A DNA stretch of 57,263 nucleotides from a bacterium. GTDB taxonomy: Bacteria; Patescibacteriota; Minisyncoccia; UBA6257; JAUSGH01. Under the pieces are notes generated by a model. It saw only the letters and a list, made by a program, of their open reading frames with translations. It was not told the origin of the DNA and did no database searches. Location of the stretch: NCBI GenBank assembly GCA_030649055.1, contig JAUSGH010000004.1, positions 1 through 57,263 of the forward strand. The letters run 5' to 3'. Made by a program: the position numbers and the translations under genes. The first letter of the stretch is position 1. Every line of letters begins with the position of its first letter. This document shows positions 1-57,263 of this stretch, one piece after another.

Positions 1-339
1 ACTGACGATAAATGCACCGGTTTGCCTGGTCGCGTGGTGGGACACCCCGGAGACCTCAATAAGAATGATTTGCTGGAGAACAACGAAGCGTGGTCGTTTA
101 TCTGTGAGACAAACCTGACGCAAACAACAACAAACATCGGCACCGCAAGCGGCAAGGCCAATGGGCTAATCGCCGTTGACTCGTCACCTGCGACCGTCGT
201 CGTGGCTTCGCCGGGATTGCCGAATACGGGCATTGGTTTCGATGACCGGAGTGGGGTGTTGTGGATTGCTATCGTTGCGATCGGACTTTTTGTCGCGTTC
301 GCGTCATTCTATGTTGAGCGAAAGAAGAGGCGAGCATAA
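1..339 (+). CDS. C-terminal part of an LPXTG-anchored cell-surface protein (5' truncated)
   Basis: The reading frame is open from base 1, so only the last 112 residues are in the window. They begin TDDKCTGLPG and resemble the end of a beta-rich extracellular repeat domain (a WSF-x-C then NLTQTTTNIGTASG pattern, like DUF11/DUF7507 repeats). A complete wall-sorting signal follows: LPNTG at bases 217-231, a hydrophobic span (VLWIAIVAIGLFVAFASF), then the basic tail ERKKRRA. In known families, sortase cuts LPXTG between T and G. A sortase is therefore expected elsewhere in the genome; none is seen here. A rho-independent terminator follows the stop within 10 bases. The sorting signal is clear, but the function of the missing N-terminal part is unknown. 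Confidence 0.8.
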   Translation, partial: TDDKCTGLPGRVVGHPGDLNKNDLLENNEAWSFICETNLTQTTTNIGTASGKANGLIAVDSSPATVVVASPGLPNTGIGFDDRSGVLWIAIVAIGLFVAFASFYVERKKRRA

Positions 340-347
340 CGGAAAAA

Positions 348-397
348 AGAGGGCCCCCTTGTCGATGCGAATCTTTGGCGAGGGGCTTCTTTTTTTT
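348..397 (+). terminator. Rho-independent terminator after the surface protein gene
   Basis: The 5' arm AGAGGGCCCC (348-357) pairs with GGGGCTTCT (382-390), with one bulged G and one G-U pair. Eight T residues follow (390-397). It lies 9 bases after the stop of the LPXTG protein gene. Confidence 0.75.
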
Positions 398-447
398 GCG
401 GGAAATGCTATAGCGTGTAGTATCGTTAGAAATACGCCGGAGTAGCC
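398..447 (+). repeat. Copy 1 of a duplicated terminator-to-promoter segment
   Basis: After the T run of the first terminator the sequence reads GGGAAATGCTATAG (401-414), and about 18 bases on CGGAGTAGCCC (437-447). The same arrangement (GGGAAATGATATAG, then CGGAGTAGCGCC) occurs after the second terminator at 1100-1147, directly before tRNA-Thr. It probably represents an old duplication of the tRNA promoter region. No tRNA is recognisable after copy 1. The stretch 448-502 holds nothing else I can support. Confidence 0.4.
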
Positions 448-502
448 CACCTGCAGTGCTATGCTCGCCGCCATGACTGCCGTCAGGCTGTCGGGCTAGG
501 CG

Positions 503-832
503 CAGCATTGCGGGCAGGCTCAGTGGCACCGCGTCGGAGTGTTTTGTGTTAAGGACACAAAGCCGCGGGAGTTTTCAAAAACCGACGAAGAAATTCTTGA
601 GGCGCTCGCTGGTTGGGCGGAGTTGGAAATAAACGCGCGGAATTTGCACATTGCTCTTGAAGCGCGGAAGAACGCCGAGCGTGAATTGCGGGAACGCCTC
701 GAAGAGCTGAAACGTCTGAATGATGTCATGGTCGGAAGGGAAATAAAAATGATTGAGCTTAAAGAAGAAATTGAGAAATTGAAGGAAGAGCTTCGCCATT
801 TGCGTACGCAAATGGCTGGGGGGGGGGGCATA
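503..832 (+). pseudogene. Fragment of a GAF-domain / coiled-coil signalling protein
   Basis: From about base 515 the frame reads like the last third of a GAF domain (FCVKDTKPREFSKTDEEILE, then LAGWAELEINARNL). A charged coiled coil with two heptad-rich blocks follows (RELRERLEELKRLNDVM and IELKEEIEKLKEEL). The GAF N-terminus is missing and a TAG lies in frame at 497. The frame then runs through an 11-base G tract (818-828) into sequence with no protein character. It resembles the GAF-to-helix linker of a histidine kinase. No start codon with a credible signal is visible (GTG at 539 is the first). Decay is more likely than a functional gene, although a sequencing error in the G tract could also break the frame. 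Confidence 0.5.
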
Positions 833-1055
833 ACGGTGCGCCCATGTTGTGAACGTAGCAGCGCCTTGCGTGTCGCGCATGTACGTGATACGTTAATAAT
901 GCATCGGGAGCCGGTTGGGACGTATGAGTTGCCATGGGTGCAAGTGTACCCGTGGTGACAAAACCGCCGAAGTGAGCTTTCGCGCCTCACGCATAGCTGG
1001 GCGAGAGTGGGCGTTCTGCCTGATACCGACAGTAGTCCTACCGGGCTCCTCGCGT

Positions 1056-1098
1056 GAAGTCCTGTGTTCGCCGCTGGCAGCACAGGACTTCCCATTTT
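1056..1098 (+). terminator. Rho-independent terminator upstream of tRNA-Thr
   Basis: There is a perfect 11-bp stem, GAAGTCCTGTG (1056-1066) with CACAGGACTTC (1081-1091), with a 14-base loop and then CCATTTTTG. The roughly 220 bases before it (833-1055) show no protein-like frame and no other structure I can support. Confidence 0.7.
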
Positions 1099-1143
1099 TG
1101 AGGGAAATGATATAGTATTTAACATTGGTTACAGCGGAGTAGC

Positions 1144-1215
1144 GCCACCTTAGCTCAGCGGTAGAGCAGCGCTTTCGTAAAGCGAAGGTCCCCGGTTCAA
1201 ATCCGGGAGGTGGCT
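1144..1215 (+). tRNA. tRNA-Thr (anticodon CGU)
   Basis: The cloverleaf is complete. The acceptor GCCACCT (1144-1150) pairs with AGGTGGC (1208-1214), and the discriminator is T1215. The D arm is GCTC/GAGC. The anticodon loop TTCGTAA holds CGT at 1176-1178, with a G-A mismatch at the top of its stem. The T arm is CCCGG-TTCAAAT-CCGGG. CCA is not encoded. TATAGT at 1110-1115 with a TTGAGG-like -35 is a possible promoter. Confidence 0.93.
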
Positions 1216-1250
1216 CTGAAAGAGCAATATAAATTAAATTCAATACTTCC

Positions 1251-1378
1251 GAGATTTGAACTGGGAAAGGGGTCGGGAAAACGGGAGTTTTCCCGTGGCG
1301 GAGTACACGAACCGCTGGGTTTGTGAGCGCAGCCGACCGAAGGTCGCAGCGAGCAGTTCAATTTCCGGGAGGTGGCTC
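1251..1378 (+). repeat. Structured tail behind tRNA-Thr containing a second copy of the tRNA 3' end
   Basis: GAGATTTGAACTG (1251-1263) can pair imperfectly with CAGTTCAATTTCC (1354-1366). Between them lie GGGAAAAC-GGGA-GTTTTCCC and GACC-GAA-GGTC hairpins. Bases 1356-1378 repeat the T-loop and acceptor end of the tRNA (GTTCAA, then CCGGGAGGTGGCTC), differing from the tRNA by one insertion and one substitution. This could be a remnant attachment-site duplication or a repeat family that captures tRNA ends. Confidence 0.5.
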
Positions 1379-1388
1379 AGATGAGGTT

Positions 1389-1467
1389 TGTCATTCCCGC
1401 GAAAGCGGGAATCCAGCTCGCTGAAGATTATAAATTCTCTAGATTCCGGGTCAAGCCCGGAATGACA
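1389..1467. repeat. 79-bp palindromic repeat, TGTCAT-family
   Basis: The termini TGTCATTCC (1389) and GGAATGACA (ending 1467) are perfect inverted repeats. Each half also folds locally (CCCGC-GAAA-GCGGG; CCGGG-TCAA-GCCCGG). The same termini occur at 16689-16762, and diverged TGTCATCC versions at 14913-14991 and 15510-15582. This copy ends 11 bases before the prfB start. Confidence 0.8.
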
Positions 1468-1478
1468 AAGAAAACCCC

Positions 1479-2222
1479 ATGGATCTTCCCCTTAAACCCC
1501 TTTCGGGCACATATGATAAAAACAATGCCCACCTCATGGTGTACGCGGGTGTTGGCGGCGACGACGCGAAGGATTGGGCGGATATGCTTATCCGCATGTA
1601 TTATCGCTACGCGCAACGGCGTGGCTGGAAAGTCATCCAAACCGACGATCGCGCGCTGGAAATCGTCGGCGCTTATGTGTATGGGAGTTTAAAAAAGGAA
1701 CAGGGCGTTCATCGCTTGGTGCGCATATCTCCGTTTGACGCGCGTGCTGCGCGGCACACGTCGTTCGCGCTTGTTGAAGTGGTGCCGGACTTGCCTGAGG
1801 TGGAGCATAGGAACGTTGTCATTCCGGAAAAAGACTTACGGCTTGAAACAGCGCGCGCCGGCGGTCCGGGCGGGCAAAACGTCAATAAGCGCGAAACCGC
1901 GGTGCGCATTGTGCACCTTCCTACGGGTATCGCCGTTGCCTCGCGCGCGGAACGCAATCAGGAGATGAACCGCGACAAGGCGATGAAGATTTTGAAGGCA
2001 AAACTGTTGCAGGTGATGGAGGCTCGGCACGAGAAAGAGCTTTCCAATTTGCGCACGCAGGTGAAGCCGGAATGGGGGAATCAGATCCGGAATTATGTGC
2101 TCCACCCGTACCATGTGGTGAAGGATTTGCGCACAAAAGTTGAATCGTCTCAGCCGGAAAAGGTGCTGGATGGCGATCTTGATAAGTTCATAGAGGCAGA
2201 GTTGGAATTGCCCAAAGCGTAG
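1479..2222 (+). CDS. prfB: Peptide chain release factor 2, lacking domain 1
   Basis: This class II release factor reads stop codons and releases the peptide in the ribosomal A site. The tripeptide anticodon SPF is at residues 84-86, which is the RF2 form reading UAA/UGA. The GGQ catalytic loop is at 131-133 inside the usual [12 protein letters not shown] context. Normal RF2 is about 350-370 residues; this one is 247 and starts in domain 2 ([19 protein letters not shown]), so the N-terminal helical domain is absent. No frame upstream encodes it and no CTTTGA autoregulatory frameshift site is seen. A palindromic repeat sits 11 bases before the ATG and no Shine-Dalgarno is visible. It could be a naturally short CPR form or an N-terminal truncation caused by the repeat. 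Confidence 0.82.
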
Positions 2223-2291
2223 CTTTGGGGTATACTACGTAATATAAAGTTTGTTCTAGATCCTAGATACTAAATTCTAGATTCTGCCCCC

Positions 2292-2969
2292 ATGATTGCC
2301 TTTCAAAACGTCTCAAAAGCATATACCAAGTCCGTCGCGCTGGAGGACGTAACCTTCAAAATTGACGCCGGTGAATTTGTGTCGTTGGTGGGAAAGTCCG
2401 GCGCAGGAAAATCCACCATCATTAAGCTCTTGATCGGTGAAGAAAAACCCACGAAAGGAAGGGTGATTTTCGCGGATACCGAAGTGAACCGTTTGCCGTC
2501 GCACGCGCTTCCGGCGCTTCGGCGCCAGATCGGCATTGTGTTTCAGGATTTTAGACTGCTGAGCGCGAAAACGGCGTATGAAAATATCGCCTTCGCGATG
2601 GAAGTCGGCGGCAAAAGCCAGCCGGAAATTGAGGACTTGGTCCCGAAGGTGCTGGATATGGTTGGTTTGGCCGAGCGCGCGAATAATTTTCCGAACGAAC
2701 TTTCCGGCGGCGAAAAACAACGCGTGGCGATCGCGCGCGCCATGGTGAACCGCCCCGCGGTCATTGTCGCCGACGAGCCGACGGGAAATCTTGACCCGAT
2801 GAACACCTGGGATATTATTAACTTGCTCAAAAAGATTAATGAACTCGGAACGACCATCATCCTCGCGACGCATAGTAAAGAAATTATTGATAAACTGGGG
2901 AAGAGGGTGTTGAGCTTGGATGACGGGCGATTGATCAGGGATGATAAGGTCGGGCGATACATCCTTTAA
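2292..2969 (+). CDS. ftsE: Cell division ATP-binding protein FtsE
   Basis: FtsE is the ATPase of the FtsEX complex, which sits at the divisome under the membrane and activates peptidoglycan hydrolases. Its 225 residues are the family's full length. Walker A GKSGAGKST is at 34-42, the ABC signature LSGGEKQ at 137-143, and Walker B with the DEP motif (VIVADEPTGNLD) at 157-168. The partner ftsX lies downstream, separated by a 135-bp inverted-repeat element. Before the start, the sequence has CTAGATCCTAGAT-like short repeats and no Shine-Dalgarno. A likely effector is the coiled-coil M23 peptidase encoded at 55.5 kb; this link is inference from known FtsX-EnvC pairs. Confidence 0.93.
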   Translation: MIAFQNVSKAYTKSVALEDVTFKIDAGEFVSLVGKSGAGKSTIIKLLIGEEKPTKGRVIFADTEVNRLPSHALPALRRQIGIVFQDFRLLSAKTAYENIAFAMEVGGKSQPEIEDLVPKVLDMVGLAERANNFPNELSGGEKQRVAIARAMVNRPAVIVADEPTGNLDPMNTWDIINLLKKINELGTTIILATHSKEIIDKLGKRVLSLDDGRLIRDDKVGRYIL

Positions 2970-2976
2970 TAGTTTA

Positions 2977-3111
2977 GTACTCACGAATACCGCGAATTGC
3001 AAATAAAAATAACGCGAATATGAAAGTAACAAGACAACTCAATATTAACGCATCGTATTTTGCATTCGCGTTATTTTTTATCCCAAATTCGCGATATTTG
3101 CGAACACTATA
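2977..3111 (+). repeat. Inverted-repeat element between ftsE and ftsX (TTCGCGATATTTGCGAA family)
   Basis: The right arm starts ATTCGCGTTATTTTTTATC (3064) and ends GCGATATTTGCGAACACTATA directly against the ftsX ATG. The left arm (2977-3019) is its near reverse complement, so the whole element can form a long imperfect hairpin. Right-arm copies abut start codons at 12930, 13603 and 34835, and a short one lies just before 46227. Confidence 0.75.
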
Positions 3112-4020
3112 ATGGCTACAAAACTTGCTCGGGTGCTTAAATACGGTTTTCAGAATTTTTGGCGGAACGGATGGCTTTCCGTGGCGACCACGGTTGTGAT
3201 GATGCTCGCGCTTTTTGTGTTCGCGGGGCTCATGATTTTTAGCGTTGTGGCAAAAACTGCCGTGACGGCTCTGCAGGATAAAATTGATATCAGCGTGTAT
3301 TTCAAAACGACGGCAGGGGAGGATGAAATGTTGAAAATTGAGCGCGCGGTGAAGGTGCTTCCGGAAGTGCGCGCGGTAGAATACATTTCGCGCGAAAAAG
3401 CGCTCGAGCTGTTTAGGGAGCGACACAAAGATGACCCGACCATCGCGAAGGCGCTCACCGAACTGAACGATAATCCGCTTTCAGGAACTCTGAATATCAA
3501 AGCTGTTGACCCGAAGGACTACGGCATCATTGCCGCGTATTTGGAACATAAGGATTTTACTCCGGTGATTGAAAAAGTGAGCTACGGCCAAAACCAAACC
3601 GCGATTGACCGCTTGGTGCGCATCATAGGCGCGGCAAACACGACCGGCATCGCCGTAATCATCGCCTTGGCGCTTATCGCTATTGTAGTGACATTTAACA
3701 CTATCCGGCTGGCAATTTATTCCAATCGCGACGAGATCGGCGTGATGCGCCTCGTAGGGGCTTCAAACGCGTTTATCCGCGGGCCGTATTTTGTGGAGGG
3801 CGTACTCTATGGAGCGATTTCGGGAGTGCTGGCGCTGTTGCTTGTTGCCCCGATTATCCACGTTGCGGCGCCATACGTGAAAATTTTTATTCCGGAGATG
3901 AGCCTCCTCGGCTACTTTTACGGGAATCTGTTTTCATTGCTTGGCTACGAATTGCTTTTTGGCATCGCGCTTGGCACCATCTCCGGTAGTATCGCGATTA
4001 CGCGCTATCTGAAAGTGTAG
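3112..4020 (+). CDS. ftsX: Cell division protein FtsX (ABC transporter permease-like)
   Basis: FtsX is the membrane subunit paired with FtsE and passes ATP-driven change to cell-wall hydrolases outside the cell. Its 302 residues are typical. There is a short cytoplasmic N-terminus ending GFQNFWRNGWLSVATT, TM1 (residues about 23-45), an extracellular domain to about 175 (DISVYFKTTAGEDEML and a charged helix region), and three C-terminal TM helices around the conserved NTIRLAIYSNRDEIGVMRLVGA segment that contacts FtsE. The start is fixed by family alignment and lies directly against the repeat element, whose terminal ACTATA could act as a -10 box. No Shine-Dalgarno is seen. Confidence 0.92.
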   Translation: MATKLARVLKYGFQNFWRNGWLSVATTVVMMLALFVFAGLMIFSVVAKTAVTALQDKIDISVYFKTTAGEDEMLKIERAVKVLPEVRAVEYISREKALELFRERHKDDPTIAKALTELNDNPLSGTLNIKAVDPKDYGIIAAYLEHKDFTPVIEKVSYGQNQTAIDRLVRIIGAANTTGIAVIIALALIAIVVTFNTIRLAIYSNRDEIGVMRLVGASNAFIRGPYFVEGVLYGAISGVLALLLVAPIIHVAAPYVKIFIPEMSLLGYFYGNLFSLLGYELLFGIALGTISGSIAITRYLKV

Positions 4021-4029
4021 TGTGCGCTA

Positions 4030-4059
4030 TTGACAAGCGGGGCTTTGGTGTGCTAGCGT
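4030..4059 (+). promoter_or_regulatory. Sigma70-type promoter for the 4.1-4.5 kb RNA
   Basis: TTGACA (4030-4035), an 18-base spacer, then TAGCGT (4054-4059) within TGTGCTAGCGT, an extended -10 context. It closely matches the promoter of the coiled-coil gene at 56803-56830 (TTGACA, 16 bases, TAGCAT). Transcription should begin near 4066. Confidence 0.65.
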
Positions 4060-4065
4060 TGATAA

Positions 4066-4505
4066 TAGAAACGACGGAAATACTCCGTTGAGAAAAATCC
4101 CGGGCCGTCATAGGTGCCAGTCAGCTACTGCTGGCGCCTGCCCGATGCTGGTGGCTCGGGCAGAGCATTCAGGAATGTCCGCTCCATCTGGTTGGTCGCT
4201 GTCGCCGAAGGGTAACATCAGATACCACCGAAAGCTGATGCTATCCGCTGCCCCGTCTGACGGGGCGCTGCCGGCGGGGTTGTGCGCTTTGCGGACACAT
4301 GTGTGCAACTTGCTCCTGCCCGTGATGCCCGCTCCGCAATCCCGCCGGCCAGTCTTCCCTGGTCGCTCGTGGCGCTCCTCCCTTGGTGGTTCCGGTGCCT
4401 CGACACATCGGAATCATCGCTCTCGGCGCTGAGCGTGCGAGCTCCGCACCTCCGCCGGGTAGTTTTCGCAAAGTGGCTCAATCGTTCATACGATTGAGCC
4501 ACTTT
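4066..4505 (+). ncRNA. Candidate structured non-coding RNA, about 440 nt, family not recognised
   Basis: No frame across this stretch looks like protein, but it can fold into a run of helices. The main ones are 4113-4120/4131-4138, 4139-4145/4156-4162 (perfect TGCCCGA/TCGGGCA), 4163-4169/4174-4184, 4216-4221/4235-4240 (CATCAG/CTGATG) and 4250-4256/4260-4266. A long-range stem pairs 4273-4280 plus 4290-4295 with 4333-4346, and further helices are 4347-4352/4359-4364, 4390-4397/4406-4413 and 4418-4422/4431-4435. It closes with a perfect 15-bp hairpin, 4470-4484/4491-4505, which lacks a T tract. A promoter precedes it. It is not RNase P RNA (found at 36.1 kb) and shows no tmRNA acceptor end, no SRP Alu or GGAA-loop signature and no tRNA-like T arm. 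Pairing is judged by eye. Confidence 0.55.
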
Positions 4506-4524
4506 CCAATTTATGTTGGGAAAT

Positions 4525-4561
4525 AATAAACCCACGCAGTGCTTATCGGCGCCGCGTGGGT
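4525..4561 (-). terminator. Terminator of nadE
   Basis: The stem ACCCACGC (4530-4537) pairs with GCGTGGGT (4554-4561). On the minus strand it is followed by TTATTATTT. It lies just after the nadE stop. Confidence 0.7.
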
Positions 4562-4568
4562 CGTTTCG

Positions 4569-6497
4569 TTATGCGATGTCGAGTTCCTCAAGCGCCATCC
4601 ATTCTTCCGACTGCACCACCGGAAGCTGGAGCGCGCGCTCACGGTCAAGGTCAAGTGAGCCGAGGTGCACCGTTTCCGGCGTCTGGACCCACTTGAAAAT
4701 GGACCGGCGGAAGAGGACGACGAATTTCCGTACCCATTCCTTCAAGCGCTGCTCCTCCGGCCACATGGTTTTCACAACCCTGTAGACCTCAACGGCCATC
4801 ATGCGTTTTCCGGCGAAGAGCGCGTAGCACGCGTCCAGCACCGGGAACGGCATGAGATCGTCCTCGTCGCTCTGGTTGGCATCGAGCTCCGCTGATGCCT
4901 TCGTCGCGAGCAACGCACGGAGCGGAGCGGCGACCGTTTCAGGTGATTGCGTCATGAGGTAAGCGATGAGCTCTCTCACGACTGTTTTCGGAAGGTTTCC
5001 AATGAGGGAGAACGCCCCCATCATGTCCCCGCCGATGGTCGTGTAGCCCACCGCCTTTTCCGTCATATTGCCGGTCTGGAGCCACATGGCGTGAGCGGCG
5101 TTCGCGTAATTCCACATGGCCATGCCGCGGATACGGGCTTGGACGTTCTGCAGCGTCATCTTCGGCGCTTCGCCCTGGTACATGAGTTTCAGGAGATCCT
5201 CTGCGTGTTCCACTTGGCGCGCGACCGGCGTTTCCAGAAACCCGACACCGAGTGCCTCAGCTAAGTCCTTCGCGATGCTTCGCGTGGTATCCGAGTTGAA
5301 CCTCGTCGGCATCGAGAAGCACTTGATGAAGTCGTTCGTGACGAGCATCGGATTGATGTTCATCCGGCGCCGCGCCGCGTACCGCTCTGCGATAAGCAGT
5401 GTGAGCGCCGAGTCCATCCCTCCGGAGAGCGCGATAGCGATCCGTTGGAACGTGTTTGTCTTCTCGAAGTACCCCTTGAGGCCGGAGATCATTCCTTCAA
5501 TGAGATCGTCGAAGTATTCGTGGCGCGGATTTGTCTTTTGCGTCACGTCCTCCGGCATGAAGAAGCTCTTGGATGGCGGCGTGGGGTAGATGACCTCTTC
5601 GTCGTTTGCGGGCGGTCCGTCGTCGGATGACACTGTTTGCACCGGCGGATGTTCCGATACGAACCGTTCACGGTCGGTGCGCCAGGTGGTGTTCACATGC
5701 CGCGTGAGTGTTATGTCGTCCAAGTCCACGACGACGATTGCTGTTCCTTCGCGCCAGCGCGGGGCCTCCAGTACGAAGTCGCCGCACTGGTTCACGAATC
5801 CGCCGCCGTCGAAGACCAGGCTATCATTCGCGCCTACCTGATTCACGTATACGACTGTTGCGGCGTTATCCATCGCGCGCGCCGCGATGAGCGAGCGCCG
5901 TTGCGGAAGCACGCCGGAACGGAACGGTGACGCGGAGATATTTACGACCAGCTCCGCGCCGCCAAAGCACCTCCGGCTCATCGGACCGTTACGCGACCAG
6001 ATATCCTCGCATACCTCAACGGCCAGGGTGCCGAAGGGGAAGCGGAAGATGAGGTCGCCGAACGGTGCGCCGTGTACTGTTCCGATGTGCCCGGGGATAC
6101 CGGCCGAGAACGTGCGTCGTTCGTAGAAGACGCCGTACGTCGGCAGCTTCTCCTTCGGCACGACGCCGAGGATATTGCCGCTTGAAACAACGGCAGCAGT
6201 ATTGTAGATGTCGGGTCCTTCCTCTACCGCGAGGCCGAGCACGAAGACCGTGGGGTACCCGAAAGTCTTCGTCGCGTCCGCGAAGCGTCGCAGCTCCTCC
6301 CATTGCTGCGCCACAAACCCTTTCCACTGTACGAGGTCTTCCACCGGATATCCGGAGATCGTGTGTTCGCTGAAGGCGGCAACGGCGCAGTGTGCGTCCG
6401 CGAGCTGCTTCGCGCGGACAAGGATCTTCGCGGTGTTGTCGTTCATTGCCCCGACGGTCGGGTCAACATTCGCGAGGCCGATTTTTACGAGACGCAT
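4569..6497 (-). CDS. nadE: Glutamine-dependent NAD+ synthetase
   Basis: This enzyme makes NAD+ from deamido-NAD+, ATP and glutamine. The N-terminal half is a nitrilase-fold glutaminase with the expected Glu-Lys-Cys triad: E44 (FSEHTISGYP), K117 (KEKLPTYGVF) and C163 (EVCEDIW). The C-terminal half is the ATP pyrophosphatase synthetase domain with the PP-loop SGGMDS at 358-363 and the deamido-NAD region near YTTIGGDMMGAFSLIGNLPK. Its 642 residues equal the full two-domain type. The start is set by a strong Shine-Dalgarno, GGAGGTGA (minus strand, 6501-6508), six bases from ATG counting from GGAGG. This is one of the few clear Shine-Dalgarno sites here. The terminator follows directly, so the gene looks monocistronic. 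Confidence 0.95.
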   Translation of the reverse strand: MRLVKIGLANVDPTVGAMNDNTAKILVRAKQLADAHCAVAAFSEHTISGYPVEDLVQWKGFVAQQWEELRRFADATKTFGYPTVFVLGLAVEEGPDIYNTAAVVSSGNILGVVPKEKLPTYGVFYERRTFSAGIPGHIGTVHGAPFGDLIFRFPFGTLAVEVCEDIWSRNGPMSRRCFGGAELVVNISASPFRSGVLPQRRSLIAARAMDNAATVVYVNQVGANDSLVFDGGGFVNQCGDFVLEAPRWREGTAIVVVDLDDITLTRHVNTTWRTDRERFVSEHPPVQTVSSDDGPPANDEEVIYPTPPSKSFFMPEDVTQKTNPRHEYFDDLIEGMISGLKGYFEKTNTFQRIAIALSGGMDSALTLLIAERYAARRRMNINPMLVTNDFIKCFSMPTRFNSDTTRSIAKDLAEALGVGFLETPVARQVEHAEDLLKLMYQGEAPKMTLQNVQARIRGMAMWNYANAAHAMWLQTGNMTEKAVGYTTIGGDMMGAFSLIGNLPKTVVRELIAYLMTQSPETVAAPLRALLATKASAELDANQSDEDDLMPFPVLDACYALFAGKRMMAVEVYRVVKTMWPEEQRLKEWVRKFVVLFRRSIFKWVQTPETVHLGSLDLDRERALQLPVVQSEEWMALEELDIA

Positions 6498-6587
6498 CAG
6501 TCACCTCCATGAACGGAAAAACTACGCATGATGAGCTACATTCGTTATACGAGATTTGAGCCCATAACTCAAGGCCCGTCTGATGGG

Positions 6588-7322
6588 TCAAGCTTTGGAA
6601 ATATCCGCCACAATCGCGCAGTGGTCGGAGACGCCGCTGACGAGCCGCACATTTGAGGCGAGGTATTGCGGAGTTGAGAATAGGCAGTCCACCATATAGC
6701 GCAACTTCGGTCTCACGCGATGGAGGTTTTCATCAATGCTTGAGTCATACGAGGCGGGGATATTGTCTTTATAGCGTTCGGCGATGACGGCAAACATTTC
6801 ACGTCCTCGCGGGGCGTTAAAGTCGCCGCAAAAGACCATCTCCGGACGCTCGGTGATTGCCGAAAGAAACATCGGCATATCGCGCCGCTGGTTCTCGTTG
6901 GCCTCACCGTTCGGTGTCCAAGTGAAGTGAGATGTTCCGATGGTATAGTCCACGCCGTCTTTTTGGGCAATACAACTCACGAGCGCCTTATAAATCGTAT
7001 CAAAATTATCATTATTTTCCGGTATGGTTGCGCGATCCCCGTAATAGTAACGCTCGCGCATGTCGGTAAATGGTAGGTGCGTCAAAAGCCCGATGCCCCA
7101 CGGAATTCGTGGCCCGGTTTTTTTGTCTAGTTGTATAAGCGTCATCGGCGTGAAATGCCCTTTCATGCCAAGCGCCTCGCACAGCATCTGAAAATCCGGC
7201 TCATAAACCTCTTGTAAGCAAACGACGTCGGGATTATTTGACCTCAAAAACGGAAGCACAAGGTCAAGGTGTTTGTGGCCCTCAATATTTACCGAAATAA
7301 GTTTGAGCGACTGAGGCGTCAT
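6588..7322 (-). CDS. Endonuclease/exonuclease/phosphatase-family protein
   Basis: The EEP fold is a metal-dependent phosphodiesterase or phosphatase fold. Visible active-site elements are N12 in LKLISVNIEG, E38 in VCLQEV, GDFNAPRG in the middle and SDHCAIVADI at the C-terminus. No signal peptide is present, so it is probably cytoplasmic. The substrate cannot be told from sequence; DNA repair (exonuclease III-like) and small-molecule phosphatases share these motifs. I chose ATG 7322 over an upstream TTG (7349) because the TTG would lie inside zwf. It is transcribed divergently from zwf with only 17 bases between the two start codons. Confidence 0.8.
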   Translation of the reverse strand: MTPQSLKLISVNIEGHKHLDLVLPFLRSNNPDVVCLQEVYEPDFQMLCEALGMKGHFTPMTLIQLDKKTGPRIPWGIGLLTHLPFTDMRERYYYGDRATIPENNDNFDTIYKALVSCIAQKDGVDYTIGTSHFTWTPNGEANENQRRDMPMFLSAITERPEMVFCGDFNAPRGREMFAVIAERYKDNIPASYDSSIDENLHRVRPKLRYMVDCLFSTPQYLASNVRLVSGVSDHCAIVADISKA

Positions 7323-7339
7323 GGTAGTATAAAAATACC
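7323..7339. promoter_or_regulatory. 17-bp divergent start region with overlapping -10 boxes
   Basis: The whole spacer is GGTAGTATAAAAATACC, an imperfect dyad (GGTA/TACC). On the plus strand TATAAA (7328-7333) is 6 bases before the zwf ATG. On the minus strand TATACT is 3 bases and TATTTT 9 bases before the phosphatase ATG. There is no room for a 5' leader or Shine-Dalgarno for either gene. Confidence 0.5.
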
Positions 7340-8881
7340 ATGGTTTCAAGAAAAAATGAAAAAGCGTTGAAGAATATCCCGACCGTACTCGTGATTTTCG
7401 GCGTGACGGGGGATTTAACGGCGAAAAAAATCGCGCCGGCGCTTTTTAGTTTATTCCGGCAGGGCGATCTGCCGGAGATGTTTCATCTGGTCGGGTTTTC
7501 CAGGCGGAGCCTCACTGCGCCGGAATTCCGGCAATATATTACCGGTGTGCTCGCGAAACAAAAAGATTTTGATGCGGATGAATGCGCGAAGTTTTGCGGA
7601 GCGATTTCCTATCAGCGGGGCACGTTTGAAAACGCCGGCGACTACCGCGCGTTGCGCGAGGAGTTGAAGCGCGTTGATGACCGGTGGGGAGTTTGCTCAA
7701 ACAAATTGTTTTATCTCGCGGTACCACCAGAATATTATGAGGGGATTTTTAAGGAGCTGAAGACCTCAGGGCTCACAAAGACATGCTCAAATGAAGAAGG
7801 GTGGACCAGGGTACTGGTGGAAAAGCCGTTCGGAGAAAATCTCGCGACCGCACAACGGCTGGATGAACTGCTGGGTGAATTTTTTCAAGAATCCCAGATC
7901 TACCGCATTGACCATTATCTCGGCAAAGAAATGGCGCAGAGCATATTGACGTTTCGGTTCGCGAATAATCTTGCGGAAAAAAGCTGGAGCAACGAATGCG
8001 TGGAGAGCATCAATATCCGCCTTTGGGAGAACCTGGGCGTTGAGCATCGTGGGAGTTTTTATGACGGCGTGGGCGCGTTGCGCGACGTGGGCCAGAATCA
8101 TCTATTGCAGTTATTGGCGCTCGTTACAATGGAACACCCCGGAAGTTTAGCGTCGGACGCGATCCGCGCGCGGCGCGCGGAGGTATTGCAAATGCTCATT
8201 CCGCCGGATGCGCGGGAGGTGCGGACAGCTGCGCTGCGCGCGCAGTATTCCGGTTATCAGGGTATCACCGGCGTACGGAAGAGTTCCGAAACGGAAACAT
8301 ATTTTAAGGTGCGCGCGTTTCTTGATTCGCCGCGCTGGCGCGGGGTGCCGATTACGCTGGAGAGCGGAAAGCGGCTCGGTGAAGTAAAAAAAGAAGTGGA
8401 AATCATATTTAAGCATCCCGACCCGTGTTTTTGTCCTCCGCATGACGCGGCGCAATATAAAAATCGGGTTGTCATCGCGCTGGAACCAAAAGAAGGGTTT
8501 TCGGTTGAGTTTTGGTCAAAAAAACCTGGGTTGAAGTTTGATATGCAGCGCGAGGTCTTTGACGCGCTGCGCGAAAACCCCAACCGGCGGCAATACGTTG
8601 AAGAGTATAAAAAGCTTCTCTGGGATGCGTTTGCCGGAGATCAAACACTGTTCGCGAGCACCGCTGAAGTGCGGGCGATGTGGCGCTTCGTTGACCCGAT
8701 TATCAATGCGTGGAAGGCGAACGCCGTTCCACTCGCGTCGTACAAGCCTGATACCGCGGAGGCGCTGCTTGCCGCGGCGAAAGTAAATTGGTACGCCCCG
8801 TGCCACAACTCCGGCAGCGCAACGGCGCGTAAGAGTCGGCGAAATCTTGCGCGGAATAAAAGATCCTTAAAACATCGATAA
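7340..8881 (+). CDS. zwf: Glucose-6-phosphate 1-dehydrogenase
   Basis: It oxidises glucose-6-phosphate to 6-phosphogluconolactone, making NADPH, and opens the oxidative pentose phosphate pathway. The Rossmann motif GVTGDLTAKK is at 21-30, EKPFG at 161-165 and the substrate/catalytic signature RIDHYLGKE at 189-197. Its 513 residues equal the family length. The C-terminal tail ends in an unusual basic stretch (TARKSRRNLARNKRSLKHR). The next gene is gnd, the pathway's decarboxylating enzyme. No lactonase (pgl) is between them. The start is supported by TATAAA six bases upstream, fitting a leaderless mRNA. Confidence 0.95.
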   Translation: MVSRKNEKALKNIPTVLVIFGVTGDLTAKKIAPALFSLFRQGDLPEMFHLVGFSRRSLTAPEFRQYITGVLAKQKDFDADECAKFCGAISYQRGTFENAGDYRALREELKRVDDRWGVCSNKLFYLAVPPEYYEGIFKELKTSGLTKTCSNEEGWTRVLVEKPFGENLATAQRLDELLGEFFQESQIYRIDHYLGKEMAQSILTFRFANNLAEKSWSNECVESINIRLWENLGVEHRGSFYDGVGALRDVGQNHLLQLLALVTMEHPGSLASDAIRARRAEVLQMLIPPDAREVRTAALRAQYSGYQGITGVRKSSETETYFKVRAFLDSPRWRGVPITLESGKRLGEVKKEVEIIFKHPDPCFCPPHDAAQYKNRVVIALEPKEGFSVEFWSKKPGLKFDMQREVFDALRENPNRRQYVEEYKKLLWDAFAGDQTLFASTAEVRAMWRFVDPIINAWKANAVPLASYKPDTAEALLAAAKVNWYAPCHNSGSATARKSRRNLARNKRSLKHR

Positions 8882-8919
8882 CTGTCCACCAACAACATTG
8901 ACCGAAGTTGTGGCACAGG
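8881..8919 (+). repeat. Relic of the CCTGTG..CACGG terminal-inverted-repeat element
   Basis: CGAAGTTGTGGCACAGG (8903-8919) matches one end of the mobile elements at 24428 and 41437 with one difference in the CACAGG arm. Only a degenerate, shortened opposite arm (CTGTCCACCAACAACATTG) is present. It lies 13 bases before the gnd start. Confidence 0.45.
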
Positions 8920-8932
8920 GTACGCTCCACGT

Positions 8933-9856
8933 ATGGAAGCAACGTCACAAAAAAAGGAACTCGGCATTGTTGGCTTGGGCAAAATGGGGGCGAACATCGC
9001 GCGCCGGCTTGTAGGGCGCGGCTGGAGCGTTGTCGGAGTTGATCAGCCGGAAGTGTTGGAGCGATTGAAAGGCGAGGGGATTGTCGGCGCGGCAACGCTG
9101 GAAGATCTTGTGAAAAAACTCGCTTCCCCGCGCGTTATTTGGCTCATGGTGCCGGCGGGAGATGTGGTTGACGAAGTCATTTTTGGCAAAGAGGGTTTGC
9201 TGAAGTTTTTATCAAAAGGGGACATCATTGTGGACGGAGGAAATTCATATTTTGCCGACACGGTGGCACGCTATAAAAAAGTCACGAAGCGCGGCGGCAT
9301 TGATTTTATTGATGTCGGCGTTTCGGGTGGTCCCGGGGGAGCATTAGCCGGCGCGTGTATTATGGTGGGCGGGAAAGAAGCGGTATTCAAAAAAATTGAG
9401 CCGCTCATCAAAGACATGGCACGTGAGGGGAGTTATCAGTTTTTCGAAGGCGCCGGCGCGGGGCATTTTGTGAAAATGGTGCATAATGGCATTGAATACG
9501 GCATGATGCAATCGCTCGCCGAAGGGTTTGAGATACTGAAAAAATCCAAATATAAATTAGACCTCACGCGTGTCACGGATATTTATAACCACGGCAGCGT
9601 TATTGAGTCCCGTTTGACGGGGTGGCTCTACGGGGCGTTCAAGGCGCACGGCGAGGACTTGAAAGAAATTTCGGGAACCGTGGGGCACACCGGCGAGGGC
9701 GCGTGGACGGTTAAAACCGCGAAACAAATGAAGCTCAAAGCGAAGGTGATTGAAGAAGCATTGAAGTTCCGTGTCAATTCCGCGAAACATCCGAGTTACG
9801 CGGGCAAAGTACTTTCCGCGTTACGCGAGCAGTTCGGCGGGCATAAAGCGAAGTAG
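8933..9856 (+). CDS. gnd: 6-phosphogluconate dehydrogenase, decarboxylating (short GntZ/YqeC type)
   Basis: It converts 6-phosphogluconate to ribulose-5-phosphate and CO2 with reduction of NAD(P). The dinucleotide motif GLGKMG is at 14-19, then DGGNSYF (101-107), SGGPGGA (131-137) and the catalytic segment KMVHNGIEYG (181-190, Lys and Asn). At 307 residues it is the short class, which lacks the second helical domain of the 470-residue enzymes and is often NAD-dependent. With zwf it forms an oxidative pentose phosphate unit. A transposable-element relic sits in the 51-base gap to zwf. Confidence 0.93.
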   Translation: MEATSQKKELGIVGLGKMGANIARRLVGRGWSVVGVDQPEVLERLKGEGIVGAATLEDLVKKLASPRVIWLMVPAGDVVDEVIFGKEGLLKFLSKGDIIVDGGNSYFADTVARYKKVTKRGGIDFIDVGVSGGPGGALAGACIMVGGKEAVFKKIEPLIKDMAREGSYQFFEGAGAGHFVKMVHNGIEYGMMQSLAEGFEILKKSKYKLDLTRVTDIYNHGSVIESRLTGWLYGAFKAHGEDLKEISGTVGHTGEGAWTVKTAKQMKLKAKVIEEALKFRVNSAKHPSYAGKVLSALREQFGGHKAK

Positions 9857-9872
9857 CGAATATAATTTACAT

Positions 9873-10286
9873 ATGAAAAAATCATCTATTGCGGCGTTCG
9901 TGATTGCGGCAGGGCTCGCCGGGACAATAAGCTTGAATTATTACCGGTCATTGTCGCTTGTTCCTCCGCAAGACGCGGTTACCGCGGATGTTGCGCCGAC
10001 GGAGGCCATCGTAAAAGAATTTACCGTCAACGGGGCGAATTTTTCGTTTTCACCCTCAACGCTTACGGTAAAGAAGGGCGATAAAGTGCGGATTATTTTT
10101 GAAAACATTGAAGGATTTCACGACTTCCGTATTGACAAGCTGAATGTGGCAACGCGTCAAATTCGAATGGGGGACCGCGATGTCGTGGAGTTTGTGGCGG
10201 CTGACGCCGGAAGCTTTGAGTATTATTGCTCCGTCGGCAGTCATCGCGCGATGGGTATGAAAGGAACGCTTGTCGTTGAGAAATAG
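9873..10286 (+). CDS. Membrane-anchored or exported cupredoxin (type I copper protein)
   Basis: The N-terminal hydrophobic helix (residues 4-21, SSIAAFVIAAGLAGTISLN) is a signal anchor. The domain 45-137 is a plastocyanin/azurin-like beta sandwich. Copper ligands are visible in the usual order and spacing: H83 (GFHDF), C119 (YYCSVG), H124 and M129 (GSHRAMGMKG). It probably shuttles electrons at the cell surface; the partner is unknown, though a type II NADH dehydrogenase is encoded at 32-33 kb. ATG 9873 was chosen over an upstream frame because it gives the signal helix and lies six bases after TATAAT (9861-9866), fitting a leaderless start. dusB begins directly at its stop. Confidence 0.9.
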   Translation: MKKSSIAAFVIAAGLAGTISLNYYRSLSLVPPQDAVTADVAPTEAIVKEFTVNGANFSFSPSTLTVKKGDKVRIIFENIEGFHDFRIDKLNVATRQIRMGDRDVVEFVAADAGSFEYYCSVGSHRAMGMKGTLVVEK

Positions 10287-11318
10287 ATGTCAAAGAATTT
10301 CGGATTTTGGGCGAAGTTACCCGATGTATGCGCGATTCTGGCGCCAATGGCGGAAGTCACCGACGCCGCTTTTCGGCGCGTGGTGGCGAAGTACGGCAAA
10401 CCCGACGTGCTCTACACCGAGTTTGTTTCCGCGGAAGGCCTCATGTCCCGCGGCAGGGAGCGGTTGCAACACGACCTGCAATTCCATGAGTCCGAGCGCC
10501 CGATTGTCGCGCAGATTTTTGATAACGATCCCGACGTGTTGGCGAAGGCGACCGAGTACATATGTACACTTGGTTTTGACGGCGTGGAAGTAAACATGGG
10601 CTGCCCGGATAAGGCGGTGATGAAACAGTGCGCCGGTGCTTCACTAATCGACGACCCCGACCGCGCCGTCAAGATTATTAAGGCAATGAAAGAAGCGGCG
10701 GGAGTGATTCCCGTTTCGGTAAAAACCCGGCTAGGCGTCAAAAGCGATGTATTGGAAGAGTGGCTTCCGCGATTGCTTGAGGCGGAGCCCGCGGCGATCA
10801 CCATTCATGCCCGCACCGCGAAAGAGATGTCGCTTGTTCCGGCGCGTTGGGATCGCGTTGCGCGAGCCGTGGAAATTGCGAAGGGTTCCGGAATAAGAAT
10901 TATTGGTAACGGCGACGTCGCATCGCTTGAAGATGGCTATGCAAAAGCGCGTGCCGCGGGTGCCGGCGGATTTATCCCGTTAGAAGTAGGCCGCCCCAAG
11001 GTGGCCGAAGCCACTCGCCTTGGGCGAGGGCGACTTCTAACGGGATTTATGGCCGGCCGCACCGCCATCGGCAATCCGTTTTTCTTTTCCGGACGAACCG
11101 ACGTAACACTGAAAGAAAGGTTGGAGGCAATGTGTATGCACGCCCGACTCTGCGAAGAACTTATGCCGTGGAAGCCGTTTGTGCACGTGAGGAAGCACTT
11201 AGCAAAGTACGCCGCCGGCGAGCGCGATGTCAAAGCATTGCGCGTGGAACTGATGGCCGCTAATAACGCCGCGGACGTGGACGCAGCCGCGGAGCGATTT
11301 TTAAACCAATCGTGTTAA
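10287..11318 (+). CDS. dusB: tRNA-dihydrouridine synthase carrying a 25-residue palindrome-encoded insert
   Basis: It reduces uridines in the tRNA D loop using FMN. The TIM-barrel start APMAEVTDAAFR is followed by the EFVSAEGL segment, the catalytic cysteine C106 in NMGCPDKAV, and SVKTRLG. The usual FMN-phosphate motif GADGVMIGRxxxGNPW appears here as GAGGF, then 25 extra residues (230-254), then MAGRTAIGNPFFF. Removing the extra residues restores the family pattern exactly. The insert is encoded by a 69-bp palindromic element plus a 6-bp duplication, so the frame is kept. ATG 10287 directly follows the cupredoxin stop (TAG 10284-10286). The insert's effect on activity is unknown; it lies next to the FMN site. 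Confidence 0.9.
   Translation: MSKNFGFWAKLPDVCAILAPMAEVTDAAFRRVVAKYGKPDVLYTEFVSAEGLMSRGRERLQHDLQFHESERPIVAQIFDNDPDVLAKATEYICTLGFDGVEVNMGCPDKAVMKQCAGASLIDDPDRAVKIIKAMKEAAGVIPVSVKTRLGVKSDVLEEWLPRLLEAEPAAITIHARTAKEMSLVPARWDRVARAVEIAKGSGIRIIGNGDVASLEDGYAKARAAGAGGFIPLEVGRPKVAEATRLGRGRLLTGFMAGRTAIGNPFFFSGRTDVTLKERLEAMCMHARLCEELMPWKPFVHVRKHLAKYAAGERDVKALRVELMAANNAADVDAAAERFLNQSC
10976..11044. repeat. In-frame palindromic element inside dusB
   Basis: The terminal inverted repeats CCCGTTAGAAGT (10976-10987) and ACTTCTAACGGG (11033-11044) are perfect. The centre also pairs (GGCCGCC, then GGCGAGGGCG region). ATTTAT flanks both sides (10970-10975 and 11045-11050) as a target duplication. The total gain of 75 bp equals 25 codons. 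Confidence 0.85.
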
Positions 11319-11322
11319 GCGG

Positions 11323-11625
11323 CTACTCGCCCTCGCACGCGCCCGAAATGTATGATTCCACGAGCGAATTTTTGCACGCCTCGCACGAGTTAGAAATCGT
11401 CTGATTCACCGGGTTGCACGGCGCCTTGATGCATTGAATGTTTATTTTCGCGCACACCGGCTGATAGAGCGCGATGCATGCCGTCGCCTCCCGCTGTTCC
11501 GCGGCGCAAAGCGTGACCGCGTTATCCACGGTTGTGACTTTGCGTGAATAAATAACCCGGAAGTACATGCTTGCGGCGGAAACCAACACCAGAAAAACGA
11601 TAAGAATAATAAATTTTTTACTCAT
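11323..11625 (-). CDS. Small exported Kazal-like cysteine-rich protein
   Basis: It has 100 residues, with an N-terminal hydrophobic helix (FIILIVFLVLVSAASMYF) acting as signal or anchor. The C-terminal half has a Kazal-type pattern: PVCA, then C..APC, then NSCEACKN, then a final SGACEGE. Kazal domains are usually serine-protease inhibitors or extracellular binding modules; here the inhibitory loop cannot be assigned. It converges on dusB with four bases between the stops and no visible terminator. The role is unknown. Confidence 0.7.
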   Translation of the reverse strand: MSKKFIILIVFLVLVSAASMYFRVIYSRKVTTVDNAVTLCAAEQREATACIALYQPVCAKINIQCIKAPCNPVNQTISNSCEACKNSLVESYISGACEGE

Positions 11626-11691
11626 AAGTTATGTGCTTAATTTTGGTCGCGCCTCAATGGACGGTGCGCGACATGATTTCGTAAAATCAGC

Positions 11692-11760
11692 TGCGGGACC
11701 TGGATTCGAACCAAGATACTCGCCTTCAGAGGGCGATGTCCTACCATTAGACGATCCCGC
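11692..11760 (-). tRNA. tRNA-Gln (anticodon CUG)
   Basis: Read on the minus strand, the acceptor GCGGGAT (11760-11754) pairs with GTCCCGC (11699-11693) and the discriminator is A. The anticodon stem TCGCC/GGCGA has loop CTCTGAA, so the anticodon is CTG. The T arm is CTTGG-TTCGAAT-CCAGG. It is 69 nt with a short D loop and no encoded CCA. The companion tRNA-Gln(UUG) at 42.8 kb shares the same acceptor and D-arm sequence. Confidence 0.92.
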
Positions 11761-11836
11761 AATTGTTACCATTCATAATGTCTGATTTTGACTTATTTTG
11801 CAAATTTGCGGCGCATGCTAACCTGAATACAGGTTT

Positions 11837-12088
11837 ATGCCGTACTTTACCTACATTCTGGAATGTGCCGATAAAACTTTGTACGTTGGGTGTACTAATA
11901 ATCTTGAGCGGCGGTTAAAACAGCACAACGAGTCAAAACAAGGCGCGCATTATACGAAAATCCGCCGCCCGGTGAAATTGGTGCACGTGGAATCTTTCCG
12001 TACTCTCCGGAAAGCAAGGCAGAGGGAAGCCGGAATAAAGGGATGGAAGAGAAGCGAGAAGGTGGCGCTAGTAAAAATGGGAATATAA
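11837..12088 (+). CDS. GIY-YIG domain protein (UPF0213 / YhbQ-like)
   Basis: It has 83 residues and is a stand-alone GIY-YIG nuclease fold: YFTYILECADKTLYVGCT carries the two-strand YIL..YVG core, followed by NLERRLKQHN with the conserved Arg and His, and a Lys-rich end. The catalytic Glu position of larger nucleases is not obvious. Members of this family are widespread with unknown function, perhaps nucleic-acid repair. The small hairpin AACCTG-AATA-CAGGTT lies directly before the ATG. The gene is flanked upstream by tRNA-Gln on the opposite strand. Confidence 0.85.
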   Translation: MPYFTYILECADKTLYVGCTNNLERRLKQHNESKQGAHYTKIRRPVKLVHVESFRTLRKARQREAGIKGWKRSEKVALVKMGI

Positions 12089-12124
12089 AAATCACAACCC
12101 CTCCGACGTCCATCAGAGGGGTTG
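12085..12124 (-). terminator. Terminator of the small zinc-ribbon gene
   Basis: CAACCCCTC (12095-12103) pairs with GAGGGGTTG (12116-12124). On the minus strand TGATTTTTATA follows. It sits 18 bases beyond the zinc-ribbon stop. Confidence 0.7.
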
Positions 12125-12141
12125 TTGCGGGTTCGCCATTG

Positions 12142-12312
12142 CTATGGCCGTTTCATGGCGCGGGGCGCGAGGAACCATACCGCGAAAAGGTCCCAGCAAT
12201 TCTTACAGAGGTAGCAGATCTTGTCGTTGAACTTCACGTACTGCGTGAACGGAATGTACTCCTCGGTCTTGCAGCGCTCGCAGCGCTGCTTGTTGGATGA
12301 AGTCATCGCCAT
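12142..12312 (-). CDS. Small zinc-ribbon protein
   Basis: It has 56 residues from the chosen start. Two CxxC knuckles, CERC and CKNC (the second within CYLCKNCW), are spaced as in a rubredoxin/treble-clef-like zinc ribbon. The C-terminus is hydrophobic (WDLFAVWFLA). I chose ATG 12312 because GGAGG lies 8 bases before it on the minus strand; an ATG five codons further upstream would overlap that Shine-Dalgarno. It has its own terminator. The function is unknown; DNA/RNA binding or a structural role are possible. Confidence 0.65.
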   Translation of the reverse strand: MAMTSSNKQRCERCKTEEYIPFTQYVKFNDKICYLCKNCWDLFAVWFLAPRAMKRP

Positions 12313-12346
12313 TGCGGCATCCTCCACAAAATGAGAAACTAGAATA

Positions 12347-12841
12347 ATGATAAATCAAACTCGGACAAACGGCAACGCCGCGACCTGGGCGATTGTTATT
12401 ACGGTAGCGGTGGTACTCGCGGGGCTTTTTATGATTCCGAGCCTGAACCGGAGTAATGGTGGAGGCGGAAGTGGCGGCTCGCCGTGTCTTGTGCCAAATC
12501 TGCCGCTGTTGCAGCACATTCATCCGCAGATGAGGATTTTGGTTGATGATAAGGAGGAGGTTATTCCGACAAATATCGGCATCGGCGCGTGCGAGCGCGC
12601 GCTCCACACGCACGATTCAACCGGCGAACTGCATGTGGAGGCGCAAGACCGTCACGAATATACGCTCGGCGAATTTTTCGGCACCTGGGGAAAATCAATG
12701 GAGCGCGAAGGATATACGCTTGAAATGACCGTGGACGACGTGTCGTCGCAAGAGTTTGGCGCGCTGAAGTTCAAGGATAAGCAGAGAATCGTGGTACAAT
12801 ATAAACGTATAGGGAACACGAATGACGCGAATGGCAGATAA
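12347..12841 (+). CDS. Membrane-anchored His-rich protein of unknown function
   Basis: It has 164 residues with one N-terminal TM helix (WAIVITVAVVLAGLFMIPS) and a Gly-rich linker (NGGGGSGGS). The extracytoplasmic domain has the motifs HIHPQMRI and ERALHTHDSTGELHVEA, then YTLGEFFGTWG. I recall the same LHTHD..G..HvE....ftLG.fF..Wg arrangement from exported proteins in other phyla, but cannot name the family. The histidines could bind metal. The last residues (NTNDANGR) and stop are encoded by the left arm of a repeat element, so the native C-terminus may have been replaced. It is followed by superoxide dismutase. Confidence 0.7.
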   Translation: MINQTRTNGNAATWAIVITVAVVLAGLFMIPSLNRSNGGGGSGGSPCLVPNLPLLQHIHPQMRILVDDKEEVIPTNIGIGACERALHTHDSTGELHVEAQDRHEYTLGEFFGTWGKSMEREGYTLEMTVDDVSSQEFGALKFKDKQRIVVQYKRIGNTNDANGR

Positions 12842-12929
12842 AAATAACGCGAATATTCGTGCGTATTAAAAAATAACCTTATTCGCGATATTTCTATTCC
12901 CGATTCGCGATATTTGCGAACACTATAAT
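12814..12929 (+). repeat. Inverted-repeat element upstream of superoxide dismutase
   Basis: The left arm (12814-12860) overlaps the end of the preceding gene. The right arm ends CGATTCGCGATATTTGCGAACACTATAAT directly before the ATG at 12930. The architecture is the same as the element at 2977-3111. Confidence 0.7.
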
Positions 12930-13544
12930 ATGAGAAAAGATTACATTGCAGACAAATTAACCATTGATAAGGACTTGGACGGTTTGAGTTTGAAGATGAT
13001 TACGGAGCACTTCAAGTTGTATGAAGGATATGTGAAGAAATCCAACGAGATTCAGCAGAAGCTTGAGGAGGCGGATAAGTCCGAGGCAAACGGCGTGTAT
13101 AGTTATATCGGCGAATTGAAGCGCCAAGAAACCTTCGCGGTGAACGGAATGAAACTGCACGAAGTGTATTTCGGCGAACTCAATGGTAGCCCTTCGACAA
13201 GCTCAGGGACTATTATAGAAACGATGATCATTGAGGATTTCGGCTCCATGGACGCGTGGAAGCTGGACATGGTGGCAACGGGCTTGGCCGCCAGAGGTTG
13301 GGCGATTTTGTGCTACGACTTCCGCGACAACAAATTGCACAATTACGGCGCGGACGGCCATAACGTCGGCGCGGTGTGGGGCGCGATTCCGTTAATCGCC
13401 CTAGACATTTATGAGCACGCGTACTTTATGGACTACGGCGTACGCCGCTTGGATTACATCGCGTCGTTTTTCAAGAACTTGGATTGGAATTACGTCAACG
13501 CGATAGCGGAAAAGTTTGAGTTGCAAAAACAGCACAGTTCGTAG
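12930..13544 (+). CDS. sodA: Superoxide dismutase, Fe/Mn family
   Basis: It converts superoxide to oxygen and hydrogen peroxide in the cytoplasm. The four metal ligands are in place: H27 (ITEHFKLYEGYV), H77 (KLHEVYFGEL), D159 and H163 (ALDIYEHAYFMDYG). The length of 204 residues is normal. The segment SPSTSSGT (87-94) has no counterpart in the family and is encoded by a dispersed CCTTCGACAAGCTCAGGG repeat, in frame, right after GELNG and 10 residues past ligand H77. Metal choice (Fe or Mn) cannot be read from the sequence. The start is set by family alignment and directly follows a repeat element with a TATAAT-like end. Confidence 0.92.
   Translation: MRKDYIADKLTIDKDLDGLSLKMITEHFKLYEGYVKKSNEIQQKLEEADKSEANGVYSYIGELKRQETFAVNGMKLHEVYFGELNGSPSTSSGTIIETMIIEDFGSMDAWKLDMVATGLAARGWAILCYDFRDNKLHNYGADGHNVGAVWGAIPLIALDIYEHAYFMDYGVRRLDYIASFFKNLDWNYVNAIAEKFELQKQHSS
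13191..13208. repeat. PELVEG-type dispersed repeat inside sodA
   Basis: CCTTCGACAAGCTCAGGG is the reverse complement of the repeat at 28407-28423 and 55539-55557. Here it is read in the opposite direction, giving PSTSSG instead of PELVEG. Confidence 0.75.
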
Positions 13545-13553
13545 CCGGTACTC

Positions 13554-13602
13554 ATTCGCGTTATTTTTATCGCCCGATTCGCGATATTGGCGAATACTAT
13601 AT
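13554..13602 (+). repeat. Right arm of the TTCGCGATATT family before pilB-like gene
   Basis: ATTCGCGTTATTTTTATCG, then GATTCGCGATATTGGCGAATACTATAT, ending against the ATG at 13603. No left arm is visible. Confidence 0.7.
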
Positions 13603-14898
13603 ATGGCAAAGAAAGCAGAACCTAAAAACGAAGAAAAGAAGGAGGTCAAAAAAGATCTCCGCGTCGCCGGATCGGATCGCGCCGCTAAAGCGGCAATCGA
13701 GGAAGAGCTTTCCGGAGACGTCGCGAAAATTTCCATCATCAAATTAGTGGACCTCTTGATGGAGTGCGCGTATTTCGCGCGCGCCTCCGACGTGCACATT
13801 GATCCGGAGTCCGGCCGCATCAGAGTGCGCGTGCGCGTTGACGGCGTGATGCATGAGGCATTCTTCTTTCCGAAAGAGCTGCAGTCGGAAGTCGTGACGC
13901 GCATCAAAGTGCTTTCGGGACTCCGCACCGACGAACATCAGGCGGCGCAGGATGGTCGGTTTAAGGCGCCGATACGCGAAGTGGGCTATATTGACGTGCG
14001 CGTGTCTATCGCTCCGACGTATTACGGCGAAAATGCCGTGATGCGTATTTTGGCGGAACAGGCGCAGACGTTTACGCTTGAGGCGCTTGGGTTTGAAGGG
14101 GTGGATCTTGAAAGAATACGGAAAGCAATTAAAAAACCGTACGGTATGATTCTGGCAACGGGTCCCACGGGTTCCGGAAAGACAACAACGCTCTACACTA
14201 TCATCAAACAGCTCAACATGCCGGAGGTGTCCATTATCACCGTTGAAGACCCAATTGAATATTCTATTGACGGTATTGATCAGATTCAGGTGAACCCCCG
14301 CACCGGAATCACGTTTGCCTCCGGATTGCGGTCTATTTTGCGCCAGGACCCGAATATCGTGATGGTCGGTGAAATCCGTGACGAAGAAACCGCGGCGATC
14401 GCGGTGAATGCCGCCTTGACCGGCCACTTGCTTTTGACCACGCTGCACACCAACAACGCCGCGACAGCATTGCCTCGTTTGATTGATATGAAAGTGGAGC
14501 CGTTTTTGATTGCCTCCACCGTGAACGTCGCCATCGGCCAGCGCCTTTTGCGCCGTATTTGCGATGATTGTAAGGAAGAGGTGACGATCACCGATGAGGA
14601 GCTCGCGACGATCAAGCAGGTGGTCCGGCAGGAGTTGCTCGGCACGCATAAAAAGTTTTTCAAAGGAAAGGGGTGCGTGAAGTGCGACGACAGCGGATAT
14701 AAGAGCCGCATCGGCGTGCATGAAGTGATGGATATTGACGACGAAATCCGCGAGGCGGTGATGCGTCGAGCGAACACCGCGGAAATCCAGAAAATCGCCA
14801 TCAAAAACGGTATGCGTCCGATGCTGGAAGATGCATTCCAAAAAGCGCTTTTAGGTGAGACGACGATTGAGGAGATTGTAAGAGTGGTGCACGAATAG
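13603..14898 (+). CDS. pilB: Type IV pilus assembly ATPase (PilB/GspE family, short form)
   Basis: This hexameric cytoplasmic ATPase drives pilin polymerisation. Its 431 residues lack the N-terminal GspE_N domains of 560-residue homologues. Walker A GPTGSGKTTT is at 187-196, the Asp box and Walker B at ILRQDPNIVMVGEIRDEET, and the His box at TTLHTNN. The zinc-binding tetracysteine comes from ICDDCKE and GCVKCDDSGY. The last element marks assembly-type (GspE/PilB) rather than retraction-type (PilT) ATPases. It heads a pilus cluster with a PilC-like platform protein and five pilin-like genes. A longer frame from 13516 was rejected because it would overlap sodA and be encoded by the repeat. Confidence 0.93.
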   Translation: MAKKAEPKNEEKKEVKKDLRVAGSDRAAKAAIEEELSGDVAKISIIKLVDLLMECAYFARASDVHIDPESGRIRVRVRVDGVMHEAFFFPKELQSEVVTRIKVLSGLRTDEHQAAQDGRFKAPIREVGYIDVRVSIAPTYYGENAVMRILAEQAQTFTLEALGFEGVDLERIRKAIKKPYGMILATGPTGSGKTTTLYTIIKQLNMPEVSIITVEDPIEYSIDGIDQIQVNPRTGITFASGLRSILRQDPNIVMVGEIRDEETAAIAVNAALTGHLLLTTLHTNNAATALPRLIDMKVEPFLIASTVNVAIGQRLLRRICDDCKEEVTITDEELATIKQVVRQELLGTHKKFFKGKGCVKCDDSGYKSRIGVHEVMDIDDEIREAVMRRANTAEIQKIAIKNGMRPMLEDAFQKALLGETTIEEIVRVVHE

Positions 14899-14912
14899 CG
14901 CCGTGTTTCGTT

Positions 14913-14991
14913 TGTCATCCTGAGGTCGCCTAAGGTGACCGAAGGATCTCTTGGGATTCTTCAGTCCCGCGTTGCGGGGCTTCAGAATGAC
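14913..14991 (+). repeat. TGTCATCCTGAG-type repeat, copy 1 of a direct pair
   Basis: It starts TGTCATCCTGAGGTCGCC and ends CAGAATGAC. About 45 bases from the left end are identical to the copy at 15510-15582, in the same orientation. Confidence 0.8.
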
Positions 14992-14995
14992 GGCG

Positions 14996-15039
14996 TAAAA
15001 ACGGGAAAGGGGCGCGAGTGGATTGCTCCACCGCGCCCC
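14996..15039 (-). terminator. Terminator of the minus-strand hypothetical gene
   Basis: GGGGCGCG (15009-15016) pairs with CGCGCCCC (15032-15039). On the minus strand TTTCCCGTTTTTAC follows. Confidence 0.7.
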
Positions 15040-15046
15040 TCGTGCG

Positions 15047-15388
15047 TTACCGTCTCACAAGATCCGTCTGCCTCAGCTGATGCTCGAGCTCCTTGATGCG
15101 CTTCGCGAGGTACTCCGCGTGCTCGGACTTCACCTCCGACGCGAACTCCGTGGAGAAAATCGCCTCCGCGATGTGGGGGATGTTTCCCTGCAGGGAAACA
15201 TCCCCACAGTACGGGAACTCGTGCAGTGCCAACTGGCACTGCTCCACGAATTCATACGGCGTGAGTCGCGAGAAGAGATGCGCGGAGAGAGATGCCCCGA
15301 AGTCGCGGAGCTTCATGTTGCAGGCCGGGATGTAGTCCCGGAGTCTCCGCAACCTGTTCTTCGCCTCGCTCATGTCAATCGCTTTGTG
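15047..15388 (-). CDS. Hypothetical protein inserted between pilB and pilC on the opposite strand
   Basis: It has 113 residues and no recognised family. The sequence is mixed charged/hydrophobic with an Arg-rich start (NRLRRLRDYIPACNMKLRDF) and a C-terminal helix likely to be coiled coil (HAEYLAKRIKELEHQLRQ). The middle, GDVSLQGNIP, is encoded by a perfect 30-bp palindrome. A downstream terminator supports a real transcription unit. Together with that terminator it lies between two direct repeats (14913-14991 and 15510-15582) and breaks the otherwise co-directional pil operon, so it may have arrived as one block. ATG 15388 was chosen; the frame stays open to 15499, so the start is uncertain. 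Confidence 0.5.
   Translation of the reverse strand, partial: HKAIDMSEAKNRLRRLRDYIPACNMKLRDFGASLSAHLFSRLTPYEFVEQCQLALHEFPYCGDVSLQGNIPHIAEAIFSTEFASEVKSEHAEYLAKRIKELEHQLRQTDLVRR
15176..15205. repeat. Perfect 30-bp palindrome inside the hypothetical gene
   Basis: GGGGATGTTTCCCTG (15176-15190) is followed at once by its exact reverse complement (15191-15205), centred on TGCA. The outer TGTG/CACA extends it with one bulge. Confidence 0.9.
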
Positions 15389-15509
15389 CATCCCACACCA
15401 CCCTTTCTTGGGTTTTGCAACAACTGAATGCGTGGAAAGTAGCACAATGCCACCCTCCGAAACTGTCCATAGTATGGCAAAGGCCGCAAGGGAAGTCAAG
15501 TGTTTGAGT

Positions 15510-15582
15510 TGTCATCCTGAGGTCGCCTAAGGTGACCGAAGGATCTCTTGGGATTCTTCGGGCTGCTACCCTCAGAATGACA
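15510..15582 (+). repeat. TGTCATCCTGAG-type repeat, copy 2 of a direct pair
   Basis: It has the same left half as 14913-14991. It ends CAGAATGACA and closes the block that holds the minus-strand gene. The pilC -10 box begins 12 bases later. Confidence 0.8.
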
Positions 15583-15607
15583 TCGGGCGCATGCTATAAT
15601 TATGTTA

Positions 15608-16675
15608 ATGGCTTCTCCGTTCAAAAACGCATTTTTACATGTCAGCGTGCAGGAGCAAATTCTTTTTGCTCGGCATCTTGCGATTATGACGAAAGCCGGC
15701 ATGTCACTGTTGGATAGCTTGCAAATGTTGAAGCGCCAATCAAAGTCGCGGTCCATGAAGATTATTCTGGAGGAGGCGACGAGGGCGGTGACAAATGGGC
15801 AGTTTCTCGCGGTGGCGCTGGAACCGTACGCAAACGTGTTTGGCGAGCTTTTTATCAACATCCTTCGCATCGGTGAGTCCAGCGGCACGCTGCCGGAAAA
15901 CCTGAATTATCTCGCGCAAGAATTGACGAAGAAGCGGCAGCTGGCGACAAAAATTAAAGGCGCGCTGTTTTACCCGTTAATTATTTTAATCGGCACGACC
16001 GGCATCATCACCTTGCTTGTCACGTTTGTGCTGCCGAAGATTCTGCCCGTGTTTCAATCACTCAATGTCACCCTGCCGCTTCCGACGCGCATCCTTATTG
16101 GGATTTCTGATTTTGCCCAGCACTACACGTTGTATATGTTCGCGGGGCTTGCCGTGATCATTGTCGCGTTCATGGCGCTGCTTCGCATACGGTCATTCCA
16201 GTACCTGGTGCAGCGCGGACTACTTGCGTTGCCGATTGCGGGTACCTTAATGCAGCAGGTGAATTTGGTGAGTTTCGCGCGCACACTCGGGATACTGTTG
16301 AAGAGCGGCTCAAAGATTGTCGAGTCGGTGAATACGGCCGGGATGACGCTCAACAACTTGGTATTCCGGGACGCGCTCTCCGGCGCCGCCGACGATATCA
16401 GAAAAGGGGAGCAACTCTCCGAGCATTTGGGAAAACGGGCGAACCTCTTTCCGGATATGCTGACGCAGATGATTATGGTGGGCGAAAGCACGGGAAATTT
16501 AAGCGAAACACTGCTGTATCTCGGGGAATATTACGAGGAGGAAGTGGATAACGCGACCAAAAATCTTTCCACGGTGCTGGAGCCGCTGTTGCTCATTATT
16601 ATGGGATTGATTGTCGGCTTTGTTGCAATCGCGATTATTACGCCGATTTATAGCATCACGCAGGGAATTAAGTAG
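15608..16675 (+). CDS. pilC: Type IV pilus inner-membrane platform protein (PilC/GspF)
   Basis: PilC is the membrane platform on which the assembly ATPase acts. Its 355 residues hold the duplicated GspF domain. Repeat 1 is cytoplasmic (FARHLAIMTKAGMSLLDSLQ, then GESSGTLPENL), followed by TM helices near residues 120-145. Repeat 2 (SFARTLGILLKSGSKIVES, then VGESTGNLSETLLYL) is followed by the last TM (LEPLLLIIMGLIVGFVAIAI). I chose ATG 15608, which lies 7 bases after TATAAT (15595-15600) and gives MASPFKN; ATG 15602 is one base after the box. The operon continues to the pilin genes after a repeat at 16689. Confidence 0.92.
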   Translation: MASPFKNAFLHVSVQEQILFARHLAIMTKAGMSLLDSLQMLKRQSKSRSMKIILEEATRAVTNGQFLAVALEPYANVFGELFINILRIGESSGTLPENLNYLAQELTKKRQLATKIKGALFYPLIILIGTTGIITLLVTFVLPKILPVFQSLNVTLPLPTRILIGISDFAQHYTLYMFAGLAVIIVAFMALLRIRSFQYLVQRGLLALPIAGTLMQQVNLVSFARTLGILLKSGSKIVESVNTAGMTLNNLVFRDALSGAADDIRKGEQLSEHLGKRANLFPDMLTQMIMVGESTGNLSETLLYLGEYYEEEVDNATKNLSTVLEPLLLIIMGLIVGFVAIAIITPIYSITQGIK

Positions 16676-16688
16676 CGACTACACCCTT

Positions 16689-16762
16689 TGTCATTCCGGA
16701 CTTGATCCGGAATCCAGAAGCGCGGATACGTTTTCTGGATTCCCGCCTTCGCGGGAATGACA
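16689..16762. repeat. 74-bp palindromic repeat, TGTCAT-family
   Basis: TGTCATTCC at 16689 and GGAATGACA ending at 16762 are perfect terminal inverted repeats. Internal CCGGA/TCCGG and CCCGC/GCGGG hairpins resemble those at 1389-1467. Confidence 0.8.
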
Positions 16763-16787
16763 TGAGTAGCCTAACGTCTAAAGCGCT

Positions 16788-17222
16788 ATGAAAAAAAATA
16801 CCGAACGCGGCGCGACACTCATGGAAATAGTCGTGGTTATCGGCATTGCCGGCGTGCTGTTGGGCATGGGGCTTCCGATGACGTGGGATTTTTACTTAAC
16901 CAGCGAACTGCGCGCGGAACGTGCAAATGCTGTTCAATATCTCCGCGTCGCCCGCACGCGCGCGCTGAGCAACAGGGGGGAATCAGCGCACGGCGTGGCG
17001 CTTGTGGGCGCCAACTTTGTTGTTTTTGAAGGGGCAAACTACGCGGGGCGGAATGTGATGCGCGACCAGGCATTTCCGCGGTCATTCGGAATTACGGCAA
17101 CGGGCACGATGGAGTTTGTGTTTGCGGCTCTTTCCGGCAGAAGTGCTTCGGCGTCCACGACCTTTATGACCGTAAGCGGTTCAACAACGGTGCGCGTAAA
17201 CACGGAGGGGCTGGTCCAATAA
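16788..17222 (+). CDS. Type IV prepilin-like protein (GspH/FimT type)
   Basis: It has 144 residues. The leader is short and basic (MKKNTERG) and is cut before ATLMEIVVVIGIAGVLLGMG, a class III signal with Glu at position 5 of the mature protein. The mature body is small and beta-rich (GVALVGANFVVFEG, SGSTTVRVNTEGLVQ), as in minor pilins of the GspH/FimT kind. It is the first of five pilin-like genes after pilC and its leader lacks the octamer repeats found in the next ones. It probably primes or tips the pilus. Confidence 0.85.
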   Translation: MKKNTERGATLMEIVVVIGIAGVLLGMGLPMTWDFYLTSELRAERANAVQYLRVARTRALSNRGESAHGVALVGANFVVFEGANYAGRNVMRDQAFPRSFGITATGTMEFVFAALSGRSASASTTFMTVSGSTTVRVNTEGLVQ

Positions 17223-17226
17223 AAGC

Positions 17227-18699
17227 ATGGGAGCAAGTAAACAAAAAAACACGGGAACGAAAGGGTCGCGTAACGTTGCTTCATTGCTTCATTGCTTCAT
17301 TGCTTCACATAATGGACAGTCACTCGTAGAAGTGCTTGTCGCTATTGGCATTTTCTTGGTTATCACGGGGAGCGTTGTTACGATGATTTCCGGCGGACAG
17401 GATTTGCTTTCTGATACCACGCAGGCGACACAGTCGGCTGAATATGCCGCTGAGGGCTTGGAGGCGGTGCGCGCCATTCGCGACGCGGATTGGGGCGCCT
17501 TAACGGACGGGACGCACGGCATCACACTTTCCGGAAATGATTGGCAGTTCAGCGGATCATCGGACGCGAGGGATATTTATACGCGAAGCGTGAGCGTCGC
17601 GACTGTGGACGCGAACACAAAAATCGCGACCACCACTGTTACGTGGATGACTGACCCGCTCCGTCCGCAACGCATTGAAATTGCACAAACGCTTACCGCG
17701 TGGCAGACTGCGTCACCAACGCTTTGTACGTTGAGTGGCGATTGGGCGCATCCGCGCATTTTGGGAACGGCGGATTTGGGACCCGGGCGCAGCGGAACGG
17801 ACGTCGAGGTTGCGACAACGACGGTATACGTCTCCAGCATCGCTTCTGATTCGAGCAAAAAAGATTTTTCAATCTATAACGCGTCAAATCCCGCGAGCTT
17901 ACAGTTGCTTGGTGAGGTAAACGTTGGGGGCGGTATTAACGAATTTGTATTGCATAGCGGATATATATTTGCGGTTTCATCGGACGACTCCGAAGAGTTT
18001 AAGGTGATTGACGTGCGGAACCCCGCCGCTCCGGTTGAGGTCGCGGACATCAATCTTGGCGGAAGCGGCAACGCGAACAGCATCGCGTATTGGAAAGACC
18101 ATGTGTTCATCGGCAGAAATTATAGCAGCACTTATGAAGAGTTGGTAGTTGTTGACGTCACGAATCCCATAAATCCCCTTATCGCCATGGAACTTGATAT
18201 AGGCGCGTCAATGCTCAAGATGTACGCCTTCAATGATCGGTTGTATTCCGCATACTATAATTTAACCGAGGATATTATCGTGCGCGACATTACAAACCCC
18301 CCCGCGGCGCCGCTTGTCACAACCTGGGACATTGGCACCGATGACGTGTATGGTATGTACGCCGGCGGCGATGAGTCGGTATTTATGGTCGGGACGGACT
18401 GGGGACATACAGTGAAATACGTTGATGCGACAACCGTCACAAGCCCTATCACCGTCGCCTCAGTGGATGTTGGCGGCCGCGCGTGGGATGTGTATGGCGT
18501 TGGAGCGTGGGCGGTGGCGGGAACAGACAATTCTAATGCGGAGTTTCAGGTGCTCGATATTTCAACGCCGAGCAACATGCGCGTAGTGGCCTCATTGAAT
18601 CTCTCACAGCTTATCAGCGCGACCGCGTGTTATGGCAATGCGGTATACGCCGCGGTACGGAGCAACGATGCGCTGCAGATTATCGGACCGGGACTATGA
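17227..18699 (+). CDS. Prepilin-like protein fused to an LVIVD-type beta-propeller
   Basis: It has 490 residues. The N-terminal leader of about 30 residues is partly encoded by four TTGCTTCA octamers. It is followed by the pilin helix GQSLVEVLVAIGIFLVITGSVV. Residues about 150-490 hold repeated LVIVD motifs: FSIYNASNPASL, FKVIDVRNPAAPVEVAD, LVVVDVTNPINPL, IIVRDITNPPAAPL and FQVLDISTPSNM, a pattern of propeller blades seen in surface proteins. This suggests a pilus-tip or surface adhesin carrying a propeller head. The cleavage site is less classical (N-G before QSLVE). The stop overlaps the next start by ATGA, so the two are probably translated together. Confidence 0.85.
   Translation: MGASKQKNTGTKGSRNVASLLHCFIASHNGQSLVEVLVAIGIFLVITGSVVTMISGGQDLLSDTTQATQSAEYAAEGLEAVRAIRDADWGALTDGTHGITLSGNDWQFSGSSDARDIYTRSVSVATVDANTKIATTTVTWMTDPLRPQRIEIAQTLTAWQTASPTLCTLSGDWAHPRILGTADLGPGRSGTDVEVATTTVYVSSIASDSSKKDFSIYNASNPASLQLLGEVNVGGGINEFVLHSGYIFAVSSDDSEEFKVIDVRNPAAPVEVADINLGGSGNANSIAYWKDHVFIGRNYSSTYEELVVVDVTNPINPLIAMELDIGASMLKMYAFNDRLYSAYYNLTEDIIVRDITNPPAAPLVTTWDIGTDDVYGMYAGGDESVFMVGTDWGHTVKYVDATTVTSPITVASVDVGGRAWDVYGVGAWAVAGTDNSNAEFQVLDISTPSNMRVVASLNLSQLISATACYGNAVYAAVRSNDALQIIGPGL
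17276..17307 (+). repeat. Four tandem TTGCTTCA octamers in a prepilin leader
   Basis: Four exact 8-bp units (17276, 17284, 17292, 17300) lie inside the coding leader. Eight is not a multiple of three, so gain or loss of one unit would shift the frame. Confidence 0.85.
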
Positions 18700-19256
18700 C
18701 AATAAAGCAACGAAGCAACGAAGCAACGAAGCATGAAGGCAAGCGAGCCATTGCCCCACTGTTTTTATGTTTTTATGCTTTTATGCATGGCCGCCGTGGC
18801 CTCTCGCTTATTGAAACATTGCTCTACACGCTTATCGTTGGAATTATTATAAGCGGATTTTTATTTTTTATTTATGGCGTTTTGACGGCGACGGAGCGGT
18901 CACAGGGGAATATGGAGCTCGCGGACGCGAAGTTGTTTGTTGAGCAAAAGTTGGAATGGGCGCTCATGGGAGTTTCCGCAATCACTGTTCCGGCAGCGAA
19001 CGCGACCGGCGGGACGCTCACACTCACGAAGGTGAATTTCGGCGAAAATCCGATTACGGTTGACGCGCAAAACGGCGTACTGCGCTTCCAAGCCGGCGCA
19101 GGAACTCCGGTGCCGATTACACCGCCGGAAGTTGCGGTGTCAAGCCTGTTGTTTGACCACATTGTCTCCGGCTTTCACGAGCGGCTGCGCGTCACGGCGC
19201 TTCTGACGGGACGCTACGCGACCACAAGTATTGACCAGACGATTATCGTCAAATAA
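18696..19256 (+). CDS. Type IV prepilin-like protein (GspJ/PilW-like)
   Basis: It has 186 residues, with ATG 18696 overlapping the previous TGA. The long leader (MTIKQRSNEATKHEGKRAIA onward) is built from three AAGCAACG octamers and a T-rich stretch, and ends RRG. The mature start LSLIETLLYTLIVGIIISG has the usual Glu5. The body contains a charged helix (ELADAKLFVEQKLEWALMG) and a beta domain. Its size and position suggest a minor pilin. Downstream spacing to the next gene is 5 bases. Confidence 0.82.
   Translation: MTIKQRSNEATKHEGKRAIAPLFLCFYAFMHGRRGLSLIETLLYTLIVGIIISGFLFFIYGVLTATERSQGNMELADAKLFVEQKLEWALMGVSAITVPAANATGGTLTLTKVNFGENPITVDAQNGVLRFQAGAGTPVPITPPEVAVSSLLFDHIVSGFHERLRVTALLTGRYATTSIDQTIIVK
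18705..18728 (+). repeat. Three tandem AAGCAACG octamers in a prepilin leader
   Basis: There are units at 18705, 18713 and 18721. They are related by reverse complement, with changes, to the TTGCTTCA units at 17276. Confidence 0.8.
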
Positions 19257-19261
19257 AAAAC

Positions 19262-19735
19262 ATGGAAGCAAAAAAACAAAAAAACATAAAAGCAAAAGGG
19301 CGGAGAGGCGTTGCTTCGTTGCTTCGTTGTTCTATTGTTTCATTTGATGACCGTCGCGAAGCCGGCTATCTCGCGATCACCGTCGCGCTCATTTTTTCGC
19401 TTATCGCGCTTTTTGTGTCGGCAGCGCTCGGCACACGAACGCTCCTCGCGCGGTTTAATCGGTTAGAGTATCTCAATAAGAAAACGAGTTTTGTTATCGC
19501 GCGTTCATGCGATGACGTTGCGTTACTCCGCCTTCGCGCGGATCCTGCCTACGCCGGAAACGAAACGGTCAGCGTCGGTGGTACGACCTGTACGATTTTC
19601 CCTATTGAGAGTGTGCCGCCGAACACGGTTATTAAAACGAAGGCGGTCGTTTCACGCGCGACTACAAACCTCAAATTTACTGTGAATTCGAAATTACAGC
19701 ATATCTCACTTGAGGAGCTGACCGTACTCCCGTAG
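19262..19735 (+). CDS. PilX-like minor pilin / pilus-associated membrane protein
   Basis: It has 157 residues. The leader MEAKKQKNIKAKGRRGVASL is again repeat-like at the DNA level, with TTGCTTCG units. The hydrophobic helix EAGYLAITVALIFSLIALFV lacks the classical FTLIE box but has the layout of PilX proteins (E-A/G, then a long helix and ALGTRTLLARF). Two cysteines are in the small C-terminal domain (SCDD, TTCTIF). It follows the previous pilin by 5 bases and is presumably in the same operon. Confidence 0.7.
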   Translation: MEAKKQKNIKAKGRRGVASLLRCSIVSFDDRREAGYLAITVALIFSLIALFVSAALGTRTLLARFNRLEYLNKKTSFVIARSCDDVALLRLRADPAYAGNETVSVGGTTCTIFPIESVPPNTVIKTKAVVSRATTNLKFTVNSKLQHISLEELTVLP

Positions 19736-19764
19736 ACTGATGATATGAATCGCAAAGGATTTAC

Positions 19765-19888
19765 CCTGTGCTACAAGCGGTGGCGAAGCGCAAAATTATT
19801 TATCTTATAACACATCTTATGCCAAGCTCGTCATCGCGTATATTAAAGAAGTTCGGAACAACTCAACCTTCCACCGCTTGTAGCACGG
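19765..19888. mobile_element. 124-bp TIR element inserted in a pilin gene (7-bp target duplication)
   Basis: The ends CCTGTGCTACAAGCGGTGG (19765-19783) and CCACCGCTTGTAGCACGG (19871-19888) are inverted repeats. The flanks GATTTAC (19758-19764) and GGTTTAC (19889-19895) look like a 7-bp target duplication with one change. It carries no transposase frame. It is the same family as 24428-24552 and 41437-41552, although the inner half of the arms differs while still pairing. Confidence 0.8.
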
Positions 19889-20328
19889 GGTTTACGCTTA
19901 TTGAACTTATCATCGCGAGCGCGCTCGTGATGATTACGGCCGGCGTGGCGATGGTGTGGCTAAATCCCTCGGCTCAATTCGCTTCGGCGCGCAATACGCG
20001 GCGTAGCGCGGATATTAACGCCATCGCGAACGCCATCGGGCAGAAAATCGCGGATAATAGGGGCGTTTTTACGTGTACCGGCGGGGCGCTTCCCACGAAT
20101 GCGGCGACAATAATGGCGACGAGCTCGGGTAATTATAATATTGCGCCGTGTCTCGTTCCCGCATATCTCGCTACATTTCCTTATGATCCTGCGGCGCCGG
20201 GGGCAAGCTACGTCAGCGTCAGCAGTTATGATTCGAGGTACACGGTGCGCGCAAGTTCAACGACGGGAATCATCACCATCGCGGCGCCATACGCGGAGCT
20301 TGGCGCGGTTATAACGGTGTCGCGCTGA
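19819..20328 (+). CDS. Type IV pilin (candidate major pilin) with a transposon-derived leader
   Basis: The mature part GFTLIELIIASALVMITAGV is a textbook class III pilin start, followed by a body with two cysteines (FTCTGG, APCLVP). The original start was probably ATG 19745 (MNRKGFTL), but a TIR element now separates that leader from the pilin, and that frame stops inside the element. ATG 19819, inside the element, is in frame and gives a 24-residue leader ending STG before FTLIE, so prepilin peptidase could still process it. A GTG at 19768 is also in frame. The gene is either rescued by the element or an inactive allele. Confidence 0.65.
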   Translation: MPSSSSRILKKFGTTQPSTACSTGFTLIELIIASALVMITAGVAMVWLNPSAQFASARNTRRSADINAIANAIGQKIADNRGVFTCTGGALPTNAATIMATSSGNYNIAPCLVPAYLATFPYDPAAPGASYVSVSSYDSRYTVRASSTTGIITIAAPYAELGAVITVSR

Positions 20329-20389
20329 ATTCCGGAAAAGTGGGGATATGTTCGAGATAGGTTTTTAATCTCGTGGTACACTTCTAGTC

Positions 20390-20785
20390 ATGGGTGAAGA
20401 CGCTGGAAAAAATAAAAAGATTGTTCTCGTTGTTGAGGATGAAAAGCCGCTCGCGGAGGCAATCGGGGAGTATTTGGGCGGCGTGGGGTACGACGTGAAG
20501 AACGCCTATAACGGCAACGAAGCGCTGAAAATGCTCCAGACGATGACGCCCGACGTAGTGCTCTTGGACATCGTGCTTCCGGAGATGAACGGCGTCGCGG
20601 TGTTGAAGGCGATGCAGGACGAGTCCTCGCCCGCGAGAAACGTCCCGGTGATTGTATTTAGTAATCTTGTCGGGGAGAAGGCGTGGATTGAGCAGATGGG
20701 GCTGCGCGTCGTGGATTATCTTGTGAAGGCAAATAGTTCGTTGGCCGAGGTTGCAGCAAAAGTGAAACAAGTATTAGGGCTTTAG
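20390..20785 (+). CDS. Response regulator receiver protein (CheY-like, stand-alone)
   Basis: It has 131 residues and is a single receiver domain without an output domain. The acidic pair is in VEDEKPL, the phospho-acceptor Asp in VVLLDIVLPEMNG, the Thr/Ser position in VIVFSNL and the Lys in LVKANSS. It probably receives phosphate from a histidine kinase such as those at 24.5-27.5 kb. TACACT (20377-20382) lies 7 bases before ATG, fitting a leaderless transcript. It follows the pilus operon, so control of pilus activity is one possibility; the acyltransferase/ThiF genes start 41 bases downstream. Confidence 0.88.
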   Translation: MGEDAGKNKKIVLVVEDEKPLAEAIGEYLGGVGYDVKNAYNGNEALKMLQTMTPDVVLLDIVLPEMNGVAVLKAMQDESSPARNVPVIVFSNLVGEKAWIEQMGLRVVDYLVKANSSLAEVAAKVKQVLGL

Positions 20786-20826
20786 AAGACGGGCGCATCA
20801 CCAATGAGTACAGTTGATTAAGTTCT

Positions 20827-21993
20827 ATGACGCGCAAAAAACCATCACGCGCTGACGCGGCACTCGCTCTGCAGCGCGATCCGTATCTCGAAATAGTGCC
20901 GCGTCTCGAGCCGCGGGCGTTGCGCGCGCTCATACGCGAGCTTCCGAAGCCCGCCGCGCGCTATTGCGCGGGCGGGGTAGCGATTGATGTGTTCTGCGCC
21001 AAGCATTTGTATCATCCGTCGTGGGTAAACCCCTCATTATTCCGTCTTGCCATTGACGCGCGCGGCTCGTATTACCGTTATGGGGATTATCCGCCGTTGG
21101 ACGCGCTGGATCGTAAAGCCGCGGTATACCTCGCGCGTATTCGCTATAGCGACGGCCGCGGAGAAAATAAAATCCCGACGGAAGAATGGCTGAGCGCTCG
21201 TTTTATCCCATGGCGTGGAACGCCGTATGGCTACGATGATTTAAAACTCTGCGCGCACAAAGGAAGGGCTATTGACTATTGGGTGCAGAAAAAGTTTCCG
21301 CGTCCGGAGGGCACGCCGTCGTTGGTATCCATCTCCCGCGTGTGCGGCATTCCTCCGTATCCAACGCGCGCAAGCGATAAGCAAGGAGAAACGCGTCGGG
21401 TAAAGCACGCGTACACGGCGTTAGCGTTTACGGCAATGAATGACGCGTTTTTTAACGCCGGCAATCGCGCGGCGCAGGAGTTCTCCCATGTGACAACGCT
21501 GATGCACGACGCGCTGGTTGGCCGGGCGCTTACATACACTAAAGGGAAAAAGCGCGCCGCGATGCGCTTTGTTCCGGCGCATCGGACGCTGGGACTAAGG
21601 GCGCCGGTACGGCTCGCCCGCGACGGGTTTGCGGCATCGTATTGCCACCGGTTTCCACAATATTTTTTGGATATAAAGAAGCTGCTCGGCGCATTGCGCG
21701 GTGTTGTGCGTCGTGGCGACATATCACACGCAACGCTTGCGCATTATTTAGGCGAAACAGCTGATCCGGAAGCGTTACTGCGGTTTGATGATATGCACAT
21801 CTCGGCGCTTCATGGGTTGGGGAAGTTGCTTTCCGCGGAGGGGCCGCTCCATGCCGCAAAAATTTCCGGCGAAGAATTGCGCCGCAGGGTGAGTAGGGTG
21901 CCCGACGGTCCCGCGTTGCACATGATGACAAGTGTTGCGTGGTCGGCGAGCGTCGCGATGTTTTGCCGAGATGCCGGTATAGCAAAGTTGTAA
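20827..21993 (+). CDS. Acyltransferase-like protein (autoinducer-synthase / FeeM-like GNAT, tentative)
   Basis: It has 388 residues and is basic, with no TM helix. The central part resembles N-acyl amino acid synthases and LuxI-related GNATs: KAAVYLARIRYSDG, then TEEWLSARFIP, then SLVSISRVCGI (like the ExSR motif), and later MHDALVGRALTYTKGKK with AHRTLGLRAPVRLARDG (like the 'small helix, then G-x-R-x-P' end). This match is by eye and is the main uncertainty. If correct, it would transfer an acyl chain to an amine to make a lipid or signal. It ends 4 bases before the ThiF-like gene (ATG overlaps the stop region), so the two are almost surely co-translated. Confidence 0.5.
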   Translation: MTRKKPSRADAALALQRDPYLEIVPRLEPRALRALIRELPKPAARYCAGGVAIDVFCAKHLYHPSWVNPSLFRLAIDARGSYYRYGDYPPLDALDRKAAVYLARIRYSDGRGENKIPTEEWLSARFIPWRGTPYGYDDLKLCAHKGRAIDYWVQKKFPRPEGTPSLVSISRVCGIPPYPTRASDKQGETRRVKHAYTALAFTAMNDAFFNAGNRAAQEFSHVTTLMHDALVGRALTYTKGKKRAAMRFVPAHRTLGLRAPVRLARDGFAASYCHRFPQYFLDIKKLLGALRGVVRRGDISHATLAHYLGETADPEALLRFDDMHISALHGLGKLLSAEGPLHAAKISGEELRRRVSRVPDGPALHMMTSVAWSASVAMFCRDAGIAKL

Positions 21994-21997
21994 TGCC

Positions 21998-23260
21998 ATG
22001 GGTAGCGTGAAACCAATACTGTTGGATGCCGCCGCGGCCGACGCAAGCGGAGCGGTACGGTATGGCAAGGCGGGCGAGGCGCTTGTCCGTCTTCCCGACG
22101 GAAGCCAGCGACATGTGCCACCCGATCATCAGTACGATGTAACGCAGGCAACAATTTTCGGATTAAATGAACGCCTGACTGCGGCGGCAACCTCTCCGGT
22201 TGTCGGCGCGGGAGGGCATACGCTGCGCGACGAGTTTAACGACGAGTGGAACCGGTACGCGGAGGCAATGGGCAACACGGGCGCCGGAGTTACCTATGGC
22301 GTGTACGCGTATTACGCGGAGCGGAACGACTTAGTGCGCTATTGCCCAAAGTATTGGCATCGCGTGGTGGCGGTCGCGAGCAACGCGAAGCTTATTTCTG
22401 ATCCGATCGGCGAGCTCTCGTGGCGTGAAATACGGGATATTTTTGACGCCTCTGTGATTGCGGTTGCGGGCGCATCTGTCGGAGGAAGCATTATCCACGC
22501 CGTTGCCATGGATATTCGGCCCGACAATCTTAAAATCGCGGATAAATCCTTGTATAAGATGGAAAATATCAACCGCGTGCGGCTGGGTTATTGGGACATG
22601 GTACGTCCGAACGCGGATCGTGAAGCTGTCGCGGATATGATGCTCCGCAATAAGGCCGACGTAACCGCCGCGCAACTGTATTCCATTGACCCGTACCTCA
22701 ACGTGTATGTATACAACGAAGGGATTACCGAAAAAAATATCGCCCGATTTTTTGAAGGCGAAGGAGAAGAACCGCCGATAAACATACTCATAGAAGAGGT
22801 TGATGACCCGCGTATCAAGTTGTTGCTTCGTGAGGAGGCGCGTCGCCGAAGGGTGCCGCTTATCATGGCGACAGACGTGGGATCCGCGGTACAGCTTGAT
22901 ATATCGCGCTACGATTTGGACGGTGCGTTGCCGCTCACGTATGGCACAAGCGACGAAGAGCTGTACGAGAAAATGAACGCGGTGTACGGTAATCCCGGTG
23001 ACCGCAAGACGTTTTTCGCGTTTGTAGACGCGTTACTCGGGACCCAATACCGCCAGGGTGAACTTGCGTTGGTTATTGAAGGCAAAACGGAAATCCCGAC
23101 ATCCACCATCATTCCGCAACTCGGGTCAACCATAGCTGTTGCCGCGGGCATTGTCGCGGAAACAGCCGCGCGGATTCTTTTGGGAGAGACGTATCCGCCA
23201 CGAGTTTTTTTTAATAAGCGCACGTTTGAAGCTAAACGGTTTCCTCCGGATCGGAGGTAA
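21998..23260 (+). CDS. ThiF/E1-like adenylyltransferase (Rv1355c-like)
   Basis: It has 420 residues. The E1/ThiF nucleotide-binding core is residues about 150-330: VIAVAGASVGGSIIHAVAMD (Gly-rich loop 158-164), then KIADKSLYKMENINRVRLG, matching the D-x-D-x-V-x-x-x-N-x-x-R ATP/Mg site. PLIMATDVGSAVQLDISRYD and a C-terminal helix (TIAVAAGIVAETAARIL) follow. An additional N-terminal domain of about 140 residues is unassigned. There is no obvious CxxC zinc site or catalytic Cys. In actinobacteria the Rv1355c family fuses such a ThiF domain to a nitroreductase; here a nitroreductase lies convergently, overlapping by 29 bp. It probably activates a carboxylate by adenylation; the substrate is unknown. 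Confidence 0.8.
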   Translation: MGSVKPILLDAAAADASGAVRYGKAGEALVRLPDGSQRHVPPDHQYDVTQATIFGLNERLTAAATSPVVGAGGHTLRDEFNDEWNRYAEAMGNTGAGVTYGVYAYYAERNDLVRYCPKYWHRVVAVASNAKLISDPIGELSWREIRDIFDASVIAVAGASVGGSIIHAVAMDIRPDNLKIADKSLYKMENINRVRLGYWDMVRPNADREAVADMMLRNKADVTAAQLYSIDPYLNVYVYNEGITEKNIARFFEGEGEEPPINILIEEVDDPRIKLLLREEARRRRVPLIMATDVGSAVQLDISRYDLDGALPLTYGTSDEELYEKMNAVYGNPGDRKTFFAFVDALLGTQYRQGELALVIEGKTEIPTSTIIPQLGSTIAVAAGIVAETAARILLGETYPPRVFFNKRTFEAKRFPPDRR

Positions 23261-24353
23261 GGATTATTTCATTCAGCGGCAACCGCGGCGCAAACGGCCG
23301 GAGTCCGTCCTCGGCGCGCTTCGGGTATCCCGCGCGGAACAGCGCGAGCATTTTGCGCGTGGTGCCGAGCGTCGCCGCGAAAATGCGGTTAATCAGCGCG
23401 ACTTCCACGATTCCGGCATGTATGGCGGTGGCAACGCCGTCGCCGGTAAAAAGCAGCAACAGTCGTTCAAGGGCTATGCCGGCGTAAATCCACGCTTGAG
23501 GATCGTCCGCGGCACCGGTCAAGACCGCGATGAGCGGCGATTTTTCAATACCGAGTTTTCCTGCCATGGCAAACCGTAGCCCGTCTTCGGGTTCAAGGTG
23601 GCCATCTCCCAAAAGTCCTTTATGCATCCGGAGCGCTTGCGCGTCGCTTAATCCGAAATTGTTCCCCGGCATGCCGACGCGGGAAATGGTATCGTTCGGC
23701 AAAAGCCAGGCGCCAAGTTCTCTGCTGAACTTGGGCGAGTTAATGACATAGCCGTCGGCTTGTCCTTGAAACTCGGCCATGGCCAGCCGGCGGACGGGGT
23801 CGGTAACACAATGCAGCGCGATCGGAGTATCGGCAATCGCGGCTTTGGCGCGCGCGACAAGATCCGTCGGAAGCGGTTTAGCGGGGTCAAACTCGGCCCG
23901 GACAACTTTGCGTGTAAAAATCGCGCGAAAAACTTTTTCTTCGCATTTCGCATCACCGTGTTGTAGCTGTATGGTTGCGACGTGGAGCGGGGGAACGCGC
24001 GCGGCATTAGCTGACGGTCTGACTTGCGCCGGAAGTAGCGGCGCGATATCAATAGCCGCGATAAAGCCGTAGTGAGCGGCCGCGGTACGGATATGTTCAA
24101 TCGCGCAGCCGATGCTTACCATCGCCTGCCGTCCGCGGACGTCGGACGCGGGGAGTACTCCCGGGCGATGGAGAAAAACGTCAATGGTCATTGTGTCGGG
24201 ACGAAGAAAAAATCGCCAGGGTTGCGTGTTGTGCGTTGATGGAGCAAGGTGCCCCGCGGCAATAAGTATGCGGAGCTGCTGAAGTGCTGGAAGCGCGGCA
24301 AAATCCCGCCGATTGTAGACATTGAGGCGCCGAGCGTCGCTTATTGTGTCCAT
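23232..24353 (-). CDS. Nitroreductase-family protein (Acg / Rv3131-like)
   Basis: It has 373 residues. The motif AGHLAPSTHNTQPWRFFL (residues 33-50) is the FMN-binding start of Acg-type nitroreductases, which are double-length and often bind but do not turn over flavin. Later GMPGNNFGLSDAQ and GIEKSPLIAVLTG match the same class. The start ATG 24353 gives MDTISDARR and lies 6 bases after TATGAT on the minus strand; the longer frame from 24494 enters a transposable element. Its 3' end overlaps the ThiF-like gene by 29 bp. By analogy to ThiF-nitroreductase fusions it may act in the same pathway even though it is on the opposite strand (inference). Confidence 0.85.
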   Translation of the reverse strand: MDTISDARRLNVYNRRDFAALPALQQLRILIAAGHLAPSTHNTQPWRFFLRPDTMTIDVFLHRPGVLPASDVRGRQAMVSIGCAIEHIRTAAAHYGFIAAIDIAPLLPAQVRPSANAARVPPLHVATIQLQHGDAKCEEKVFRAIFTRKVVRAEFDPAKPLPTDLVARAKAAIADTPIALHCVTDPVRRLAMAEFQGQADGYVINSPKFSRELGAWLLPNDTISRVGMPGNNFGLSDAQALRMHKGLLGDGHLEPEDGLRFAMAGKLGIEKSPLIAVLTGAADDPQAWIYAGIALERLLLLFTGDGVATAIHAGIVEVALINRIFAATLGTTRKMLALFRAGYPKRAEDGLRPFAPRLPLNEIILTSDPEETV

Positions 24354-24427
24354 ACTGCAATCATAGCATGCGGGCGGAGTCACCGGCTGAGGAAATACGC
24401 ACCGATACGCTATAATGAATGTATGCC

Positions 24428-24552
24428 CCGTGCAACAACTTCGATCGTGGGGTGCATGGCAAAAGATTCTGAATATTGATATGAACATGCCCATCTTTTC
24501 AATAGCATCGCTTGTCGCATATTACAAACATAAATCGAAGTTGTAGCACAGG
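24428..24552. mobile_element. 125-bp TIR element directly before a histidine kinase gene
   Basis: The arms begin CCGTGCAACAACTTCGAT (24428) and end ATCGAAGTTGTAGCACAGG (24552). The flanks GTATGCC/GTATGGA keep 5 of 7 bases of a target duplication. The orientation is opposite to the copies at 19765 and 41437. The kinase ATG starts two bases after the element, within the duplicated GTATG. Confidence 0.75.
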
Positions 24553-24554
24553 GT

Positions 24555-26699
24555 ATGGAAAGCGCAACTGCATTCGCGCCGCTTATCAGCCAGCGGGTGG
24601 AGCTCATCCTCGGCCTTATCGCGTTTGTGTCCTCAACATATTTGGGGCTGATGGTGTATTTGCGTAATCCGAATAGCGCCACGCATCGTCTGTTCGCGGT
24701 CATCGCGGCGCTTATTGATACGTATATCGTCGTTAATTATTTATCGCTTCATCCGCCGGTCGCGACCAGCGACAACCAGTTATTTTGGATCCGTGTTGTT
24801 ATGTTTGTGACGTCGTTTATCGGGCCGATGCTTTTTTTGCTCGTGCATACATTTCCGCGCGACACCATCACGCTCCGCAAGCGTTATCTCGCGCCGTTGC
24901 TCATACTCATGTTTCTCTCGGCGACGCTTGCGATGACGCCGTTGGTGTTTGAGAAGCTGGAATACATAAGCGGCGAACCGATTCCGACTCCGGGAATCGG
25001 CATGCCCGTATTTGTGCTGGATTTCGGCGGACTGTTTTTCTGGAGCATCATTTGGCTCATATACAAATATCGGAAAACAAGCGGCAAGGAAAAGGCGCAG
25101 CTGCAATACTTTCTTTTCGGAATTCTTTTCACGTTCGCGATTATGGGCGTCGCGTCCAACCTGACCGTCGTACTGGGAAAAACATCCGCGTTTGTTTTTT
25201 TGGGCCCCATCGTGCCCGTGATTCTTATGGCGTTTGTCGCGGCATCTATCGTGAAGCATCGTTTCCTGGATATTAAGCCGGTCATTGCGCGCGCGGTGTC
25301 ATACACCTTGCTTATCGTTATACTCGGCTTCCTTTACACCGGAGTGCTCTTCGGGTTTACAACGCTCGTGCTCGGGGGTTCGGTTGAGCCGCGTGTTGTG
25401 GCGTTAAGCGTGCTGCTTGCCGGAATCGCGGCGCTAACGTTTCAGCCCGTGCGCCGGCGCATTGAAAAGTTGACTGATCGGATCTTTTTCAAGGCGCAGT
25501 ATGACGCGGACGCGCTGCTCGGAACCCTCACGCGACACATGATTGAAACCATTGATCTTGGCGAGCTGGCAAAAAAGGTGTTGGGTACGCTTATTGCTGA
25601 AATGCGCGTCAGTAAAGCCGCTTTTCTGCTTCTTGACCATCACGCGGTTGTCGGCGCGAAGGGTGTGGGGTACGACGAGGAAGCATTGCGCCAGGCGCCG
25701 CTGGATTCCCTGTTGCATAGCCAGACAATCGCGGACCAGAACATCGTGACGTTTGAGGATATTCACAATAACCCCGAAGGGCTTGATGTGTTGCGGAAAT
25801 ACGACATCGCGCTGATGATTCCTATCCGCGTCGGCGGTGACGAAGTCGCGATTTTGGCGCTTGGGCCAAAGCGCGCAGGGGATCTCTATAGCAGTAAAGA
25901 TATAGGACTGCTTTCCATTTTTTCTTCGGAGTCCGGCATCGCGATACAAAACGCGCGCCTCTACAACGACTTAAAAGAGAGCGATGAGATGAAGTCGCAG
26001 TTTATTTCCGTTGTTTCGCATCAGATGCGCACGCCGATTTCCGCCATTCGTTGGAGTCTGGAACTGCTGCAGCAGAAAAATCTGGAGGAGGCGAAGCGCG
26101 TGGAATTCTTGACGAACGCGCACCATAACGCGATCTTTATTGCCGGCCAGCTGGACGACGTGCTGACCGTGCTTGCCATCCAAAGCGAGAAGGGCGGCCT
26201 GCAAAAGAGCGCGTGCGAAGTGCACACGCTTTCCGTTGACATTGTGTCGTCGCTACAGCACCAAATTCAAGATAAGCATTTAGACGTGAAACTTGAACTT
26301 TCCGGCAACGCGTCGCTGATTTTATGCGACGCGAAGAAAATTCAAAAAGCGATTCAGGTGCTTATTCAAAACGCGATTACCTATACTCCGGAAGACGGCC
26401 ACATTGTCATTCACTCGGAAAACCGGACGTTGAACGGGAAAAAGCATTTTGTACTTTCGGTTTCCGATACCGGCCTCGGACTGACCGACGAAGAGAAGAA
26501 ACGGATTTTTGATAAGTTTTTCCGCAGTGAGGAAGCGCGTCTCATTGCTCCGGACGGCATGGGGTTGGGCATGTTTATCGCGGAAACATTTGTTGCCCAG
26601 CACGGCGGCACGCTATGGGTTGAGTCAGCCGGACGCGGAAAGGGCGCGACATTCTTTATTGCGTTGCCGGTGAATACCGACGATGTTACGATAAGGTGA
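24555..26699 (+). CDS. 7TM-GAF sensor histidine kinase
   Basis: It has 714 residues. The N-terminal region has about eight hydrophobic helices (residues 15-295) of the 7TMR-histidine-kinase type and ends in FLDIKPVIARAVSY. A GAF domain spans about 325-470. HisKA has the phospho-acceptor H489 in SVVSHQMRTPISAIRW. The ATPase domain carries the N box QNAITYTPE, G1 SDTGLGL, F box FDKFFRS and G2 GMGLGMF. It senses an unknown membrane or cytosolic cue and likely phosphorylates a stand-alone receiver (20.4 or 38.0 kb). The stop overlaps the next kinase by ATGA. The promoter and start region were remodelled by a TIR element. Confidence 0.93.
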   Translation: MESATAFAPLISQRVELILGLIAFVSSTYLGLMVYLRNPNSATHRLFAVIAALIDTYIVVNYLSLHPPVATSDNQLFWIRVVMFVTSFIGPMLFLLVHTFPRDTITLRKRYLAPLLILMFLSATLAMTPLVFEKLEYISGEPIPTPGIGMPVFVLDFGGLFFWSIIWLIYKYRKTSGKEKAQLQYFLFGILFTFAIMGVASNLTVVLGKTSAFVFLGPIVPVILMAFVAASIVKHRFLDIKPVIARAVSYTLLIVILGFLYTGVLFGFTTLVLGGSVEPRVVALSVLLAGIAALTFQPVRRRIEKLTDRIFFKAQYDADALLGTLTRHMIETIDLGELAKKVLGTLIAEMRVSKAAFLLLDHHAVVGAKGVGYDEEALRQAPLDSLLHSQTIADQNIVTFEDIHNNPEGLDVLRKYDIALMIPIRVGGDEVAILALGPKRAGDLYSSKDIGLLSIFSSESGIAIQNARLYNDLKESDEMKSQFISVVSHQMRTPISAIRWSLELLQQKNLEEAKRVEFLTNAHHNAIFIAGQLDDVLTVLAIQSEKGGLQKSACEVHTLSVDIVSSLQHQIQDKHLDVKLELSGNASLILCDAKKIQKAIQVLIQNAITYTPEDGHIVIHSENRTLNGKKHFVLSVSDTGLGLTDEEKKRIFDKFFRSEEARLIAPDGMGLGMFIAETFVAQHGGTLWVESAGRGKGATFFIALPVNTDDVTIR

Positions 26700-27463
26700 T
26701 GGAATATCTCAAAAGACAAAGTGTGGGCAACGTGAAGAAGTCACCGGACGTCGCGGGCGGGCAGGAATTCATCGCGGTAATCGTGCACCAGCTGCGCACG
26801 CCGCTTTCGGTTATCAAGTTTGTTACGGAGGAATTGCAGCGCATGGAAGGCAAGAATCTGACCGAAAGCCAGCATAAAAAACTCGCCGCAATTATGGAGG
26901 CGGACGAGCGCGCGTTAAACTTAGTCAATAATTTTCTTGGCGCGGCGGCGCTCTTGGGCGGGGAGCAACATCTGGAAATCAGCGAATGCAATCCGCGGCA
27001 TGCGTTTGAAATTATCGTAGATACCTTGCGCCCGATGGCAGCGGTAAAAAATCAGGAATTGGTGTTCACCGCGCCGCATGAAGTGGAACCGGTGCGCATA
27101 TGCAACGAGTACCTGGACCGCGCGTTCCAGAACATCTTAGACAACGCGATAAGTTATGGGGATGAAAATTCAACCGTTACGGTGGCACTCAAGAAACTTG
27201 AGAGCGAGTATGAGGTAAGCGTGAACAATCGTGGTCCGGTTATTCCGGAAAACGAATTGCCGGATATGTTTCAAAGATTTCACCGACTGCCCGAAGCGGA
27301 GGCAATCAAGCCATCAGGATCGGGGCTTGGCCTCTTTATTGCGAAGGCCGGAGTGGAGTTGAATGGCGGGCGAATCTGGATAACATCCGACAAGCGCGAT
27401 GGGACAACGGTGTACTTTACGATTCCCCTGCCAAAACAAACTCACGGCGTTATCCACGGATAG
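26699..27463 (+). CDS. Soluble histidine kinase without sensor domain
   Basis: It has 254 residues, consisting only of HisKA and HATPase_c. The phospho-acceptor H30 is in VIVHQLRTPLSVIKF; the N box is NILDNAISYGDE and the G2 box SGSGLGLFIAKAG. The G1 box is weak (VNNRGPVIPE instead of DxGxG), so ATP binding may be reduced. ATG 26699 overlaps the upstream kinase stop (TGA 26697-26699), implying translational coupling. It may dimerise with the upstream kinase or relay its signal. Confidence 0.88.
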   Translation: MEYLKRQSVGNVKKSPDVAGGQEFIAVIVHQLRTPLSVIKFVTEELQRMEGKNLTESQHKKLAAIMEADERALNLVNNFLGAAALLGGEQHLEISECNPRHAFEIIVDTLRPMAAVKNQELVFTAPHEVEPVRICNEYLDRAFQNILDNAISYGDENSTVTVALKKLESEYEVSVNNRGPVIPENELPDMFQRFHRLPEAEAIKPSGSGLGLFIAKAGVELNGGRIWITSDKRDGTTVYFTIPLPKQTHGVIHG

Positions 27464-27538
27464 CGCTTCAAATCCGCTCGGTTGTGTCCAAGAGCGAAGC
27501 TCGGAGACACATTATAGTCTTCAAAGGCGAGAATCCGG

Positions 27539-28360
27539 CTATGGTCGTATTTGCTTCCCTCCCTCGTATTGGATGAGTGTGGGGACAAGGCATCCGTCGC
27601 GGATTTCGGCTTCAAGAAGTTTCAAGCGGACGCGCTTTCCTTTTTTTTCCACAAGCGTATAGACGCCCGGGTCGGGAGTTAACGCGCGGATTTTCCGGTC
27701 AATTACCGCAGGATCATCCTTCGCGAAATCTACAAAACCATTCTCAGTGGAAAACTTTTTTGTGTATGTCGCGGCGTCCTCATTCTGCGCGCGCGGAGCA
27801 ATGTTCCCCGTGACAAAACGAGGAAGCGTATCAGCGAGAAGCTCGCCGCTTAAACCTCCTAGTTTTTGCAGCAACGTTTCATAAGTTTCGCGAGCTGCGA
27901 TAGGCAGCGCGCGTGTTGCGAGTAGTGCTCCGTGGTCAACTTTTTCATCCAGCATGAATAAAGTGACGCCGGTTTCGGCTTCCCCTGAAAGTATCACGGA
28001 TTGGATCGGTGACGCTCCGCGGTAGCGCGGAAGGAGTGACGGGTGGACTCCTATTGTTCCCAAACGAGGCAGGCCGATGATTGATTGTGGGAGAATTTTT
28101 GCGTACGCGGCGACGACGGCGAAGTCGGGCTTAAAACCTGAGACTTGGAGCTTGAAACCCTCGTCCAACTTTTCTGGCTGCAGGACCGGAATGCCATGTG
28201 ATTGCGCCAAAACTTTTACCGGTGGGGGAGTCAGGACTTTTTTCCGCCCGAATGGCCGATCGGGATTGCAGATAACCGCCGCAGGCGGCATGCTCGCGTC
28301 GATGAGTTTTTCGAGGATAATCTCGGCGAAACGTGGGCTGCCGAAAAAAATATACTTCAT
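27539..28360 (-). CDS. fmt: Methionyl-tRNA formyltransferase
   Basis: It formylates initiator Met-tRNA using 10-formyl-THF. It has 273 residues, with an N-terminal Rossmann-like domain (MKYIFFGSPRFAEIIL) and the catalytic strip GVHPSLLPRYRGASPIQ with H106, and D142 in EKVDHGALL. The catalytic Asn of E. coli (INVH) is replaced by Gly (IGVH, G104). The C-terminal domain is short. The phrase GFKLQVSGFKP looks repeat-derived. It lies downstream of def on the same strand, so formylation and deformylation are paired. The start is MKYIFF rather than two ATG/TTG codons just upstream. Confidence 0.9.
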   Translation of the reverse strand: MKYIFFGSPRFAEIILEKLIDASMPPAAVICNPDRPFGRKKVLTPPPVKVLAQSHGIPVLQPEKLDEGFKLQVSGFKPDFAVVAAYAKILPQSIIGLPRLGTIGVHPSLLPRYRGASPIQSVILSGEAETGVTLFMLDEKVDHGALLATRALPIAARETYETLLQKLGGLSGELLADTLPRFVTGNIAPRAQNEDAATYTKKFSTENGFVDFAKDDPAVIDRKIRALTPDPGVYTLVEKKGKRVRLKLLEAEIRDGCLVPTLIQYEGGKQIRP

Positions 28361-28372
28361 AAACAAGGTTGT

Positions 28373-28423
28373 CCTTCGATAAACTCAGGAGCTAAAATTT
28401 TTATTCCCTGAGCTTGTCGAAGG
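28373..28423. repeat. Inverted pair of PELVEG-type repeats between def and fmt
   Basis: CCTTCGATAAACTCAGG (28373-28389) and CCTGAGCTTGTCGAAGG (28407-28423) are inverted relative to each other around an AT-rich loop. Confidence 0.8.
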
Positions 28424-28449
28424 GCTACAATAAATTTGATAACGAGTCC

Positions 28450-28926
28450 TTAGATATTAGAAATTTTATGGAGTTCCTTCGCTTTATCTATGAAAAGAAC
28501 CCCATTAAGGTGGTCAACTTCGTGCTGAAACACCCGCGCCAGAAGACCGCGCGCCTTTATCTTGAGCGGACGGCTGTTGCGGTCGGCGCCAATGAGTGTC
28601 ACTCTTGCGGCGCGAGAAGTCGGTCCGTAGGTCCCAGGGACACTCAAACAGCCTTCGTCAAGCATCTCGGTTTCCACGGACATCTCGGTAATAACCGGAT
28701 TAAAAACAGCATAAAACTTGTTATGTACCAGGGCCACAAACACTGAGCTGTTAAGGCCGATCTGGTTTGCCGCGAGCCCAACGCCAGAAGCCGCCGTCAT
28801 CGTTGTTCGCATCGTACGCAAAAGCTCCGTAATTTGCGGTTTTGTATAAAACGCGAAATCGAACGGAGCGGTCTTCACGCGGAGTACGGATTCCTCCTTT
28901 TTATTTTTTATCGTGAGAATGTTCAT
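28450..28926 (-). CDS. def: Peptide deformylase
   Basis: It removes the formyl group from nascent N-termini. All three family motifs are present: GVGLAANQIG (48-57), EGCLSVPG (91-98, metal ligand C93) and HEVDHLNG (135-142, ligands H135 and H139, catalytic E136). Its 158 residues are typical. It overlaps the upstream small gene by 26 bases and is followed by fmt after a repeat pair; the three form one operon. Confidence 0.94.
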   Translation of the reverse strand: MNILTIKNKKEESVLRVKTAPFDFAFYTKPQITELLRTMRTTMTAASGVGLAANQIGLNSSVFVALVHNKFYAVFNPVITEMSVETEMLDEGCLSVPGTYGPTSRAARVTLIGADRNSRPLKIKARGLLARVFQHEVDHLNGVLFIDKAKELHKISNI

Positions 28927-29185
28927 TGCTATACAATAATTTCATAAAATACGCGCCTTTGTTGCGGATATTGTTAATTTCGGCAACAGATTTCGCGAGT
29001 GTCATCATTTTTTCCGTTCCGAACTGCTTGGCAAGCTTGATATACAGGGCTTTATGGGGCTCATCCGCGAGTAGTTTTGCGACCTCAAGGCCGATAAACT
29101 GATAGCTGCGGAAGATATGGCCGCCGTTTTTCCGGTCGGCGATTGTTTTGAGATAGTCGCCGGATGCTTCTTGGATTGGACGCAT
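28901..29185 (-). CDS. Conserved hypothetical protein upstream of def
   Basis: It has 94 residues and no family is recognised. It is mainly helical and charged (RPIQEASGDYLKTIADRKNG, then EVAKLLADEPHKALYIKLAKQFG) with no TM helix or cysteine. The final segment overlaps the def start by 26 bases, implying coupled translation. TATACT lies 7 bases before ATG on the minus strand (29193-29198), suggesting a leaderless operon start. Its position implies a link to N-terminal processing or ribosome work, but that is only context. Confidence 0.65.
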   Translation of the reverse strand: MRPIQEASGDYLKTIADRKNGGHIFRSYQFIGLEVAKLLADEPHKALYIKLAKQFGTEKMMTLAKSVAEINNIRNKGAYFMKLLYSNEHSHDKK

Positions 29186-29344
29186 AAGATACAGTATAAA
29201 CAAAGAATGACATAAATGCAAATTTTTGCAAGAAGAAACCGGTCTTCGGATGGTATAATTATTATATAGAAGGTTTTACGTCTGCGCCCGAATCGGTCGG
29301 GCTAAAGCCTTCGAAAGGTCGCGTAATGCGCAGAAACAACAAAT

Positions 29345-29383
29345 ATGTTTGACCCAAAACCGATAGTTCCGCCACAGAAATAG
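29345..29383 (+). CDS. Possible 12-residue peptide MFDPKPIVPPQK
   Basis: ATG at 29345 opens a 12-codon frame ending TAG, between the structured part and the terminator of the small RNA. It is proline-rich with a PP pair before the C-terminus. No Shine-Dalgarno is seen (AACAACAAAT precedes it). It may be a leader or regulatory peptide, or chance. Confidence 0.3.
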   Translation: MFDPKPIVPPQK

Positions 29384-29391
29384 GCTGGCCC

Positions 29392-29424
29392 AAACACCCC
29401 CCGATGACCATCGCGGGGGTGTTT
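29392..29424 (+). terminator. Terminator of the small RNA locus
   Basis: AAACACCCCC (29392-29401) pairs with GGGGGTGTTT (29415-29424), followed by GTTATAG. Confidence 0.75.
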
Positions 29425-29440
29425 GTTATAGTATAGTGAT

Positions 29441-30001
29441 ATGCAAAAGAAACGGATTTTTATCGCAATCAACCTGGCCCCGGGAGTCCGCGATGAGTTA
29501 GGGAAACATATCGCGGATTTAGTCGCGGAGCTTCCGGAATCCGTACGGTTTGTGCCACCGGAATTTTTACACTTTACGTTGACGTTTTTGGGCGATCAAA
29601 CCGATGAAACTATCGGGGACATTGTTTCTGTGATGCGGGATTTGGTTCCGCAATTTACACCACCGGAAATCGCGATAACGGGCGTCACATACGGTCCGCC
29701 AGGCAAGGCGCCACGGATGATTTGGGCAATGACTGACGAAGCTTCGTCGGAGGCGATCGGCGAAATCAAGACAGCAATAGAAGACGCGCTTTCTGATCGC
29801 GGTGTCCGCTTTGAGCGTGAGGCGCGTAAATATCTCGGACACCTGACACTGGCGAGGTTTGAACGCGCGGAAAATCTTCCGAACATAGAGATGCCGATCA
29901 GTATCCGCTTTATTCCCGAGAGCGTGGACCTTATGGAATCAGGCCTAAAACGCAGCGGCGCGGAGTACGGATTGCTTACCGAGATAGAATTTGGAGAATA
30001 A
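29441..30001 (+). CDS. thpR: RNA 2',3'-cyclic phosphodiesterase (2H / ThpR family)
   Basis: It opens 2',3'-cyclic phosphates at RNA ends; relatives act as 2'-5' RNA ligases. It has 186 residues with the two HxT/S-type motifs HFTLTFLG and HLTLARF in the expected halves, and the KKRIFIAINL start typical of the family. TATAGT (29427-29432) is 8 bases before ATG. The terminator of the preceding small RNA ends 17 bases upstream, so the gene is probably separately initiated. Confidence 0.9.
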   Translation: MQKKRIFIAINLAPGVRDELGKHIADLVAELPESVRFVPPEFLHFTLTFLGDQTDETIGDIVSVMRDLVPQFTPPEIAITGVTYGPPGKAPRMIWAMTDEASSEAIGEIKTAIEDALSDRGVRFEREARKYLGHLTLARFERAENLPNIEMPISIRFIPESVDLMESGLKRSGAEYGLLTEIEFGE

Positions 30002-30020
30002 ATAGGGTAATATAATACGT

Positions 30021-31280
30021 ATGAGGAAAATATTTACACGCATCATTCAAAATCGCATCACGAAACTTTGCGCCGCGCTCTTGGTTATCGGAGCGGTCGC
30101 TTTTGCCAGTTATTGGTTTGGCACGACGCATCCGTCGACGCTGGTCATTAAAGGGGTGACGAATATCGAAAATGATCCGAAGGTGACCGCGGATTTCAGC
30201 GTGTTCTGGGAAGCATGGAACCGGATCAAAGACGAGGCGTTAAAGGGTTCGGAGTTAAAAGAAGGGGATATGACATACGCCGCCATCAGCGGTTTAGTGA
30301 AATCTCTGGATGATCCGAACAGCGTGTTTTTCCCGCCGGCTGACGCGCAAAAATTTGAAGAGGATGTCGCCGGAAATTTTGGCGGAATCGGAGCGGAGAT
30401 CGGCACGCGCGATGAGATTATTGTTGTAATTGCGCCTCTCAAAGACTCACCATCCGAAAAAGCCGGCATCCGGAGCGGAGACAAAATTTTAAAGGTAGGT
30501 GATAAATCAACGACCGGAATGAGCGTTATGGATGCGGTAAAAATCATCCGCGGCCCGAAAGGCACATCAGTAACGCTTAATGTATTTCGCGATGGGTGGG
30601 ACAAACCGAAAGATTTCTCCATTGTACGCGACACCATCATGGTGCCGACGATGGACTGGAAGATGCTGGATGGTCACATCGGCTACATCCATATTAGGAA
30701 TTTTAACGAAAATGCGCCAGGGTTGTTCGCGCGCGCGGCAAAAGAGTTGGTTGCCGATGGAGTTAATGGGCTCATCGTTGACGTTCGCGACGATCCCGGA
30801 GGATTTCTTGAAGTCGCCGTGACTCTCGCCGGATGGTTTATGGAGCAGGGGAGTCTGGTGGTTACGGAAGAGTTCCGCGCAGATGCTCCGCAACCGAAAG
30901 AACAGTTTCGCGCGTATGGAAACGGGTTGTTTATTCCGGTGCCGATTGTGGTACTTATCAATCAAGGTTCCGCGTCCGCGTCGGAAATTTTAGCCGGAGC
31001 GCTTCGGGACAATCGCGGCGCGATAATGGTCGGAGAAAAATCGTTCGGCAAAGGCACGGTGCAAGAATTAAGGCGCTTACATGACGGTTCCAGTATGAAA
31101 CTTACGGTCGCGCACTGGCTGATGCCCAAAGGCGATCTCATTGAAAAAAACGGAATTAAGCCGGACTATGAAGTGAAGATTTCCGACGAAGATGCTAAAA
31201 ATGGAAAGGATTCGCAGCTGGAGAAAGCGCAGGAGGTGATAAAGGGGATGATTGAAAAAACAGTGGCGCAGAAACCATGA
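30021..31280 (+). CDS. ctpA: C-terminal processing protease, S41 family (CtpA-like)
   Basis: This is an exported, membrane-anchored serine protease. It has 419 residues: TM anchor at 17-33, PDZ domain at about 115-200 (FGGIGAEIG, then GIRSGDKILKVGD) and an S41 catalytic core. The Ser-Lys dyad is visible: Ser near 319 in GSASASEILAG, K344 and Q348 in GEKSFGKGTVQE. It trims C-termini of surface proteins and could target wall enzymes. TATAAT lies 4 bases before ATG, slightly closer than in other leaderless candidates. rplI overlaps its stop by ATGA. Confidence 0.93.
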   Translation: MRKIFTRIIQNRITKLCAALLVIGAVAFASYWFGTTHPSTLVIKGVTNIENDPKVTADFSVFWEAWNRIKDEALKGSELKEGDMTYAAISGLVKSLDDPNSVFFPPADAQKFEEDVAGNFGGIGAEIGTRDEIIVVIAPLKDSPSEKAGIRSGDKILKVGDKSTTGMSVMDAVKIIRGPKGTSVTLNVFRDGWDKPKDFSIVRDTIMVPTMDWKMLDGHIGYIHIRNFNENAPGLFARAAKELVADGVNGLIVDVRDDPGGFLEVAVTLAGWFMEQGSLVVTEEFRADAPQPKEQFRAYGNGLFIPVPIVVLINQGSASASEILAGALRDNRGAIMVGEKSFGKGTVQELRRLHDGSSMKLTVAHWLMPKGDLIEKNGIKPDYEVKISDEDAKNGKDSQLEKAQEVIKGMIEKTVAQKP

Positions 31281-31708
31281 GAGTGATTTTACTGAAAGAC
31301 ATCCGTGGCATCGGCCGCCACAACGACGTAAAGGAAGTCGCCGACGGTTACGCGCGGAATTTTCTTATTGCCAAGGGACTTGCCTCGCCAGTAACACCAA
31401 AAGCGATTGCGGAGAAAGCTGCCGCGGGCAGACACGAAAGCGCGGTCATGCAGCGGCTTACCGACGCGGCCGAGGCACTCGGCAAAGAAACATTGAAATT
31501 CGCGCTTCGCGGAGATGCGAAAGGGACTCTGTTCGGCGCGGTGAGCGGGGAACAGGTTGAAGCCGCGCTGCGCGCCAAAGGTTACGCGGATGCCAAGGTT
31601 ACGCTGGAACGGCCACTTAAACACGCCGGCGAGCAGAAGGTTGAAGTGCATTTTCCGCGCGGAGTAAAAGGCACGGTTCGCGTTGTGGTTGAGGCGATGG
31701 CGAAATAA
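31277..31708 (+). CDS. rplI: 50S ribosomal protein bL9
   Basis: It has 143 residues. The N-terminal rRNA-binding domain MRVILLKDIRGIGRHNDVKE with DGYARNFLIAKGLA is diagnostic. A linker helix and a C-terminal domain follow. The ATG overlaps the protease stop (ATGA), so the two are translated together. bL9 is reported missing from some CPR lineages such as Microgenomates but kept in Parcubacteria, which fits the assignment made here. Confidence 0.95.
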   Translation: MRVILLKDIRGIGRHNDVKEVADGYARNFLIAKGLASPVTPKAIAEKAAAGRHESAVMQRLTDAAEALGKETLKFALRGDAKGTLFGAVSGEQVEAALRAKGYADAKVTLERPLKHAGEQKVEVHFPRGVKGTVRVVVEAMAK

Positions 31709-31720
31709 TTACTTAATACG

Positions 31721-31755
31721 ACAAAAACCGGTAGCCTGAGGCTACCGGTTTTTGT
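31721..31755. terminator. Bidirectional terminator between rplI and rpmA
   Basis: A 16-bp perfect stem, ACAAAAACCGGTAGCC (31721-31736) with its complement (31740-31755), has a 3-base loop and A/T runs on both flanks. It serves rplI on the plus strand and rpmA on the minus strand. Confidence 0.9.
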
Positions 31756-31775
31756 TGTATTACGTTATCGAATTA

Positions 31776-32057
31776 CTACGCCGCGAGGTTCACGCACACA
31801 ATAGTCGCGGTTCGCTGTTTACGGTCAAAACGGATCTTGCGCGTGGGGATAAACTCCACCACGCCGTCGCGGATAGCGTAAAGTGTATCGTCAGCGCCCT
31901 TCCGGACTCCGGCTCCGTGCAGGAAGTGGCTTCCGCGCTGGCGGATGATAATTTCACCGGCAAGAACGCCTTGCCCATGGTTCTTTTTGACACCAAGACG
32001 CTTGGAGATGGAATCGCGTCCGAGCTTTGTAGAGCCTGTAGATTTTGTAGATGCCAT
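31776..32057 (-). CDS. rpmA: 50S ribosomal protein bL27
   Basis: It has 93 residues. The start [20 protein letters not shown] and the core [16 protein letters not shown] match bL27, whose N-terminus reaches the peptidyl transferase centre. No prolyl cleavage extension is present. AGGAGC lies 9 bases before ATG as a Shine-Dalgarno, and a consensus promoter lies upstream, so this gene has an ordinary leader of about 30 nt. bL21, its usual neighbour, is not here. Confidence 0.95.
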
Positions 32058-32090
32058 AGCTTAAATGCTCCTATTCTTGCGTACACTGAC

Positions 32091-32119
32091 AGTATAGTTT
32101 ATGCTGGGTGGTGTGTCAA
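32091..32119 (-). promoter_or_regulatory. Consensus sigma70 promoter of rpmA
   Basis: On the minus strand, TTGACA (32119-32114), a 17-base spacer, then TATACT (32096-32091). It is the best match to consensus in the window. Confidence 0.8.
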
Positions 32120-32182
32120 GCGTAAGTTGTGGGTGTCAGATCATGCACATATAAGCGCCCGATAACGCGCCGATTTACTCAT

Positions 32183-32320
32183 ATGAACATATGGCTTGCC
32201 GCGCATAAGCGCGAGATGATACTCGTAACGCTCGTCGTCCTTATAAGCACGATCAGTTTTGCGTCCGGCTATTTGTTTGCCCGCGACGCAGAAAAAACCC
32301 CCATCGTGATTACGCAGTAG
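32183..32320 (+). CDS. Small single-pass membrane protein
   Basis: It has 45 residues: MNIWLAAHKREMILVTLV, a hydrophobic helix (ILVTLVVLISTISFASGYLFA), then RDAEKTPIVITQ. I recall similar small proteins (basic start, one helix, GYLFARD, short acidic end) as common in Parcubacteria, usually unannotated. It was picked from inside a longer frame by its ATG. Function unknown. It ends 5 bases before the convergent NADH dehydrogenase stop. Confidence 0.55.
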   Translation: MNIWLAAHKREMILVTLVVLISTISFASGYLFARDAEKTPIVITQ

Positions 32321-32325
32321 CGCGA

Positions 32326-33633
32326 TTATCCTAGCCGGTCATTCCGTAAAAAAATACGAAGTCCTTTGAGCCACGTGATGACGGTGCGTCCAGGGGGGAG
32401 TATCGAGGAAAGATACGAAAGCTCAATAAGCCCCTTCAAGATCCACGCGAGGAATCCTGAAAAAATAAACGGCCCTATTTTTGCGATGGCGTATTTGCCG
32501 CCAACCGGAATGATGTACGGATACTCTACGGGATGATAACGCAACAGCGCCACGCTATGACGGCGTTTTTCAGCGATAAGAATCTGCCGCATGATATTGC
32601 TCGCGACAATGTCCGCTTGAATAAGCGCTGCCCGCGCGACAAGCGGCACGGGTTTTTTCGTTACCGGGTCAAAAAAGCACACGGCGTCGCCGATGCCGTA
32701 GATAGTCTCATAAAGTTTCAAATCACCGGTCTGCGGAAAGCACTGCATCTCGCCGGCGACCTCAACGCGCCCTTTTGATTCCCGCTTCAGCGGCAGGGAG
32801 CCCATGAGCGCTGCGGCTCTCACGCCGCCGGTCCAAATAAGAATGTCGTACGGCGCCGTATGGCCGCTTTGCAGCGTTACTTCGGCGGAGGTAACGCCCG
32901 TGATGCGTTCGCTTGTAATAACCGTAACGCCAAGATGCGATAAACGCGCCGCTGCCTTTGCGATGATGCCCGAGGCATATCCTGTAAGTATTGTAGGCGC
33001 TCCTTCAATGATTGTTACCGTCGGCGCGCATGCGAGGTGAATCTTCGCGCGGAGTTCGGTAAACCACCCTTGGAGTTCACCGGCAAGCTCTACGCCGGTT
33101 GAGCCACCGCCACCGATAACAATACGCAGCGTTCCGCCTTCCGCGTAGCGCGCAAGTACGCGGTCGCGGAGCACGATAGCGTCCATAAAAGACTTGAGCG
33201 GCAACGAATGTTCATGGAGCCCCGGAATGTCAAAGTAGTTGGTTTCGGAGCCCATCGCGAGTACAAGATAATCAAATTTCATTTCATGGCCGCCGCAATG
33301 AATGTCGCCGTTCGGAAGATCAAGCGCCGTTATGGCATCGTGGATAAAGTTGATTTCAGGGAATCCGGAAACAAGGGAGGCGACATCAAACGTAACGATA
33401 TCGCGGAGCTGGATATAATTCGCGGTTTCCTTTGATGTGGTCGCAACCTCGTAGAGTGTCGGCGTATAGGTATGGTAGCTGTTGCGGTCAATGAGATAGA
33501 GCGCGTAGCGGTTGGTGAGCCGCGCTCTACGCAATGCTTTCGCGAGTAATATTGCTGTTCTGAGCCCTCCAAAACCCGCGCCCAAGATGACGATGGATTT
33601 CTTCTCGGAATGTATTCTCGTTGCGGTCATCAT
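32326..33633 (-). CDS. ndh: Type II NADH dehydrogenase (NDH-2)-like FAD oxidoreductase
   Basis: It is a single-subunit, non-proton-pumping NADH:quinone oxidoreductase of the membrane surface. It has 435 residues. The FAD motif VILGAGFGGLRTAILLA is near residues 15-31, the NAD motif RIVIGGGGSTGVELAGEL is in the middle, and the second FAD contact is YGIGDAVCF. C-terminal amphipathic helices (FIFSGFLAWILKGLIELSYL) would anchor it. Other electron-transfer genes here are the cupredoxin and superoxide dismutase; no terminal oxidase is visible. The start is ATG 33633, six bases after TATACT. It is transcribed divergently from pgk. Confidence 0.88.
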   Translation of the reverse strand: MMTATRIHSEKKSIVILGAGFGGLRTAILLAKALRRARLTNRYALYLIDRNSYHTYTPTLYEVATTSKETANYIQLRDIVTFDVASLVSGFPEINFIHDAITALDLPNGDIHCGGHEMKFDYLVLAMGSETNYFDIPGLHEHSLPLKSFMDAIVLRDRVLARYAEGGTLRIVIGGGGSTGVELAGELQGWFTELRAKIHLACAPTVTIIEGAPTILTGYASGIIAKAAARLSHLGVTVITSERITGVTSAEVTLQSGHTAPYDILIWTGGVRAAALMGSLPLKRESKGRVEVAGEMQCFPQTGDLKLYETIYGIGDAVCFFDPVTKKPVPLVARAALIQADIVASNIMRQILIAEKRRHSVALLRYHPVEYPYIIPVGGKYAIAKIGPFIFSGFLAWILKGLIELSYLSSILPPGRTVITWLKGLRIFLRNDRLG

Positions 33634-33659
33634 CCCATCAGTATATAATAAAATTTATC
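33634..33659. promoter_or_regulatory. Divergent promoter region between ndh and pgk
   Basis: This is a 26-base spacer. TATAAT (33644-33649) serves pgk, 10 bases before its ATG. On the minus strand TATACT (33645-33640) is 6 bases before the ndh ATG. The two boxes overlap, so the genes may compete for polymerase. Confidence 0.5.
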
Positions 33660-34775
33660 ATGAAGACACTGCGCGACATACAGGCATCCGACCTCTCGAG
33701 CGAAGTTGTCATTCTTCGTGTTGATCTAAACGTGGAAGACACGCACGATTCCTGGCGCAGAGAAGCAATCATCCCAACGTTAAAGTGGCTCCTGTCGCGC
33801 AATGCCCGCGTGCTGATGATCAGCCATCGCGGACGGCCGACTCCGACGGACAATGCCGCGTCCGCGGCCGGCAACTCATCCGTAACGCTCCGTGGTAATG
33901 TCGCGCCGCTCGCGCGGATGTTGGGAAGAGCGGTGATGTTCATCGATCATTTCCGCTTTGCTGAAATTCGCGATGCGCTCCGCGCGGCTCCCGCGGGAAG
34001 CGTATATCTTATGGAAAATATCCGACTGCTCATGGGCGAGGAGACGAATAGCGCGCCGCTCGCGAAAACGCTCGCGTCGCTCGGAACGTTGTATATAAAC
34101 GACGCGTTCGCGGTGTCGCACCGTAAGCACGCTTCGGTCGTGGCAATCACGCGCTACCTCCCGTCATATGGCGGGCTGCTCATGGAACGTGAATGCGGAA
34201 CACTCCGAGAAATGATAAGCAAGGCGGCCCATCCGTTTGTGGTAATCATCGGCGGCATTAAGGCGCAAGACAAGATGCCGGTTATCAGCAGATTCCTGCC
34301 ACGCGCGGATACATTTCTTTTCGGCGGAAGCATTGCGAATACCATACTTAAGGCGACAGGGACGGACATTGGGGATTCGGTATGTGATCCAGAGTTTATC
34401 GCGCTTGGAAAACGATTGGCAAAAAATAGAAAGGTTGTTGTGATGCGCGATTGGCTTTGGGACAAAAATAAAATACTGGACATCGGCCCGGAAACAATCG
34501 CGGATTTCACGGCACATATCAAAACAGCAAAAACGGTGCTGTGGAACGGCCCGCTTGGCCTCGTGGAGCATACACGTTACGCGAACGGTTCCGTCGCAAT
34601 CGCCGAGGCAATCGCGAAAAGCAAAGCGTTTTCCGTTGTCGGCGGAGGCGAAACAACCCAACTCATCCGTTCACTTGGTCTGCAGAAAAAAATTTCTCTG
34701 CTTTCAACCGGTGGAGGAGCGATGCTTGCATTTCTCGCCGGCAAAAACCTGCCCGGCATTGAAGCGTTAAAGTGA
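33660..34775 (+). CDS. pgk: Phosphoglycerate kinase
   Basis: This glycolytic enzyme makes ATP from 1,3-bisphosphoglycerate. Its 371 residues are slightly short. Recognisable parts are VILRVDLNVE, LMISHRGRP, ENIRLLMGEETN, INDAFAVSHRKHASV, KTVLWNGPLGLVE, VVGGGETTQLI and the C-terminal GKNLPGIEAL. Several positions are unusual for the family: Glu for Asp in GGGETT, and no clear KxxDK motif in the N-domain. It is still close enough for a firm call. The family start was fixed at ATG 33660 rather than the longer frame that runs into ndh. Confidence 0.92.
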   Translation: MKTLRDIQASDLSSEVVILRVDLNVEDTHDSWRREAIIPTLKWLLSRNARVLMISHRGRPTPTDNAASAAGNSSVTLRGNVAPLARMLGRAVMFIDHFRFAEIRDALRAAPAGSVYLMENIRLLMGEETNSAPLAKTLASLGTLYINDAFAVSHRKHASVVAITRYLPSYGGLLMERECGTLREMISKAAHPFVVIIGGIKAQDKMPVISRFLPRADTFLFGGSIANTILKATGTDIGDSVCDPEFIALGKRLAKNRKVVVMRDWLWDKNKILDIGPETIADFTAHIKTAKTVLWNGPLGLVEHTRYANGSVAIAEAIAKSKAFSVVGGGETTQLIRSLGLQKKISLLSTGGGAMLAFLAGKNLPGIEALK

Positions 34776-34787
34776 GCCGGCGGCCCG

Positions 34788-34834
34788 ATTCGCATTATTT
34801 TTAGAGCCCAATTCGCGATATTCGTGATTACTAT
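34788..34834 (+). repeat. Right arm of the TTCGCGATATT family before the DHH gene
   Basis: ATTCGCATTATTTTTAGAG, then CAATTCGCGATATTCGTGATTACTAT, ending against the ATG at 34835. Confidence 0.7.
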
Positions 34835-35671
34835 ATGAAAAAAGACATCGTCGTTATCTACCACGGTGAGTGCAAGGACGGTTTCGGCGGCGCGTTCGCG
34901 GCGTGGAAAAAATTCGGTAACCGCGCGCGCTACATTCCGTATCGGCACGGTGACGTCCCGAAAACGGATTTTTCCGGCGCGACGGTATATTTCATTGACC
35001 TTTGTTATTCCGTGCCGGAACTGAAAATTGTACGCGAGAATAACGAGCGCATTGTCCTCATTGACCACCATAAATCAAACGCGGATAAGGTTGGGCTGGT
35101 TGATGAGTCGCTGTATGAAATGGAACACTCCGGATCGGTGCTTGCGTGGACGTACTTCCATCCGAAGGTAAAAATGCCGAAGCTCCTCACATATATTGAA
35201 GACACCGATTTGGGAAGGTGGTCGTTGCCGCACACGCGCGAAGTTTTTTCTTATATCGGCGCGCATCCGTATGAATTTAACGCATGGAGCCGTCTCGCGA
35301 AAACATTTGAGGGGGCGCCGAGCCGGAAGCGCGCGATCGCCGAAGGAAAATTGGTGCTTGCGCGAGAAACAAAAATCATACAGGAGCTTGCCGCGGACGC
35401 TGAACTCGTTGAGTTTGAGGGATTCCGGTGTTTTGCCGCGAACTCGCCGATGCTTGTGACGGGTATCGGAACCGAACTTGTTCGCCGTAACCCCCCTATA
35501 AGCATTGTGTGGGCAAAGCGTGGCGGCTATTATCGCGTATCGCTCCGATCGGTAGGGGAAGTGGACGTTGCGAAAATCGCGCAAAAATACGGCGGAGGAG
35601 GACATAAAAACGCGTCGGGTTTCACGATTCCAGAAAATACGCCGTTCCCGTGGAAGGCGGTAAATAACTAA
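34835..35671 (+). CDS. DHH-family phosphoesterase
   Basis: It has 278 residues. Motif I is YHGECKDGFGGAFAA (D15), motif II YFIDLCY (D55) and motif III LIDHHKSN (D77-H78-H79). The C-terminal DHHA1 part ends GGGGHKNASGF, which binds substrate. The family includes RecJ, nano-RNases and c-di-AMP or pAp phosphodiesterases; the short length fits a small-substrate hydrolase such as an oligoribonuclease-like enzyme. RNase HI follows after one base, suggesting shared work in RNA or primer breakdown (inference). Confidence 0.88.
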   Translation: MKKDIVVIYHGECKDGFGGAFAAWKKFGNRARYIPYRHGDVPKTDFSGATVYFIDLCYSVPELKIVRENNERIVLIDHHKSNADKVGLVDESLYEMEHSGSVLAWTYFHPKVKMPKLLTYIEDTDLGRWSLPHTREVFSYIGAHPYEFNAWSRLAKTFEGAPSRKRAIAEGKLVLARETKIIQELAADAELVEFEGFRCFAANSPMLVTGIGTELVRRNPPISIVWAKRGGYYRVSLRSVGEVDVAKIAQKYGGGGHKNASGFTIPENTPFPWKAVNN

Positions 35672-35672
35672 T

Positions 35673-36113
35673 ATGGCAGCACAGATGCTTTTTCCAGACA
35701 AAGAGTTGGTTATCTCCACTGACGGCGGAGCAAGAGGGAATCCGGGCCCGGCCGCTATCGGCGCGGTTGTCGGAGGGAAACCATACGGTGAATATATCGG
35801 GGAGACAACAAACAATGTCGCCGAGTACAAGGCGCTGATTTTCGCGCTGAAAAAAGCGATTGCGTTGCTCGGCAAAGAAAAAGCAGAGGAGACGAATATA
35901 CATTGCAACATGGACAGCGAGCTTATCATCAATCAAATGAACGGGATATATAAGGTTAAAAGCACCGACCTGCAACCGCTCTTTATTGAGGCGTGGAACT
36001 TGCGCCAGGACTTCAAATCGGTACGCTTCACGCATATTCCACGCGAAGAAAACAAGCTCGCCGACAGAATGGTCAACGAGGCACTTGACAAAGCATTAAA
36101 AAGCAGTTTATGA
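35673..36113 (+). CDS. rnhA: Ribonuclease HI
   Basis: It degrades RNA in RNA-DNA hybrids. It has 146 residues with the catalytic set D17 (ISTDGGARGNPGPAAIG), E51 (NNVAEYKAL), D81 (NMDSELIINQMNG) and D131 (ENKLADRMVNEAL). The hybrid-binding hook is reduced, as in the short prokaryotic forms. It is translated one base after the DHH gene. RNase P RNA begins right after its stop on the same strand. Confidence 0.93.
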   Translation: MAAQMLFPDKELVISTDGGARGNPGPAAIGAVVGGKPYGEYIGETTNNVAEYKALIFALKKAIALLGKEKAEETNIHCNMDSELIINQMNGIYKVKSTDLQPLFIEAWNLRQDFKSVRFTHIPREENKLADRMVNEALDKALKSSL

Positions 36114-36117
36114 TTAA

Positions 36118-36477
36118 TCTGTTGGTTATGCACGCGACTGCTGTCGCCTCAGGCGACAGAGGAAAGTCGGGGCACTCAGGTCGCCTTAGGCGACCAAAGG
36201 TAGCAGGTAACGCCTGCCGGTGGTAACACAGAGGTGCGATCAGTGACGTTCCGATCCGCAAGGGTTGGAAAGGCCCCGTCTCAAGCTTGATGGCCTAATC
36301 CGGTTATAGAGACAAAAAGACCGGAGTGAAACGGCAAAACCCTTACCCGAGTGCAAGGCCGTGGTCGCCTTTGGCGACAGTGCCGCTAGAGGTGGCGAGC
36401 GATCGCCATCCCAGAGAAATAGTTGCGTCATCCGCGTAAAGCGAATGAGACAGAACCCCGCTTACGCATAACCGATC
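36118..36477 (+). ncRNA. rnpB: RNase P RNA (bacterial type)
   Basis: It matures tRNA 5' ends as the catalytic RNA. P1 forms from GGTTATGC (36124-36131) and GCATAACC (36466-36473). The conserved block GAGGAAAGTCGGGGC lies near the 5' end, and the 3' core reads AGAGAAATAGTTG and then GACAGAACCCCGCTTACG. Three peripheral hairpins have the same sequence type: CTGTCGCC-TCA-GGCGACAG (36141-36159), GGTCGCC-TTA-GGCGACC (36179-36195) and GGTCGCC-TTT-GGCGAC (36363-36378). These look like copies of one palindromic unit. The ends are approximate to a few bases. A strong terminator follows directly. Confidence 0.9.
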
Positions 36478-36506
36478 AAAAACTCCCCCTTGGGGGAGTT
36501 TTTGTT
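36478..36506 (+). terminator. Terminator of rnpB
   Basis: AAAAACTCCCCC (36478-36489) pairs with GGGGGAGTTTTT (36492-36503), with a two-base loop, then GTTTCC. Confidence 0.85.
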
Positions 36507-36525
36507 TCCTGATAATATAGTAAAT

Positions 36526-37947
36526 ATGACTTCCTTGCACGCGTATCGAGCGATCGTCGTTGCCGTCATACTCTACATCATCATATTCGGCGTCGTAACC
36601 GCGCTCCGCCACTATAATTTCCAAACCCAAACCTGGGACATGGGCGTGTTTGATCAGCTGTTTTGGAACACTATTCACGGCCGCATCATGCAGGGGAGCA
36701 TCGAGGAAATCCCGGATCACTTCGGCGTCCACTGGAGCCCGGGGCTATTACTGCTCGTGCCGGGTTACGCGCTCTTTCCCTCACCATACTATTTGCTTTT
36801 TATCCAAGTCCTGGCGCTCGCCGCTGGCGCCTTGCCGCTCTACCGACTTGCAATGCGCATGTTGCAACGGGAATCGCTCGCGAAACTTATCACTGTCGCG
36901 TATCTCTTGTACCCATCCCTGCATTGGCTAAACCTTTTTGATTTCCACGAAATCGCCTTTTTTGTTCCGGCGCTGCTTGCGGCGCTCTACTATGCCGACG
37001 CCGAGCGGTGGGGATGGGCGTCGTTTTGGTTCGCGATTGCCGCAAGCATGAAGGAAGACGCGATTATTGCCGTGGCGTTTGCCGGACTATATTTTCTTAT
37101 TCGCCGGAAAGACGCAACATTCGCGTGGTGGAATCGCAATCGGTTATACGCGGCGTTCATCGCGCTCGGCGCGCTGCTCTACATTGTATTGGCGGTTAAG
37201 GTATTTATGCCGGCATTCGGCGGGGGATTACTGCGCCTCGACCGCTACGCGGCGCTCGGGAGCTCGGTTGGAGAAATTGTAACAAACCTTGTCCGTAATC
37301 CGACGCTGTTTGCGCGCACCATTCTCACGCTTCCGAAGATGGATTATTTGCTTTGGCTGTTCGCGCCGCTCGCGTTTTTACCGCTATTTTCCGGCCGGGC
37401 ATTTTTGCTTATCGTTCCGGGGCTGCTGGAAAATCTTTTGACCACAAACCGGTTTCAGTTTTCAACATTCTATCAATACGACGCAATCCTTATTCCGGGA
37501 ATGTTTTTTTGCGCGGTCTACGGGTTGCGCAATGTCGTGAGACGCTGGCCGGCATGGGAGCGCTTTGCGCGGCGAGCTCTTGTCATTGCTGTCGCTATCG
37601 GATTCTTTGTGCGCTCGCCCGTGAATCCGTTTACATTCCCGTTTAATCTTTTTGGAACAAACTCACGCTGGCAGATATTTCGTGAATTATCGCGGGACAT
37701 TCCCGAAAATCTTTCCGTTACCGCGCAAACAAACCTGCTCCCGCACCTTGCGCACCGCGAAAAAATATACCAACTCGGCATGGAGCGCGCGTTCGCGGAT
37801 GTCGCGTTTATCGACATCAATGATCCGTTCGGGTTCGGCGATAATACCGACGCGTTCGCCGCGTACGCAAAACAATATATTGAAAACCCAGCTTACGATG
37901 TTACCGCGTATAACGATCGCTACGTTGTTGCCAGAAAAAAACCGTAA
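36526..37947 (+). CDS. DUF2079 polytopic membrane protein (GT-C-like)
   Basis: It has 473 residues. The N-terminal TM helix leads to TWDMGVFDQLFWN and IPDHFGVHWSPGLLLLVPGY, the DUF2079 hallmark with acidic residues in the first outer loop, as in GT-C glycosyltransferases. About ten TM helices follow, then a C-terminal soluble part (FRELSRDIPENLSVTAQTNLL) of about 110 residues. It may move a sugar from a lipid carrier, or only be structural. ATG 36526 was chosen over an upstream GTG in the rnpB terminator; TATAGT lies 4 bases and GATAAT 9 bases before it. Confidence 0.85.
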   Translation: MTSLHAYRAIVVAVILYIIIFGVVTALRHYNFQTQTWDMGVFDQLFWNTIHGRIMQGSIEEIPDHFGVHWSPGLLLLVPGYALFPSPYYLLFIQVLALAAGALPLYRLAMRMLQRESLAKLITVAYLLYPSLHWLNLFDFHEIAFFVPALLAALYYADAERWGWASFWFAIAASMKEDAIIAVAFAGLYFLIRRKDATFAWWNRNRLYAAFIALGALLYIVLAVKVFMPAFGGGLLRLDRYAALGSSVGEIVTNLVRNPTLFARTILTLPKMDYLLWLFAPLAFLPLFSGRAFLLIVPGLLENLLTTNRFQFSTFYQYDAILIPGMFFCAVYGLRNVVRRWPAWERFARRALVIAVAIGFFVRSPVNPFTFPFNLFGTNSRWQIFRELSRDIPENLSVTAQTNLLPHLAHREKIYQLGMERAFADVAFIDINDPFGFGDNTDAFAAYAKQYIENPAYDVTAYNDRYVVARKKP

Positions 37948-37959
37948 GCAAACCGGCAG

Positions 37960-37987
37960 TTGACGTTACCGACGAATGAAGCATACT
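37960..37987 (+). promoter_or_regulatory. Promoter of the stand-alone response regulator
   Basis: TTGACG (37960-37965), a 16-base spacer, then CATACT (37982-37987). ATG follows after 6 bases, consistent with a leaderless mRNA. Confidence 0.6.
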
Positions 37988-37993
37988 TAAACC

Positions 37994-38362
37994 ATGAAGC
38001 AAATTCTTATCATTGATGACAACGAATCTTTCCTTGCGGCATTGCAGGAAATGTTGTCTCAAAAAAAGGATATTACGGTGCTTACCGCGACGAATGGCGA
38101 GGAAGGGTTGCGTGTTGCGGAGGAGCGCAAACCAAACCTCATCGCGTGCGATATCATGATGCCAAAAATAAACGGCATTGAATTTTTACGCCAATTAAAA
38201 CTAAACCCTGAGTTCGCGCGTGTCCCTGTTGTTATGATGACTGTGCTTGAAAGCATGCACATGATCGAAGAAGCAATCAAGCTTGGGTGCGTCGGCTACC
38301 TGGAAAAACACCGTCTTGATTTGAAAGATCTTACAGAAAAATTGTTGAATTTTCTTCAATAG
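37994..38362 (+). CDS. Response regulator receiver protein (CheY-like, stand-alone)
   Basis: It has 122 residues and a single receiver domain. The acidic pair DDNES is near residue 8, the phospho-acceptor Asp in LIACDIMMPKINGIEFL, the Thr in VVMMTVLES and the Lys in YLEKHRLDL. There is no DNA-binding domain. It is the second single-domain regulator in the window (the first is at 20.4 kb). It could be a phosphate sink or act on the pilus or the kinases at 24.5-27.5 kb; nothing local decides. Confidence 0.9.
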   Translation: MKQILIIDDNESFLAALQEMLSQKKDITVLTATNGEEGLRVAEERKPNLIACDIMMPKINGIEFLRQLKLNPEFARVPVVMMTVLESMHMIEEAIKLGCVGYLEKHRLDLKDLTEKLLNFLQ

Positions 38363-38412
38363 ACAACGGAAAGTCGGGTGAAAGGTCGTTCGCTCAATAC
38401 AAAAATACTCAA

Positions 38413-38607
38413 ATGAAATCATTCGCATGCCGGGATATGGGGTTTGACTGCGACTACGTCGCAACCGCGGAGTCCGTGGAAGAAGTTATGACAAAAGCGG
38501 ATAGCCACGGAGCGGCCGTCCACAAAGCAGCCGTGGAGGAGATGGTCAAGAAAATGACAGTAGAAGAATTGAAGGCGGCGGTACAGTCAAAGGTGAAAGA
38601 TCTCTAA
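38413..38607 (+). CDS. DUF1059 small protein
   Basis: It has 64 residues. The start KSFACRDMGFDCDYVATAES matches DUF1059 (CRDxGxDC..v), and a helical C-terminus rich in Glu/Lys follows. The two cysteines and later histidines (SHGAAVHKA) could bind metal. The function is unknown. It follows the response regulator by 50 bases and shares a bidirectional terminator with the convergent helicase gene. Confidence 0.8.
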   Translation: MKSFACRDMGFDCDYVATAESVEEVMTKADSHGAAVHKAAVEEMVKKMTVEELKAAVQSKVKDL

Positions 38608-38619
38608 GAACAAAAAAGC

Positions 38620-38664
38620 AATAAACTGAAATACCCTCCGCAGTGGAGGGTATTTCAGTTTATT
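38620..38664. terminator. Bidirectional terminator between DUF1059 gene and DEAD-box helicase
   Basis: A 20-bp perfect stem (38620-38639 with 38645-38664), loop GCAGT, with A/T-rich outer arms giving a U tract on both strands. Confidence 0.92.
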
Positions 38665-38673
38665 TAACCGGTG

Positions 38674-39933
38674 CTATGACCGCCGCTGACCGCGGCCTCC
38701 CCCAAAACGCGGGGTACGATGCGGACCGCCGGATCGTGGTCGTTGTCCGAAGTGACTTTCGCGATCAGGCACAATACTCCGAGGTCGCTCCGGCGGTAAT
38801 TCCGGAAGCGGGGAAACACGTAATGTCTGCCGCACTAGCCGTTCAATGTCGCGGATTTCACCGCGTTGTTCGGGCGTCACAAGCGTAATCGCATGTCCGC
38901 GTTCTCCCGCACGCGCCGTGCGGCCGATGCGATGCACATAATCTTCGGCGTCAGTCGGCACATCATAGTTGATTACCAGTCCGATGCCCTGAACATCAAT
39001 GCCGCGTGAGGCGATATCAGTCGCGACAAGCACCCGATATTTCCCGGACTTGAATCCGTCCAAGGCAATGCGCCGCTGATTCAGTGATCGGTTAGAGTGG
39101 ATTTCCGCCACCGTATGGCCCATATCGTGAATCGTCTGCGTCAGCCGCTTCGCTCCATGCTTCGTCCTGGTAAAAATAAGCGTGGTGACCGCGTGCGTTC
39201 CCAGCAACCGTTCAATCAGGCGATTCTTGTCGCTCTTGATGATAATAAAAAGTTCCTGCGTCACGCGTTCGGCGGTTGTCCCCGCGGGAGCGACTTCCAC
39301 GCGGATAGGAAGTTTCATTTGCGCGGTTGCCAAACTCATAATTTCCTTTGGCATAGTCGCGGAAAAAAGCATGGTCTGGCGCTCCTTCGGCAAATGGTCA
39401 AAAATTTTTCGTATCTGTGGCGCGAAACCCATATCAAGCATGCGGTCGGCCTCATCCAGCACGAGGATGCGCACCGCGTTTAACGTAAGCGTCCGCTGGT
39501 TTAAGTGATCAATAAGCCGGCCCGGCGTTGCGATGACGATGCGCGGGTTTCTCCCGAGCGCCCGAATTTGCGGCGTAAGCGAGGTGCCTCCGATGAGTAC
39601 GGTTGTGGTAATACCCAACCCCGCGCCGACCCGATGCAACGCCTCATCCACTTGAAGCGCGAGTTCCCTCGTCGGAAGAATAACAAGACCGCGACCCGGA
39701 GCCTGAACCAGTCGTTGAATCATCGGGATGCCGAACGCAAGCGTTTTTCCAGTACCGGTCTGCGCGATACCAATAACATCATTTCCTTGTATCGCGGTTG
39801 GGATCGCCTGTCGCTGAATCGGGGTGGGGATGGAGTATTTGAGCTGATCCAGCGCCGCGAGAATCGCCGGCGCTATGCCTAAATCGGTAAACCCCGCCCC
39901 TGCTTGCTCCGTTAAAATCGGTTCTTCGTTCAT
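38674..39933 (-). CDS. DEAD-box ATP-dependent RNA helicase (RhlE/CsdA-like)
   Basis: It has 419 residues. The Q motif region is YSIPTPIQRQAIP; motif I AQTGTGKT, motif II VLDEADRMLD, motif III FSATMP, motif V ATDIASRGID and motif VI HRIGRTARAG are all intact. The C-terminal tail is rich in Arg, Gly and Pro (FGGGRGQRRS), typical for RNA binding. It probably remodels rRNA or mRNA structure. It is the second gene of a two-gene operon, 10 bases after the ABC-F gene. Confidence 0.93.
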   Translation of the reverse strand: MNEEPILTEQAGAGFTDLGIAPAILAALDQLKYSIPTPIQRQAIPTAIQGNDVIGIAQTGTGKTLAFGIPMIQRLVQAPGRGLVILPTRELALQVDEALHRVGAGLGITTTVLIGGTSLTPQIRALGRNPRIVIATPGRLIDHLNQRTLTLNAVRILVLDEADRMLDMGFAPQIRKIFDHLPKERQTMLFSATMPKEIMSLATAQMKLPIRVEVAPAGTTAERVTQELFIIIKSDKNRLIERLLGTHAVTTLIFTRTKHGAKRLTQTIHDMGHTVAEIHSNRSLNQRRIALDGFKSGKYRVLVATDIASRGIDVQGIGLVINYDVPTDAEDYVHRIGRTARAGERGHAITLVTPEQRGEIRDIERLVRQTLRVSPLPELPPERPRSIVPDRESHFGQRPRSGGPHRTPRFGGGRGQRRS

Positions 39934-39943
39934 AGGTGTAAGG

Positions 39944-41434
39944 TTAAAGAGTTTCGAGGTCCAACGTCTGGTTAATTTTTATTTTTTCGACAAAGTCCGG
40001 GACGTGACTTACAAGAATCATCGCTCCTTCGTATTTATCCAGCGCCTGGGCGATGGTCGGGATGTGCCGAAAATTAATGTGATTCGTCGGCTCGTCTAAT
40101 ATCAAGAGCCCCGGACGCGCCAGCACCAGCTGCGCGAACGCGACGAGACCCTTTTGCCCCTCGGAAAGCACGCCAATTTTTCTTTTCAACACATCTTCGT
40201 CAAGAAGAAACCCGGCCGCCTTGGCGCGTAATTCATGGTCAGTTCCGTGTTGCTGCATTGCGTCGGCAAGCGCCGTATATACCGTTGCGTTGAAATCCAA
40301 CGTTCCAAAATCCTGTCGGTAATATCCGATGCGCGTGCCGGGTAGTACGTGCTCACCCTTCGCGTGACCGCCGGCAAGTTTTTCCAGCAGCGTCGTTTTT
40401 CCGATGCCGTTCGGCCCGGTCAAAAGCAGCCGTTCACCTTTTTTTAATATCACGTGAACTTTTTTCTCAACCGGCTTATGATGTTTGATCACCGTGGCGG
40501 AAGTAAGCTCCAAAATATTACCCGTCAGATTTTCCTGGCAGGGGATGATGAAGTTGCGGATGGTTTTGTCTTCTCTGCGCACATCCACAAGATCTTCTTC
40601 CAGCTCCTCAATCTTTTCACGCATTTTCCTCGCGACATCGCGCATGTGGCCTCCCTTCTGCGCGAAGAACCCCGCCTGCTCCCTCCGATTCGCGATGTCC
40701 TTTTCCAACCGGACATTTTTCATGCGCTCGCGCTCAAGACGTTTTTCGATTTCCGTCACCACATCAAAATAGTTTCCGGCATATTGCTCAAGCGTGTGGG
40801 TAAAAATATCAAGATAGAGGACGCCTTGGGCAAATGCGTTCAAGAATGCGGCGTCGTGCGAAATAACAATGCATGTTTTTTTATAGTCAATAAGAAATTG
40901 AGTTAAGTGCGCGATCCCCGCTTTATCAAGATTGTTGGTCGGCTCATCAAGCAGTAACAAGTCCGGGTTCTGTATAAGCGCCGAGGCAAGCAACAACCGC
41001 GCCTGCTGCCCGCCGGAAAACGACTTCATAATCCGGTCATGCGGAGCCTTAAGGTTCACGATCGAAAGTACGTCGTCAATGCGCGGGTCAATATCATAGA
41101 TTTTTCCCCGGCCGCCCGACACGCGCGCCAACGTCGCGGGGGAAAAACTTTGTTCAAAAAACTCTCTTACTGTAAGCTGCATCTGATCGCGGGGGATCAC
41201 CTGGCGCGCGGTAGCGATAGTCAGTTTATTCGCGACGCTTAATGTTCCGGAATCGGGTTTTAAGCCGCCGGTAATCAGCTGAAAAATTGTGCTTTTGCCG
41301 GCACCGTTCTGACCCATTAATGTCGCCTTAAAACCATTGCGCAAAGAAAAATCCGCCTCATGTAATATGGGCTTATTCGGTCCGTACTCAAACGATACCT
41401 TATTAAATCGGATAATGACTTCGTCGCTGGGCAT
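39944..41434 (-). CDS. ABC-F family ATPase (ribosome-associated)
   Basis: It has 496 residues and two ABC cassettes without TM helices. Cassette 1 has GQNGAGKST and FSGGQQARLLLASAL with LLLDEPTNNLD. The linker (about 215-300) is a charged arm with KGGHMRDVARKMREKIEELE. Cassette 2 has GPNGIGKTT and LSEGQKGLVAFAQLVLARP with LILDEPTNHIN; the LSEGQ form is seen in a known ABC-F subgroup. Such proteins act at the ribosomal E site to relieve stalls or in antibiotic protection. Its ATG overlaps the 7-bp target duplication of a TIR element just upstream. Confidence 0.9.
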   Translation of the reverse strand: MPSDEVIIRFNKVSFEYGPNKPILHEADFSLRNGFKATLMGQNGAGKSTIFQLITGGLKPDSGTLSVANKLTIATARQVIPRDQMQLTVREFFEQSFSPATLARVSGGRGKIYDIDPRIDDVLSIVNLKAPHDRIMKSFSGGQQARLLLASALIQNPDLLLLDEPTNNLDKAGIAHLTQFLIDYKKTCIVISHDAAFLNAFAQGVLYLDIFTHTLEQYAGNYFDVVTEIEKRLERERMKNVRLEKDIANRREQAGFFAQKGGHMRDVARKMREKIEELEEDLVDVRREDKTIRNFIIPCQENLTGNILELTSATVIKHHKPVEKKVHVILKKGERLLLTGPNGIGKTTLLEKLAGGHAKGEHVLPGTRIGYYRQDFGTLDFNATVYTALADAMQQHGTDHELRAKAAGFLLDEDVLKRKIGVLSEGQKGLVAFAQLVLARPGLLILDEPTNHINFRHIPTIAQALDKYEGAMILVSHVPDFVEKIKINQTLDLETL

Positions 41435-41436
41435 TC

Positions 41437-41552
41437 CCTGTGTTACAACTTCGATTAATGTTTATTATAATAGGCCAACCTGCTGTACGAACTGCTCTGT
41501 TGCAAGTTAAGACGCTCTATGCGGTGCTTCCGTGATCGAAGTTGTAACACGG
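41437..41552. mobile_element. 116-bp TIR element with a perfect 7-bp target duplication
   Basis: The arms CCTGTGTTACAACTTCGAT (from 41437) and ATCGAAGTTGTAACACGG (ending 41552) pair. GGCATTC flanks both sides exactly (41430-41436 and 41553-41559). The left duplication contains the ABC-F start codon (CAT on this strand). The inner 78 bases have no coding frame. Confidence 0.88.
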
Positions 41553-41641
41553 GGCATTCCGAGATAGTACCACATTTCTATAAAAATAGATAGCGATACC
41601 ACCGCGCATAGCCGCGCCGGGATGCAAAGCAAAAAATGTAG

Positions 41642-42808
41642 CTACCGACTCATGTCGCGCACAACCTGTTTCGTTTTCGGACCATACACGCCGCACGAGC
41701 TGTTGCCTGAGGTTGGAACGATACCGGTTTTCACTTGAAACTTGCACAAGGCCTTCTTTGTCAAACCTCCGAACGTGCTCGTTTCTTTCCCGGGTGAGCC
41801 CGCGCCGCTTGCGGCAATCTGGAATCCTTTAGCGTTCAGAAATTGCTGAAGATGTTTGATGGTCCCAAGCGGGGCGGTGACTGCGGCGGAAGCAGCGACC
41901 ACCGGAGCGGCCGGTGCCGCGGGCACGCTTTGTCCGACTTGCGACTGTAGCTCCGCTAACTGTGCCAAAAGCGCGGCAAGCTGGACATCAGCGGACGCGG
42001 TCGGCGCGGGCGCCGAGGATGTTGTCGGAATAATAGGCAGTGCTTGCTGAGGCGCCGAAGACGGCGCGGGCGCAACCGCGGGAGCATCCGTCGGTTCGGT
42101 GATAAGGTTATACGCAAGCGTCACACTGCCGTTTTTCGCCAGCGCCCTGCCGTCCAGCCGCGCGACTGGTCCGATGGTAATGGACTGGTCCGCCATGATG
42201 ATGCCACGGAAGATTGCGCCACTGCCGATAGTGGCTATCGTACCCACTTGCCAATAAATATTTTGAGCTTGCGCGCCGCCGGTCAAGGCGACGGTACGAC
42301 CGCTCGTCATTTTGAACGCCCCGCCGATCTTAAATATCCAAACCGCGTTCGGGTCGCCCAAGCCATCAAGCGTCAATTCTCCGGAAGATAATTCAAGGTC
42401 GCCTGTTGCTACATAAAGCCCGGGAACAAGTTTCTGTCCGCCGATGTTTCCGGAAAGAGGAATTGCATCCGCAGCGCGTCCTGCCGCATCGGCATATGCA
42501 GTCGCGAGATCGCTTTGCGCCTGCGCGAGATTTTCCTTTACGCCCGACGTCACATCGTCCGCCGCGTAAACTTTTCCGGTTACCTCGTCCACCCCGAGCC
42601 CGACAATACTTGATCTGCCCGCGGGGCTAATCGCGACATTTCCGAGAATCGTAGAAATTCTGCTGTTGGTAATGCCGGACCCGGCGAGTACGACGTATTT
42701 TCCCGCCAACCCAAGGTTTACAGGCACCGGACTTGCCGCAAAGACCGCGGACGCGGCGAAGGTTGCATAAACAGTAATCACAAACACCGACAAATGATAA
42801 TTTTTCAT
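41642..42808 (-). CDS. Exported DUF3494 (ice-binding-like) protein with peptidoglycan-binding-like C-terminus
   Basis: It has 388 residues. The signal peptide is MKNYHLSVFVITVYATFAAS to about residue 24. Residues about 30-240 form the DUF3494 beta-solenoid (NLGLAGKYVVLAGSGITNS, DPNAVWIFKIGGAF, AQNIYWQVG). A Pro/Ala/Ser linker (240-320) follows, then a C-terminal domain (HLQQFLNAKGFQIA, TFGGLTKKALCKFQ, YGPKTKQVVRDMS) like PG_binding_1. DUF3494 proteins bind ice or act as adhesins; here it probably sits on the cell wall. TATAAT lies 8 bases before ATG. tRNA-Gln lies just upstream in the same direction. Confidence 0.88.
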   Translation of the reverse strand: MKNYHLSVFVITVYATFAASAVFAASPVPVNLGLAGKYVVLAGSGITNSRISTILGNVAISPAGRSSIVGLGVDEVTGKVYAADDVTSGVKENLAQAQSDLATAYADAAGRAADAIPLSGNIGGQKLVPGLYVATGDLELSSGELTLDGLGDPNAVWIFKIGGAFKMTSGRTVALTGGAQAQNIYWQVGTIATIGSGAIFRGIIMADQSITIGPVARLDGRALAKNGSVTLAYNLITEPTDAPAVAPAPSSAPQQALPIIPTTSSAPAPTASADVQLAALLAQLAELQSQVGQSVPAAPAAPVVAASAAVTAPLGTIKHLQQFLNAKGFQIAASGAGSPGKETSTFGGLTKKALCKFQVKTGIVPTSGNSSCGVYGPKTKQVVRDMSR

Positions 42809-42832
42809 ATATTTTTATTATAGCAAATTTGC

Positions 42833-42901
42833 TGCGGGATAGGGAATCGAACCCCAATTTTCTGCTCCAAAGGCAGACGTCCGACCATTAGACGATCCCG
42901 C
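42833..42901 (-). tRNA. tRNA-Gln (anticodon UUG)
   Basis: Read on the minus strand: acceptor GCGGGAT/ATCCCGC, discriminator A, anticodon stem TCTGC/GCAGA and loop CTTTGGA, giving TTG. The T arm is TGGGG-TTCGATT-CCCTA. It is 69 nt and CCA is not encoded. Together with 11692-11760 it covers both Gln codons. Confidence 0.92.
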
Positions 42902-42906
42902 AATGT

Positions 42907-43605
42907 CTATATTGTACACCGAACGATGGCATTTATCCAGCCCTCAATTTTTCTATTAAGCGACGAGCTTCTTTTTACTCTGATACGCAGCAAACCAAAG
43001 TAATCATTACCAACCCTTTTTCGGTTAGTGCGCAACTTGTTTTTCTTGTAATAGATCCTTGTAAATGATGATTGGTCGAACCCGGTCGCTGTTGCCCAAT
43101 ACTTTGTAACCGAGGGAATGGTGTTCGCTGCCGATTCATGGATATAAATTTCTAGTACGAGCTGGTCAGCGGGGACGCGACAGATGGCGGAGAGCCATCT
43201 TAGGAAAAGTTTAATCATACGCGGGTCAGAATTAGAGAACGCAATACGAGACCCTGGTTGATAATCCTTCTCTTTTGCACCCTCCGCCCAATACAGCGCA
43301 ACGCCGATCAAAAAAAGCTCACGCTCCGAGATGTTGATAATATCCTTTGCGGCTTCGGCATGAATCCGACTTATGGTCGCAAGCCGATTGGCATGTCTTA
43401 TCGCTGCTCCACGCCGCGCCGAAGCAAGCTTTTTATCCGTAAGACGCTGTTTTTGAGTTTTTGAAAGGCCTACATCGTGCAACCATACTCCAAGAGTAGA
43501 TTTTGCAACGGGAACCTCGCGAAGTATTTCGGAATAAGAAAGTCCCTGACGTCTTAACGCCACCGCCCTTTGCTTAAAGAACGGTTTTTTGTGGATATCG
43601 GTCAT
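42907..43605 (-). CDS. HTH protein with homing-endonuclease-like core
   Basis: It has 232 residues. The N-terminal helix-turn-helix (FKQRAVALRRQGLSYSEILR, then VAKSTLGVWLHDVGLS) resembles resolvase/insertase-type HTH. The middle has IGVALYWAEGAKEKDY, reminiscent of the LAGLIDADG-like core in intron-type endonucleases, then FSNSDPRMIKLFLRWL. The start is ATG 43605; the longer frame runs into dnaX. It lies between tRNA-Gln and dnaX with 5 bases to the tRNA. Such genes are common in CPR genomes, perhaps as selfish or regulatory units. No intron is seen nearby. Confidence 0.6.
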   Translation of the reverse strand: MTDIHKKPFFKQRAVALRRQGLSYSEILREVPVAKSTLGVWLHDVGLSKTQKQRLTDKKLASARRGAAIRHANRLATISRIHAEAAKDIINISERELFLIGVALYWAEGAKEKDYQPGSRIAFSNSDPRMIKLFLRWLSAICRVPADQLVLEIYIHESAANTIPSVTKYWATATGFDQSSFTRIYYKKNKLRTNRKRVGNDYFGLLRIRVKRSSSLNRKIEGWINAIVRCTI

Positions 43606-43641
43606 AGGTATAGGATACCATAACCGATGTCCATGAAGCAA

Positions 43642-44748
43642 TCACTCCTTTAAATTTTCAATCACCGCGACTTCAAGCGGAGCAATGACCAGTGGGCTGT
43701 AGCGCATTTCGCCATAGGCGCGAATAAGAGATTTCATCAGCGGCAAAACGCGGGTGACATCGGCAACGGCAGCATGAGATTTTACGCGCGCCAATTCCGC
43801 GGCGGTAAGTTCATGGGCGTACATGTCTTGAAGCGCGGGATCAAACTTCAATGCCAGAACGCGCCGAAAATAATTGACGAGTTCTTTGGTCAAGTCCGTC
43901 ACGTTGTGCCCTCCTTCATACAGACGCGAAAGATATTCCAGCGTCTTCGAAAGATTTTTCTGAAGCAGCAATTCGGCAATATCACCGGTTACGCGCCCGC
44001 CGACTTTTCCGATGAGGCGCTCCACAGAGGCGATATCGGAAAGTGCGCCCGAAGTAAACACCTGGTCAAGCAGCGATTCGGCGTCGCGCAAACTTCCCTC
44101 GGATGCCGAAGCGATGAGCTCCAGCACTTCACCGCCGGTCTTCATTTTTTCCTCGCGGGCAATGCGGGAAAGTTTTTCCACAATCGTTGCCACCGAAAGT
44201 TTTCCGAAGTGAAACCGCTGGGTGCGGGAAGTGATGGTCGCGGGAACTTTGTCGTATTCGGTAGTCGCGAGAATCAGCATCGCGTGAGCAGGCGGCTCCT
44301 CCAGTGTTTTTAAAAGCGCGTTAAATGCCTCGCGTGTCAGCATGTGCATCTCATCAACAATAAAAACCTTGTACGGATACGAAGTAGGGGAAAGTTTGAT
44401 GCCTTCACGCAAACTGCGGATCTCGTCAATACCGCGGTTGGAAGCGGCGTCAATTTCGATGACATCCAGCGCCGTTCCGGAATCAATGTCGGCGCATGGG
44501 GCGCACTTGTTGCACGGCTCGCCCACGGTCTTAAATTTCGCGTCCACCCTTCGCGTTTCACAGTTCGCGAGTTTTGCCACCAACCGCGCCGACGTGGTTT
44601 TGCCTGTTCCGCGCGGACCATAAAAAAGATACGCCTGAGCGAGCAAATCCCTCCGCGCCGCGTTTTGGATAACGGTACGGAGCTCATCCTGACCCACGAG
44701 ATCCGCAAAAACTTTCGGACGATATTTACGATAAAGCGCAAGACGCAT
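43642..44748 (-). CDS. dnaX: DNA polymerase III clamp-loader subunit (gamma/tau)
   Basis: It has 368 residues, the length of gamma rather than tau. Walker A GPRGTGKTT is near 44-52, the zinc module has C63, C79, C82 and C85, Walker B is VFIVDEMHML, sensor 1 is ILATTEYDKVP and sensor 2 is EGSLRDAESLLDQ. It loads the sliding clamp at replication forks. There is no tau-specific C-terminal domain, so coupling of polymerases must differ or use another protein. Confidence 0.94.
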   Translation of the reverse strand: MRLALYRKYRPKVFADLVGQDELRTVIQNAARRDLLAQAYLFYGPRGTGKTTSARLVAKLANCETRRVDAKFKTVGEPCNKCAPCADIDSGTALDVIEIDAASNRGIDEIRSLREGIKLSPTSYPYKVFIVDEMHMLTREAFNALLKTLEEPPAHAMLILATTEYDKVPATITSRTQRFHFGKLSVATIVEKLSRIAREEKMKTGGEVLELIASASEGSLRDAESLLDQVFTSGALSDIASVERLIGKVGGRVTGDIAELLLQKNLSKTLEYLSRLYEGGHNVTDLTKELVNYFRRVLALKFDPALQDMYAHELTAAELARVKSHAAVADVTRVLPLMKSLIRAYGEMRYSPLVIAPLEVAVIENLKE

Positions 44749-44869
44749 ATCTTCAGTATACCGATGCGCCTAAAAAGCTCAATGCGCCAACGGTTGCGAT
44801 ATGCATAGCATTGCGCAATACGCGCGCTACGCGATAAAATAGAAGTATACAAATGAGATTCGCCCCTGC

Positions 44870-46189
44870 ATGAAAAAGGTTGCTCTCTTGATGTTGCTCC
44901 TCACCGCCGCCGCTTCCGGAGTCGCGCTGTTTTTGCGCGAACGCGGCAACTATACGTTTGATCTTGACGTAAAAAAACTTCCGCTGGAAATCGCGAGCGT
45001 GGCGCCGCTTCATCCGAACGCCGACATCGGGCCGCAACAGCCGCTTGGAACACCCCCGGTTGTCATTAAAGCCGCGTACCTCACCAGCTGGGCCGCGGGC
45101 AGCGCGAAAAAAAGCGCGTACATGCTCCGATTGCTCAAGGACACGGAACTGAACGCCGTGGTCGTAGACCTTAAAGATTTCACCGGCACCGTAAGCTACA
45201 TCACCAATGTTCCGGACGTAAAAAAATACAACGCCGAAGAGCGCCGCATTCCGCGAATCAACACGCTGATTAAAACACTGCACGACGAGGGAGTGTACGT
45301 CATCGGACGCATCGCGGTTTTTGAAGATCAAAAACTGCCGGTCGCTCGGCCGGAGCTTGCCTTACAGAGCAAAACAAAAGAGGGGGCGTGGAAAGATTAT
45401 AAGGGACTGATGTGGCTCGATACCGCCTCGCGTGATGTGTGGGACTACAATATTGCCATCGCGAAGGACGCGCTCGCTCGTGGAATTGACGAAATAAATT
45501 TTGACTACATCCGTTTCGCGTCAGACGGAGATTTAAAGGACATCCGGTATCCGATTTGGAACGGTCAAACCCCAAAGAAAGAGGTTTTGCGCCAATTTTT
45601 TGCGTATCTCCGCGAGTCGCTTCCCGACGCGAAACTCTCCGCCGATTTGTTCGGCATGACAACAACGAATAAGGACGATTTGAATATCGGCCAATATTTG
45701 GAATACGCCTTGCCGTATTTTGACGCAGTGAGCCCAATGGTCTACCCATCGCATTACGGAAGCGGATTCATCGGCATCAAAAACCCGGCGTCCGCTCCAT
45801 ATGAAGTTGTGCGCTACTCCCTGGACGAAGCAGTAAAGCGCATGAAAGAATATCAGTCCGCGCGCGACGAGGCTCAGCGCAGGAACCTGACCGCGGAGGT
45901 GATCGGCGTCACAACCCCCGTTCCTCTGCCTATGCGCGCAAAGCTCCGTCCGTGGTTGCAGGACTTTAATCTCGGCGCGACCTATGACGCGGAAAAAGTA
46001 CAGACGCAAATCCGGGCGACAGACGATACCGCGCGCGAATGCCTGAAGCAATCGGGAGTCACGGAAACCGGCGCGCCCATTTGCGACGGCCTCATCCACC
46101 GCGACGCAATTGACGGACGCTTTATCGGCGGTTGGATGCTTTGGAATTCGGGGAGTACCTACACCGAAGAAGCGTTGCAAATAGAATAA
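44870..46189 (+). CDS. DUF4015 putative glycoside hydrolase, exported
   Basis: It has 439 residues. The N-terminal helix MKKVALLMLLLTAAASGVAL is a signal or anchor. The TIM-barrel core includes VIKAAYLTSWAAGS, LNAVVVDLKDFTGTVSY, GVYVIGRIAVFED, RGIDEINFDYIRF and YFDAVSPMVYPSHYG, matching DUF4015. Acidic residues (DLKD, DYIRF) are candidate catalytic groups. It probably acts on wall or envelope polysaccharide, in line with the division and wall genes that follow. Confidence 0.87.
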   Translation: MKKVALLMLLLTAAASGVALFLRERGNYTFDLDVKKLPLEIASVAPLHPNADIGPQQPLGTPPVVIKAAYLTSWAAGSAKKSAYMLRLLKDTELNAVVVDLKDFTGTVSYITNVPDVKKYNAEERRIPRINTLIKTLHDEGVYVIGRIAVFEDQKLPVARPELALQSKTKEGAWKDYKGLMWLDTASRDVWDYNIAIAKDALARGIDEINFDYIRFASDGDLKDIRYPIWNGQTPKKEVLRQFFAYLRESLPDAKLSADLFGMTTTNKDDLNIGQYLEYALPYFDAVSPMVYPSHYGSGFIGIKNPASAPYEVVRYSLDEAVKRMKEYQSARDEAQRRNLTAEVIGVTTPVPLPMRAKLRPWLQDFNLGATYDAEKVQTQIRATDDTARECLKQSGVTETGAPICDGLIHRDAIDGRFIGGWMLWNSGSTYTEEALQIE

Positions 46190-46197
46190 CTGATTCT

Positions 46198-46218
46198 TAT
46201 TCGCGATATTTGCGAATC
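46198..46218 (+). repeat. Short copy of the TTCGCGATATTTGCGAA repeat before scpA
   Basis: TTATTCGCGATATTTGCGAAT, a perfect TTCGC/GCGAA dyad, ends 8 bases before the scpA start. Confidence 0.7.
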
Positions 46219-46226
46219 CTAAACAA

Positions 46227-46922
46227 ATGTTTGAAATTAAAAACGAACAGTTTCAGGGACCGCTCGCAAAACTCCTTGAGCTTATTGAAGCGCGTCAGCT
46301 TGAGGTTACCCGCATCGCGCTTGCCGACGTTACGGCGGACTTTTTGGACTACATAAAAACACTGGAGAACATCGGGGCCGACGTGCTCGCGGATTTTGTC
46401 GTGGTGGCTTCGCGGTTGGTGCTCATCAAGTCAAAAGTATTGCTTCCTTCGCTACCACTGACGGATGTTGAAGAACGCGATATTCACGACCTCGAATCGC
46501 GCCTCGCGTTGTACCGCGAATTTCGCGCGGCCGGAGCGGTGTTCGCGAAAAATTTTTCAGAAACTCCTCAATCCGCGAGCCGCCAATTCCTTTTCGGAAC
46601 TCCTCCGATATTTTACCCGTCGCAAGAGCTCCGCGTTGACACCCTTCGCGCCGCGATCGGAAGAGTGTTCGCGGTGCTTGAAGAGTTTATCCCGAAGGAT
46701 GAACGCGTCGTGAAGCGCGCGCTGGTTACGATTGAAGAAAAGATGAAGGAGCTTATCGCTCGCCTCGGAGAAATGGCGACGCAAAGTTTCCGCTCGCTAT
46801 CCACGCAAAAATCAAAAAGCGAAGTCGTCGCCCTGTTTCTCGCGGTACTGCACCTTGTGCGCCACCACGGCATAAATGTTGAGCAACAAGATCAATTTGC
46901 TGATATTATTATTAGGAAGTAG
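46227..46922 (+). CDS. scpA: Segregation and condensation protein A (kleisin)
   Basis: It bridges SMC heads in the chromosome-organising complex. It has 231 residues. The N-terminal part has the family start FQGPLAKLLELIEARQLEVT and IALADVTADFLDYI, and a C-terminal winged helix includes SKSEVVALFLAVLHLVRHHG. scpB follows after 28 bases. smc itself is not in this window. Confidence 0.92.
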   Translation: MFEIKNEQFQGPLAKLLELIEARQLEVTRIALADVTADFLDYIKTLENIGADVLADFVVVASRLVLIKSKVLLPSLPLTDVEERDIHDLESRLALYREFRAAGAVFAKNFSETPQSASRQFLFGTPPIFYPSQELRVDTLRAAIGRVFAVLEEFIPKDERVVKRALVTIEEKMKELIARLGEMATQSFRSLSTQKSKSEVVALFLAVLHLVRHHGINVEQQDQFADIIIRK

Positions 46923-46950
46923 TAATCGCGAATAATGCGTCTGCCCGCCT

Positions 46951-47559
46951 ATGGAGGAAATGGAAACAAATAATGCAAATAATGATATAGCGAAGATTGA
47001 GGCGCTGCTGTTTGCGTACGGTGAACCCGTAACGCTAAAAAAACTTTCATTACTCACCGGCCTTAACGCGGAAACAGTCGCCGCGCATCTCACCGAGCTG
47101 GAATCGCGCTACAACGCCGACTCAGCGCGTGGAATCGCCCTGCTCCGCCGCGACAATGAAACGCAACTGGTCACGAAAACAAACCTGTCGGCGCTTATTG
47201 AAACACTGGTGAAATCCGAGGTGCAGGAAGCGCTGACGCCGGCCGCCGAGGAAACGCTGGCAATTATCGGCTATGGCGGACCTATCGGCCGCGCCGAAAT
47301 TGACTATATCCGCGGAGTCAACTCCAGCTTTATTTTACGCAGCTTGTCGCTCCGTGGCCTCATCGACCGCGACGTTGACCCACACCGCGCAAACGCGTAT
47401 CGCTACAGCGCGAGTTTCGCGTCATTAAAACACCTCGGCGTCGGAAACGCGCGCGAGCTTCCGGATTACGAAAAATATCGATCGCTGATTGAAAAATTTC
47501 GGAACGCCGGAGAAGCCGTCAAGGATACGGCGCACATTACGCCAATCATCAATGAATAA
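46951..47559 (+). CDS. scpB: Segregation and condensation protein B
   Basis: It has 202 residues and two winged-helix domains. Recognisable parts are IEALLFAYGEPVTLKKLS, RGIALLRRDNETQLVTK, EETLAIIGYGGPIGRAEIDYIRGVN and the end LSLRGLIDRDVDP. It forms a dimer on ScpA. The stop overlaps the next start (ATGAATAA), so the chromosome-segregation genes run into the wall-synthesis genes. Confidence 0.92.
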   Translation: MEEMETNNANNDIAKIEALLFAYGEPVTLKKLSLLTGLNAETVAAHLTELESRYNADSARGIALLRRDNETQLVTKTNLSALIETLVKSEVQEALTPAAEETLAIIGYGGPIGRAEIDYIRGVNSSFILRSLSLRGLIDRDVDPHRANAYRYSASFASLKHLGVGNARELPDYEKYRSLIEKFRNAGEAVKDTAHITPIINE

Positions 47560-48508
47560 AACCATCGGATTCGCGGCGTTATTTCTCACGCTTATATTTT
47601 GGGGACACACAAAAAGCGCTTTACAAGAAAGCGTTGAATCGGCGCCGGAGCGCATCACCCTCGGAAGCGTTGTAAGCGTGACGAATCCGGACGCGAGCGT
47701 CGCGCCGTTCACAATGCCACAGATTTCCGACGCTGTCGTTGGACAGCCGGCGACACAGCCGGTATCCGGGCCGCCGCGCGAGACTTCCATCGACAGTGCC
47801 GTAGCCGCATTTGCCGGTACCGTTGTAAATCTTGAAAACCAAAGCGTGCTATGGGAGCGCCGCCCACTACAGCGGCATCCGCTGGCATCGCTCACCAAAC
47901 TCATGACCGGCGTCGTGGCGCTTGAAAACATCGGTATGGAAAAAACGATTACGATCACGGACGAAGACGTGCGCGCGGAAGGGGATGCGGCGGGGCTTAA
48001 AGCCGGCGAAACATTCTCGGTGCGCGATCTCGTAGCCGCCATGATACTCTCCTCTTCAAACGACGCGGCGGACGCCTTGGCGCGCTTCTATGGAACAAGC
48101 CTCTTTGTGAACGCGATGCAGCAAAAGGCAAATGATATCGGAATGACCAATACGAGTTTTTTTGACCCAAGCGGCCTCTCGTCGCTGAACCAAAGCACCG
48201 CTGAAAACGTCGCGAGCCTCGTCCGCTACATCCGCGAATATTATCCGGAAATTTTCACATTGAGTAGAAGCAAAGAACAGACTATACTGGAACAAACTGC
48301 AAAAACGCCGCGCGTCATAAAAAGTATCAATGAGTTCGCGGGGGATCCGCAATTTCTGGGAGGAAAAACCGGCTATACGCCGGAAGCCCACGGCAACCTT
48401 GTTTCGCTGTTTAGCGCCGGTGAAAAAACACTCCTAATCATCGTACTGGGCACCGATGACCGGTTTGGAGAAACGCGCGCTCTGGGCAAATGGGCAAAGG
48501 AGCAATAA
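47552..48508 (+). CDS. dacA: D-alanyl-D-alanine carboxypeptidase (PBP5/S11 family)
   Basis: It trims the terminal D-Ala from peptidoglycan stems outside the membrane. It has 318 residues and an N-terminal helix (TIGFAALFLTLIFWG). The penicillin-binding motifs are SxxK at S113-K116 (LASLTKLM), SxN at 168-170 (SSSNDAAD) and KTG (GGKTGYTPEA). It lacks the long C-terminal domain of E. coli PBP5. The start overlaps the scpB stop and it is followed 8 bases later by mraY. Confidence 0.92.
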   Translation: MNKTIGFAALFLTLIFWGHTKSALQESVESAPERITLGSVVSVTNPDASVAPFTMPQISDAVVGQPATQPVSGPPRETSIDSAVAAFAGTVVNLENQSVLWERRPLQRHPLASLTKLMTGVVALENIGMEKTITITDEDVRAEGDAAGLKAGETFSVRDLVAAMILSSSNDAADALARFYGTSLFVNAMQQKANDIGMTNTSFFDPSGLSSLNQSTAENVASLVRYIREYYPEIFTLSRSKEQTILEQTAKTPRVIKSINEFAGDPQFLGGKTGYTPEAHGNLVSLFSAGEKTLLIIVLGTDDRFGETRALGKWAKEQ

Positions 48509-48516
48509 TCTGACCT

Positions 48517-49575
48517 ATGATAGAAACACCCGCAATTTTTGAAGCACTACGCGTACTCGCCGTGGCAACGCTTTCGTTTATGATTGCGTTCTTCATCGCG
48601 CCACTGGTCACCAAGGTCATTTGTCGCCTTGGATTTCGAAAACAAATCCGTAGCGCCGAAGAAGCTCCGGTATACGCGCGATTACACGAGAAAAAAGCGG
48701 GAACGCCGACAATGGGCGGCGTCATCATCTGGCTGACCGTTGTGATTGTCGCGGTCGGTTTCTACGCTCTGGACGGGTTATTTGACGGCATGTTCACGAA
48801 GTTGAATTTCATTGACCGAGCAGAAACGTATCTGCCGCTCGCGGCAATGCTTATCGCGGCATTGTTCGGGCTCGCGGACGATTTACTCGGCGTCCTGCGC
48901 GTGGGCCCATCCGGCGGTGGACTGAAGGTGCGCCACAAACTCATCATGTATTCGGTCGTCGCCCTCTTAGGCGCCTTATGGTTTTACTACCGTCTTGATT
49001 GGGACGTTCTGCAAATTCCTTTTTATGGCGCGGTGGCGGTAAATTGGTGGTATATCCCGATTTTTATGTTCATCATTATCGCAAGCGCGTTTTCCGCGAA
49101 TGAAACCGATGGATTGGACGGTCTTGCGGGCGGCGTTATGCTTTTTGCGTTTCTTGCGCTCACCGCGGTCGCGTTCATACTCGGCAGATTTCATCTTGCG
49201 ACATTCTCCGGCGCTATCGTGGGAGCACTGCTCGCGTTTTTATGGTTTAACATCTACCCCGCGCGCTTTTTTATGGGTGATACGGGCTCAATGTCACTGG
49301 GCATCACCATGGGCGTCATTGCGATGCTCACTAATACCGCCCTGTATCTTCCGTTATTCGCCCCGATCCTTGTTCTTGAATCACTTTCGGTCATCGTTCA
49401 GCTCGGGAGTAAGGCGCTCTTGAAGAAAAAAGTGTTTATTTCCACGCCGATCCACCACCACTTTGAGGCGATCGGTTGGCCGGAGACGCAAGTGACTATG
49501 CGCTTCTGGATTATTTCCGCCGTCGGCTGCGCGCTGGGGCTTGCGCTATTTTTTGTCAGCCGGCTTGCATTATAA
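48517..49575 (+). CDS. mraY: Phospho-N-acetylmuramoyl-pentapeptide transferase
   Basis: It transfers phospho-MurNAc-pentapeptide to undecaprenyl phosphate, the first membrane step of wall synthesis. It has 352 residues and about ten TM helices. Catalytic regions are FGLADDLLGV, FSANETDGLDGLAGG and FMGDTGSMSLG, with the substrate loop STPIHHHFEAIGWPE. The NET form instead of NLT in the middle motif is a small change. The gene order scpB-dacA-mraY is unusual compared with classical dcw clusters. Confidence 0.94.
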   Translation: MIETPAIFEALRVLAVATLSFMIAFFIAPLVTKVICRLGFRKQIRSAEEAPVYARLHEKKAGTPTMGGVIIWLTVVIVAVGFYALDGLFDGMFTKLNFIDRAETYLPLAAMLIAALFGLADDLLGVLRVGPSGGGLKVRHKLIMYSVVALLGALWFYYRLDWDVLQIPFYGAVAVNWWYIPIFMFIIIASAFSANETDGLDGLAGGVMLFAFLALTAVAFILGRFHLATFSGAIVGALLAFLWFNIYPARFFMGDTGSMSLGITMGVIAMLTNTALYLPLFAPILVLESLSVIVQLGSKALLKKKVFISTPIHHHFEAIGWPETQVTMRFWIISAVGCALGLALFFVSRLAL

Positions 49576-49598
49576 GTTGCTAACAAAACATATGACAT

Positions 49599-50129
49599 AT
49601 GCGTGAACGTCCCGAGTCAGCAGAGAAAAATTTCGAAAGCCTCCGCCGGGAACTTTTTGGTCGTATTCAAGAAGAACTGAAGCACGAAGAGCCCGCTGAT
49701 GAGGTTGATCTTTTTATTGATATCATTGCGCTGCTCAACGAGGATCCGGCAACCGTTTGGAGGCCGATGGAGGAACTGAAATTGGACACCGAGCAAGCGC
49801 GCCGCAGGAATTTCCACGCGGTACTGTGGTACAATTGCGACATTCAATTCAATTGGCTTAAGCAAAAAACAACAAACACACAAAAGGGGGGGAGGCGGAA
49901 GGTTGAGCGGTTCAGTGTGGACATTATCAAAGATAACGAAATCGTGATGGCGCTCAAACTCGAACGCAATGTAGACGGAGAGTTACGGCACTTCACGGAA
50001 TCGTTTCATGGCGCGACAAGCGACTTTGACACAACCGAAGGAAAAATCATCGGCAAAGCCAAAACCCATCAAAAGCTTCAGGAAGAAATAGAGAAGATTC
50101 TCGAACAAGTAGAGAAATACTGGGATTAA
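49599..50129 (+). CDS. Hypothetical charged protein within the wall-synthesis block
   Basis: It has 176 residues and no family is recognised. It is strongly charged, with an N-terminal helical part (ESAEKNFESLRRELFGRIQEEL), a middle beta-like part (ERFSVDIIKDNEIVMALKLERN) and a C-terminal helix (KLQEEIEKILEQVEKYW). There is no signal peptide or TM helix, so it is probably cytoplasmic. The codon use and its position in a same-strand gene run support it as real. Confidence 0.6.
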   Translation: MRERPESAEKNFESLRRELFGRIQEELKHEEPADEVDLFIDIIALLNEDPATVWRPMEELKLDTEQARRRNFHAVLWYNCDIQFNWLKQKTTNTQKGGRRKVERFSVDIIKDNEIVMALKLERNVDGELRHFTESFHGATSDFDTTEGKIIGKAKTHQKLQEEIEKILEQVEKYWD

Positions 50130-50191
50130 GTCCGGCGCGTCAGTATTTGGGGAAAAGTAATGCTATAATACCTATATAGTGGGTGGAATTT

Positions 50192-51685
50192 ATGCTGCTC
50201 ATCCGCAATGCCAACATCATCGACGGGACAGGTAAGCCTTCATACAAAGGCGATATTTTTGTCGCGGGCGATAAAGTTTCCGCTATCGGCGCGTTTCCGA
50301 ACAAAAAAGCCGACGTGGTGATTGATGCCTTGGGGCTCACCGTCACCCCAGGTTTTATTGACGTCAATAACGATTCAGACCATCATTTAGCGCTCTTAAC
50401 GCACCCTTCGCAGGACGATTTCTTAAAACAGGGGATTACCACCATCATCGGCGGACATTGCGGCTCCTCACTCGCCCCGCTCCTCTACGGCTCGCTGGAA
50501 TCCATCCGCAAGTGGGCAAATCCGGACCTCATAAACGTCAACTGGCATTGGGTGTCGGAATTTTTCCGCACCATTGAAAAACAGGGAATCGGAGTGAACT
50601 TTGGCACGCTTGTCGGACACTCCACTATCCGTCGTGCGATTATCGGCGAAGACCACCGCGACTTAACCGATAAAGAATTGAACGTTGCCGAACATGTTGT
50701 TGAACGCTCCTTAAAGGAAGGCGCGCTCGGCCTTTCAACAGGATTGGGCTATGCCCACGCGGTATTGACGCCATACGCGGAAATCCGCGCGCTCGTAAAA
50801 ATAGTCGCTCGCTACAACGGGGTCTACAGCACGCATCTCCGGGACGAACAATCGGGCGTGGAGGCATCGGTTGCGGAAACAATACGGCTGGCAGAGGAAA
50901 CAAAAGCGCGGACGCTCATCAGCCACCTGCGTCCGCTCATCGGCTTTGAACCGCAGGTTGCCCGCGCGGTAAAAACCATCCATGCGCTTCCCGACACCGT
51001 AGATCTTCATTTTGATCTGTATCCGTTCGGAACGAGTTATGTGCCCGTATACACTTTGCTTCCGGCATGGGCGAAACGCGGGAATCTTGAATCTATGCTC
51101 GGCACCGTAAATGCCGCAATGCACCGCGGCAAACTGCGGGAGGGGCTTGTTCCTGTGGCGCTGGAGCATATTGTTATCGCGAAATCACCCGGCAGCGATT
51201 ACCTCGTCGGGAAAACACTCGGAGGTTTCGCGGCGTCCCGAGAAATGGACGTACGCGACGCGCTATTTGAACTCATGACGATGACACGCATGCGCGCTGT
51301 AGTGCTCATTGATAACATCAACAAGGGCATCGCGGAACGTATGGTGTTTGAACCGCGCGCCTTTGTCGCGACGAACAGTGCGAGCCTTCCACCGGGAAAC
51401 AGCGCATTGGAGCCGGAGCGCGCGAAGGAAACCTTCACGAGATTCCTTGAGCTTGCGCGCATTATGCCTCCATCGCTTTTTGAGCGAGCCATCGAAAAAA
51501 TCACCGCGATTCCGGCAAAAACATTCCGCCTTACCGGCCGCGGCATTATCAAACAGGGAAGTTACGCGGATCTCGTCTGCCTTGACGGCGCGAACGTTGC
51601 GCATACCATCCTGAACGGCCGACTGGCGGTAAAAGACGGCGCGGTAACCCCCGCGCTTCTTGGCCGCGTTCTCCGCCGCGGCTAG
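50192..51685 (+). CDS. D-aminoacylase-like amidohydrolase with altered metal site
   Basis: It has 497 residues: TIM-barrel amidohydrolase plus small beta domain (LLIRNANIIDGTGKP start, GSYADLVCLD end). Compared with D-aminoacylase, the first-site ligands are kept: C90 (GGHCGSSLAP), H215 (STHLRDE) and H245 (ISHLRP). The HxH pair after PGFIDV is replaced by NND (59-61), and the catalytic Asp of the usual SDG is replaced by N395 in VATNSASLPP. Activity may be altered or lost. GGGTGG-like sequence and TATAAT precede the start. The place between mraY and ftsW suggests a D-amino-acid or wall-peptide link (inference). Confidence 0.8.
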   Translation: MLLIRNANIIDGTGKPSYKGDIFVAGDKVSAIGAFPNKKADVVIDALGLTVTPGFIDVNNDSDHHLALLTHPSQDDFLKQGITTIIGGHCGSSLAPLLYGSLESIRKWANPDLINVNWHWVSEFFRTIEKQGIGVNFGTLVGHSTIRRAIIGEDHRDLTDKELNVAEHVVERSLKEGALGLSTGLGYAHAVLTPYAEIRALVKIVARYNGVYSTHLRDEQSGVEASVAETIRLAEETKARTLISHLRPLIGFEPQVARAVKTIHALPDTVDLHFDLYPFGTSYVPVYTLLPAWAKRGNLESMLGTVNAAMHRGKLREGLVPVALEHIVIAKSPGSDYLVGKTLGGFAASREMDVRDALFELMTMTRMRAVVLIDNINKGIAERMVFEPRAFVATNSASLPPGNSALEPERAKETFTRFLELARIMPPSLFERAIEKITAIPAKTFRLTGRGIIKQGSYADLVCLDGANVAHTILNGRLAVKDGAVTPALLGRVLRRG

Positions 51686-51737
51686 CATTTTTTCATCAAT
51701 TAGAAATTAGGCATTAGAAATTTAAAATTGTGTACCC

Positions 51738-52853
51738 ATGCCTCCCTCCGCCCTCACATATCGCGACGAACGCCGACCGGATTACATTGTTATTTTTTGC
51801 GCCGCGTTCCTTATCGCGTTCGGCGTCATCATGCTCTCCAGCGCTTCTTCGGATCTGGGAAAAACGCGCTTCGGCGACAGTTACTACTATGTCAAACACC
51901 AACTGCTGTTCGGGTTGACGCTCGGACTGGTCGGTTTTTTTGCCGCCGCCAAAACATACTATGGGCTATATCAGCGCGCCGCCCTACCGCTGTTCATTCT
52001 GTCCGTTATCGGCATTTTGCTGATTTTTACGCCACTGGGTTTCCGCGCAGGAGGCGCGGAGCGCTGGATAAACGTGGGTCCAATCACGGTGCAACCCGCG
52101 GAGATATTGAAATTAACTCTCGTTATTTATATTGCAGCATGGCTCGGCGGTGACGCTCGTCGCCCAAGGACGCTTTGGGGCGGTCTTGTGCCGTTCCTCG
52201 CGGTGTTGGGACTCCTTGGGACAATACTGCTCGCGCAGTCCACGACAAGCGCGTTTGTACTGCTCGCGGCAACCGCGAGCGTGATGTATTTCGCGAGCGG
52301 CGCGCGTGCCATATATCTGCTGCTCACCGCGGTCCTCGGCATCGGCACCATTGTCATCGTGAGTTATTTTTCTCCATACCGATGGAGCCGCATCATGGCA
52401 TATGTGAATCCCGAGGCGAACCTAGAGGATGCGGGCTACCACGGAAATCAGGCGCGCATCGCGATCGGCTCCGGGGGATTATGGGGCGTTGGGTTGGGCG
52501 AGTCAACCACAAAAATGAAATACCTCCCTGAACCGATCGGCGACTCGGTATTCGCGGTCATCGCCGAGGAGCTCGGTTTTGTCGGAAGCGCGACCGTGGC
52601 GTTGCTCTTCGGCACACTAAGCATGCGGACACTGCTCCTTTCGCGCAGATTGCAGAATCGTTTCGGTCAACTCCTGCTCATCGGATTCGGCACCATCATC
52701 GGACTCCAGGCGTTTGTAAATATCGGCGCCATTTCAGGGCTTATACCGTTAACCGGAATGCCGCTGCCGTTCGTGAGTTACGGAGGGACCGGCATTGTGG
52801 TATTTTTAACGATGATCGGCGTCATCACGAATATCTCAACGTACACAAATTAA
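51738..52853 (+). CDS. ftsW: SEDS peptidoglycan polymerase FtsW
   Basis: This membrane glycosyltransferase polymerises lipid II at the septum. It has 371 residues and ten TM helices. Family marks are FRAGGAERWINVGPITVQPAE, GVGLGESTTKMKYLPEPIGDS, FAVIAEELGF and GMPLPFVSYGGTGIV. It is next to murG, which favours FtsW over RodA, though sequence alone does not separate them. Upstream there is a short AATTAGAAATTAG repeat stretch. Confidence 0.9.
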   Translation: MPPSALTYRDERRPDYIVIFCAAFLIAFGVIMLSSASSDLGKTRFGDSYYYVKHQLLFGLTLGLVGFFAAAKTYYGLYQRAALPLFILSVIGILLIFTPLGFRAGGAERWINVGPITVQPAEILKLTLVIYIAAWLGGDARRPRTLWGGLVPFLAVLGLLGTILLAQSTTSAFVLLAATASVMYFASGARAIYLLLTAVLGIGTIVIVSYFSPYRWSRIMAYVNPEANLEDAGYHGNQARIAIGSGGLWGVGLGESTTKMKYLPEPIGDSVFAVIAEELGFVGSATVALLFGTLSMRTLLLSRRLQNRFGQLLLIGFGTIIGLQAFVNIGAISGLIPLTGMPLPFVSYGGTGIVVFLTMIGVITNISTYTN

Positions 52854-52862
52854 CATAATTAT

Positions 52863-52883
52863 TGCCTGAGTATATCGAAGGCA
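52863..52883. repeat. PELVEG-type repeat before murG
   Basis: TGCCTGAGTATATCGAAGGCA matches CCTGAG..TCGAAGG of the family with a diverged centre. A frame through it (MPEYIEG) joins murG but was not used as its start. Confidence 0.65.
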
Positions 52884-52891
52884 TACATTTG

Positions 52892-54043
52892 ATGAAAAAA
52901 ATCCGAATACTCATAACCGGCGGGGGAAGCGGGGGACACATCTACCCTCTTATTGCCGTTATTGAGGAGCTAAAGAAACTCATCGAGGTAAGCGGCGCAA
53001 CGCTCGACGCCCGCTATTTTGGGAATCCGGGACACTATAGTCTGGAATTGCAGGGCATCGGTGTACGCGTAACTCGCGTGGCAGGGAGCAAGCTTCGCCG
53101 CTATTTTTCCTTCATGAACATCGTTGATTTCTTCAAGTTTGCATGGAGCATACCGCAGGCGCTCTGGAAAGTGTTCTGGTTCATGCCGGACGTTGCGTTT
53201 TCCAAGGGCGGTCCCGGGGCGATTGCCATCGTCAACGCCTGCGCCTTTTACCGTGTCCCGATTGTTATCCACGACTCCGACGCCGTTCCGGGGCTGACGA
53301 GTCGCGTCACCGCGCGCGTGGCAAAAATTATTGAACTCGCGTTTCCGTCCGGCGCGGAATATGTGAGCGCGTACGCGGAAAGAGTGAAAGCGCCGGGGAA
53401 TCCCGTCCGCTCCGCCATGCGACCGGAGGAAGCCCCGCAAAGCGGGGCGGCGCACGAAGCAAAACTGACGATGAAATTCGCTCCGGAGCTTCCACTACTC
53501 CTCGTCATCGGCGGATCGCAAGGAGCGGAAATCATCAATAACTTTATTCTGGAAAACCTACCCGCCATACTTTCGCGCTACCAAGTGCTTCACCAAGTGG
53601 GCGTGGATCTTTACGACGCGCACATCGCAACATACAACACGGTGACAAAACCACAACTGGAAGCGGAGCTCGCGCGGCGCTACCGAGTGGTGCCGTTTTT
53701 CGGAACAGACTTCCGTCAGGCGCTCACCGCGGCCGATCTTGTTATTTCGCGCGCCGGAGCCGGCGCTCTGTTTGAAATCGCCGCGTGGGGCAAACCGTCG
53801 CTCATCATCCCGTTGACGAACGCCGCATACGATCACCAGCGCGAAAACGCGTTTCAGTACCGCGAAGTCGGCGCGTGTCTTGTAATCGAAGAAGAAAATC
53901 TTATCGGCAACCTCGTGCTCGCCGAAATTGACGGATTATTCGCAAATCCCGAGCGATTGAAAAAAATGGCGATAAATGCTACAAAGTTCTATAAGCCCGA
54001 CGCCGCAACAAACATCGCGAAAGACATATTAAGTCTTCTGTAA
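52892..54043 (+). CDS. murG: UDP-GlcNAc:lipid I N-acetylglucosamine transferase
   Basis: It makes lipid II on the inner membrane face. It has 383 residues and a GT-B fold. The N-domain loop is LITGGGSGGHIYPLIAV and the second G-loop LVIGGSQGAEIINNF. The C-domain is VISRAGAGALFEIAAWGKPSLIIPL with AYDHQRENA. I chose ATG 52892 (MKKIRIL); the 10 codons before it are encoded by a dispersed repeat. With mraY and ftsW it completes the late wall steps. Confidence 0.93.
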   Translation: MKKIRILITGGGSGGHIYPLIAVIEELKKLIEVSGATLDARYFGNPGHYSLELQGIGVRVTRVAGSKLRRYFSFMNIVDFFKFAWSIPQALWKVFWFMPDVAFSKGGPGAIAIVNACAFYRVPIVIHDSDAVPGLTSRVTARVAKIIELAFPSGAEYVSAYAERVKAPGNPVRSAMRPEEAPQSGAAHEAKLTMKFAPELPLLLVIGGSQGAEIINNFILENLPAILSRYQVLHQVGVDLYDAHIATYNTVTKPQLEAELARRYRVVPFFGTDFRQALTAADLVISRAGAGALFEIAAWGKPSLIIPLTNAAYDHQRENAFQYREVGACLVIEEENLIGNLVLAEIDGLFANPERLKKMAINATKFYKPDAATNIAKDILSLL

Positions 54044-54049
54044 TTTATT

Positions 54050-54085
54050 AGTCTTATCAGTCCTATTGGTCCTGTACGTCTTATG
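54050..54085 (+). repeat. Four 9-bp tandem repeats ending in the gltX start codon
   Basis: AGTCTTATC, AGTCCTATT, GGTCCTGTA, CGTCTTATG are consecutive. The last unit supplies the ATG at 54083. Confidence 0.6.
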
Positions 54086-55504
54086 AGCCCTATCAGAGTC
54101 CGTATCGCCCCATCCCCAACGGGAAACCTCCACGTTGGCACCGCGCACACCGCGCTGTTTAATTGGCTTTTTAGCCGCCACGGCGGCGGCAAATTTATTT
54201 TACGGATTGAGGATACCGACCGTGATCGGTCAAAACCCGAATTTGAGACTAATATAATAGAAGGACTGCGCTGGCTTGGGATTACTTGGGATGAGGGACC
54301 GGATATCGGAGGGGGCTATGGTCCATATCGCCAAACCGAGCGGTTGGACATATACGAAAAATATCTCAACATCTTATTGGAAAAAGATCTCGCGTATTAT
54401 TGCGCGTGCACAAGCGAGGAGCTCGAGCTGGAGCGTTCCGCGATGTTGAAGCGTGGGGTTGCCCCAAAGTATAACGGCAAATGCCGCTCAAAAAACATAA
54501 AAACAGGCCCCGGCGTCATCCGCTTCAAAATCCCAGAACAGAAAATCACGTTCACCGACATCGTCCGCGGCGAACTTGCGTTTGACGGCGCGCTCATCGG
54601 CGATACCGTCATCGCGAAAAGCCTCCGTGAACCGCTGTATAATTTCGCCGTCGTCGTTGACGATGAACTGATGCGCATTTCTCACGTCATAAGAGGGGAA
54701 GAGCACATCGCCAACACCCCCCGCCAGCTCTTTATCCAGGAAGCTTTCGGTTTTGCCCGTCCGACGTACGCGCATTTGCCGTTGCTTTTAGACAAACAGC
54801 GCGCAAAACTCTCCAAACGCGCGGGCGCGACCGCCATAGATGACTACCGCAAAGAAGGGTATCTCCCCGGAACAATGCTCAACTTTTTAGCGCTGATGGG
54901 TTGGCATCCGAAAGACGACCGCGAAATCCTGAATATGGACGAAATCTCTTCCGCGTTCACGCTGGAGCGCGTACAAAAAGCCGGCGCCATTTTTGATGTT
55001 GAAAAATTACAGTGGTTAAACACGCAATACATCCGGCAGATGCCCGACGGGGAACTAGTGGGTCTGTTGGCCGCGCTCTATCCCGAATACGAAGAATTCC
55101 GGAAACGTTTTGCGCCGGAGGCGCAGAACGCCCTTACCGCGCTCGTCAAGGACCGTATGGGGACGCTCAAAGAATTTTTCACGCACGCGAAGCTGTTTCT
55201 CACTGCCGACGAGTATGAACCGGCGCTTCTTGTCTGGAAAAAATCAACTGGCGTTGTTGCGCGGGAGAATCTGACGCTGCTCCGAGAAGCAGTCGCGAAG
55301 ATTGACGGCGCGGAATTCCAAAAATCCCTGCTGGAATCAGTCATCGCGCCACTTGCCGCGAAGCACGGCAAAGGGGAAACGTTTTGGCCGCTCCGGGCGG
55401 CGCTCTCCGGCCGCGAAGCATCTCCCGGACCGTTGGAAATAATGTCGGTCATTGGTAAAAACGAATCACTCCGGCGCATTGACGCGGCAATTGAGAAACT
55501 ATGA
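54083..55504 (+). CDS. gltX: Glutamyl-tRNA synthetase
   Basis: It charges tRNA-Glu, and probably also tRNA-Gln if non-discriminating. It has 473 residues. The class I HIGH motif is in APSPTGNLHVGTAHTA (HVGT 17-20) and KMSKS appears as KLSKR (242-246). The C-terminal anticodon-binding part is complete. Two tRNA-Gln genes are in the window but no GlnRS or GatCAB, so the route to Gln-tRNA is open. The start codon lies in a tandem repeat. The stop overlaps the next gene by ATGA. Confidence 0.94.
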   Translation: MSPIRVRIAPSPTGNLHVGTAHTALFNWLFSRHGGGKFILRIEDTDRDRSKPEFETNIIEGLRWLGITWDEGPDIGGGYGPYRQTERLDIYEKYLNILLEKDLAYYCACTSEELELERSAMLKRGVAPKYNGKCRSKNIKTGPGVIRFKIPEQKITFTDIVRGELAFDGALIGDTVIAKSLREPLYNFAVVVDDELMRISHVIRGEEHIANTPRQLFIQEAFGFARPTYAHLPLLLDKQRAKLSKRAGATAIDDYRKEGYLPGTMLNFLALMGWHPKDDREILNMDEISSAFTLERVQKAGAIFDVEKLQWLNTQYIRQMPDGELVGLLAALYPEYEEFRKRFAPEAQNALTALVKDRMGTLKEFFTHAKLFLTADEYEPALLVWKKSTGVVARENLTLLREAVAKIDGAEFQKSLLESVIAPLAAKHGKGETFWPLRAALSGREASPGPLEIMSVIGKNESLRRIDAAIEKL

Positions 55505-56790
55505 AAATTGTAACGCTTCGACGAATAAAAATCTTATTGCCTGAGCTTGTCGAAGGCCTACCTTTAATACTTATCGGACTTATCGGGCTGATAAGTCCGA
55601 TTGCTGTTTTCGCCGCGACTCCGGCGGAACTTCAAATCGCCATCGAAGAAAAAAATAAGGCGCTGCAGGCCATATCGCTAGAAATCCAGTCAAAGCGGCA
55701 GGATCTTATCGAAACAGAAGAGCAAAGCAAGAGCTTGAGCCAGGAGCTGAACCGCATCACCGCCTCACTGAACAGAGTAAACCTGGGCATCCGATCAAGC
55801 GAACTCACCGTTGACAAGTTAGAGCTTGAAATCGGGGCGTTACAGAACGGCATCACGGACACCACCGCCGCGCGCGACAAAAAACAGACGGCGGTGCGGG
55901 ACATTTTTCGCGCCATACAACAAAAAGACGGGGAGAGCGCCTTGCTCTCGTTCCTTAAAAACCAGACACTTGCGGCGAGCTTGCTAGAGATCCAGACATT
56001 GCATTCATTAAACATTGGACTCGGAAGCGAGGCCACGGCACTTGCGGCGCTACAGTCGGATTTAGAGAGTAAGCTTGCGGCGCAAAACGACAAAAAACGT
56101 TCGGCGGAGGAGGAGCGGCAATCGCTCAAGGCAAAAAAGGCGAGCGCTGAAGAACAGAAAGGCGAGCGACAAACACTCCTCAAGGAGACAAAGAATCAGG
56201 AACGTCTGTATCAGCAGACCATCACCGCGCTGGAAGAGCGCCAACAGGTCATCTCCGACGACATTGAGTCTATTGAAACATTGCTACGCCAAAAAATTGA
56301 CCCATCTCTTTTGCCGACAAGTCGTCACGGCGTACTTGAACTTCCGGTCAAAGGAGGGCGCTTCAGCCAAAACTTCGGCGCTACGGCGTTTGCGCGGCAA
56401 GGAGGCTACCGCGGCAAGTTTCACAACGGCCTGGACATCGCGGCACCCATCGGCACGCCAATTTACGCGGCGGAAGATGGGACTGTCGCCGAAACCGGAA
56501 ACCAGGATAAGTTTTGCCCGAAAGGCGCCTATGGCCGCTATATTGTCATCAACCACACCAACAATCTGACAACGCTTTATGGACATCTTTCGTTAATTGA
56601 CCCGAGTATCGTGAAGGGTAAATCGGTAAAAAGAGGGGATGTTATCGGTTACGTCGGTAAAACCGGTTACGCCACCGGACCTCATTTGCACCTCACCGTC
56701 TATGCCAGCGCGACGTTTTATATGGGTAAAAGCCGTTCCTGCGGCCCAATGCCATACGGCGGATACCTGAACCCCGCGGACTACTTATAA
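55501..56790 (+). CDS. Murein hydrolase activator / M23 peptidase with coiled coil (EnvC-like)
   Basis: It has 429 residues. The signal peptide (1-39) is built from repeat DNA: LPELVEG from the dispersed repeat and LIGLIGLIS from a 12-bp-stem hairpin. Residues 40-265 are coiled coil (LQIAIEEKNKALQAISLE and onward). The LytM/M23 domain has H308 and D312 (FHNGLDIAAP), H362 (YGHLS), H395 and H397 (GPHLHLTV), so zinc ligands are complete and the enzyme should be active, unlike EnvC. FtsEX (2.3-4.0 kb) is the likely activator by analogy. The start overlaps the gltX stop. Confidence 0.9.
   Translation: MKIVTLRRIKILLPELVEGLPLILIGLIGLISPIAVFAATPAELQIAIEEKNKALQAISLEIQSKRQDLIETEEQSKSLSQELNRITASLNRVNLGIRSSELTVDKLELEIGALQNGITDTTAARDKKQTAVRDIFRAIQQKDGESALLSFLKNQTLAASLLEIQTLHSLNIGLGSEATALAALQSDLESKLAAQNDKKRSAEEERQSLKAKKASAEEQKGERQTLLKETKNQERLYQQTITALEERQQVISDDIESIETLLRQKIDPSLLPTSRHGVLELPVKGGRFSQNFGATAFARQGGYRGKFHNGLDIAAPIGTPIYAAEDGTVAETGNQDKFCPKGAYGRYIVINHTNNLTTLYGHLSLIDPSIVKGKSVKRGDVIGYVGKTGYATGPHLHLTVYASATFYMGKSRSCGPMPYGGYLNPADYL
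55539..55557. repeat. PELVEG-type repeat inside the M23 peptidase signal peptide
   Basis: GCCTGAGCTTGTCGAAGGC, in frame as PELVEG. The same core is at 28407-28423 and, reversed, at 13191-13208. Confidence 0.85.
55573..55601. repeat. 12-bp-stem palindrome in the M23 signal peptide
   Basis: ATCGGACTTATC (55573-55584) and GATAAGTCCGAT (55590-55601) pair perfectly around GGGCT. It encodes the hydrophobic core of the signal peptide. Confidence 0.85.
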
Positions 56791-56795
56791 ACAGT

Positions 56796-56830
56796 GCCAT
56801 TGTTGACAATGGCATGCGATGCGCTAGCAT
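56796..56830 (+). promoter_or_regulatory. Promoter with an operator-like dyad
   Basis: TTGACA (56803-56808), a 16-base spacer, then TAGCAT (56825-56830), 6 bases before ATG. The dyad GCCATTG-TTGA-CAATGGC (56796-56813) covers the -35 box and could bind a dimeric repressor or form a hairpin. Confidence 0.6.
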
Positions 56831-56836
56831 AAGAAT

Positions 56837-57166
56837 ATGGTAAAAGCATTATCCAAAAATGACGTGAGGGATGTTGTTCAAAAAGTTCTAGAACCATTTG
56901 CCGCCGCAGTCCAGACCGATTTCAAAAAAGTCAATGAACGGCTGGACAACATTGAAGTTGAGGTCCACGCAACGAAAATCGGCCTGCAAGAAGTAAAAGC
57001 TGAGGTGCGAGAGATGAAAGAAAATGCGAGCGAGTTGTTCACAAAACTTGATAAGTTCATTACGCTTTACGAAACGCAAAGGCAAGAATTCGCGATATTA
57101 AGCACTCATTTGCGTCGCCTTGAAGAACGAATAGATAAGCTGGAAACTCGGCGCATCCAGCAATAG
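56837..57166 (+). CDS. Small coiled-coil protein
   Basis: It has 109 residues, almost wholly alpha-helical. The sequence ALSKNDVRDVVQKVLEPFAA is followed by heptads (FKKVNERLDNIEVEVHATK, EVKAEVREMKENASELFTKL, HLRRLEERIDKLETRR). There is no TM helix. Similar short coiled-coil proteins are common in Parcubacteria, some near toxin-antitoxin genes; no partner is visible. It probably has a leaderless transcript from the promoter above. Confidence 0.7.
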   Translation: MVKALSKNDVRDVVQKVLEPFAAAVQTDFKKVNERLDNIEVEVHATKIGLQEVKAEVREMKENASELFTKLDKFITLYETQRQEFAILSTHLRRLEERIDKLETRRIQQ

Positions 57167-57204
57167 GGAATAAGGGGTTTTTTGCGTCTTTTGCAGGATA
57201 TTAC

Positions 57205-57232
57205 CTGTCGCACAATAATCATTTTGCGACAG
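57205..57232. repeat. Inverted repeat in the spacer next to the 16S end
   Basis: CTGTCGCA (57205-57212) and TGCGACAG (57225-57232) are perfect, with a 12-base loop. There is no T tract on either side. It may be a processing stem in the rRNA spacer. Confidence 0.6.
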
Positions 57233-57252
57233 AATAGTTATTCCTCCTTTTC

Positions 57253-57263
57253 TAAAGGAGGTG
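57253..57263 (-). rRNA. Probable 3' end of 16S rRNA (partial, runs off the window)
   Basis: On the minus strand the window starts CACCTCCTTTAG, the conserved anti-Shine-Dalgarno tail of 16S rRNA. Immediately after it AAAGGAGG can pair back with CCTCCTTT (57254-57261/57243-57250, 3-base loop). The alternative is a very strong plus-strand Shine-Dalgarno (AAAGGAGGTG) for a gene beyond the window. A contig breaking in an rRNA operon is common, which favours 16S. Confidence 0.5.

Follow-up and report, generated by a model that had tools for sequence, protein, structure and literature searches.

A predicted N-acyltransferase, ThiF and nitroreductase trio with a conserved neighbouring 7TM histidine kinase in Patescibacteria: a candidate acyl-oxazolone-kind synthase-receptor module

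The locus described here lies in a stretch of 57,263 nucleotides, analysed as a whole and referred to as the window, from a patescibacterial genome of 875 kb in 23 contigs rated 100% complete. Its first gene codes for a stand-alone receiver (RR; 20390..20785, forward strand; 131 aa, Pfam Response_reg 1.6e-21) without an output domain, followed 41 bases downstream by the gene of a 388-aa protein, hereafter X388 (20827..21993, forward strand). Four bases further on begins a gene for a ThiF/E1-like protein (21998..23260, forward strand), and a nitroreductase-fold flavoenzyme of the Acg/FDO type (23232..24353, minus strand) overlaps the latter convergently by 29 bases. The listed open reading frame of this flavoenzyme reaches 24494; homologues support an internal ATG at 24353, giving a protein of 373 aa. 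Two histidine kinase genes complete the group, both with Pfam HisKA and HATPase domains: HK1 (24555..26699, forward strand), with a HisKA_7TM-GAF-HisKA-HATPase architecture, and HK2 (26696..27463, forward strand), in which no sensor domain was recognised, the two overlapping by 4 bases. The initial annotation had reported this layout, including the spacing of the receiver, the nearly overlapping X388 and ThiF genes, the convergent nitroreductase, the two downstream kinases and the separateness of the three enzyme genes, and the open reading frames bear it out throughout.

Within 20827-24353, the G+C content of the X388 and nitroreductase genes (0.578 and 0.586, respectively) exceeds that of the flanking genes (about 0.51-0.53) which, together with the patchy distribution, may hint at acquisition. 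Directly upstream of the receiver and on the same strand (15602-20328), a pilC-like gene and pilin-like genes of the type IV pilus type were found. Two loci of relatives (L073 and L074) likewise have pilin-like genes close to HisKA_7TM kinases, and a third (L027) contains a pilC-like gene; pili may be an output of the system.

In the mycobacterial acyl-oxazolone pathways, aromatic amino acids are N-acylated by TyzA or TrzA. The N-acyl amino acid is then cyclised at the expense of ATP, either by TyzB or by the ThiF domain of TrzS, and an O2-dependent desaturation by TyzC, or by the FDO domain of TrzS, gives the acyl-oxazolone (PMC10404671, PMC12856293). ThiF-nitroreductase fusions of the Rv1355c family had been called poorly understood in the initial annotation, a view overtaken by the description of TrzS as tryptazolone synthase (PMC12856293). 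The ThiF protein of the window matched Pfam ThiF (3.4e-9), and its best NCBIfam match was the Rv1355c family (NF005901, 7.5e-38, 130 bits, below the cut-off of 476). In an alignment of 14 proteins, three of them plasmid relatives from Actinomycetota, the residues G158xS160xG162, D182, NxNR193, K219 and D269 were invariant. The position of D269 is taken by D202 in the Mycolicibacterium TY66 Rv1355c protein, and the equivalence of D269 to the adenylation-site Asp of TrzS, D217, was deduced from the offset. The ThiF fold and the general family names would also suit a sulfur-carrier or cofactor pathway, in which the protein would activate a ThiS/MoaD-like partner and the nitroreductase would be an ordinary quinone or flavin reductase. 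This we consider very improbable: zinc CxxC pairs occur in none of the 14 aligned proteins, the window protein holding a single Cys, the cassette includes no small carrier gene, and the best family match is Rv1355c rather than MoeB or ThiF. A classical sulfur-carrier ThiF was rejected on the absence of CxxC. We thus predict an ATP-dependent cyclase of the TyzB / TrzS ThiF-domain type. One other PF00899 protein is encoded in the genome, on another contig (L017:9491-11625), where this second ThiF-like protein (220 aa, without CxxC) adjoins a 491-aa protein amid sugar-metabolism-like genes.

The flavoenzyme matched Pfam Nitroreductase (9e-6) and, in the PDB, the Acg structure 2YMV (2.4e-8). Its best NCBIfam match was the Acg family (1.9e-56; 191.9 bits, cut-off 199), and against the Rv1355c family it scored 56 bits (cut-off 476). 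Equivalents of TrzS R540 and Q651 are apparently not kept, in a mapping which is uncertain, the alignment being loose in that region and built without the TrzS sequence itself. From these family matches, an O2-dependent desaturase of the TyzC type is predicted.

Co-occurrence of the three genes in relatives had been set beforehand as a test of the cassette, and it was observed in genomes of the same order, in genomes of the same class and on a Magasanikbacteria contig. Members of the X388 family turned up in 6 of 244 same-order genomes (that of the window among them), in 5 more same-class genomes, and on the Magasanikbacteria contig (L010), which was found through its ThiF gene. X388 is located beside ThiF wherever the contig is intact; the ten further loci in which the two adjoin include nine with the nitroreductase, the exception being L014. 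Three gene orders were seen (X388-ThiF-nitroreductase, ThiF-nitroreductase-X388 and ThiF-X388-nitroreductase), and this variation argues that the linkage is functional and more than a matter of inheritance. In L029, the ThiF and nitroreductase parts form a single fusion protein, with X388 and a kinase alongside; the score of this fusion against the Rv1355c/TrzS family is 791 bits (cut-off 476). In the phylogenetic analysis, the window ThiF belonged to a clade of seven X388-type proteins that was well supported and stood away from TrzS on a long branch; the remaining X388-type loci fell in two more places, that of L029 grouping with the plasmid Rv1355c proteins.

The reading of X388 as ACYLTRANSFERASE was examined by sequence, fold and motif. 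Searches of its sequence against Pfam, NCBIfam and the PDB returned nothing meaningful, and neither X388 nor five homologues matched the Pfam Autoind_synth or FeeM models. The initial annotation had regarded it as GNAT/FeeM-like and had proposed structure prediction as a way of exposing an unrelated fold. The AF2 model was confident (pLDDT 84.6, pTM 0.85), with helices and strands in the order of GNAT proteins and autoinducer synthases. Foldseek searches with this model gave nothing at E <= 0.001; the best match was the GNAT-fold protein Naa60 (E 0.25), and the weaker ones, several of them also GNAT-fold enzymes, included Mom, SpeG and N-myristoyltransferase mixed with unrelated proteins. X388 carries a LuxI motif (D92xxD95x5Y101...R125xxP128), and the signature D-x2-D-x5-Y...R-[LFM]-x-P was present in 11/11 X388 homologues, 9/10 plasmid AHL synthases and 1/505 background open reading frames, a count that is descriptive, as the pattern was picked after the resemblance had been noticed. 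Without being given any hint, hhalign co-aligned the signature residues and the SSRMC/SSRFC motif with FeeM/LuxI profiles (P 0.019 against LuxI, 0.0026 against a mixed FeeM/LuxI set, and 0.5-0.6 against two unrelated profiles). Alignments with a single TraI and with the Rhodococcus gene beside an Rv1355c protein (possibly a TrzA) were not significant, although the latter picked out the same YxRYG...LD stretch. The profile comparison suggested in the initial annotation came out divided, negative with Pfam and positive in the co-linear hhalign alignments, and the homology of X388 to FeeM/LuxI proteins is moderately, not conclusively, supported.

On an alternative reading, X388 is not an amino acid N-acyltransferase, and the carboxylate modified by the cassette is a different one, such as that of a peptide or fatty acid taken up by the cell, with ThiF still adenylating and the flavoenzyme still oxidising. 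This reading draws on the lack of a significant FeeM/LuxI match by sequence or fold, on a C-terminal part that extends about 150 residues past the LuxI-like core, and on the failure to find a CoA or ACP pathway in the genome. We rate it as decidedly unlikely in view of the LuxI motif with its co-linear profile alignment, and of L029, where X388 holds the place of the acyltransferase beside a TrzS-class fusion. A plain LuxI-type AHL system was rejected, there being no Autoind_synth match and ThiF being a constant partner. On the combined evidence of the AF2 model, LuxI motif, hhalign alignments and ThiF adjacency, X388 is predicted to be a LuxI/FeeM-superfamily N-acyltransferase, acting at the first step in the position of TyzA/TrzA.

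A relative detected with the ThiF profile was present in 39 of the 244 genomes. Twenty further ThiF loci were taken for comparison; one (L057) proved to be a truncated X388-type locus, and the other 19 (L038-L056) form a second cassette, commoner than the X388 type, with ThiF, usually the nitroreductase and, replacing X388, a PaaK-like protein of about 510 aa whose profile matched phenylacetate-CoA ligases (1.2e-16). In L042 this ligase was not called, another open reading frame shadowing its place. Several of these loci add a Glu/Leu/Phe/Val dehydrogenase, for which the best family was tryptophan dehydrogenase ScyB (5.9e-95, below cut-off). A 7TM kinase lies near 17 of the 19 loci, being absent from L038 and L056. 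ThiF and the kinase occur in both cassette types and are therefore the constant part, the nitroreductase nearly so, while the predicted acyl-amino-acid-forming part is exchanged.

HK1 is the only HisKA_7TM protein in the window genome. A HisKA_7TM kinase was adjacent to the trio, or at a distance of one or two genes, in every X388 locus on a sufficiently long contig (the window, L010-L014, L028-L031 and genome G127, on contig L015), the contigs of L027 and L057 ending too early to show one; all nine kinases aligned matched HisKA_7TM, HisKA and HATPase. Across the order, HisKA_7TM was present in 31/39 genomes with a ThiF relative vs 26/205 others (Fisher p = 1.6e-16, a value that is too small since the genomes are related). 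A model of the 7TM region, predicted by AF2 without an alignment, showed seven helices at low confidence (pLDDT 59). The two-component framing proposed initially was upheld for HK1, which belongs to the conserved unit; receivers occur near many related cassettes, often but not always, and RR is a possible phospho-acceptor for the kinases. No conserved counterpart of HK2 was seen among the neighbours of the relatives' cassettes.

Kinases of this class also occur without ThiF, in about 26 genomes. Two of them adjoin proteins above the Pfam FeeM and Autoind_synth cut-offs (L080 and L084), and others lie near a methyltransferase (L073), a PlsC-type acyltransferase (L078), or genes with no evident link. 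Their recurrence beside acyl-type synthases supports, without proving, the notion that this sensor class binds acyl-type products; HK1 is a predicted receptor. Proteins of about 290-300 aa are encoded directly upstream of HisKA_7TM kinases in three loci (L073:3747-4652, L070:3812-4690 and L082:1134-2018), the one in L073 being methyltransferase-like, and are possibly another type of synthase. In two more (L076:3363-4816 and L078:5146-6579) this place is occupied by a gene pair coding for a protein of 254-267 aa, that of L078 being the PlsC-type one, and a HAD-like protein.

From the observed gene content, conserved linkage and catalytic motifs, we infer the following for substrates, product, sensing, phosphotransfer and output. 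X388 would N-acylate an amino acid, probably an aromatic one, from an acyl thioester; the ThiF protein would adenylate the carboxylate, so that the amide oxygen could close a five-membered oxazolone ring; and the flavoenzyme would use O2 to desaturate the alpha-beta bond. HK1, the 7TM-GAF kinase encoded alongside, would then sense the product, or the N-acyl-dehydroamino acid formed by its hydrolysis, and would phosphorylate a receiver such as RR. Should X388 require an acyl thioester, the donor may have to be supplied by the host or a neighbour, because ACP, a PF00501 ligase, CoaE and PlsC were not detected in the window genome, with the qualification that PF00501 would miss PaaK-like ligases such as those of the second cassette, so that a divergent ligase may be present. 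An external source of acyl thioester would be in keeping with an epibiont, and the signal would then depend on the host, which we offer as speculation.

An N-acyl (dehydro)amino acid or an oxazolone, whatever its use, is the probable product of the trio. Such a compound might serve as an antimicrobial, as a membrane component or in host manipulation, with the kinase adjusting the pathway to some other cue. Antimicrobial N-acyl tyrosines and a possible connection between oxazolones and stress have been reported (PMC12856293), an adjacent kinase may merely control its own operon, and the neighbourhood of HK1 and the trio does not prove sensing. We consider this reading unlikely, as the kinase accompanies two different front ends in several gene arrangements, and sensors of its class lie beside FeeM/LuxI-type synthases in other loci, which favours product sensing. 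The cassette is compatible with the small-molecule or lipid signal system envisaged in the initial annotation, and for a synthase-receptor module of the acyl-oxazolone kind, whose N-acyl (dehydro)amino acid or oxazolone would be sensed by its own kinase, we see an even chance. A broader proposal is more tentative and falls a little short of even: a complete circuit for signalling between cells, in which acyl-oxazolones (or N-acyl-dehydroamino acids) are made by a dedicated synthase and perceived by a cognate 7TM receptor kinase. This circuit would have spread through Patescibacteria in two chemical versions, one with a LuxI/FeeM-like acyltransferase and an acyl donor borrowed from the host, the other with a PaaK-like ligase, with or without the Trp-dehydrogenase-like enzyme.

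The physiological role of acyl-oxazolones is a major unresolved question according to the group that described the mycobacterial pathways (PMC12856293). The conserved neighbouring kinase suggests a specific and testable role, signalling, together with a candidate receptor for these compounds, and the pathway would be extended to minimal, probably host-dependent CPR cells; its second, PaaK-like front end was not found in the open-access papers searched.

Among known systems, TyzA-TyzC-TyzB of Mycobacterium tuberculosis (Rv2336, Rv2337c, Rv2338c; acyl-tyrazolone) likewise consists of three separate genes, partly on opposite strands, for a LuxI/FeeM-fold acyltransferase, a nitroreductase-fold oxidase with an Acg-like lid and a ThiF cyclase (PMC10404671). 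It is actinobacterial and has no linked receptor kinase described, and X388 is longer and not recognisable as a relative by simple sequence search. In TrzA-TrzS (Rv1356c-Rv1355c, tryptazolone), ThiF and desaturase act together, with an essential ThiF Asp and an acyltransferase neighbour. The relative in L029 has a fusion of the TrzS class, whereas in the window the two proteins are separate and score under the cut-off of the family, and the neighbours in M. tuberculosis are c-di-GMP genes instead of a 7TM kinase. OxzA-OxzB of Pseudoalteromonas rubra, compared by description only, also produces acyl-oxazolones with an acyltransferase and a ThiF-flavoenzyme (PMC10404671); the latter is a fusion protein, and no kinase is reported. 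The same trio (NasY, ThiF and nitroreductase) is linked to N-acyl dehydrotyrosines in the stieleriacine, thalassotalic and kyonggic acid clusters of other phyla, with no receptor kinase described in the parts of that report consulted (PMC12479983). Within CPR bacteria, pairs of a LuxI homologue and a kinase, and of CqsA and CqsS, have been predicted in which a synthase adjoins a sensory kinase (PMC7567580), in agreement with our kinases beside FeeM/Autoind_synth proteins in L080 and L084; their predicted signals are AHLs and hydroxyketones, and ThiF and nitroreductase are unmentioned. No paper found in the open-access literature connects the oxazolone trio to a receptor kinase or to CPR. Hence, as far as that literature goes, the enzyme logic is known and CPR synthase-kinase pairs are known for other signals, and the oxazolone trio with a kinase in CPR is a new combination of the two.
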